Translations under genes and position numbers: made by a program
Notes under the pieces: model-generated
What the model saw: only the letters and a program-made list of their open reading frames with translations
Told to the model about the DNA's origin: nothing
Databases searched by the model: none
In this document: positions 1-34,944 of the stretch, piece after piece
How positions within the stretch are numbered: the stretch's first letter is position 1
How the letters are laid out: every line of letters starts with the position of its first letter
DNA from: Lentisphaerota bacterium
GTDB taxonomy: Bacteria > Verrucomicrobiota > Lentisphaeria > Victivallales > Victivallaceae
Reading direction: 5' to 3'
Length of the DNA: 34,944 nucleotides
Assembly (NCBI GenBank): GCA_015061775.1
Contig: SUVY01000024.1
Span: 1-34,944, forward strand

Positions 1-126
1 AAAAAGTTTTTTCGCTTTTCTTGAAAGGGTGAGAGGGGCGCGGGGAGAGCGGGAAAACTTCTTTTCTCGCGAAAAGAAGTTTTCCCGCTTTCCCCGCATC
101 ATCTCCCCATATCGGGAACAAAGCTT
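1..126 (-). repeat. Dispersed intergenic hairpin repeat, copy A
   Basis: First of three related intergenic elements (others at 29023-29208 and 32350-32509). Read on the minus strand it begins GTTCCCGATATGGGGAGATG (near 119-100) and ends CTTTCAAGAAAAGCG followed by an A/T-rich tail at the window edge, so it may continue to the left. Its core is a perfect 18-bp stem, 49-66 (GCGGGAAAACTTCTTTTC) against 71-88, with the 4-nt loop TCGC. The stem extends to 40-97 with one mismatch. It lies directly behind the stop codon of the minus-strand glycosyltransferase gene and points the same way as that gene. No transposase is encoded. A REP/MITE-like element that could also end or stabilise transcripts is the best guess. 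Confidence 0.75.
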
Positions 127-127
127 T

Positions 128-1000
128 TCAGAAAATCATCCGAAAGAAGTTTTTCAGGGTATGGTGATTTTTGAATGCTTCGCGGGCGTGGTATTTCGCC
201 TTGTCGCTGAGCTTTTCGCGCGCGGCTTCACGACGCAGTTTGCTGTGAAAATCTGCCCTGCGCCTGCGTATGATATCTGAGTATTTTTCCTCAAGTTCAG
301 GATGAGCGGCAACAAATTCTTCAAATATTCCCCAGGTGACTGACAACTTGCTGTATGATGCCGATGAGAGATTTCCTCCGTGGCGGCGGCGCAGAAAGAC
401 CGGCTCGGAGACCGCATAAAAACTGCACTCAAGGGAGAGATCAAGGAAAAATCCCCAATCATAGCTCACGCGCTTGCTGCTGTCAAAGCCCCCTTTTTGG
501 CGGAAAAGTTCAAGCGGAACAAGCGTTCCGCAGTTATTGACCACAATGTGTTTCAGCAAATCTCCGGTTATTTTTCCGGAGGGATTATGCGCCATCTTGC
601 GTTTGGTCTGGAGCTGTTTGCCTTCGGTATCTATGGAGATATACGTTCCATAACTGCAGGCGTTTTCTTCGCCGTCGGGGAGTGCTTCGTACAATCTCTC
701 CACAGCATCCGGAAGAAAAACATCATCGGAGTCATTGAAGACTATATATTTTCCCTGCGCCAGCTGAGCCGCATGATTCTTTGCCGATGCATCGCCTCCG
801 TTGGGCTGCCGCACGTAACGAATCTGAGGATATTTCTCGCGCATCAACTCTGCAGTTCCATCTGTCGAACCATCGTCTATCACGATTATTTCACAGTTGG
901 GATAGCTCTGACCAAGCAGTGAATCAAGGCAGTACGGAAGATAATCCGCCCGGTTATAAGCGGATACACCTATTGAAATCAATGGTTTTTCATTCTGCAT
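128..1000 (-). CDS. Family 2 glycosyltransferase (GT-A fold)
   Basis: Predicted cytoplasmic glycosyltransferase that moves a sugar from a nucleotide-sugar donor to a cell-surface polysaccharide or glycolipid acceptor; the substrate cannot be told. About 290 residues. The N-terminus has the GT2 signature: SIGVSAYNRADYL, then EIIVIDDGSTDGT (nucleotide-binding Asp), then NDSDDVF, the DXD-like metal/donor site. The C-terminal third is basic and rich in Lys/Arg/Ala and may touch the membrane or acceptor. I chose the ATG at 1000 because it has GGAG upstream and a good promoter at 1051-1079 would start the transcript near 1044. The longer frame up to 1093 opens with TTG, has no ribosome site and would begin upstream of that promoter. 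The stop codon abuts repeat copy A. Confidence 0.85.
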   Translation of the reverse strand: MQNEKPLISIGVSAYNRADYLPYCLDSLLGQSYPNCEIIVIDDGSTDGTAELMREKYPQIRYVRQPNGGDASAKNHAAQLAQGKYIVFNDSDDVFLPDAVERLYEALPDGEENACSYGTYISIDTEGKQLQTKRKMAHNPSGKITGDLLKHIVVNNCGTLVPLELFRQKGGFDSSKRVSYDWGFFLDLSLECSFYAVSEPVFLRRRHGGNLSSASYSKLSVTWGIFEEFVAAHPELEEKYSDIIRRRRADFHSKLRREAAREKLSDKAKYHAREAFKNHHTLKNFFRMIF

Positions 1001-1050
1001 GAGAGCTTTTACTTTCTCCAACAGTTTCAGGTCATAAACACAGATAAAGT

Positions 1051-1079
1051 AATATATCACTCCGCCCCGGATTATGCAA
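1051..1079 (-). promoter_or_regulatory. sigma70-like promoter for the GT2 gene
   Basis: On the minus strand TTGCAT (1079-1074) and TATATT (1056-1051) are separated by 17 bp. The expected start near 1044 gives a leader of about 44 nt to the ATG at 1000. This is pattern evidence only. Confidence 0.5.
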
Positions 1080-1101
1080 GGGACGATTTTCAAAAAAACA
1101 T

Positions 1102-1129
1102 TTGTAAAATCCGGTATTTACGGTATATT
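1102..1129 (+). promoter_or_regulatory. sigma70-like promoter for the small membrane protein
   Basis: TTGTAA (1102-1107) and TATATT (1124-1129) are spaced 16 bp, about 40 bp before the ATG at 1171. It is back-to-back with the minus-strand promoter at 1051-1079, which makes this a divergent promoter region. Confidence 0.45.
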
Positions 1130-1170
1130 ATTGCAGTAACAAACGTTAAAGAGAAGAAAAAGAGTTTCAC

Positions 1171-1737
1171 ATGGATATTCAATACACAAGACAGAATTCT
1201 GTTAAAAATCTGATATACGCATTATGGAACTACTACCTCTTTATTTTTGCTCCGCGCAAAGTATGGCAATGTATTTTGGCTGCAATACTTTTTTTGTATA
1301 TCGCTGCCAATCCTTCAGACGAATTGCTTATCTTTATTGCGATCATCCACGTCGGATTGACGGTCATCGATTTTCCGCTCTTTGCGTTCAGTATGATAAA
1401 ACAACTCAAGTTTTATGGTGTTTTTGAGCATGAAACTACCATCAGGATAACTTCAAACGGTATTGAGACAAGCTGCAACGGAAATGTCGTAAACTCAAAA
1501 TTCGACAGCTTCTCCGGATATTTCATCTGGAAAAACACCGTCTGGATGCTCGGAGCGGATTTTGCTTTTGCCGGGGCTTTCACTCTAAAAAAGATGCCTG
1601 ATGACGGCAAAGAGTTTATTGAACTGCTCCGGGAAAACAACTTGAAGAGAGTATCATTTTTCACAGTCAAACGCTGGATAACTCCCGCTATCGCCCTCTT
1701 GGCACTCGGAGTTATTATCTGGATAAACATCAAGTAA
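1171..1737 (+). CDS. Small integral membrane protein, YcxB-like
   Basis: A 188-residue protein of unknown function. It has two adjacent hydrophobic segments near residues 30-75 (WQCILAAILFLYIAA, then a long segment ending FPLFAFSMI), a soluble beta-rich middle (about 85-150), and a final hydrophobic helix (about 170-187, ITPAIALLALGVIIWI). The middle has the look of YcxB-type domains: a TIRITSNGIET strand, then the segment FDSFSGYFIWKNTVWML, and later FIELLRENN. The family match is from memory of the pattern, not a search. The ribosome site is weak (GAGAAGAAAAAGAG before ATG). The gene is convergent with the next gene, whose stop codon is only 2 bp away, and no terminator hairpin is visible between them. 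It appears to be a single-gene transcript. Confidence 0.7.
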   Translation: MDIQYTRQNSVKNLIYALWNYYLFIFAPRKVWQCILAAILFLYIAANPSDELLIFIAIIHVGLTVIDFPLFAFSMIKQLKFYGVFEHETTIRITSNGIETSCNGNVVNSKFDSFSGYFIWKNTVWMLGADFAFAGAFTLKKMPDDGKEFIELLRENNLKRVSFFTVKRWITPAIALLALGVIIWINIK

Positions 1738-1739
1738 TA

Positions 1740-3143
1740 TTACCAGACACGGAAAATCCGGTGCATGGCGTTTTCTGATATCAATGTGCACTTGATACCA
1801 AAACGTTTCATCAATGCGTTTATATCTTCATTTCTGTTTATGACTGCCGCCGATCCTGAAGGCAATGTCTGAACTCTTCCGCGAGGTCCGTCAAAATGGA
1901 ATTTTGCCAACTCAACTCCATTTAGTGCGCTGTAATACATCACGCTCCACGGGTCTGAGCTGAAACTCAAGTAGCAATATTGGAACTCCGTCTGCGACAA
2001 GATTTTTGCCGTTTCGTGCGGAACATGACTTTCTGAGCAATACCACGGAGCAAAAAAATCATCCTGCTCGGCTCCTTTGTTGACCGTTGACAACATGTTT
2101 ACGGTAATGGAAAGAGTATTTATCAGGAAAACCATTCCGACAGAAAACGCGGCATACACAACTTTGACTTTGCCGACAGAAAAACCTTTGCTTTTTCTCA
2201 CCAATGCAAATGCCCTTGACGCATACACGCTTATTACCCAGAGATATATTCCGAAAAATGGGAAATACACCCTCGGAAACGGAGCAACTTTTGCACAAAA
2301 CACCAACGGCAACACTGCCGCAAATGACAACAATATAAGATGTCTGCTCCTGCTGATGCGTCCGGGAAAAAGAGATGTCAGCAAAGCTGATAACAAAACA
2401 GGAAGCGTACAAGCGGCAAAAGAGACAACTCCGGCAACCAGCGACGCTGCCCTGTCGTGCCACCCCTCCCCGAGCTCACTTGCCCTGATAAGCTGCCCAA
2501 GCAGCGGAAGCCAGAAAAGTGCAAATGCAGACAGCGTTATAATAATAAGCCAATAAAAACGCTTGCGTTTCCAGAATTTTATTCCTGCCGAAGGAACAGC
2601 ACACACCGCGGCGGCTCCGACCACGAAGAGATTGCTCGGAAGTATCGAAACACAACATAGTGTACTTACAAACAGCTGGACTCCGCTGCGGAGCGTTCCC
2701 CTGAAGCAGAAATTGCGGGCACAGTAAAGTGTTATCATCGAAAACAACAGCGACAACATATATCCGCGCACCGATGTCGCGTAAATCAGAAAAGGAACCG
2801 ATACTGCAAAACAGCAGAGCCCGGTACGGAAAACAAAGTTTTTGAAATTACTCCATGAAAAAACGATAAAACCGCAAGCCGCAGCAAAAGAGAGCATCCT
2901 GCACCAGACATCCGGAGCAACTCCATCCGGCATGACCAGATACCATATACGCAGAAGCATGGTAAAACCGATATGGTTATTGGGAATGACGTAACTCCAA
3001 TAAATCTTATCCAATGGAAGCATGGCAAAGTTGAGCAGCGTCAACGCTTCATCGAACCAGAATGCACGCAAAAGATAACTCCTTGATGCCGCAAAAAACA
3101 GCCCGAGAACTATCAATAACGAATATTTTTTAAAAAACTTCAT
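1740..3143 (-). CDS. GT-C type membrane glycosyltransferase (GT39/ArnT-like)
   Basis: A 467-residue polytopic membrane protein, probably a polyprenyl-phosphate-sugar-dependent glycosyltransferase. The first hydrophobic helix (residues 8-25) is followed by RAFWFDEALTLL, with Asp31-Glu32 in the first outer loop. This acidic pair is the catalytic/metal motif typical of GT-C enzymes of the PMT/ArnT/GT39 type. About ten hydrophobic segments follow, and a short soluble C-terminal domain (about 370-467) ends the protein. The donor and the acceptor cannot be told from sequence. The ATG lies 5 nt after the stop of the ABC permease at 3149, so the gene is the last member of the efflux operon that starts at 8126. 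Whether it works with the transporter or is only co-transcribed is unknown. Confidence 0.7.
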   Translation of the reverse strand: MKFFKKYSLLIVLGLFFAASRSYLLRAFWFDEALTLLNFAMLPLDKIYWSYVIPNNHIGFTMLLRIWYLVMPDGVAPDVWCRMLSFAAACGFIVFSWSNFKNFVFRTGLCCFAVSVPFLIYATSVRGYMLSLLFSMITLYCARNFCFRGTLRSGVQLFVSTLCCVSILPSNLFVVGAAAVCAVPSAGIKFWKRKRFYWLIIITLSAFALFWLPLLGQLIRASELGEGWHDRAASLVAGVVSFAACTLPVLLSALLTSLFPGRISRSRHLILLSFAAVLPLVFCAKVAPFPRVYFPFFGIYLWVISVYASRAFALVRKSKGFSVGKVKVVYAAFSVGMVFLINTLSITVNMLSTVNKGAEQDDFFAPWYCSESHVPHETAKILSQTEFQYCYLSFSSDPWSVMYYSALNGVELAKFHFDGPRGRVQTLPSGSAAVINRNEDINALMKRFGIKCTLISENAMHRIFRVW

Positions 3144-3148
3144 TTATC

Positions 3149-4267
3149 TTATGCAACACTCTTTCGGAAACGGCATAACGATATCCAGAAGAGCACGCTG
3201 CCAATCAAAAAGAGAAATACGTATTGTTTCCATACGACATCGATGCCTGCACCGCGGAACAGGATAGATGAACTCAACTCGACCAGATGGGTATTGGGAG
3301 CTGCAAGCATTATATCCTGAACCCAGCCGGGCATACTCTCGCGCGGAGTTGAGCTGCCGGAAAGCATCTGCATCGGCAAAAGCACCAGTATCAGCAGCAT
3401 TCCGAGCTGCGGCATGTTCTGAGCAATACAGGCAAGAAAAATTCCGAGGCTTGTGACCGCAAACAAGTGAAGCGCAACTCCTATAAGGTAGAGCAACACC
3501 GAACCCTCTATCGGAATATGCATAGCCTGCTCGATCACCAGCAGCAATGACAATGCTGAAGAGACCAGTACAACTACCAGCATCGACCAGACTTTCGATA
3601 CCATTATCTCAAATCCGGTGACCGGCATGACCAGCAGGTGCTCGAGTGTTCCGCATTCGCGCTCCCTGATAAGCGCAGCTCCTGTGAGGATGATCGCCAG
3701 CATGGTGATATTGTTGACCAACTGCATGACTCCGCTGAACCATATCTGGGTAAGATTGGGGTTGAAACGGTTGCGTACAAGGGATACCGCCGACTGAGAG
3801 GATGAAGAGACTCCTTTGTTGACAAACTTATCGACCTCGGAAGAGATTATCTTCTGGATGTAGCCGCTTCCGGTAAAAGCCTGACTCATGCGGGTCGCAT
3901 CGACATTGAGCTGGATCTCCGGATCTTTTCCAGCCATGACATCGCGCTCAAAGTTGTTGGGAATTACCACCACAAAGGTGAAGTTTCCGCTATCCATCTC
4001 CGGATCGATTTCAGGATGAGTTATCTCCTGCGGAGCAAGAAACATCGGGGGCATGAACGAATCTATTATCCTTCTTGAAAGCTGGGAGTGATCTTCGTCA
4101 ACCACCGCGATAGCCGCATTGGTGATCGAATCAGGAGTCGCTGATCCGGAGACATATACTCCAAGCGAAAACGAATAGACTATCAGGATAACCAACATAT
4201 AATCGCGGAAAAGTCCACGCAGCTCTTTTACTCCGAGATAAAAAATATTTTTTAAACTTTGCAGCAT
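3149..4267 (-). CDS. ABC-2 type permease (YhhJ/YbhR-like)
   Basis: Membrane subunit of an ABC exporter, about 372 residues. It has the ABC-2 layout: an N-terminal membrane segment (VILIVYSFSLGVYVSG), a large extracytoplasmic domain (about 40-165), then five membrane segments, with RERECGTLEHLLVMPVTGFE between the second and third, the typical ABC-2 intracellular coupling motif. The start was set at the ATG at 4267, which has GGAG 8 nt upstream and sits 2 nt after the stop of the upstream ATPase gene. A longer frame from a GTG at 4294 overlaps that gene and has no ribosome site. The order MFP, double-ATPase/permease, permease matches the E. coli yhiI-rbbA-yhhJ arrangement. The two permeases presumably pair to form the channel. 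Confidence 0.88.
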   Translation of the reverse strand: MLQSLKNIFYLGVKELRGLFRDYMLVILIVYSFSLGVYVSGSATPDSITNAAIAVVDEDHSQLSRRIIDSFMPPMFLAPQEITHPEIDPEMDSGNFTFVVVIPNNFERDVMAGKDPEIQLNVDATRMSQAFTGSGYIQKIISSEVDKFVNKGVSSSSQSAVSLVRNRFNPNLTQIWFSGVMQLVNNITMLAIILTGAALIRERECGTLEHLLVMPVTGFEIMVSKVWSMLVVVLVSSALSLLLVIEQAMHIPIEGSVLLYLIGVALHLFAVTSLGIFLACIAQNMPQLGMLLILVLLPMQMLSGSSTPRESMPGWVQDIMLAAPNTHLVELSSSILFRGAGIDVVWKQYVFLFLIGSVLFWISLCRFRKSVA

Positions 4268-4269
4268 TT

Positions 4270-7032
4270 TCAACGCTCCTGTTTTCTCAGGCACATCACT
4301 CCGGCTCCGATCACCACGGGAACGGTCACAGCAAGGAGGAGTATCTGCAATTTAAGATCCGAAAATCCAAGTGCTTTATTGAAGACTCCGCGACTGATAA
4401 GCAGCATGTGGCTGGTGGGATAGATACTGCCTATTATCCGCGCCATTCCGGTCTGAGTGGAAACCGGATTGACCATTCCGCACATCTGAGTTGCGGGGAG
4501 CACCGTTCCGAGCATGGTGAGGAATATCACAGCGATCTGACTGCGGGTGACTGAGCTTGCCAGCAACCCCATTCCGGTAGAGCAGAAACAATACAGAACA
4601 AGAGCAAATATCAGCGTGAACAAGCTTCCTTTTACCGGAACTCCGAATATCGTCACAGCCATTACTATAAGCATCATGAAGCTCAGACATGAAAACAGCA
4701 CGTAAGGCATCTGTTTACCAAGCATGAACTCAGTCCGGGTAAGCGGAGTAACATACAAATTGATGATCGAGCCCATCTCTTTTTCTCTTACGACTGCAAG
4801 AGCAGCAAGAATAGCCGGAATCATCATAAGAAGTATCGGTATCACTGCCGGAACCATCGCCGGAAGGCTCAACACATCAGGATTATAGCGGTATCGCGTC
4901 TCGACGTTGACCAGCTGTGTTTGAGATTGTCCGTGTTTTCCTGCATATTTGGCAAGCCAGCTGCTGTGCATGGCGGAAATATATCCGTTGACCGTCTCGG
5001 CGCGGCTGGGCATGGAACCATCGACCCAGAAACTTATTTCCGGAGAATTGCCCTGCTCGACATCCCTGCCGAAATTGGGAGGAAGCTCGACGACCATACT
5101 CAGCTCTCCGGAACGCATACGGCGGTCGATATCAGCATAATCTCTCACCGGAGCTCTTTCCACAAAATAACGTGATGAACCGGCAATATTGAGCGCATAT
5201 TCACGGCTCAGTTCACTCTGATCACGGTCGAGAACTGCGTATGGAAGGTTTTCGACATCCATAGTGATACCAAATCCCATTACCACCATAAGCAGCAACG
5301 CTCCGAACAGCGCGAGCGTCGCACGGATGGGGTCGCGCATGAGTTCAAGTGTCTCTCTCCAGAAACAACTGTACCAGCGTTGAATACTGAAAACAGAGCT
5401 GAAAAACTCTGCAACAGCTCCCCTTTTTTCTGTATGGAGTTCTTCCTGTGCAGTTGCCGCATACTCGATCTTTTCGCGCGATGCCGGATCAGCATCCTCA
5501 AGATAACCTATAAAAGCCTCTTCAAGTGTAGCAGCATTGCGCTCACGGACGATATTTTCCGGAGTATCACAGGCGAGCGAACGGCCTGCGTGCATTAGAG
5601 ATATACGGTCACAGCGTTCGGCTTCATTCATAAAGTGGGTGGTGATAAATATAGTTACTCCATCACGGCGTGACAACTCGATGATGAGCTCCCAGAAGAG
5701 ATCACGCGCCACAGGATCGACTCCGGATGTCGGTTCGTCAAGAATAAGTATCTTGGGGTTGTGGATCACCGCCGCCGCAAGAGAAAGGCGCTGCTTGATA
5801 CCGAGCGGAAGTTCCGCAGGAACTGTATCGGCAACACTTTCAAGCTGAAAACGGTGGATCATCGCCTCAACACGCTCTGAAACCTGAGCTTCCGGAATGC
5901 GGTAAAGCCGCGCATAAAGCATGAGGTTCTGGCGAACTGTAAGCTCTCCGTAAAGCGAGAAAAGCTGGGTCATGTACCCGAGGTTGAGACGGACTGCCAT
6001 GTTATTGGAGTCAACTGGAGCTCCGAACAACTCCGCCCTGCCCTCGGTGGCTGGAAGAAGACCGGTGAGCATGCGCATCGTCGTAGTCTTTCCGCAGCCG
6101 TTGGAACCAAGAAAGCCGAAAATCTCTCCGCGCCGTATTTTGAAACTCACGTGGTCAACTGCGGTAAAATTTCCGAAACGCTTGGTGAGACCTTCTGCCT
6201 GAATTGATATATCGTTGTCGTCGGCGCAAAGGGGCGGAACAGTCAACTCCTTGTGTCCGGTTCGGCTGCTCTCCGGAAGAAGCTCGATAAATGCGGCGTC
6301 AAGGTTGTCTTTACCGGTCTTTTCAAAAATCTCCTGCGGAGTTCCGGTATCGAGGATCCTTCCGTTATCCATTGCAATAAGCCAATCAAAACGCTGAGCC
6401 TCATCCATGTAGGCTGTCGCCACTATGACTGTCATCTGAGGCTGCTCCTTGCGGACGCTGTCGACCAGATCCCAGAACTGGCGCCGGGCAAGCGGATCGA
6501 CTCCGGTGGTTGGTTCATCCAGAACCAGCAAATCGGGATCATGGATAAGGGCACAGCAGAGACCGAGCTTCTGTTTCATGCCTCCGGAGAGCTTTCCTGC
6601 AGGACGGTCGAGAAACGGGTAGAGCCCGGTACTGCGGGTCAGACGGTCGATACGCTTGCGGCGTTCCGCGGCATTATGTCCGAAAAGTCTTCCGAAAAAC
6701 TGCAGGTTTTCTTCAACAGTCAGGGTAAAATAGAGGTTTTTACCCAATCCCTGAGGCATATAGGCGATTTTCGGACACACTTTGTCGCGATGTGCCTTGC
6801 TGCGCATATCTCCGCCGAGAACCTCAACTTCACCGCTTTCACCGAGGGCGTGAGCTCCGGTAATCAGAGAAAGCAGCGTTGATTTTCCGACGCCGTCCGG
6901 ACCGATGAGTCCGACGAGCCGCCTCGGAGCTATTTCCAGGGAGAGATCGTCAATCGCAGTTACCCTGCCGTATTTGTGGGTCACATGAGAGACCCGCACG
7001 ACGGCTTTGGATGAGGTACTGTCTCCCATCAT
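4270..7032 (-). CDS. Double-ATPase/permease ABC transporter fusion (RbbA-like)
   Basis: A 920-residue fusion of two ABC ATPase domains and one ABC-2 permease domain. ATPase 1 (about 10-240) has Walker A GPDGVGKS (44-51), signature LSGGMKQ and Walker [14 protein letters not shown]. ATPase 2 (about 275-500) has Walker A GSNGCGKT, a degenerate signature LPLGIKQ and Walker [14 protein letters not shown]. The permease part (about 560-915) has a first membrane helix ([19 protein letters not shown]), an external domain and five more helices, with [21 protein letters not shown] as coupling motif. Domain order and length match RbbA/YhiH proteins (about 910 residues), in which the second signature is also altered as I recall it. 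The ATG overlaps the stop of the upstream fusion-protein gene (ATGA), which implies translational coupling. The likely role is export of drugs or envelope components; the substrate is unknown. Confidence 0.9.
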
Positions 7033-8126
7033 TTTTCAGCCTTTTTGAGTGTTTTTCCCTTCTCTTTGAGCAACATGAGCTGCTCAGGCCATTTTGCGTT
7101 GGGGTCGAGCTGCACCCATGCGACTCCGGGAAGTCCGGTCTTGACATACTCGACGTACTTCTGGAGAAGCTCAGGAGAGATCCTCGCTTTGATGCGGAAC
7201 ATCAGCTTCTGACGCTCGATTTTGGTTTCAACCGTCTTGGGAGTGAACTGAGCCACACTCGCCACATAGGATATCTTCGCCGGAATGGGTACTGTCGGAA
7301 GCGCATCGAGAACAATGCGGACATCTGCTCCGAGCTTGACTTTTCCTGCGACTGCTTCAGGAAGATAGAACGTCATGTAAACATCGGTAAGATCTACGAG
7401 ATTGAGTACTCTGCCTCCGGCATTGAGCACCTCTCCGGGTTCGGAAATGCGGTACTGTATCCTGCCTCCGAGCGGAGCCGTGAGCTTGCTGTCGTCAATA
7501 TCCGCCTGAATACGTGCGATATCTGCCTCTGCAGCCTTGATATTTGCCTTCTCGCCCTCCGCGGCAGCTTTGGCTGCGCTGATTGCCGCCTCAGCCTGCT
7601 TGACATTGGCTTGGGCTGCGGCAAGTTCAGCTTTGGCGGTAAGGTAGATCGTTTCGTCATTTTCAAAGGTCTGCCGGCTCATCGCGGAGTCTTTGAGAAG
7701 CTTTTGTGCACGCTCATAACGCTTTCTTGCTCCGTCAAGACTGCTCTCCTTCTGGAGAACGACCGCTTTTGCAGCCTCAAGTTCGCTCTGACGGACTCCG
7801 ATATTTGCAACGGCTCCGGCTTCAGCTGTGACCGCTTGAGCGTGTTTGGCTTTTGCTTGGGCGAGCTCGGCTTCGAGGGTGTTGGTCTGCATTTTTGCGA
7901 GCAGCTGTCCTTTTTTCACCATGTCTCCCTCATTGACATCGATGCTTTCGATGCGTCCGGCAAGCTTGGAGGAAATATTTATTTCAGTAGCTTCAAGTCT
8001 TCCGTTGCCGCAGGCAAAACCGGGATTGCGGTATATGGCGTTTTCGCGATAAGATTTCACCAGATAAAATCCGATTCCGACGGCGGCGATGAGGATCATC
8101 GCAATTACTATTTTTTTCATATTCAT
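7029..8126 (-). CDS. HlyD-family periplasmic adaptor (membrane fusion protein)
   Basis: A 365-residue adaptor that would link the inner-membrane ABC exporter encoded downstream to an outer-membrane TolC-like channel. Residues 4-22 form an uncleaved signal anchor ([20 protein letters not shown]). The first half of a biotinyl-lipoyl domain follows ([29 protein letters not shown]), then a long alanine-rich coiled coil (about 70-205), then the second lipoyl half ([24 protein letters not shown]) and beta-barrel segments. The start has AAAGAG 7 nt upstream and a near-ideal promoter at 8170-8198. The gene overlaps the RbbA-like gene by 4 bp. It is YhiI/YbhG-like by context. No TolC gene lies in the window. 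Confidence 0.9.
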
Positions 8127-8169
8127 AGCTTTACTCTTTCTATATTACGGTTATAATTGCTCTGAAAAT

Positions 8170-8198
8170 ACTATAGCGCTGTAAGCAACATATTTCAA
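8170..8198 (-). promoter_or_regulatory. sigma70-like promoter of the efflux operon
   Basis: On the minus strand TTGAAA (8198-8193) and TATAGT (8175-8170) are spaced exactly 17 bp. The start is predicted near 8163, about 37 nt before the ATG at 8126. No clear operator palindrome was seen. Confidence 0.55.
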
Positions 8199-8232
8199 AC
8201 AAAATATGTAAGATTTTCTATTTTTAATCAAC

Positions 8233-8266
8233 AAAAAAAATCCGCTCTATCAAAAAAAGAGCGGAT
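8233..8266 (-). terminator. Rho-independent terminator after the surface-protein gene
   Basis: On the minus strand ATCCGCTC (8266-8259) pairs with GAGCGGAT (8247-8240), and a run of eight T follows (8240-8233). It lies 25 nt after the stop codon of the gene at 8291 and upstream of the efflux promoter, so it separates the two transcription units. Confidence 0.85.
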
Positions 8267-8290
8267 CGTATGCAGTAAAAAATGTTTACT

Positions 8291-11200
8291 TTATGCTATG
8301 ATATCGAAGGAGCTTTTCAGGTCGGTTTCGATGCGGGCTTTGAGATCTACCCAGTTACCCGCGTAGCCGTTGCCCCAGTAACCGAGACCTCCCCAGCCGG
8401 TGTTGTGCTCACGGAGAAGAAGGTCGGCGCAGCCGTCTCCGTTGTAGTCTCCGGCAGCTTCTATCTCGAAGCCTTCTCCGAGTGTTCCGCGCCAGCGTTT
8501 GGTTTGGCTGTTTCCGTCATCCCAGACCCACACGTTGTTGGTGTTGCGGTCGAGCACCATGATGTCGTCTATTCCGTCTCCTTCAAAGTCTCCTACGGCG
8601 GCGACTTCCCAGCCGCTTTCGAGCTTGCCGACGCTCTGGGTCTTCCAGTTCCAGGTGGCAAAGGTGGTGTCCTGATTTGTCCAGAGGTAAACTTGGTGGT
8701 TGTAGTTGTTGACCATCACAAGTTTATCCATTCCGTCATCGAAAGAGCCCGCTCCTTCGATAGTCCAGGTGGAAAAGTCTCCCTCGTTGACGTGGAAGAT
8801 ATCCTTGTAGGTGGTTCCTCCGAGGACAACTCCGATGCTTCCGTTGGTATCGTAGATGAGGATATCGTCGTATTCGTCTCCGTCGAGGTTGGCGAGGCAT
8901 TGGGTGTTGAATGAGCCATCGACTTTACAGAGGTTGACGTAACCGTAACTGCCTTTGCGCAGGTCTGTCCATGCGGCGAAACGGTTTCCGACTCCGTTAT
9001 AGAGCAATACTCCGTCATAATCAACTTCGGAACCTTTGAAGTGTCCGACTCCGGCAACACGCCAGAGGTCGGCTTCTGCGCCGCTCCACTCCCAGACTCC
9101 GCGCCACGACGGACGGACGTTTCCGTCGGTCGCCATATAACCCACTTTGCCCTGCTCAGCATCCCAAGCCAATATCTGTGACACTCCGTTTGAGAGGAGA
9201 TTGGTATCGGCGACCTTTACCACAGCTTTTTCCTGCACAGAGAGCGTCAATTCACCGTTGACTTGAGTAAGCTCATACAGTCTTCCGTTGATTTCCTGCG
9301 TTTTGCCATTGACAGTAAGTGTATGCAGAGTGCCGCTTTCATTGTTGAGAGACATAGTGCCGCTGACATCGGCAGCATTGCTCATAAGTTTGTATGTTCC
9401 GCACTTCTGGTCGGAGGATACTGTAATAGAGCAGCCTTTTATTCCACTTAAATATTGCTTGTTGTTGATGATGAAGTCGTCTTTGAAGCTGCGTTCGGTA
9501 AGGTCAAAAACAACATCGGCGTTATTGGTTTCACAGAGTGTACGCAAGGTAACATCTCCGCCAAAAATCAGCTTGCCTGAGAGAGTGGCATCTGAACCGA
9601 TAAATTCTGCTCCGTGCTCGAGGGTAAGTCCGTTGCGTACTGAACCGCCTTCGACTTCGAGAACGCCGGAAATGCTTGCTCCTGAGATGTACTGATTTTC
9701 TCCGACATAAGTCCAGCCGTCGGAGACCTCGACCTGTGTCTCAATGGCGTCAACGGTAATTGCGTTTGAGTACTTGCCCATAACAGGAATCGCGTTATCG
9801 GCAGAAGAGACCGCATAGAAGCTGTATGTTGCCGCGTCAGGGTTGGTTATCTTCCAAGTGAACTTGCCCGTACTGTCAACGTTGCCGATAAACTCACCGT
9901 CATATCCTGAAGCATCATTGTCGCAGTAGATGCTCACCTCGGTTCCGCTCTCGGGAACTCCGCAGTCGATGACTACGGTGCGGTCGTTTGAAAGCGTTGC
10001 TGCCGCATTTTTAGCGGCAAGTGACTCGCTGCCGCCGAGCACGATTCCGGTATATGTTGCGCTCGCATCGATACTTTCCAAGCTCCATGTTCCGGCTTTG
10101 GAGGCTTTTACGGCAATGGTCACTCCGCTGTCGGTGGAAGAGACCAGTTCAAATTCTTTGCCGGCATTGGCGGAAATACTGTCAATGCCATAATAAACCT
10201 TTCCGTTTCCATCGGTAAGTACGCATAAGTCGGGAGATGTGGTGTTGACGGTAAGAAGAACTGTTTCGCCGTTACCCTTAATCTGCCAGCTGCATTGAGA
10301 AGCGGCTGATCTTTCGGAAGCATAGTCATTTAATTCGCTCTTTATTTCGGAGCCGTTCACAATAGTCCAGTTGCCGTTGTAGTCGAACTTTACTCCGATG
10401 GAGAGAGTCTGACCGAAGAACTCCTGAGTTGTCCATACGGCGTAGTAATCATTTGCGGTGGTGCTGTCGTTGATGTACTGCACCATGATATTGGCACTGT
10501 TTGCCACACCGATTCCGTATTTGGTGAGATCGACGCTGCGGGTTCCCTGCACCATGAAGGAGCCGCTTGAGTTGATTTTGAAGCCTGCGCTGATGGTGGC
10601 GAGGTCTGCAACGGTGATGCTGCCTGAGCCTTCGAGGCAATTACTCTTCCAGTCAACGGATATTCCAACGCTTCCGGTAACCAGACCGCCGAGAATCTTA
10701 ACAGTACCCGAGCCTGACAAGGAGTCGTAGGTCAAAGTTCCATCAATATCTATATCAGCCAGAGTGTAACTGTTTCCGGATATAGTAACTTTTTTTCCGT
10801 AATATAAGCCGAAACCGGCACTTATAGCGGTGGGTTCATCATCCGAACAGATGTTTTCAACACCGCCACGGACCGAGTCAACAAAAAATCCTGTTGCGCC
10901 GAGAGCGACATGCATACCGGAGGCTTCGACCTTTATGGTGTTGATTTTCTGATTGACAACTTCAAACTCGCCGCTGATGGTGTCGTCAAGGTATTTAAAA
11001 CCGATTTCCGCCTCACCCGACCAGGAGTTCCGGGTAGTATCAACTGCAAGTTTGCCTTCATTGAGGACATATCCGTTGGCAAGGCTTATATTTTCAAAAC
11101 TGATTTCACCGACGACTTCAAACTCAACGTCTTTGAAGTCTTTCGGAGTCTTGACAGAAATATATTTGTCTCCGGTGAAATCCGCCTTGAGTGAGGCATC

Positions 11201-12910
11201 TTCTCCGCTGCTCAGGAAAGAAAATCCAAGTGTACCCTGCAATTTCATCTCATATTCGGAGTCACTTATATTCACTACTGCATTAACATCGGAAACCTCG
11301 ATATCAACTCCGGCGTATTTCCACTTGATCTTTTCGATGGATATCTCGGTGGTATCTTTTTCGAGGCTCTTGGAGATTGCCTCGGCTAAAGCGTCGGTCA
11401 TGGTGCTTGCGCCGTCAAGGCTGGTGTCGCCCTCTATCTTTTCAGGAACGACTACAAGGTCCATAGTGTGGTCTTTGACTTGACCTCCGCTGGTTGCGGT
11501 GATGATGACTTCGGTCGTACCGTATCCGGTGGCGGTATCGGTGATTTTTCCTGTGGTTCCGGAAAACTTTCCGGTATTGGGGTCTATTTTCAGCCAGTCA
11601 GGAGCCTGGGTGAGCGTATAATTATTATAGCTGTTGCCGCGGAAAGCCTTATCAGGAAGCTGTATTTGAATTTCCGTGTTCTCTTGGGAGGCACTCTGAT
11701 GTTGACTATATTCGCTGTTGACCACAACTGAGAGAACTCCTGTCTCGTCATCAAGTTTGAGCAGGAAACTTATATCACCGACTTTGAGTGCCTTTTTCAT
11801 ATAAAGCGAAAGATTGCCATGACTGGCTCCATCCTCGCTCTTTATGGTAATAGTTTTGTTGAAAGTTGAGGCATTGGAAGCGAGCAGATATGTACCTGCG
11901 ACCTGTTTTTCATCATAGGTTAAAGTATAGGTGGGTGTTCCGCTAATCAGAGAAAGATTATTAACAATATAATCGTTATCAGGTGCTTCATTTGCTATCG
12001 TAAAGTCAATAATAGCCCATTGGTAAGCAGAAACGAATGCACCTTCAGATATATCCAATCCGCCTTTCGCCACGCCGCAGTGGTAGATGGTCATCCTGAC
12101 CCCGGAATTTACGGTGGTGCTGTTCGCCTCGCCGCCGAGGTCGATGTACATACTGACCCCGGAATTTACGGTGGTGCTGTTCGCTACGCCGCCGGAATAG
12201 ATGAACATATAGCCACCATTTACGGTGGTATTGTTTGCGACGCCTCCAGTGTAGATATGCAGGTATCCACCGTTAACAGTCGTACTGTTAGCGACGGTGT
12301 GGGCATGAACAGTCATATACTGATCTATGGTCAATCCGGTAATGGTGTTGGAGACAAAGGTGACATTTGCGCAATCTTCAACAAAAACACCTCCTCCATT
12401 TTCCTTGATTGCGATTGCCTCGCCGCCGGAAGAGATGTGCATCAAGCCCCCGCAATTTACGGTGGTGTTGTTCGCCACGCCGCCGGAAGAGATGTCCATC
12501 AAGCCCCCGCAATTTACGGTGGTGTTGTTCGCCACGCCGCCGGAGTAGATGTACATCCAGCCCCCCTTTAAGGTGGTGTTGGTCGCATCAGAATAATGAT
12601 AATAATGATTATCACTACTAATATAATTGTTGGCGGAAGATTCCAGTGTCACTGAGTTGCGAAAAAGGGATAAAATACGCGTCAATTCCCCAGTGTAAGT
12701 ATTATTGTAATGGTAATAATTGTAATATTGCGTTGCTGCTTCTGTATTGATACTCAAATCAGTACCGTTATTGTTGAGAATCTCATAGAGAAGATCTGAG
12801 TCATCGTTGACTGCATTTTCGCTTTGCGAAACAGATACGGTCGCAAGATAAACATCCGCAATCTGCGGAATACATTGCACGCCGCCACTTGCAATATTTT
12901 GCTGTTCCAT
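8291..12910 (-). CDS. Giant surface/secreted protein with AIDA-type and FG-GAP-like repeats
   Basis: A 1539-residue, Thr/Ser/Gly/Asn-rich, acidic protein. No N-terminal signal peptide is visible: it opens MEQQNIASGGVQCIPQIADV and then SQSENAVNDDSDLL. Residues about 100-290 are AIDA-type 19-residue repeats (GGVANNTTVNCGGLMDISS). Residues about 415-495 resemble a putative-Ig/cadherin-like domain (LTQAPDWLKIDPNTGKFSGT). A long beta-rich region follows. Residues about 1300-1510 carry FG-GAP/VCBS-like calcium-loop motifs (LDGDEYDDIL, FEGDGIDDIMVLD, YNGDGCADLLLRE). It ends LKSSFDIIA. There is no autotransporter barrel at the C-terminus. I infer export by a type I system using the C-terminus and a role in adhesion or polymer binding. 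The ribosome site is GAGGG 9 nt before ATG. A close paralog lies at 32516-34944. Confidence 0.85.
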   Translation of the reverse strand: MEQQNIASGGVQCIPQIADVYLATVSVSQSENAVNDDSDLLYEILNNNGTDLSINTEAATQYYNYYHYNNTYTGELTRILSLFRNSVTLESSANNYISSDNHYYHYSDATNTTLKGGWMYIYSGGVANNTTVNCGGLMDISSGGVANNTTVNCGGLMHISSGGEAIAIKENGGGVFVEDCANVTFVSNTITGLTIDQYMTVHAHTVANSTTVNGGYLHIYTGGVANNTTVNGGYMFIYSGGVANSTTVNSGVSMYIDLGGEANSTTVNSGVRMTIYHCGVAKGGLDISEGAFVSAYQWAIIDFTIANEAPDNDYIVNNLSLISGTPTYTLTYDEKQVAGTYLLASNASTFNKTITIKSEDGASHGNLSLYMKKALKVGDISFLLKLDDETGVLSVVVNSEYSQHQSASQENTEIQIQLPDKAFRGNSYNNYTLTQAPDWLKIDPNTGKFSGTTGKITDTATGYGTTEVIITATSGGQVKDHTMDLVVVPEKIEGDTSLDGASTMTDALAEAISKSLEKDTTEISIEKIKWKYAGVDIEVSDVNAVVNISDSEYEMKLQGTLGFSFLSSGEDASLKADFTGDKYISVKTPKDFKDVEFEVVGEISFENISLANGYVLNEGKLAVDTTRNSWSGEAEIGFKYLDDTISGEFEVVNQKINTIKVEASGMHVALGATGFFVDSVRGGVENICSDDEPTAISAGFGLYYGKKVTISGNSYTLADIDIDGTLTYDSLSGSGTVKILGGLVTGSVGISVDWKSNCLEGSGSITVADLATISAGFKINSSGSFMVQGTRSVDLTKYGIGVANSANIMVQYINDSTTANDYYAVWTTQEFFGQTLSIGVKFDYNGNWTIVNGSEIKSELNDYASERSAASQCSWQIKGNGETVLLTVNTTSPDLCVLTDGNGKVYYGIDSISANAGKEFELVSSTDSGVTIAVKASKAGTWSLESIDASATYTGIVLGGSESLAAKNAAATLSNDRTVVIDCGVPESGTEVSIYCDNDASGYDGEFIGNVDSTGKFTWKITNPDAATYSFYAVSSADNAIPVMGKYSNAITVDAIETQVEVSDGWTYVGENQYISGASISGVLEVEGGSVRNGLTLEHGAEFIGSDATLSGKLIFGGDVTLRTLCETNNADVVFDLTERSFKDDFIINNKQYLSGIKGCSITVSSDQKCGTYKLMSNAADVSGTMSLNNESGTLHTLTVNGKTQEINGRLYELTQVNGELTLSVQEKAVVKVADTNLLSNGVSQILAWDAEQGKVGYMATDGNVRPSWRGVWEWSGAEADLWRVAGVGHFKGSEVDYDGVLLYNGVGNRFAAWTDLRKGSYGYVNLCKVDGSFNTQCLANLDGDEYDDILIYDTNGSIGVVLGGTTYKDIFHVNEGDFSTWTIEGAGSFDDGMDKLVMVNNYNHQVYLWTNQDTTFATWNWKTQSVGKLESGWEVAAVGDFEGDGIDDIMVLDRNTNNVWVWDDGNSQTKRWRGTLGEGFEIEAAGDYNGDGCADLLLREHNTGWGGLGYWGNGYAGNWVDLKARIETDLKSSFDIIA
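12060..12590 (-). repeat. 57-bp tandem repeats encoding AIDA-type 19-mers
   Basis: Within the surface-protein gene, units with a period of 57 bp (19 codons) repeat in frame. Two neighbouring copies around 12424-12537 are almost identical at the DNA level; the shared phrase GCAATTTACGGTGGTGTTGT recurs exactly 57 bp apart. Units toward 12060 are more diverged. Each unit encodes a version of GGVANNTTVNCGGLMDISS, which in AIDA-type passengers forms one turn of a beta-solenoid. Confidence 0.8.
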
Positions 12911-12952
12911 TTTTGTTATCCCTCATGTAATATGAAATTTATTCACTTTATC

Positions 12953-12994
12953 AAAACAAAAAACCGCGATATTCTCATGGCAGGAATACCGCGG
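12953..12994 (-). terminator. Terminator-like hairpin T2, just upstream of the surface-protein start
   Basis: On the minus strand CCGCGGTATTC (12994-12984) pairs with GAATATCGCGG (12974-12964) with a single mismatch, followed by TTTTTTGTTTT. It lies only 43 bp before the ATG at 12910 and behind terminator T1. It could end the RNA upstream or serve as an attenuator of the surface gene. Confidence 0.65.
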
Positions 12995-13012
12995 CTAAAA
13001 AAGGATACACAC

Positions 13013-13044
13013 AAAAAAAACATGCTCTGGGCTTGCCTGCATGT
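13013..13044 (-). terminator. Rho-independent terminator T1 of the structured RNA
   Basis: On the minus strand ACATGC (13044-13039) and GCATGT (13025-13020) close a hairpin that is followed by eight T (13020-13013). It ends the structured RNA region described at 13013-13287. Confidence 0.75.
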
Positions 13045-13287
13045 CCGGGAAATGTTCAAAAAAAAGAACCGAACGCCCCCCAAACACCATACCCGAGGCC
13101 CGACCAAGAGCCTGCAATACCATGCAAGAGCACGTCCGGTAAGATGTGAAGACACAATCCTACCGGTACATTTCACCTATGGTATTGCAAATAAACTTTT
13201 TTTAAACTTGGTCGGTTTCGGGTATATTTGCTGAAATATAACGGTTGTAAATCATCTTCGTCAAAACAGTATTTCTGTTTCAACAGT
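13013..13287 (-). ncRNA. Strongly structured RNA, class unknown (6S-like rod, or leader of the surface gene)
   Basis: This 500-bp gap between pheA and the surface gene has no convincing ORF but nested long-range pairing on the minus strand. Outer stem P1: ATACCCGAAACCGACCAAG (13225-13207) pairs with 13108-13089, interrupted only by AA opposite GGC. CAAA and TTTG just outside extend it across a small loop. Inner stem P2: TGCAATACCAT (13189-13179) pairs perfectly with 13123-13113. Apical stem P3: CCGGTA (13166-13161) pairs with 13142-13137 and continues toward the loop. The result is one long rod with an A-rich one-sided bubble between P1 and P2, reminiscent of 6S RNA shape, though I recognise no 6S sequence signature. 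A promoter (13294-13322) and terminator T1 bracket it, giving about 275 nt. Alternatively it is the 5' leader of the gene at 12910, with T1 and T2 as attenuators. Confidence 0.55.
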
Positions 13288-13293
13288 TGGGTA

Positions 13294-13322
13294 AATATAT
13301 CACATATATTATAATATTGCAA
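13294..13322 (-). promoter_or_regulatory. sigma70-like promoter of the structured RNA
   Basis: On the minus strand TTGCAA (13322-13317) and TATATT (13299-13294) are spaced 17 bp, with a predicted start near 13287. It lies after the pheA terminator and before the structured region, and the neighbourhood is very A/T rich. Confidence 0.5.
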
Positions 13323-13358
13323 GAGGATATAGATTTTTTCGCTCCTTTTTTTCGGCAT

Positions 13359-13394
13359 AAAAAAACGCGGCGGGGCGCTTGACTCCTGCCGCGT
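13359..13394 (-). terminator. Rho-independent terminator of the aroF-pheA operon
   Basis: On the minus strand ACGCGGC (13394-13388) pairs with GCCGCGT (13371-13365) and is followed by a run of T (13365-13359). It lies about 20 nt after the pheA stop codon. Confidence 0.85.
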
Positions 13395-13414
13395 GGGATT
13401 GGAGTGGGAAATAA

Positions 13415-14554
13415 TCAGAACTCGCTGTAATTTCCGAGGAAGACTACCTCTTCGGCTTCGTTCTCAAGCTCGTCGAAAAGCTGCGGGATTCCGGGGGAAA
13501 TCACCTGCGCGTCGAAGTCAAGATAGAAGCTGTACTCAAAATCACGTCCCGGGGTCGGGCGGCTCTCGAGTTTCGTCAGGTTCAAATCAAGTGCAGCGAA
13601 CTTTGAAATCACATTATACAACGCTCCCGGTTTATTCGGCAGCACCACGAACAGGCTTATCTTGTTCGCTCCGGGATAGATCTCGGGCTTGCGCGAAATA
13701 CAGATGAACCGCGTATAGTTATAGTCCGTATTCTGGATGTTTTCCGGAAGTGCCTTCAAGCCGTACAAGGAAGCGCACTCGCGCGCTCCGATCGCAGCGG
13801 CGTCTCGGCGTCCGGACTGTGCGACGATCTGCGCTCCCGTCGCGGTACTGTCGCTCACGGTGAGCTGGACGTCTTTCAGGTTCTTGAGGTATTTTCCGCA
13901 TTGTTTGAACGCCTGCTCATGCGAAAAGATCTCCTTGATGTCCTCAAGTTTCACTCCATCGTTGGTAAGCAGCACGTGCGATACCTGCTGGCGGATGCTG
14001 CGTACGATATGGAAATCATATTTCTTCATCTGGTCATAGACCGAATCGACCGTTCCGCTGGTGGTGTTGTCGATGGGAAGAAGTCCGTAATCGCAGAGTC
14101 CCTCCTGCACAGCCTGGAACACTCCTGCAAAGTTGCGGAAGTACATGATGTTCGCCACTTTGAACATACGGTCACAGGCGATTTGAGCGTAGGCGCCCTC
14201 CACGCCCATACAGGCGACGGTAGCCGCCTCAGGGAATATCTGCGGAGTGTTTTGAAGAGTTTCCTCAATGCGTTTGGCGATCTTTCCGTGTCCCGGCATA
14301 AGCTCGCGCTGGTAAGCCTTGCTCTGCTCGATGATCGTTCGGAACAGCGCAACTGAGGGTCTGCCCATGTGCTCCTTTGCCTCGTTATAGATGCGCATAA
14401 GTATCCTGCGCTCGCGGGATTTATCCAGTACAGCCGCGTTATGCAGGCGTTTATATTCTGCTATATCACGCACTATTTCCATGCGTTTCTGGAAGAGTTC
14501 AAGCATCTGGCTGTCAAGGTCATCCAGCTGTGCACGGTATTTTTCAAGTCCCAT
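13415..14554 (-). CDS. pheA: Chorismate mutase / prephenate dehydratase (P-protein)
   Basis: Bifunctional enzyme making phenylpyruvate from chorismate through prephenate, the committed steps to phenylalanine; cytoplasmic. About 379 residues. The N-terminal AroQ-type mutase helix bundle (about 1-85) shows LDDLDSQMLELFQKRMEIV and KSRERRILMRI. The prephenate dehydratase domain (about 105-285) shows MGVEGAYAQIA and LLPIDNTTSGTVDSVYD. The C-terminal ACT domain (about 295-370) shows NKPGALYNVISKF and LTKLESRP; in this family it binds Phe for feedback inhibition (the ESRP motif is the usual Phe site). The start is the ATG at 14554, with GAGGG upstream; a GTG at 14563 has no room for a ribosome site. 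The gene follows the DAHP synthase gene by 21 bp and is therefore under the same attenuator. Confidence 0.95.
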   Translation of the reverse strand: MGLEKYRAQLDDLDSQMLELFQKRMEIVRDIAEYKRLHNAAVLDKSRERRILMRIYNEAKEHMGRPSVALFRTIIEQSKAYQRELMPGHGKIAKRIEETLQNTPQIFPEAATVACMGVEGAYAQIACDRMFKVANIMYFRNFAGVFQAVQEGLCDYGLLPIDNTTSGTVDSVYDQMKKYDFHIVRSIRQQVSHVLLTNDGVKLEDIKEIFSHEQAFKQCGKYLKNLKDVQLTVSDSTATGAQIVAQSGRRDAAAIGARECASLYGLKALPENIQNTDYNYTRFICISRKPEIYPGANKISLFVVLPNKPGALYNVISKFAALDLNLTKLESRPTPGRDFEYSFYLDFDAQVISPGIPQLFDELENEAEEVVFLGNYSEF

Positions 14555-14575
14555 CTTATCCACCCTCTTATATTT

Positions 14576-15589
14576 TCAGTTGTTATTACTGCTTCTCAAT
14601 TCAGCGTATCCTTTGAGCTCTTTCATCAACGAAGCAAAGGACTCCATCGTAAGGCTCTGGGCTCCGTCGCACAGCGCACAGGCGGGGTTGTTGTGCACCT
14701 CGATTATCAGCGCATCCGCTCCGATAGCGACTGCCGCCTTGGACAGCGGAGCGACAAAACGCGATATTCCAGCCGCGTGGCTCGGATCGATGACCACTGG
14801 CAGATGGCTCAACGTTTTGAGGCTCGGAACGGCAGATATATCAAGAGTGTTGCGGGTGTAGGTCTCGAATGTACGGATTCCGCGCTCGCAGAGCATGACG
14901 TTTTCGTTTCCGGAAGCCATCACGTACTCGGCACTCATAAGCAATTCCTGATAGGTGTTGGCAAGTCCGCGCTTGAGCAGGATCGGCTTTTTGCAATGTC
15001 CCAGCTGTTTGAGCAGCTCGAAGTTCTGCATATTGCGCGCTCCGACCTGAATGACATCGACCTCATCAAAAAGATCAAGCTGGGAGATATCCATTATCTC
15101 TGTCACGATCGGAAGCCCGGTATCTTTCTTCGCCTTGAGCAGCAGACGGATACCCTCATCGCGCAACCCCTGGAACGCATAAGGTGAAGTGCGGGGTTTG
15201 AACGCTCCTCCGCGGAGCAGAGTAGCTCCGGACGCTTTGACGCTGCGCGCAACGGTGATGATCTGATCCTCGTTTTCCACCGAACAGGGACCGGCGATGA
15301 CGGTGAGACCTCCGTCTCCGATCTTCTGACTTCCGACCTGGATGACTGTATCGAGCGGGTGGAATTTACGGTTGGCATTCTTGAACGGCTCCTGGATGCG
15401 CTTGACGTCTTCTACGATCTCCATCTGTTTGATGAGGTCGATATCAAGATGGTGGGTGTTTCCTATCAGTCCGAGAATCGTCTGGCTGGTTCCCTCGCTG
15501 TGGTGCACCTGAAAGTTGCGCTCTTTCAACCATCGCGTCAGCATATCAAGCTGCGCAGCGGGGGCGTCTTTTTTAAGAATGATGATCAT
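14576..15589 (-). CDS. aroF: 3-deoxy-7-phosphoheptulonate (DAHP) synthase, class I-beta
   Basis: Condenses phosphoenolpyruvate and erythrose 4-phosphate, the first step of the shikimate pathway; cytoplasmic. 337 residues. The first about 70 residues form the ferredoxin-like regulatory domain of AroF(Bsu/Tma)-type enzymes (MIIILKKDAPAAQLDML). The TIM barrel holds VIAGPCSVEN, RGGAFKPRTSPYAFQGL, the IQVGARNMQNFELLKQLG strand and VIDPSHAAG with the metal-binding His. Length and motifs fit the family closely. The start ATG has GAGG 4 nt upstream. This is the first gene of the operon. The 5' leader carries a Phe/Tyr-codon leader peptide and a terminator (15636-15795), so the flux-controlling first step and the Phe branch are regulated together. 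Confidence 0.95.
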   Translation of the reverse strand: MIIILKKDAPAAQLDMLTRWLKERNFQVHHSEGTSQTILGLIGNTHHLDIDLIKQMEIVEDVKRIQEPFKNANRKFHPLDTVIQVGSQKIGDGGLTVIAGPCSVENEDQIITVARSVKASGATLLRGGAFKPRTSPYAFQGLRDEGIRLLLKAKKDTGLPIVTEIMDISQLDLFDEVDVIQVGARNMQNFELLKQLGHCKKPILLKRGLANTYQELLMSAEYVMASGNENVMLCERGIRTFETYTRNTLDISAVPSLKTLSHLPVVIDPSHAAGISRFVAPLSKAAVAIGADALIIEVHNNPACALCDGAQSLTMESFASLMKELKGYAELRSSNNN

Positions 15590-15635
15590 TTTTCCTCTCC
15601 TTCTTTTCTATGTTATGTCTTAAACTTAATAAAAT

Positions 15636-15666
15636 AAAAAAAGCTCCGTAACCTTTGTCACGGAGC
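15636..15666 (-). terminator. Attenuator terminator in the aroF-pheA leader
   Basis: On the minus strand GCTCCGTGAC (15666-15657) pairs with GTTACGGAGC (15652-15643), ten pairs with one G-U, loop AAAG, followed by seven T (15642-15636). It lies after the leader peptide gene and before the aroF start at 15589. Confidence 0.85.
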
Positions 15667-15729
15667 CCGTTGCTTTTTTTCAATCTGTCAGCGTCAAATA
15701 TTTCAACATCCAACCATGCAACAGCGGGC
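15665..15729 (-). promoter_or_regulatory. Predicted antiterminator helix of the aroF-pheA attenuator
   Basis: On the minus strand GCCCGCTGTTGC (15729-15718), within the end of the leader peptide gene, can pair with GCAACGGGC (15673-15665): GCCC with GGGC and GTTGC with GCAAC, with a 3-nt bulge. This sequesters the nucleotides just before and at the base of the terminator stem. A ribosome reaching the stop codon at 15703 would cover the upstream arm and free the terminator. A ribosome stalled on the Phe/Tyr codons would leave it available. Confidence 0.6.
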
Positions 15730-15795
15730 CCCGTTTCTAAAGTAAAAACGGTAGCCAAAATAAAAGTAAAAGCTGTTGTAAATTTTGCCTGACAT
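15703..15795 (-). CDS. Phe/Tyr-rich leader peptide of the aroF-pheA attenuator
   Basis: A 30-codon reading frame whose only evident role is to sense charged tRNA-Phe and tRNA-Tyr by ribosome stalling. It starts ATG TCA GGC at 15795 and carries NSFYFYFGYRFYF at residues 7-19: five Phe and four Tyr within 13 codons, plus a Tyr at residue 6. It ends after a Cys-rich tail (ARCCMVGC) with TGA at 15703. AGAGAAAG upstream may be the ribosome site. The frame lies between a strong promoter (15844-15871) and the terminator at 15636-15666, as in classical pheL or trpL leaders. Aromatic density this high is very unlikely by chance. The mix of Phe and Tyr suits control of DAHP synthase, which feeds both amino acids. 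A longer frame across the same DNA (15573-15935) has no such logic and was rejected. Confidence 0.85.
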   Translation of the reverse strand: MSGKIYNSFYFYFGYRFYFRNGARCCMVGC

Positions 15796-15843
15796 AATAT
15801 TCTTTCTCTATTTGAACAGATGCTTTCCACCTGCTCTGAGGTT

Positions 15844-15871
15844 AATATATACCTCATATCCGACTTGTCAA
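15844..15871 (-). promoter_or_regulatory. Strong sigma70-like promoter of the aroF-pheA operon
   Basis: On the minus strand consensus TTGACA (15871-15866) and TATATT (15849-15844) are spaced 16 bp. The predicted start near 15837 gives a leader of about 200 nt to the attenuator T-run and about 250 nt to the aroF ATG. Confidence 0.7.
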
Positions 15872-15951
15872 GCTGTTTTTGAAAATTTTTTTCATTTTTT
15901 TGACTCCGGGCATTATGCTGAAAAAAATATTTCAAAAGCTGAAAAATCCAC

Positions 15952-15980
15952 TTGATATTTTTGTGTTTTTCTATTATATT
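15952..15980 (+). promoter_or_regulatory. sigma70-like promoter upstream of the carboxypeptidase gene
   Basis: TTGATA (15952-15957) and TATATT (15975-15980) are spaced 17 bp in an A/T-rich stretch 50 bp before the ATG at 16031. It is divergent from the aroF-pheA promoter. Confidence 0.55.
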
Positions 15981-16030
15981 CCATAAATTGCATTTACTAT
16001 AAATTTAAATAATACATATATAAGAAAAAA

Positions 16031-17272
16031 ATGAAAGAAAATCTGCAAAAACACTCCCGCTGGCTGCTTCTTGCGGTCGTAATGATATTCATCCACATCG
16101 TTGTTGCCCTCGCCATCAGAGGGTGCGGAACAACAGGAACTGATCCGCAATCACAGGGTGATCAGAAAGACAGCGTCAATGTGGAACAGATAGAGAGTTC
16201 TCCCGGATTCTGGGAGAGGCTTTTCGGCAAGAAGGAGACTCCCAAAAAACCGGAGACTGCTCCGGAAAAGCAGGAGCAGCCGAAACCGGAAGAACCCAAA
16301 AAAGAGGTCATCACCTATCACAGAACCTGCAAGGAGCTTCCGCAGTTCGGCAAACCTTTTGACTTTTCCAAAGCAAGACATGGAGAGCTTCCTGCATACT
16401 TCGTGCCCGGAAGCAAAAACGCCAAGAGCGCGATCGTCGTCGATCTCACGACCAGAAAAGTCCTCTGGGAGAAAAACTGCCGCCTCAAAACCGGAACCGC
16501 CAGCATGGCAAAACTCATGACCCTGCTGCTCTTTATGGAACACCTCGACTCAAAAGAGGACATCACCCTTGATACAGTCGTTACAGTTCCCAAGGGAGTG
16601 ATGCGCGTTCCCCGCTCAGGAGTTGTCTATCTCGCCCCCGGAGAACAATTCAAGTACTCCGATATCGTCAAGGCGGCTTCGATCAAAAGTGCAAATGATG
16701 CCGCCGAAATGCTCGCGCTCGGAGTAGTTGATGATATCTCGAAGTTTCCGGAAATCATGAACAACAAAGCCGCTATCCTCGGTATGACCTCAACCAATTT
16801 TGTGAACGCCCACGGTCTCACCGAAAAGAACGGCTCCTATTCGACCTCTTCCGCCCTCGATATGGTCATCCTCGGAGAACGGCTGCTTGAATACCCCGTT
16901 CTGATGAGCTACTTCTCTACTCAGCAGGCTTCTCTCAGAGAACAGAAGCCGCTCATTTACACCAACACCAACAAACTGGTAAATCCGCGTTACCCCGGTG
17001 TCGATGGAATGAAGACAGGTTTCACCCGGGCCGCCGGTTTCTGTCTTGTGTTTTCCGCAAAACGCGACGGTAAACGTATCATGGGCTGTGTGACCGGCTT
17101 CAAGAGCCGCGTCGATCGCGACCGTTTCTGCCGAAAACTGGTGGATTGGGCGTTCAACCCGGACAAGAAAATCACTCCTGCAAAGAGTTCTCCGAAAAAG
17201 ACGGCGGTCAAGTCATCCGGACGCAAAACGAAGAAACAGACAGCTCCGGCAAAGAGCCGCAAACGCAGATAA
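16031..17272 (+). CDS. D-alanyl-D-alanine carboxypeptidase (S11, DacA/DacF-like)
   Basis: Low-molecular-weight penicillin-binding protein that trims the terminal D-Ala of peptidoglycan stem peptides. 413 residues. An N-terminal hydrophobic anchor (residues 11-29) is followed by Gly-Cys-Gly and then a Pro/Glu/Lys-rich linker (about 65-92). The catalytic triad motifs are all present: SMAK (Ser158, Lys161), SAN (220-222) and KTG (328-330). The C-terminal beta domain and amphipathic anchor helix of typical DacA are lacking; a strongly basic tail (about 380-413, rich in Lys/Arg) takes their place and may bind cell wall or phospholipid. The ribosome site is weak: only AAGAAAAAA precedes the ATG. 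A GH78 gene follows 27 bp downstream and is likely co-transcribed. Attachment by lipidation at Cys32 is possible, but the box is poor (Arg at -2). Confidence 0.9.
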   Translation: MKENLQKHSRWLLLAVVMIFIHIVVALAIRGCGTTGTDPQSQGDQKDSVNVEQIESSPGFWERLFGKKETPKKPETAPEKQEQPKPEEPKKEVITYHRTCKELPQFGKPFDFSKARHGELPAYFVPGSKNAKSAIVVDLTTRKVLWEKNCRLKTGTASMAKLMTLLLFMEHLDSKEDITLDTVVTVPKGVMRVPRSGVVYLAPGEQFKYSDIVKAASIKSANDAAEMLALGVVDDISKFPEIMNNKAAILGMTSTNFVNAHGLTEKNGSYSTSSALDMVILGERLLEYPVLMSYFSTQQASLREQKPLIYTNTNKLVNPRYPGVDGMKTGFTRAAGFCLVFSAKRDGKRIMGCVTGFKSRVDRDRFCRKLVDWAFNPDKKITPAKSSPKKTAVKSSGRKTKKQTAPAKSRKRR

Positions 17273-17299
17273 TAACTATTTTCCAAAGGATTTTATTTT

Positions 17300-20113
17300 A
17301 TGGATATTACAGCAAACTGGATCTGGAAAGATGGTCTATCCGGAACAGAATACAACTCTTTTCTCCTCTTCAAAAGAGATTTCCGTCTTGAAGAGCTTCC
17401 TCAAAACGCAAAAATCGCCGTCACGGCTGATTCCAGATACCGCCTCAAAGTCAATGGCCAATGGTGCGCAGATGGTCCGGCAAGAGCATATTTCAACCAT
17501 TACAGCTACGATGTCATAGACGCTTCAACGCTGCTCAGAACTGGTCTCAACCGCATTGAGTGCGAAGTCCGCTTTTTCGGATGCGGAACTTTTCACCAGA
17601 CACCGCAGAGAGGAGGTTTCCTCTTTCAGCTCGATGCCGATGGCAAGACTGTTCTTGTTTCAGATGACTCCTGGGAGGCGGCAGTCTCGCCGCAATGGGT
17701 GAGCAATACTCCCAAACAGGCTCCGCAGATGGCTCCGTGGGAGCTTTTTGATGCTTCTGTGACCGACGCTCCGCAGTGGGGAAAATGCTATGTGATTTCT
17801 GACGTACACAACGCTCCGTGGCAAAATCTTTACCCGCGGGAGACTCCGATGCTCACCCGCGAAGAGGCTCTGCTCAAGCGCGTCGTGGTTTGCCGCGCTG
17901 TTGAAAAAGAGTATGACACCATCTCTTTTTACCCGCGCCGTATGCGCTTTCAGAAAAACTTCAGTATAAATAATCAGGATGTTGTTCCGCTGGTGTTCGC
18001 GCTCGAAGTGAACTCTCCGGAAGTGCAGAAAATCACTCCGCGCTGCATAAATCTCGAACTCACCGTCAACGGTACAGCTCCGGATGAAGACGGCTCATTT
18101 CTGCTGCGAAAGGGGAAAAACACTTTCGTTTGCGCGATGAGAGTATTCTGCGGTCACGATCCTAACAACATGCTCGCATGGAGCAAAAGCTGCGCTCTTG
18201 AAATAACTTCGGCAAAATATGTTATCTTTGATGACATTTGCTCTCTCTCAGCCGATGTTCCGCTCCATCCGTGGGCAAACAAAGAATTCCAGGCCAAAGA
18301 AAAAGAGTATCAGAAAATCAAAGATACTATATTCAAATTCAAAGATTTTTCGGAATTCATATCCGCTTATCCTGACGCGGAAGACTTCTCCGAAGGAATC
18401 CTCACAGAAGGCTCAGGAGCTGTTTCGGCACACCACATGGAAATACTCGACACCCCCGTCAAGGTGGAAAATCCTCAGCATATAATTTACCCGGACGACC
18501 GCGTTTGCATCGTTCATCCGGCGGACGGCTGCGATGTACAGCTGCTCTGCGACCTCGGAACTCAGAGCGTAGGATACTGGAATTTCGTACTCAACGCTCC
18601 CGCCGGAACGATCGTAGATCTTGCAGGGTTTGAATATCTGACTCCGGAAGGCATATTACAGGCTCCGGGCGAGCGTTATTTAAACTCTATGCGATACATC
18701 TGCAAAGAGGGGCTCAACCGCTATACCAGCGCAATGCGGCGCGGAGGCAGGTATGTCACAATCACCTTGCGCAACATTACTTCTCCCGTTGAGTTCCGCA
18801 GTTTCCGCATGGTCGAATCGACCTACCCGACTGCGTTTGACGGAGAGTTCAAATGCAGCGATATCAGACTTGAAAAAATCTACAACATATCCGCCCGTAC
18901 CCTCAAACTCTGCATGGAGGATACCTTTACCGACTGCCCGCTCTATGAACAGACCTTCTGGGTCGGAGACGCCCGCAACGAAAGCATTTTTGCAATGAAC
19001 TCCTGTGGAGCATACGATATTGTCCGCCATTGCATCAGGCTTACCGCTGAGTCGCTCGGACATCTTCCGCTGATCGGTTGTCAGGTTCCGTCCGGCTGGA
19101 GCGTACAGATCCCGGCTTTCGGCTACATGTGGGTCATGTCGATCGAGGATTACTACCGGGAAACTGCGGATATCGATTTCATCAGGGAGATGTATCCTGC
19201 TGTCAAAGAACTTATCGACCGCTCGTTCAAACTCTGCGATAATGAGATCGGATTGTTGAGGACTTACGATTGGAACTTTATTGATTGGAGCAACATGGAC
19301 TCCAACCATCCCTACATGCTCTACAACAGCTTCATGTTTGCCGGAGCTCTGCGCTGCGCATCCCGACTCGCAGAACTCATTGGAAAAACAGAGGAATCCG
19401 GAAAGCTCACCTCTGACGCAGAACGTATTTCCCAGACCCTGGCAAAATACTGGAACGAACGCAAACAGGCGTTTCCGGAAGCTCTTGAGGAAGACGGTAC
19501 TCCGGATGAAAACTACTCCATCCACACCAGCTTGCTCGCCCTGCTCTTCGAGGCTGTCAAACCCAGCTGCGAAGCCGCGGTCAAAACCAATATACTCGGA
19601 GACCGCAACGATCTGCTGCCGGTCGGTTCTCCGTTTTTCACCTATTATCTCCACGAACTTTACGAGCGGCTCGGAGCATGGGAACAGAGTTACAGCAAGA
19701 TCTGCCGCGACTATCTCAAAATGCTCGAATTCGACGCAACCACCGTCTGGGAGACTTTTGCCGAAGCCAATTACGACCATACTCACACAAACTCCGCCTT
19801 CTTCCCGACCCGGAGCAACTGTCATGCGTGGTCATCTATTCCCCTTGAGCTCTTCCCCAGGCTGCTGCTGGGCATCAGACGCGCTGCCGACGGCTGCAGG
19901 GAGTTCACCATAAGCCCCTATACAGCCGACCTTGATTTCGCCTCCGGAGCAAGAACAACGCCTTGGGGAAAAGTCGAAGTCAAATGGCAGGCCGACCGCC
20001 AAAACAACCGTCTCAACATCATCTGCCGCCATCCGCAGGAAATCAAATGCAGCTTCGTTCCCAACGTCAGCACCGATGATTTCGATGTTGAATTTACCGA
20101 TGTGATATGCTGA
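17300..20113 (+). CDS. GH78-family alpha-L-rhamnosidase-like glycoside hydrolase
   Basis: Predicted inverting glycoside hydrolase that releases terminal L-rhamnose from plant or bacterial glycans. 937 residues and no signal peptide, so probably cytoplasmic, acting on imported oligosaccharides. The N-terminus resembles the beta-sandwich domains of the family (ADSRYRLKVNGQWCADGPARAY, residues about 43-64). The (alpha/alpha)6 catalytic domain (about 510-850) has DTFTDCPLYEQTFWVGDARNE, the GH78 hallmark related to DCPxRDExxxWxGDA; here Glu is kept but Arg is replaced by Gln. It also has YDWNFIDWSN and WETFAEANYDH, plus a His in SNCHAWSSIP. The C-terminal beta domain ends in TPWGKVEVKWQ. The altered hallmark means the substrate could differ from rhamnose. 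AAAGGA lies 9 nt before ATG. The gene sits between dac and tadB and shows no functional link to them. Confidence 0.85.
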   Translation: MDITANWIWKDGLSGTEYNSFLLFKRDFRLEELPQNAKIAVTADSRYRLKVNGQWCADGPARAYFNHYSYDVIDASTLLRTGLNRIECEVRFFGCGTFHQTPQRGGFLFQLDADGKTVLVSDDSWEAAVSPQWVSNTPKQAPQMAPWELFDASVTDAPQWGKCYVISDVHNAPWQNLYPRETPMLTREEALLKRVVVCRAVEKEYDTISFYPRRMRFQKNFSINNQDVVPLVFALEVNSPEVQKITPRCINLELTVNGTAPDEDGSFLLRKGKNTFVCAMRVFCGHDPNNMLAWSKSCALEITSAKYVIFDDICSLSADVPLHPWANKEFQAKEKEYQKIKDTIFKFKDFSEFISAYPDAEDFSEGILTEGSGAVSAHHMEILDTPVKVENPQHIIYPDDRVCIVHPADGCDVQLLCDLGTQSVGYWNFVLNAPAGTIVDLAGFEYLTPEGILQAPGERYLNSMRYICKEGLNRYTSAMRRGGRYVTITLRNITSPVEFRSFRMVESTYPTAFDGEFKCSDIRLEKIYNISARTLKLCMEDTFTDCPLYEQTFWVGDARNESIFAMNSCGAYDIVRHCIRLTAESLGHLPLIGCQVPSGWSVQIPAFGYMWVMSIEDYYRETADIDFIREMYPAVKELIDRSFKLCDNEIGLLRTYDWNFIDWSNMDSNHPYMLYNSFMFAGALRCASRLAELIGKTEESGKLTSDAERISQTLAKYWNERKQAFPEALEEDGTPDENYSIHTSLLALLFEAVKPSCEAAVKTNILGDRNDLLPVGSPFFTYYLHELYERLGAWEQSYSKICRDYLKMLEFDATTVWETFAEANYDHTHTNSAFFPTRSNCHAWSSIPLELFPRLLLGIRRAADGCREFTISPYTADLDFASGARTTPWGKVEVKWQADRQNNRLNIICRHPQEIKCSFVPNVSTDDFDVEFTDVIC

Positions 20114-20133
20114 ACAAAACAAGGAGTTAAAGG

Positions 20134-21024
20134 ATGTCCCTCTTCCAGCACTCGTTTTTTCCCGCGTTCTTCGCATTTGCCGGAGTGACGATCGCAGCTT
20201 ATTCGTTGATCGAATTCGCCATCTTTATCGCCGCCCGTTACCGCGAACGTTATCTCGAAGAGGCAAAAACAGAACTGGATGACGTCCTTATACAGATGCC
20301 GGCTGGAAGAGTTCTGGATATTTCCATCGCAGTAAGTGTACTCGGAGCCGTCGTGACGCTGGTGATAACAGCCGCACGCATGGATGACTTCGCATGGCAT
20401 TGGGGAGTTTTGTTCGCGTTCATCGCCGGAGCGGCGTTGTTTCCGCTGCCCAGAGTGCTGCTCAAAACGCTCAAGAAAAAACGTCTGCAAAAGTTCAATC
20501 TCCAGCTTGAGGACGCTCTCGGAATGATGTCAAGTGCTCTCAAAGCTGGTTTCAGTATCCACCAGGCTCTCGAAGAGATCGCAAACTGCGATATGCATCC
20601 GGTCGGAATCGAATTCAGACTGCTGACCAATGAACTCAGGCTCGGCGTTCCCCTCGATCAGGCTCTCGAAAACATGAACCGCAGAGTGGAATCCGACGAC
20701 TTTGAACTCGTAGTCACTGCGATCATCACCGCAAGACAGACCGGAGGCGAACTCTCAGCGGCTCTCGAAAGAGTCGCAGGACTCATAAGAGAACGCGTCC
20801 GCATCGCCCAGAAAGTCCACGCTCTTACCGCCATGGGCAGACTTCAGGCTATAATGATCGGAGCAATGCCGTTCCTGCTGCTCATCGGTCTCAACCACAT
20901 CGCTCCGCAGATGATGGAAATATTTTTCAACAGCGCATTCGGAATAATCTCGCTCGCCGCGGTCATCGTTCTCGTGATCTGCGGATTCCTCGCCATCAAG
21001 AAAATAACCACTATCGAGGTTTGA
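20134..21024 (+). CDS. tadB: Tad-type secretion inner-membrane protein TadB (T2SSF domain)
   Basis: Inner-membrane platform protein of a tight-adherence (Tad/Flp) type pilus or secretion system, thought to couple the ATPase TadA to pilin assembly. 296 residues. A membrane helix (about 9-33), a pair of helices (about 62-108), then the T2SSF domain (LQLEDALGMMSSALKAGFSIHQALEEIA and TARQTGGELSAALERVAGLIRER) and two C-terminal helices (about 240-290). The ribosome site AAGGAG lies 8 nt before the ATG. TadC follows after 4 bp, as usual for Tad loci. No tadA, flp pilin, rcpA or prepilin peptidase gene lies in the window, so the rest of the machine must be elsewhere or absent. Confidence 0.88.
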   Translation: MSLFQHSFFPAFFAFAGVTIAAYSLIEFAIFIAARYRERYLEEAKTELDDVLIQMPAGRVLDISIAVSVLGAVVTLVITAARMDDFAWHWGVLFAFIAGAALFPLPRVLLKTLKKKRLQKFNLQLEDALGMMSSALKAGFSIHQALEEIANCDMHPVGIEFRLLTNELRLGVPLDQALENMNRRVESDDFELVVTAIITARQTGGELSAALERVAGLIRERVRIAQKVHALTAMGRLQAIMIGAMPFLLLIGLNHIAPQMMEIFFNSAFGIISLAAVIVLVICGFLAIKKITTIEV

Positions 21025-21028
21025 AATC

Positions 21029-21907
21029 ATGGATACTCTGCTGACTTTTGCCGCCGCAGTATTTTCCGGGATCGCCGCAGGATGTTTCTTTTATATCGCA
21101 CTCGGCGCAGCATTCAATGCAAAACTCGAAACGGCTGATACGGAAAACAAAAATAAATTTCCGCTGCTTATCAGAATAATGCTTCCTCTCTGCGGACTCT
21201 TCCGCAATATGGTGAAGAAAAATGACTTCACCACGTGGAAAAAGAGCTCTTCCGCCAATTTGAAGATGGCTGGATTTGCTGAAGATGAGATGAACTGCGA
21301 AGATTATATATCTCTGCGTTTTGCCTTCTTTCTGCTCGCAACGCTGATAATCTTTATCGGAGCTCTCAGCGGAAGAATGATGATCACTCTGATCATGGCG
21401 ATCCTGCTTGCCGTCTATCCGGAAGTATGGCTCAAAGCAATCATCAAACGCCGCCATACAGAAATAATGAAAGCCCTTCCTAACGTGCTTGATCTGCTCA
21501 CGCTTTCGGTAGAGTCAGGACGCGATCTTATTTCAAGTTTACGCGATATACTCGCAAGAAGGAAACCGGACGCTCTCGGAGAAGAGTTGACCAGAACTTT
21601 CCATGAGATCCAGCTCGGACGCAAACGGGTCGAAGCTCTGCGTTCGCTTGCCGACCGGGTGCGTCAGGTCGATCTCACCGCAACGGTAAATGCCATCATC
21701 CAGGCTGAAGAGCTGGGTGTAAGCATCGGCAAACAACTTCGTATCCAAAGCGACAGTCAGCGGGCGAAACGCTTTTCTCTGGCTGAAAAACTCGCCAATG
21801 AAGCCGCGGTCAAAATCATCATCCCGGTGGTGATTTTTATTCTTCCGGCAGTTTTTATCATCCTGCTCGGACCGCTTGCCATTCAAACATTGAGGATGTT
21901 CAACTGA
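21029..21907 (+). CDS. tadC: Tad-type secretion inner-membrane protein TadC (T2SSF domain)
   Basis: Partner of TadB in the Tad inner-membrane platform. 292 residues. An N-terminal hydrophobic segment (about 3-26), two helices near 98-140, the T2SSF domain (ALPNVLDLLTLSVESGRDLISSL and RVRQVDLTATVNAIIQAEELG) and a C-terminal hydrophobic segment IPVVIFILPAVFIILLGPLA. The motif EELGVSIGKQLRIQSDSQRAKR is typical of TadC. GAGG lies 9 nt before the ATG, and the gene is almost contiguous with tadB and with the DUF192 gene after it, so the three are likely translated from one message. Confidence 0.88.
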   Translation: MDTLLTFAAAVFSGIAAGCFFYIALGAAFNAKLETADTENKNKFPLLIRIMLPLCGLFRNMVKKNDFTTWKKSSSANLKMAGFAEDEMNCEDYISLRFAFFLLATLIIFIGALSGRMMITLIMAILLAVYPEVWLKAIIKRRHTEIMKALPNVLDLLTLSVESGRDLISSLRDILARRKPDALGEELTRTFHEIQLGRKRVEALRSLADRVRQVDLTATVNAIIQAEELGVSIGKQLRIQSDSQRAKRFSLAEKLANEAAVKIIIPVVIFILPAVFIILLGPLAIQTLRMFN

Positions 21908-21908
21908 G

Positions 21909-22253
21909 ATGGTAAGTATATCCGGAAACAACGCTGTATTATGCCGACACGAATTGACCGCAAGGAGTTTTTTCCAGCGGCTCACCGGACTTTTGACCAG
22001 AAAGTTCTCAAAGGAGCTTGACGGAATGATCTTTGAAAACTGCAATGCCGTACATACATTTGGTATGAGATACTCCATAGATGTCGTGTTTTATACCAAC
22101 GACATGAAAATATGCGCAGCGAAAAGCGATCTCAAACCGTTCCGTATATTTTCTGCCGGAGTGTTTAAAAAATGTTCCGTTCTGGAGCTTCCGGCAGGAA
22201 CAATAGAGAGTTCCGGCTGTAAAATCGGAGATTTACTCAAAATAACTGAATAA
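21909..22253 (+). CDS. DUF192 family protein
   Basis: A 114-residue protein of the DUF192 family. The family motifs are visible: RSFFQRLTGLLTRK (usually R..GLM), then DGMIFENCNAVHTFGMRYSIDVVFY (usually G..F....VHTFFM...IDVVF) and VLELPAGTIESSGCKIGD. Other members carry a signal peptide; this one does not, so it looks cytoplasmic. The function of the family is not settled. The start lies 1 bp after the tadC stop codon, so it is translationally coupled and its product may serve the Tad system. A promoter for the next gene begins just after its stop codon. Confidence 0.8.
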   Translation: MVSISGNNAVLCRHELTARSFFQRLTGLLTRKFSKELDGMIFENCNAVHTFGMRYSIDVVFYTNDMKICAAKSDLKPFRIFSAGVFKKCSVLELPAGTIESSGCKIGDLLKITE

Positions 22254-22269
22254 AAATCACTTCCTTTTA

Positions 22270-22297
22270 TTGACAAAATCAACTGCGATGATATCTT
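22270..22297 (+). promoter_or_regulatory. sigma70-like promoter before the FHA-PEGA pair
   Basis: Consensus TTGACA (22270-22275) and TATCTT (22292-22297) are spaced 16 bp. The predicted start near 22304 is about 32 nt before the ATG at 22336. It makes the FHA/PEGA pair a potential separate transcription unit within the co-directional run. Confidence 0.55.
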
Positions 22298-22335
22298 ATA
22301 TTATATAGTTGCAACATAACATTGAAGAAATAAAG

Positions 22336-23634
22336 ATGAAAATTACTTTTTCAAGCGGAGAGCTTGCCGGAAAAACATCAGTTTTTTCAGAAAGCAGCAT
22401 CACTATCGGCAGAGAGCCGGATAATATCCTCTGCCTTGAAACAGGTGGTGTATCAAGATACCATGCGGTAATAAACTGCGTTTCAGGAGTTTGGAGTATT
22501 TCCGACCTCGGCAGCACCAATGGAGTAAAAATAAACGGAATCCCTGTCACGGCGGAAAATCTCAATGAAAACGACTGCGTGACTATCGGAGAACACTCTT
22601 TTACCGTTTCAGAACTCCAAAGCGACGCCGAGAACGGCATTTTGCTTGAACGCTTCAAAACTCCCCTGTTCTCTATCAAGAAAGATGAGAGAAAAGATGG
22701 AGATGCCCCAACAGAGACTGCAGGAAAAAAACGGATTTTTTCCAACCGACTCTACTACACCATCATTGCCTGTCTTGCGGTAATGGGTATCACAGCAGCG
22801 GTAAAAATGTTTTCCTCTCCTGATTCTTCCGAAAAAAATTCAGCCGCTTCACGCGCGGATGAACAGCTCGAAACCATCGTTTTTGAACGGGTGAAATATT
22901 TTGAAGCCAATATATTCCGCTTTGCGATGACGCTCGATGGAAACAAGGCAAGCTTCACCATAGATGATGCCGCAACTGAAAGACACTCCAAAATCATCAC
23001 CAAAAACGACCCTCCCGGAGCTGATTTGTTGAAAAGTCAGCTGCTCTCTTCCGGACTTATGGATAAGAAAAGCGATATCCAGCCGGGAAAACGCAACTCT
23101 TATACCAGATTGGTGCTGATATCCAACAAACGATGCGTAGAATACCGTATTGAAAATGACAATCTGCCTCCGGATATCGCAGATGCTTCATCTGCCGTTG
23201 ATGAGTTTGCTGAAAGCTGCGGAATGATCACTGTATCGCGCACCAGCGAAGAGGTCATGCAGATTGCCGCCGATAACTTTGAAAAGGCTGAAGAACTTTT
23301 TGCAAACTTTCAGTCTGCTCCGGAAAACCTGCGCGATGCCATTGCCAAATACAAGGTGACGGTTACCTATCTCTCGCAGTATTCCCCCGCGCCTCCGATG
23401 GCTGCACGGGCAATGCGCCAGCTGATAAAGGCGGAAGAGGTCAGAAGCAAACTGCTCAAAGAGCTGCGGCTCGAAGAGACCAGATACCTCGACTCAAATC
23501 AGCTTGAAGCCTTGCGCGACGTTTACAGCAAAATGCTCAAATACACCGATCCCGGAACAAAATCCTACGATCGCACCAAACGAAAACTTTTCAAACTCGA
23601 CAGTGCGCTGTCCAAAATGGGGAACAGACGATGA
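22336..23634 (+). CDS. FHA-domain membrane protein
   Basis: About 432 residues. An N-terminal cytoplasmic forkhead-associated domain (about 1-95) reads phosphothreonine signals: SITIGREPDNIL, VSRYHAVI, SDLGSTNGVKINGIPV and CVTIGEHSF contain the conserved GR, SRxH and NG residues. A single membrane helix (about 136-156, YYTIIACLAVMGITAAVKMF) leads to an extracytoplasmic part of about 270 residues, alpha-helical and charged at its end. The ATG at 22336 was chosen; the frame extends to a TTG at 22309 that would overlap the predicted transcript start. Its last codons overlap the next gene (ATGA), tying it to the PEGA lipoprotein. I infer a sensor or scaffold that links phosphorylation in the cytoplasm to the periplasm, possibly for the Tad machinery encoded upstream. 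Confidence 0.82.
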   Translation: MKITFSSGELAGKTSVFSESSITIGREPDNILCLETGGVSRYHAVINCVSGVWSISDLGSTNGVKINGIPVTAENLNENDCVTIGEHSFTVSELQSDAENGILLERFKTPLFSIKKDERKDGDAPTETAGKKRIFSNRLYYTIIACLAVMGITAAVKMFSSPDSSEKNSAASRADEQLETIVFERVKYFEANIFRFAMTLDGNKASFTIDDAATERHSKIITKNDPPGADLLKSQLLSSGLMDKKSDIQPGKRNSYTRLVLISNKRCVEYRIENDNLPPDIADASSAVDEFAESCGMITVSRTSEEVMQIAADNFEKAEELFANFQSAPENLRDAIAKYKVTVTYLSQYSPAPPMAARAMRQLIKAEEVRSKLLKELRLEETRYLDSNQLEALRDVYSKMLKYTDPGTKSYDRTKRKLFKLDSALSKMGNRR

Positions 23635-24944
23635 AATATTCACTCTATTCAACTATTCTTGTACTGCTGCTCTGTCTTGTCTGCACCGGATGCGGTAAGA
23701 GAGACTCCAGAAGCCGCCTGTCGATCGAGGGACGCCCCGGCAGAGTTCTTGTGCTCGACCGGAAAACTACGGTCAAACTCGACAAAACGATGCAGATACA
23801 GCTTCCTGCCGGACGCCACCTGCTGGAAGTATCTGAACCGGGTCACGAGACTGTTTACACAATGACTGTCCTCAAGCCGGGAAAAAAATACAGTTTCAAA
23901 CCTTCAATGAGACAAATCAGCTCCGGAGTACTTATCGAAAGCGAACCGCGCGGAGCCAAAGTGGAGTTTCAAGGCAGCGTCAAAGGAACTACTCCTATTG
24001 TGATACGCGATCTTACTCCCGGCAAATACACAGCACACCTTTCCATGCCGGGATTTGCCAAACGCGAAGTAACTTGGATCATCAAAGATGCGCGCCCCCT
24101 GCCCAAAATCAAAGCGGTGCTCGCCTCCAACACCGCGAAAGTAAGAATCTCCTCAAAACCAGCCGGAGCCAAGATATACATAGATGATGTGCAGGTCGGA
24201 ACCACTCCGTTTGAAGGAAACATCGAAACCGGACAGCACCGTTTGAAACTTGTACGCAAGGGGTATATCGAACATATAACCCAGCTCAACATCAACAAAC
24301 CTGCCGCAATAAGCAAAACATTTGCGTTGAGAGCCCGTCCCGGAGTAATACGTCTCATCAGCACTCCTGCCGGAGCTGCGGTCAGCATCAACGGGGAAAA
24401 ACGCGGAAACACCCCAATCACCCTCGAACTCGATGCCGGCAAACACAAAATCACGGTGGAAAAGGATGGTTTCGACCCAACAGAAAAAAGAATAACCGTC
24501 GTTCCTGCGCAGAAAGAAGAGATGATAATAAACCTCTGCAGCGCAACTGGAAGTGCACGTTTCCTGATCTATCCCGGAAATGTCTCCATGCGCCTGGACG
24601 GAAAAGATATGGGCAAAGTTCCGACAACCGGAGACGGCCCCAAAGAGGTCATATTCAAAAATCTAACTCCGGGAACACATATACTCGACTTGAGCCATCC
24701 GCTTGCAAACTCATCTACCAAGCCATACAAATTTAAGATAATCAAAGGACAAATGTATCAGCCGGACAAACCCATCGAAATATGGGTGCGCAACTGCGAA
24801 GTCACTCACGTTGACGGCAGAAAAGAACAGGGTATGCTCTACTACAAAAATCAGGAAGGTATCATGTTCGGTCACATGCCGAAAATCAAATTTTTCCTCA
24901 AAAACAATCAATATAAGTCGCTCAGAATGTTGAGCAACGACTGA
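23631..24944 (+). CDS. PEGA-repeat lipoprotein
   Basis: A 437-residue predicted lipoprotein. Signal peptide MKYSLYSTILVLLLCLVCTGC, with the lipobox Cys at residue 21 (Cys at -3 is unusual, but -1 Gly fits). Four PEGA-type beta modules follow: ESEPRGAKVEFQGSVKGTTP, SSKPAGAKIYIDDVQVGTTP, STPAGAAVSINGEKRGNTP, and a diverged one (YPGNVSMRLDGKDMGKVPT). Each has the family's PxGAxVxxxGxxxGxTP pattern. PEGA modules occur in surface or periplasmic proteins and are thought to bind wall or protein partners. The start overlaps the FHA gene by 4 bp, so the two products are probably made in step and may interact across the periplasm. There are no enzyme motifs. Confidence 0.88.
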   Translation: MKYSLYSTILVLLLCLVCTGCGKRDSRSRLSIEGRPGRVLVLDRKTTVKLDKTMQIQLPAGRHLLEVSEPGHETVYTMTVLKPGKKYSFKPSMRQISSGVLIESEPRGAKVEFQGSVKGTTPIVIRDLTPGKYTAHLSMPGFAKREVTWIIKDARPLPKIKAVLASNTAKVRISSKPAGAKIYIDDVQVGTTPFEGNIETGQHRLKLVRKGYIEHITQLNINKPAAISKTFALRARPGVIRLISTPAGAAVSINGEKRGNTPITLELDAGKHKITVEKDGFDPTEKRITVVPAQKEEMIINLCSATGSARFLIYPGNVSMRLDGKDMGKVPTTGDGPKEVIFKNLTPGTHILDLSHPLANSSTKPYKFKIIKGQMYQPDKPIEIWVRNCEVTHVDGRKEQGMLYYKNQEGIMFGHMPKIKFFLKNNQYKSLRMLSND

Positions 24945-24964
24945 AATAAAAAGGACGTTCTGTT

Positions 24965-26434
24965 ATGCAAAACAATTTGCTCCGCCATAAAATGCTCGGA
25001 GGCCTTCTCGGTAAAGCAGCAGGAGGCACTCTCGGAGCTCCGTATGAAGGTTGCAGAGGACCGCTGAAACTCAAATATTATGATCCTGTTCCGGATAAGA
25101 TGCTTCCCAACGATGACCTCGACCTGCAGATACTCTGGGCGTGCAAACTCCGCGATGAGTGGAACGGTATTTTGAGCTGCGACAACCTTGCCGAAGCATG
25201 GCTCAACTGCGTGGCGTTCCCTTTCGATGAATACGGGATCGCCATCCGCAATATCAAACTCGGTTTGCGCGGAAAAGCAATCGGTATTTACGACAACGCT
25301 TTTTCTGACGGACTCGGTGCCGCAATCAGAAGCGAAATTTGGGCTTATCTCGCTCCGGGCAACCCGGAACTTGCCATGAAATACGCAAAAATCGACGGCT
25401 GTATCGACCACTGCGGAAGCGGACTTGAAGCTGCCATGTGGCTCGCTGCTCTGGAAAGCATGGCTTTTACCGAGCCGGATATCAACAAGCTCATCAAAAA
25501 GAGCATTGAGCTGCTTCCCAAAAAGTCCCTGCTGAGAGACGTCGTCAAAGAGACCATCAAAATCTGCAAAAAGAGCGACAGTTTCAAAAACATCCGCAAG
25601 AAGATCCTTTCTGAATTCGGATGCAACAATTTTACCGACGTCCACCAGAATCTTGCCTTCGTCACTGCTGCATTGATCATGGGCAAAGGAGATTTTTCCA
25701 AGAGCATCTGCACCGCCGTCAACTTCGGATGCGACACCGACTGCACCGGAGCTACCGTCGGAGCGATCCTCGGAATCATTGATCCGGACGGAATTCCGAA
25801 AAAATGGCTCAAGCCCATCGGCAATGCGCTCGTTGTAAGTAAAGAGATCACCGGAATCAATCCTCCTGCCACCCTCGATGAATTCGCAGACCTCATTCTT
25901 GAACTCAGAAAGAGCATCAGGATCGTCGATGATTCAAAGCAGGATATTCCGGAAAAACAGCTCGAGATATCAGGAAGAAGCTACACCGTTTCCAACTGGT
26001 TTGCTGATGACTTCCGCAAATGCCCGGTTCAAGCACCCAGAACCAAGCAGGAACTCAAATTTTCAGGCAACTATGTCGAAGTTGATTTCAGCGGTCTCAA
26101 GCCCGATACGCTGCTGGTATATGAGGTCGATTTCAACATCACAGAAGAAGATGACTACATCGTCATGCTCTCGACTGAAGCCAATATGCGCGCATGGATC
26201 GACGGAAACTACGCGTTCGGACAGGAGTCCGGCCCCTTCCTTCCTGCGCTGCATCGGACTCCGCTCAACCAGCGCACAACTTTGAAACTTGCCAAAGGCA
26301 GGCACACCCTCGCTTTCGGACTTGCTCCGCTCTACGAGGAAATGGATTCTGCTCCCGTATTCTTCGCCGTCGGCAAAAAGAGTACGAGAATGCACGTCCA
26401 CGACGCTTTTGAACGAAAAATCATAAACAAATAA
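24965..26434 (+). CDS. ADP-ribosylglycohydrolase-family protein with C-terminal beta domain
   Basis: A 489-residue protein. Residues 1-300 match the all-helical ADP-ribosylglycohydrolase (DraG/ARH) fold: MLGGLLGKAAGGTLGAPYEG at the start, NDDLDLQ in place of the usual metal-binding DDT, and NFGCDTDCTGATVGAILG, which keeps the second metal-binding DTD motif. Residues about 345-485 form a separate beta-rich domain (VDFSGLKPDTLLVYEVDFNI, LSTEANMRAWIDGNYAFG, LAKGRHTLAFGLAPL) that looks like a PA14- or carbohydrate-binding-type sandwich. No signal peptide. The family includes enzymes that remove ADP-ribose, but members in sugar-use loci may act on other N- or O-glycosides. Given fucI and GH78 close by, a sugar substrate is plausible. 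AAGGA lies 9 nt before ATG. Confidence 0.78.
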   Translation: MQNNLLRHKMLGGLLGKAAGGTLGAPYEGCRGPLKLKYYDPVPDKMLPNDDLDLQILWACKLRDEWNGILSCDNLAEAWLNCVAFPFDEYGIAIRNIKLGLRGKAIGIYDNAFSDGLGAAIRSEIWAYLAPGNPELAMKYAKIDGCIDHCGSGLEAAMWLAALESMAFTEPDINKLIKKSIELLPKKSLLRDVVKETIKICKKSDSFKNIRKKILSEFGCNNFTDVHQNLAFVTAALIMGKGDFSKSICTAVNFGCDTDCTGATVGAILGIIDPDGIPKKWLKPIGNALVVSKEITGINPPATLDEFADLILELRKSIRIVDDSKQDIPEKQLEISGRSYTVSNWFADDFRKCPVQAPRTKQELKFSGNYVEVDFSGLKPDTLLVYEVDFNITEEDDYIVMLSTEANMRAWIDGNYAFGQESGPFLPALHRTPLNQRTTLKLAKGRHTLAFGLAPLYEEMDSAPVFFAVGKKSTRMHVHDAFERKIINK

Positions 26435-26461
26435 TCATTATAAGTAAGGAAAAACAGCAAC

Positions 26462-27157
26462 ATGGAACACCTCAATACACCTCCGGAAAATCACGTCAAG
26501 GTACTCGACGGTCAGGGATGGGTCGGACTTATCGACTCGCTCGGAACTGAAAGCACCATCGTCAATGCCGCCAGAGTCTCTTTCGGCAAACTTAAAAACA
26601 CCATGGATGAGCGCGATGTCAAGCTGCTGGAGTATCTGATCGAAAACCGTCACACCAGCCCCCTTGAGCACATCGTGTTCACTTTCAGCGTCCATTGCCC
26701 GCTCTTCATCCGCGGTCAATGGCACCGCCACCGCACGTGGAGCTACAACGAAATATCCCGCCGCTACACCGAGATCGATATGGAATTCTACACTCCTGCA
26801 CAGCTCCGCCGTCAGGCTGAGAGCAACCGTCAGGCATCTTACAGCGATCCGGATTTCAATCCCGCCGAACTGAGAAGCGCGATAGACGACCACAACAAAA
26901 AGTCCCTCGCCCTCTATGAGCAGCTTCTGGCGTCAGGAGTCTGCCGCGAGCAGGCCCGCGGAGTGCTTCCGCAGAATATGATGGTCACCTTCTGGGGTAC
27001 CGTCGATCTCTCGAACCTGCTGCACTTCCTCAATCTGCGTGACAGCGACCACGCTCAGGCGGAAATCAAAGAGTACGCTCAGGCAATCAAAAAACTGATC
27101 AAACCGATTGTGCCGAACGTGGCAGCTTATTTTGAAAAAAAAGGTCAAACCTGGTAA
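26462..27157 (+). CDS. thyX: Flavin-dependent thymidylate synthase
   Basis: Makes dTMP from dUMP using methylene-tetrahydrofolate, FAD and NADPH, replacing ThyA; cytoplasmic homotetramer. 231 residues, the usual length. The defining ThyX motif is intact: RHRTWSYNEISRRY (residues 89-102; consensus RHRxxSxNExSxR), preceded by RHTSPLEHIVFTF. The C-terminal part holds VLPQNMMVTFWGTVDLSNLLHFLNLR, where substrate-binding Arg and Asn residues of the family lie. AAGGA lies about 11 nt before the ATG. It sits between the ADP-ribosylglycohydrolase-like gene and fucI with no visible terminator on either side, so it is likely co-transcribed despite having no shared pathway. Confidence 0.95.
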   Translation: MEHLNTPPENHVKVLDGQGWVGLIDSLGTESTIVNAARVSFGKLKNTMDERDVKLLEYLIENRHTSPLEHIVFTFSVHCPLFIRGQWHRHRTWSYNEISRRYTEIDMEFYTPAQLRRQAESNRQASYSDPDFNPAELRSAIDDHNKKSLALYEQLLASGVCREQARGVLPQNMMVTFWGTVDLSNLLHFLNLRDSDHAQAEIKEYAQAIKKLIKPIVPNVAAYFEKKGQTW

Positions 27158-27184
27158 TACAACCCCCTATAAGAGGAGATAAAA

Positions 27185-28966
27185 ATGAGAGACAGCAATC
27201 GTTTCCAAGGTGAAAAAGTACGTATCGGTATCCGTCCTGTGATCGACGGACGCCGCCGCGGAGTGCGCGAAAGCCTCGAAGAGCAGACCATGAACATGGC
27301 GAAGGCAGCAGCTGAACTGATCGAAAAGAATGTCCGTCATATCGACGGAACTCCGGTCGAGTGCGTCATCGCTGACACCTGCATCGCCGGAGCGGCGGAG
27401 GCTGCAAAGTGCGCTTCAAAATTCCAGAACTCCAATGTCGGAGTCTCTCTTTCCGTCACCCCCTGCTGGTGCTACGGTTCAGAGACTATGGATATGGATC
27501 CGCTCACTCCCAAAGCGGTGTGGGGTTTCAACGGTACTGAGCGTCCCGGAGCAGTCTATCTTGCCGCCGTGCTCGCCGCCCACAGCCAGAAGGGACTTCC
27601 CGCTTTCGGAATTTACGGACACAATGTCCAGGACAGCACCGACACCTCGATTCCGGAAGACGTCCAGGAGAAGATCCTGCGCTTCGCCCGCGCCGGTCTC
27701 GCCGTCGCCACCATGCGCGGAAAAAGCTACCTCTCTATGGGTAGCGTCTCCATGGGTATCGCCGGTTCTATCGTCGATCCCAATGTCTTTGAGGACTACT
27801 TCGGAATGCGCTGCGTCTCTATCGATATGAGCGAATTCATCCGCCGCGTCAACGAAAACATCATCGATCCCGAAGAGCTGAAAATCGCCCTTGAGTGGAC
27901 CAAAAAGAACTGCAAACAGGGTCCGGATATCTGCAACGCAGAATCACTTCCCAAAGAGCGTCAGGAACAGATCTGGGAGTATGTGGTCAAAATGGCTATC
28001 ATCACCAAAGATCTCATGGGCGGCAATCCCAAACTCGCCGAGCTCGGATTCGGAGAAGAGGCTCTCGGTCATAACGCCATCGCATCAGGTTTCCAGGGAC
28101 AGCGTCAGTGGACAGACCACATGCCCAACGGCGACTACATGGAAGCTATCCTCAACTCCTCATTCGACTGGGAAGGCGCACGTCAGCCCTACGTTGTCGC
28201 TACCGAGAACGATGCTATGAACGGTATGGCGATGCTCTTCGGCCACCTGCTCACCGGAACCGCATCTGCTTTCTCCGATGTGCGTACCTACTGGAGCCCC
28301 GAGGCTGTTGAGCGCGTAAGCGGCATCAAGCCGACCGGACTTGCCGCCAACGGATTCATCCACCTCATCAACTCAGGCGCGACCTGTCTTGACGCCGCCG
28401 GTCAGGCTGAGATCGATGGCAAACCCGCAATGAAGCCCTTCTGGGATATCTCTGAGCAGGAAATCGACGCCAGCCTTAAAGCGACCAGCTGGATCCCGGC
28501 AAACCTCGGTTATTTCCGCGGAGGCGGCTACTCCAGCCACTTCCTGAGCAAAGGAAACATGCCTGTCACCATGACCCGTCTCAACACCGTCAAAGGTATC
28601 GGACTTGTTCTCCAGATCGCCGAAGGATGGACCTGCGACGTCGATGAGAAGATCTTTGATATCATCAACAAACGTACCGATCCGGGCTGGCCGACCACCT
28701 TCTTCGTTCCCCGTCTCACCGGAGAAGGCGCATTCAAAGATGTTTACAGCGTCATGGCAAACTGGGGTGCAAACCACGGTGCATTCAATTACGGACACAT
28801 CGGTAAGGATCTCATCACCCTTGCCTCCATGCTCCGTATTCCCGTCTGCATGCACAACGTCGATGAGGATGGAATTTACCGTCCCAGCACCTGGAGCGCA
28901 TTCGGAATGGACAAAGAGGGTGCAGACTATCGCGCCTGTGCCGCTCTCGGTCCGATCTACCGCTGA
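27185..28966 (+). CDS. fucI: L-fucose isomerase
   Basis: Converts L-fucose to L-fuculose (also D-arabinose to D-ribulose), first step of intracellular fucose breakdown; Mn-dependent, cytoplasmic. 593 residues, matching the E. coli enzyme closely. The N-terminus [24 protein letters not shown] is typical. Expected active-site positions are present: Glu in [11 protein letters not shown], Asp in [11 protein letters not shown] and His in [13 protein letters not shown], corresponding by position to E. coli Glu337, Asp361 and His528. A strong ribosome site AGGAG lies 6 nt before ATG. The gene ends its transcription unit: a clear terminator (28989-29017) and repeat copy B follow. No fuculokinase or aldolase gene lies in the window. 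A link to mucin or plant-glycan use is inferred. Confidence 0.95.
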
Positions 28967-28988
28967 TATCGAGCTTTTCAGCACAAAC

Positions 28989-29017
28989 AAGGCAGTCCGT
29001 TACGGGCTGCCTTTTTT
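28989..29017 (+). terminator. Rho-independent terminator after fucI
   Basis: AAGGCAGTCCG (28989-28999) pairs with CGGGCTGCCTT (29003-29013), with one T-G pair, 3-nt loop and a run of T to 29017. It lies 23 nt after the fucI stop codon and directly before repeat copy B. Confidence 0.9.
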
Positions 29018-29022
29018 ATTAT

Positions 29023-29208
29023 GTTCCCGATATGGGGAGATGATGCGGGGAAAGCGGGAAAACTTCTTTTCTCGAGAAAAGAAGCCGAACGTCGGCTTCG
29101 TTATTCTTGTCCCCTTGTCCCGCCATAGCCTTGGCGACGGCGGATCTCACCCTTTCAAGAAAAGCGAAAAAACTTTTTTATTTACTTTTACCTACCTTTG
29201 CCGGGAAC
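29023..29208 (+). repeat. Dispersed intergenic hairpin repeat, copy B
   Basis: Starts GTTCCCGATATGGGGAGATG at 29023, right behind the fucI terminator and in the same direction as fucI. The core hairpin keeps CTTCTTTTC (29063-29071) / GAAAAGAAG (29076-29084) around loop TCGA. The outer right arm found in copies A and C is replaced here by a different stretch that contains its own hairpin AAGCCGA/TCGGCTT (29082-29098). The shared end CTTTCAAGAAAAGCG recurs at 29152-29166. An inverted terminal match, GTTCCCG (29023-29029) against CGGGAAC (29202-29208), suggests MITE-like ends. No coding capacity. Confidence 0.75.
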
Positions 29209-29261
29209 AGAGCCTTTTTTATTATCTTCAAAACTAACTTTTTTGATGTTTTTAACTCTTT

Positions 29262-29288
29262 TTGACTGGCAAAAAAATAAAATATAAT
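29262..29288 (+). promoter_or_regulatory. Probable promoter of the UDP-sugar pyrophosphorylase gene
   Basis: TTGACT (29262-29267) precedes TATAAT (29283-29288) by 15 bp; an overlapping TAATAT two bases later would give 17 bp. The stretch is very A/T rich and 44 bp from the ATG at 29332. Confidence 0.5.
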
Positions 29289-29331
29289 ATATATTTTATA
29301 ATACGTCAGCTAACTTTTATGGAGCAATAAA

Positions 29332-30759
29332 ATGAATATCGATACCCAACTTGAAAAATCTATCATCGCAGCCGGTCAGGAGCAGGTGCTGAAATATTGG
29401 AATGAACTTGACGAACAAGGTCAGAAACAGCTTGCAGGTCAACTTGAAAACATCAACTTTTCAGAACTCTCCCGCCTCATTCCGGAATACGTGACCAGCC
29501 GTCCCAAAACCGCGATTCCGGACGACCTTGCTCCGGCTCCCTATTTTCCTATGGAGCCTGCGGACAGTAAACAGGCGGAGCTCTACGCAAAAGCCGAAGC
29601 CCGCGGAACGGAACTCCTGAAATCAGGAAGAGTCTGCTTTCTCACCGTCGCCGGAGGTCAGGGAACCCGTCTCGGATTCGACGGTCCCAAAGGAACCTAT
29701 CCAATCGGCCCCGTCACCGGAAGAACTCTCTTCGCCTATTTCGCCCAGAACATCCTGCGCGCAAGCAAAAAATATCAGGTAAAATTCACCTGGTACATCA
29801 TGACCAGTCTGCTCAACAATCAGGCGACCACCAGCTTCTTCGCTGAAAACAACTATTTCGGTCTCGATAAAGATCAGGTTTTCTTCTTCACGCAGGGAAC
29901 TATGCCTGCGATCGGATACGACGGAAAACTCCTGCTGGGCGCAAAAGACTCGCTCTCACTCTCTCCGGACGGTCATGGCGGCACATTGCTTGCTCTTAGA
30001 AAATCAGGTGCACTTGAGCGTATGACTGCTGAGGGAACTGATATCATATCCTATTTCCAGGTCGATAATCCGCTTATCAAGATGACCAATCCGCTTTTCA
30101 TCGGACTCCATGACCTTGAGAACGCAGAAATGAGTGCCGTCATGCTCGCAAAGACTGGTCCCTATGAAAAACTGGGCAACTTCTGTGTGTCTCAGGGCAG
30201 ACTCAACATCATCGAGTACAGCGATCTTCCCAAAGAGTTGGCTGAGCAGACTGACGAAAACGGAAAACTTGCATACATCGCCGGAAGTCCCGCAATGCAC
30301 CTTATTTCCCGCGATTTCATCGGCAGACTCACTGCTGGAAATGAACTTAAGCTGCCATGGCACCGTGCCGACAAGAAGATTCCGTACCTCAACGAAAACG
30401 GAGAACTGGTCACTCCGGCTGAACCCAACGGAGTCAAACTTGAGTCATTTATATTTGACGCCCTTCCGCTTGCCGAGCGCACAATGGTGCTTGAGTGCGA
30501 CCGCGATGAAGTGTTCGCTCCGACCAAGAACCCCACCGGAGTTGACTCCGTGGAAAGCTGCCGCGCAATGCTCATTGAACGCGATGCAAGACGCCTCGAG
30601 AGAGCCGGTGTCAAAGTCGCCCGCAACGCTGACGGCTCCGTGAATGCAAAAATCGAGATATCCCCTGCCCTCGTGCTTGACGATGAAGACGCTGCGGCTC
30701 TGGTCAAAGCTGAAAATATCAGCGAAATATCTCCGGAAGACACTGTGGTCTTTGAATAA
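29332..30759 (+). CDS. UDP-N-acetylhexosamine/UDP-sugar pyrophosphorylase (UAP1-like)
   Basis: Nucleotidyltransferase that makes a UDP-sugar (UDP-GlcNAc, UDP-GalNAc or UDP-glucose) from UTP and the sugar 1-phosphate; cytoplasmic. 475 residues. It belongs to the eukaryote-like UDPGP/UAP1 family rather than bacterial GlmU or GalU. The nucleotide-binding loop is VAGGQGTRLGFDGPKGTYPI (about residues 106-125), and family motifs follow: WYIMTSLLNNQATTSFF, FFTQGTMPAIGYDGKLLL, SPDGHGGTLLAL and YFQVDNPL. GGAG lies 7 nt before the ATG. The ftsW-like gene follows after 21 bp, which suggests that precursor supply and cell-wall synthesis are expressed together. The exact sugar cannot be told from sequence alone. 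Confidence 0.9.
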   Translation: MNIDTQLEKSIIAAGQEQVLKYWNELDEQGQKQLAGQLENINFSELSRLIPEYVTSRPKTAIPDDLAPAPYFPMEPADSKQAELYAKAEARGTELLKSGRVCFLTVAGGQGTRLGFDGPKGTYPIGPVTGRTLFAYFAQNILRASKKYQVKFTWYIMTSLLNNQATTSFFAENNYFGLDKDQVFFFTQGTMPAIGYDGKLLLGAKDSLSLSPDGHGGTLLALRKSGALERMTAEGTDIISYFQVDNPLIKMTNPLFIGLHDLENAEMSAVMLAKTGPYEKLGNFCVSQGRLNIIEYSDLPKELAEQTDENGKLAYIAGSPAMHLISRDFIGRLTAGNELKLPWHRADKKIPYLNENGELVTPAEPNGVKLESFIFDALPLAERTMVLECDRDEVFAPTKNPTGVDSVESCRAMLIERDARRLERAGVKVARNADGSVNAKIEISPALVLDDEDAAALVKAENISEISPEDTVVFE

Positions 30760-30780
30760 AACAACTCCGGAAGATCTCCA

Positions 30781-31989
30781 ATGGCAATATCAGGAAAAAC
30801 CAGACATCAGGACATTTCCGTCCAGCAAAATGCTGGCGGGGACAGTCAGATAATGCTCACAGCCCTGCACCTTGTGACCATCGTAACGCTGCTCGTTGCG
30901 TTCGGTCTTGTAATGCTCTACTCCGCAAGTTTCAGCAGGGCGGGAGTCAAGTTTTTCAGCAACCAGCTGATCTGGATATTCCTCGGCATTGCCGGAGGTT
31001 TCAGCTGCTTCGCGGTCGGTTACCGGAGAATGGCTGATTTGAGTCTTATCTGGATGGCGCTCTCCTTTGTCGCCCTCATAGCCTGTCTGTTTTTCAAGCC
31101 GATCAACGGAGCCCACCGCTGGCTGCACTTCGGAGGTTTTTCCATACAACCCTCTGAATTTGCCAAAATAGCCGTCGCACTCTTTACCGCAAAATACTGC
31201 AGCGATTATCAGTGGACTTTCTCCAAATTCAAAGCCCACAACGGCTTGCTGAAACTCGGAATAACTGCAATGCTGGTAATTTGTGCCGTGCTTGCCGGAA
31301 GAGACTTCGGAACGACCATCCTGATAGGAGCAATGTTCTGTGTCACGCTGTTTGCGGCAGGTTTATATTTGCGGTATGTGATATTTCCCATGCTGGCAGT
31401 TGGAATGATGGCTCTTTACATCTACCTGTTCGATGCCGAACGTCTGGCTCGCGCCACCTCATTTTTGCACCCCGAACTGGTACATCAGGGAGAAGGATAT
31501 CAGCTCTGGAACTCCCTGCTGGCACTCGGTTCCGGAAACTGGTTCGGAATAGGATTCATGGAAAGCCGGATGAAAGCAAGATATCTTCCTGAAGCGCACA
31601 CCGACTTTATCGTGTCGATCATCGGCGAGGAGTTGGGCTTTATCGCGCTGCTGATAATAATATTGCTTTATGCAAGCTTCTGCTGGTGTGCCGTAAAAAT
31701 CGCCAAGAGAGCATACTCCCGGTTGGGAACTCTTCTGGCATTCGCGCTCTGCTGCGGAGTTACGTTTCAGGCTATCATCAATCTGTCGGTCATCTCCGGA
31801 AGCGTTCCGACCAAAGGAATGCCCGCGCCCTTCATCAGCTATGGAGGAAGCAATATGATCGCCTGCCTTGTCGCAGTTGGCTTGCTGGTATCCATTGCAT
31901 CTGAAGCATACGATCCGGAAGGTGATAAACGTATCCGGGAAGCCATAATGGGCAAAATATTCTTCTTTGTCAGAAAGAAAAAGCGGTGA
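30781..31989 (+). CDS. ftsW: FtsW/RodA/SpoVE-family peptidoglycan glycosyltransferase (FtsW-like)
   Basis: SEDS-family polytopic protein that polymerises lipid II into glycan strands with a partner class B penicillin-binding protein. 402 residues with about ten membrane helices after a hydrophilic N-terminus of about 28 residues. Family motifs: LVMLYSASF in the first helix, INGAHRWLHFGGFSIQPSEFAKIAVALF, GIGFMESRMKARYLPEAHTDFIVSIIGEELGFIA, and GMPAPFISYGGSNMIACLVAVGLL. The LPEAHTDFI segment and overall length favour FtsW over RodA. The start ATG has only GGAAGAT upstream; a later ATG at 30853 would still keep every membrane helix. A gcgaaaaa/tttttcgc inverted repeat (31993-32015) follows the stop but has no T-run. 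No ftsI, mur genes or ftsZ lie in the window. Confidence 0.85.
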   Translation: MAISGKTRHQDISVQQNAGGDSQIMLTALHLVTIVTLLVAFGLVMLYSASFSRAGVKFFSNQLIWIFLGIAGGFSCFAVGYRRMADLSLIWMALSFVALIACLFFKPINGAHRWLHFGGFSIQPSEFAKIAVALFTAKYCSDYQWTFSKFKAHNGLLKLGITAMLVICAVLAGRDFGTTILIGAMFCVTLFAAGLYLRYVIFPMLAVGMMALYIYLFDAERLARATSFLHPELVHQGEGYQLWNSLLALGSGNWFGIGFMESRMKARYLPEAHTDFIVSIIGEELGFIALLIIILLYASFCWCAVKIAKRAYSRLGTLLAFALCCGVTFQAIINLSVISGSVPTKGMPAPFISYGGSNMIACLVAVGLLVSIASEAYDPEGDKRIREAIMGKIFFFVRKKKR

Positions 31990-32015
31990 TTTGCGAAAAA
32001 AAGTCTGTTTTTCGC

Positions 32016-32044
32016 TTGAAAAATAATAAAGAAAAGTTTATATT
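32016..32044 (+). promoter_or_regulatory. sigma70-like promoter of rpsU
   Basis: TTGAAA (32016-32021) and TATATT (32039-32044) are spaced exactly 17 bp, with a predicted start near 32051 and an A/T-rich leader of about 46 nt to the ATG at 32097. Confidence 0.6.
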
Positions 32045-32096
32045 ATAAAATAAGAAGTTTAACTATCAGCAAAATAGAGAAAGGGGGTGAATCCAA

Positions 32097-32264
32097 ATGA
32101 CCACTGAAGTCCGCGTCAAAAAGGGCGAAGTTATCGACCGCGCATTGCGTCGTCTGAAAAAGAAGCTCGACAAGGAAGGCACCCTCAAGGAACTGCGTAA
32201 CCGCCGTCACTATGAGAAGCCCAGCGAGATCAAACGTCGTGAGGCCAAACAGCGCCGCCACTAA
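32097..32264 (+). CDS. rpsU: 30S ribosomal protein S21
   Basis: A 55-residue, very basic small-subunit protein, [20 protein letters not shown] at the start, then [20 protein letters not shown] and [15 protein letters not shown]. This is the normal S21 pattern (V..GE..D.ALRR.KK...K.G...E.R.R..YEKPS..RKR). In E. coli it binds near the 3' end of 16S rRNA and helps initiation on natural mRNAs. The ribosome site AAGGGGGTGA 7 nt before ATG is exceptionally strong. It has its own promoter and a strong terminator, so it is a single-gene unit. Confidence 0.93.
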
Positions 32265-32285
32265 TAGTTTAATCTCATCGAAGAA

Positions 32286-32313
32286 GCCGTCAATACAAAT
32301 TGGCGGCTTTTTT
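32286..32313 (+). terminator. Rho-independent terminator after rpsU
   Basis: GCCGTCAAT (32286-32294) pairs with ATTGGCGGC (32299-32307), one T-G pair, loop ACAA, followed by six T (32308-32313). It lies 21 nt after the rpsU stop codon. Confidence 0.9.
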
Positions 32314-32349
32314 GTTTGCCGTAAAACTGATTTCAAGGTATAAAAAAAG

Positions 32350-32509
32350 CTTTGTTCCTGATATGGGTAGATTATGCGGGGGATGGGCGAAACTTCTTTT
32401 CACGAGAAAAGAGGTTTCGCCCTTCCCCCTCACCCCCTAACCCACTTCAAGAAAAGCGGAGTTCTTATATAATTTTTACTTACAAAGTGGTTTTATTATC
32501 TCCCCATGC
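32350..32509 (+). repeat. Dispersed intergenic hairpin repeat, copy C
   Basis: Third copy, behind rpsU and in the same direction. It begins GCTTTGTTCCTGATATGGG, a diverged form of the A/B start. The hairpin is GGGCGAAACTTCTTTTC (32385-32401) against 32406-32422, loop ACGA. Compared with copy A several stem bases differ, and partner bases differ too, so pairing is kept. The shared end CTTCAAGAAAAGCG lies at 32445-32458. The stretch ATTATCTCCCCATGCC (32495-32510) resembles an inverted copy of the element's start, so this copy may have terminal inverted repeats too. It sits between convergent rpsU and the surface-protein paralog. Confidence 0.7.
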
Positions 32510-32515
32510 CTTTTT

Positions 32516-34944
32516 TTACGCGATGATGGCAAAACTGCTGTTGAGGTCGGTTTCGATGCGGGCTTTGAGATCTACCCAGTTGCCCGCGTAGCCGTTGCCC
32601 CAGTAGCCCATGCCTCCCCAGCCGGAGTTGTATTCTCTCAAGAGAAGGTCGGCGCAGCCGTCTCCGTTGTAGTCTCCGGAGGCTTCTATCTCGAAGCCTT
32701 CTCCGAGGGTTCCTCTCCAGCGTTTGGTCTGGCTGTTTCCGTCATCCCATATCCAGACGTTGTTGGTGTTGCGGTCGAGTACCATGATATCGTCTATTCC
32801 GTCACCTTCAAAGTCTCCTACGGCGGCGACTTCCCAGCCGCTTTCGAGCTTGCCGACGCTCTGGGTCTTCCAGTTCCACGTGGCAAAGGAGGTATCCTGA
32901 TTTGTCCAGAGGTAAACTTGGTGGTTATAGTTATTTACCATTACAAGTTTATCCATTCCGTCATCGAAAGAGCCTGCTCCTTCGATAGTCCAGGTGGCGA
33001 AGTCGCCCTCGTTGACGTGGAAGATGTCTTTATAGGTAGTGCCTCCGAGGACGACTCCGATGCTTCCGTTGGTGTCGTAGATGAGAATGTCGTCGTATTC
33101 GTCTCCGTCGAGGTTGGCGAGGCATTGGGTGTTGAATGAGCCGTCAACTTTGCAGAGGTTGACGTAACCGTAACTGCCTTTGCGAAGGTCTGTCCACGCG
33201 GCGAAACGGTTTCCGACTCCGTTGTAGAGCAATACTCCGTCATAATCGACTTCAGAACCTTTGAAGTGTCCGACTCCGGCAACGCGCCAGAGGTCGGCTT
33301 CTGCCCCTGACCACTCCCAGACGCCCTTCCATGACGGACGGACGTTTCCGTTGGTCGCCATATACCCCAATTTTCCCTGCTCGCTGTCCCAAGCCAATAT
33401 CTGTGACACTCCGTTTGTGAGCAGATTTGTGATCGGGATTTCCATTGCGGCTTTATCGCTGATCGTCAACAGGAAGTCTCCGTTTTCGCCGGTCAAATCG
33501 TAAAGTCTGCCTTCAATTTCCTGTTGTCCGCCATCGACGCTGAGAGTATATGTATTTTTTTCCAGGATGAGATACATCGTGTCGCTGATGTATTCGGCAT
33601 TACTCATAAGTTTGTAACAACCGGTTTTCTGGTCGGTTGAAACAGATATACTGTAACTGTTTGCTCCGTTGAGATTTTGCTTGTTATTGATGATGAAGTC
33701 GTCTTTGAAGCTGCGTTCGGTAAGATCAAAAACAACATCGGCGTTATTGGTTTCACAGAGTGTACGCAAGGTAACATCTCCGCCAAAAATCAGCTTGCCT
33801 GAGAGAGTGGCATCGGAACCGATAAATTCGGCTCCGTGCTCAAGGGTAAGTCCGTTGCGTACTGAACCGCCTTCAACCTCGAGAACGCCGGATATGCTTG
33901 CTCCTGAGATGTACTGATTTTCTCCGACATAAGTCCAGCCGTCGGAGACCTCGACCTGTGTCTCAATGGCGTCAACGGTAATTGCGTTTGAGTACTTGCC
34001 CATAACAGGAAGAGCATTGTCGGAGGAAGAAACAGCATAGAAGTTGTATGTTGCCGCGTCAGGATTGGTTATTGTCCAAGTGAACTTGCCCGTACTGTCA
34101 ACGTTGCCGATAAACTCACCGTCATAGCCTGAAGCGTCATTGTCGCAGTAGATGCTCACCACGGTTCCGCTCTCGGGAACTCCGCAGTCGATGACTACGG
34201 TGCGGTCGTTTGAAAGCGTTGCTGTCGCATTTTTAGCGGCAAGTGACTCGCTGCCACCGAGCACGATTCCGGTATATGTTGCGCTCGCATCGATACTTTC
34301 CAAGCTCCATGTTCCGGCTTTGGAGGCTTTTACGGCAATGGTCGCTCCGCTGTCGGTGGATGAGACCAGTTCAAACTCTTTGCCGGCATTGGCGGAAATA
34401 CTGTCAATGCCATAATAAACCTTTCCGTTTCCGTCGGTAAGTACGCATAAGTCGGGAGATGTGGTGTTGACGGTGAGAAGCACTATTTCGCCTTTGCCCT
34501 CAATATGCCAGCTGCATTGTGAGGCGGCTGTTGCGGCAAAGTCTTCTCCGACGGCATAGTCGCTTAACTCGCTCTTTATTTCGGTGCCGTTCACAATAGT
34601 CCAGTTGCCGTTGTAGTCGAACTTTATTCCGATGGAGAGAGTCTGACCGAAGAACTCCTGAGTTGTCCATACGGCGTAGTAATCATTGGTGCTGGTATTG
34701 TCTTTGATATACTGCACCATGATATTTGAGTTGTACGCTAAACCGAGACCGTACTTGGTAAGATCGACGCTCTGGGTTCCCTGCACCATGAAGGAGCCGC
34801 TTGAGTTGATTTTGAAGCCCGCGCTGATGGTGGCGAGATTGGCTACGGAGAGATTTCCGTGTCCTTCAAGACAATCGGTCTTCCAATCTATGGATATTCC
34901 GGCTTTACCGGTGACGAGACCTCCGAGGATTTTTACTGTCGCCT
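32516..34944 (-). CDS. Giant surface/secreted protein, paralog of the 8291-12910 product (C-terminal part, cut by window edge)
   Basis: The frame is open to the right edge of the window; about 808 C-terminal codons are visible and the true start lies outside. The sequence aligns end to end with the C-terminal half of the protein at 8291-12910: TVKILGGLVTG and ATISAGFKINSSGSFMVQGT near the edge, then the same beta-rich modules, then the FG-GAP/VCBS-like segment (LDGDEYDDIL, FEGDGIDDIMVLD, YNGDGCADLLLRE) and the terminus LNSSFAIIA. It differs by a short insertion (GEDFAAT region, around 34538-34560) and by a strongly diverged block at about 33430-33690. No terminator hairpin is obvious after the stop; repeat copy C lies there instead. 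Same inferred role and export route as its paralog. Confidence 0.88.
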   Translation of the reverse strand, partial: ATVKILGGLVTGKAGISIDWKTDCLEGHGNLSVANLATISAGFKINSSGSFMVQGTQSVDLTKYGLGLAYNSNIMVQYIKDNTSTNDYYAVWTTQEFFGQTLSIGIKFDYNGNWTIVNGTEIKSELSDYAVGEDFAATAASQCSWHIEGKGEIVLLTVNTTSPDLCVLTDGNGKVYYGIDSISANAGKEFELVSSTDSGATIAVKASKAGTWSLESIDASATYTGIVLGGSESLAAKNATATLSNDRTVVIDCGVPESGTVVSIYCDNDASGYDGEFIGNVDSTGKFTWTITNPDAATYNFYAVSSSDNALPVMGKYSNAITVDAIETQVEVSDGWTYVGENQYISGASISGVLEVEGGSVRNGLTLEHGAEFIGSDATLSGKLIFGGDVTLRTLCETNNADVVFDLTERSFKDDFIINNKQNLNGANSYSISVSTDQKTGCYKLMSNAEYISDTMYLILEKNTYTLSVDGGQQEIEGRLYDLTGENGDFLLTISDKAAMEIPITNLLTNGVSQILAWDSEQGKLGYMATNGNVRPSWKGVWEWSGAEADLWRVAGVGHFKGSEVDYDGVLLYNGVGNRFAAWTDLRKGSYGYVNLCKVDGSFNTQCLANLDGDEYDDILIYDTNGSIGVVLGGTTYKDIFHVNEGDFATWTIEGAGSFDDGMDKLVMVNNYNHQVYLWTNQDTSFATWNWKTQSVGKLESGWEVAAVGDFEGDGIDDIMVLDRNTNNVWIWDDGNSQTKRWRGTLGEGFEIEASGDYNGDGCADLLLREYNSGWGGMGYWGNGYAGNWVDLKARIETDLNSSFAIIA

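Follow-up and report, generated by a model that had tools for sequence, protein, structure and literature searches.

The region upstream of the aroF-pheA operon in the window (the whole stretch of 34,944 nucleotides that was analysed) is, with high confidence, best read as a transcription attenuator of the trpL/pheL type that works through the ribosome in the classical way and would sense charged Phe-tRNA and charged Tyr-tRNA (probability about 0.93). The parts were found in the order and at the spacing expected of an attenuator. The promoter, leader, antiterminator and terminator named by an earlier sequence-only reading of this DNA were all recovered, together with a protector hairpin that it did not mention. 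All of these features, and the operon itself, lie on the minus strand.

The genes downstream of the regulatory region are those that had been claimed. Domain matches identified aroF (14576-15589) as a type I DAHP synthase with a ferredoxin-like domain and pheA (13415-14563) as a chorismate mutase-prephenate dehydratase (P-protein), the ACT match of the latter being below the Pfam cut-off. The source of the contig is a rumen bacterium of the phylum Lentisphaerota with a 2.7 Mb genome at 98% completeness, in which aroF is the sole strong DAHP synthase match. A second match, at contig C16, is a distant homologue (34% identity), and no type II DAHP synthase was found in the genome. Matches to trpE, trpF and trpA were likewise not found in this genome, while each of these searches was positive in 14 of 14 control genomes. 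At this level of completeness, their absence predicts that the host is a tryptophan auxotroph. With these Trp genes missing, and with matches to prephenate dehydrogenase present alongside the P-protein and the one DAHP synthase, the aromatic amino acids that the host makes through its DAHP synthase appear to be Phe and Tyr, and a sensor of both would suit its needs. The search for further attenuators in the same genome covered part of the genome and two codon types, and revealed none among 20 sampled runs of His codons or among the 30 retrieved stretches with five Phe/Tyr codons in a row. Elsewhere in the window, a 381-aa ORF at 7011-8156 (plus strand) has no Pfam match and lies opposite an HlyD-type ORF (7029-8126, minus strand); it is probably spurious. 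Two large proteins with FG-GAP repeats, encoded on the minus strand at 8291-12910 (1539 aa, with AIDA-type stalk and Ig-like matches in addition) and at 32516-34789, are likely to be cell-surface proteins.

The putative leader gene (15703-15795) was read as an ORF of 30 codons with an ATG start and a TGA stop, exactly as first described, and is conserved in relatives. Its predicted peptide, MSGKIYNSFYFYFGYRFYFRNGARCCMVGC, is enriched in codons for the products of the operon, with 10 of the 30 being Phe or Tyr (5 TTT, 4 TAC, 1 TAT) and 9 of these falling within the 13-codon stretch NSFYFYFGYRFYF. Given the Phe/Tyr codon frequency of the window (8.0%), 9 or more in 13 would arise with a probability of 7.5e-8, a value that is uncorrected for the choice of the stretch. 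By eye, the ribosome-binding site is weakly SD-like. The promoter had been called consensus-like, and the consensus scan indeed gave 11 of 12 matches for the putative sigma-70-like site TTGACA-16-TATATT at 15844-15871. Because promoter-like matches across the region barely exceed those in shuffles (3 versus 2.0), this assignment leans mainly on the position of the site.

Between the leader and aroF sits an intrinsic terminator, deduced from folding and comparison, with a hairpin at 15641-15668 (−18.8 kcal/mol, z −4.7) followed by a T tract from about 15640; its earlier placement at 15666-15636 was essentially right. An antiterminator had also been correctly proposed, at 15729-15718 with 15673-15665, although these positions were slightly off. 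The main helix pairs 15734-15725 with 15669-15660, and a short inner helix pairs approximately 15723-15718 with 15674-15670. The 5′ arm (arm 2, 15725-15734, ACGGGGCCCG) lies within the leader gene, and the 3′ arm (15660-15674, from folding and the duplex test) overlaps the 5′ arm of the terminator. The 1:2 protector hairpin (15727-15756) is located inside the Phe/Tyr codon run, with 15756-15743 pairing with 15739-15727, and its 3′ arm overlaps the 5′ arm of the antiterminator. The antiterminator therefore excludes both the terminator and the protector hairpin that overlaps the regulatory codons. Taken alone, the protector hairpin of the window does not exceed shuffles by much in stability (z −1.26). 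Each of the 27 aligned Lentisphaeria leaders folds a hairpin that ends at the antiterminator arm.

From this arrangement, the following mechanism is proposed. Transcription would begin upstream of the leader gene. With Phe-tRNA and Tyr-tRNA plentiful, the ribosome would pass through the leader, the 1:2 hairpin would form behind it, and the terminator would then halt transcription before aroF-pheA. Were either tRNA scarce, the ribosome would stall at the Phe/Tyr codons and cover the protector hairpin's 5′ arm, so that arm 2 (15734-15725) would be released to pair with the terminator 5′ arm (15669-15660). The terminator could then not form, and aroF-pheA would be transcribed. A terminator and antiterminator would by themselves suit other sensors too, such as a metabolite riboswitch, a T-box or a protein-controlled terminator, in which case the aromatic ORF would be incidental. 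This was deemed very unlikely, as the Rfam scan of the window gave no T-box or other family at cut-off and, besides the hairpins, the conserved part is the ORF rich in Phe/Tyr codons. The matches below cut-off were at chance level, with the exception of a full-length match to Phe_leader (RF01859), which at 15.6 bits against a gathering threshold of 55 does not place the RNA in that family.

The attenuator is further supported by comparison with other DAHP synthase loci. Upstream regions were taken from the DAHP synthase homologues of genomes of the same genus, order and class, and a scan of 84,980 species genomes contributed its 80 best loci. Each region was searched for an ORF in which 6 or more of 11 codons are Phe/Tyr, with a terminator between this ORF and aroF. 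Both were found in 101 of 175 regions and in none of 3,500 dinucleotide shuffles, whereas the leader ORF alone, with no terminator required, was found in 1.8% of the shuffles. As the 175 regions include close relatives and duplicates (L007 and L049 are one locus) and are not all distinct, these counts are a measure of enrichment and not of independent events or origins. The sequence-only reading had named a lack of aromatic enrichment in the leaders of relatives as a ground for refutation, and these counts did not refute it. Phe and Tyr occur together in every one of the 101 leaders (in total, 532 F, 390 Y and 15 W). The positions of these residues differ freely between leaders, and the peptide is otherwise poorly conserved. 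The last observation bears on whether the ORF is the gene of a small hydrophobic protein with a function of its own, whose transcript ends at the terminator. The ORF is short and conserved and is flanked by a promoter-like site and a terminator, as would be consistent with such a protein, but the peptide is poorly conserved except for its Phe/Tyr content and a portion of the leader gene pairs with the terminator, making this extremely improbable.

The covariation of terminator and antiterminator that had been put forward as a check was observed in the Lentisphaeria leaders. RNAalifold picked out the terminator unprompted from 27 of them, and 8 of its 10 consensus pairs show compensatory changes. 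For the antiterminator, the pairs were counted on anchored blocks because the MAFFT alignment (A2) shifts L012-L014 by a few columns in the terminator. Among the 13 distinct arm combinations, 87 of 91 cells are paired, and 10,000 permutations never gave as many (mean 75.9, maximum 85); the sequences in this test are related and not fully independent, and the arms were picked as the best gapless match. Changes in the core of the helix include G-C to A-T (L009) and G-C to C-G (L142, L143 and L148), as well as G-C/G-T/A-T exchange. Individually, the antiterminator duplex was significant (p ≤ 0.05) in 34 of 46 tested Lentisphaeria leaders and in approximately 7 of 50 loci outside Lentisphaeria, with most Clostridia loci not significant, and the full mechanism is accordingly less secure outside Lentisphaeria. 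In the Oscillibacter group, nine leaders (L065, L078, L080, L090-L092, L094, L107 and L111) share a conserved GGTAAGGCT...GGTTTGGCTG stretch. An alternative pairing of GGTTTGGCTG with CAGCCGAACC was read there by eye. The stretch may pair with the arm and loop of the terminator, which suggests a differently built antiterminator.

At the C-terminal end of the leader, some motifs recur within lineages (FRKRGG, and GKA...GLAEN in Oscillibacter), as might be expected if the leader were a nascent-chain arrest peptide, in which a specific peptide together with free Phe or Tyr, rather than tRNA starvation, stalls the ribosome. The FRKRGG stretch, however, encodes arm 2, and in six loci including the window (L001, L002, L010, L011, L137 and L141) a 1-nt gap shifts the frame of this arm, so that the peptide reads FRNGA, FRSGA or FRGG while the helix is retained. 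The retention of the helix despite the changed reading frame says that arm 2 is, as judged from these sequences, under selection as RNA. An arrest peptide was rejected on this basis and is considered most improbable, the free variation of the Phe and Tyr positions among leaders being a further point against it.

The attenuator is not distributed over all DAHP synthases. No leader was found upstream of the most distant DAHP synthases examined, nor in some relatives of the same genus (L017, L018 and L020), and no leader with terminator was found before the second DAHP synthase copies of the same genus (L031, L032, L034, L035, L140 and L147). As these second copies form a clade of their own, the species that carry them seem to retain an attenuated DAHP synthase next to one that is not attenuated. 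The Lentisphaeria genus g48 (L130-L135, L138, L139, L145 and L051) has the same type of DAHP synthase with the leader and terminator undetected, and trpA is present in most of the g48 genomes listed.

A gene tree built with FastTree from 134 DAHP synthases places the leader-bearing enzymes in one group of 120 (support 98), with members from Bacillota, Lentisphaerota, Spirochaetota and Planctomycetota. Most other Lentisphaeria have DAHP synthases without a leader, and these fall outside the group. Within this one subfamily, the distribution is wide in Clostridia and the cases in Treponema and Planctomycetota are scattered. Cultured bacteria with the leader include Oscillibacter valericigenes (L065) and Angelakisella massiliensis (L103). 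The tree requires 20 or more switches between presence and absence of the leader, which implies that it is often gained, lost or missed in detection. A horizontal spread may be inferred, with the proviso that many of the entries are metagenome bins in which misbinning is possible. In 24 leader-bearing loci, aroF is followed by pheA; in the remaining 52 for which the sequence sufficed, no pheA was found, indicating that the sensor tracks aroF more than pheA.

The codon content of the leaders was compared with the Trp pathway. Trp codons occur in nine leaders of another Lentisphaeria family (f21), and trpA is present in all nine of those genomes. For the Lentisphaeria leaders as a whole, Trp codons are found in 9 of 19 genomes with trpA and in 0 of 27 without a trpA match (p = 8e-5), a comparison that is phylogenetically confounded since all cases are in one family. 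Within f21, the sole family that varies, the figures are 9 of 15 versus 0 of 4 (p = 0.087). The association is therefore regarded as a lead. It is conceivable, at somewhat under even odds, that the attenuator and this DAHP synthase subfamily were inherited together, partly horizontally, across gut and rumen Clostridia, Lentisphaerota, Planctomycetota and Spirochaetota, with the leader codons tuned to the repertoire of the host (Phe and Tyr throughout, and Trp only with the Trp pathway).

Leader-peptide attenuators are known from E. coli, namely, pheL-pheA (represented in Rfam by Phe_leader) and trpL. The present system resembles these in its leader rich in cognate codons, in its protector/antiterminator/terminator logic and in the P-protein encoded in the operon. 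It differs in that the first gene encodes a DAHP synthase, the codons are mixed Phe and Tyr, and the leader stop codon lies 3′ of the antiterminator arm. Another likeness is provided by C. glutamicum aroR-aroF, where, according to PMC11802643 (on Neshat et al. 2014), a leader with Phe-Tyr-Phe precedes the DAHP synthase gene, which is induced by stalling at the Phe/Tyr codons. Both systems place a Phe/Tyr leader ahead of a DAHP synthase gene, a likeness drawn from the description; aroR is from Actinobacteria and has a Phe-Tyr-Phe run, whereas ten aromatic codons are present here. Similarly by description, the Acholeplasma uORFC-13-1 aroF motif has a uORF with one or more Phe codons and a terminator before aroF, for which attenuation was proposed; its 24 representatives are from Acholeplasma and environmental sequences only (PMC8632094). 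In 2010, leader-peptide attenuation was described as known only from Proteobacteria and Actinobacteria, to which a first case in Bacilli was then added (PMC2965389). These His leader peptides before hisS/hisZ set a precedent outside the two phyla, for another amino acid and another gene.

A mixed Phe and Tyr leader on the first shikimate enzyme, which had been suggested to be new for a Lentisphaerota-like genome, is not new in kind, given aroR and the proposal for the Acholeplasma uORF; for Lentisphaerota, no report of leader-peptide attenuation was found in the open-access literature searched. Nor did that literature yield a report of attenuators with an aromatic leader ahead of DAHP synthase genes in Clostridia. 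The mechanism is thus already known, and it is the presence in Lentisphaerota and the wide occurrence in Clostridia that were not found reported.

Approximately 100 related loci from gut and rumen bacteria of four phyla have at least the leader gene and a terminator after it. That this many cases are seen on a single subfamily of genes suggests that, in these bacteria, the first step towards the aromatic amino acids is a widespread point of control. Furthermore, since Trp codons were found in Lentisphaeria leaders only in genomes with trpA, the set of leaders offers a natural series in which to study how the sensing codons track pathway content.
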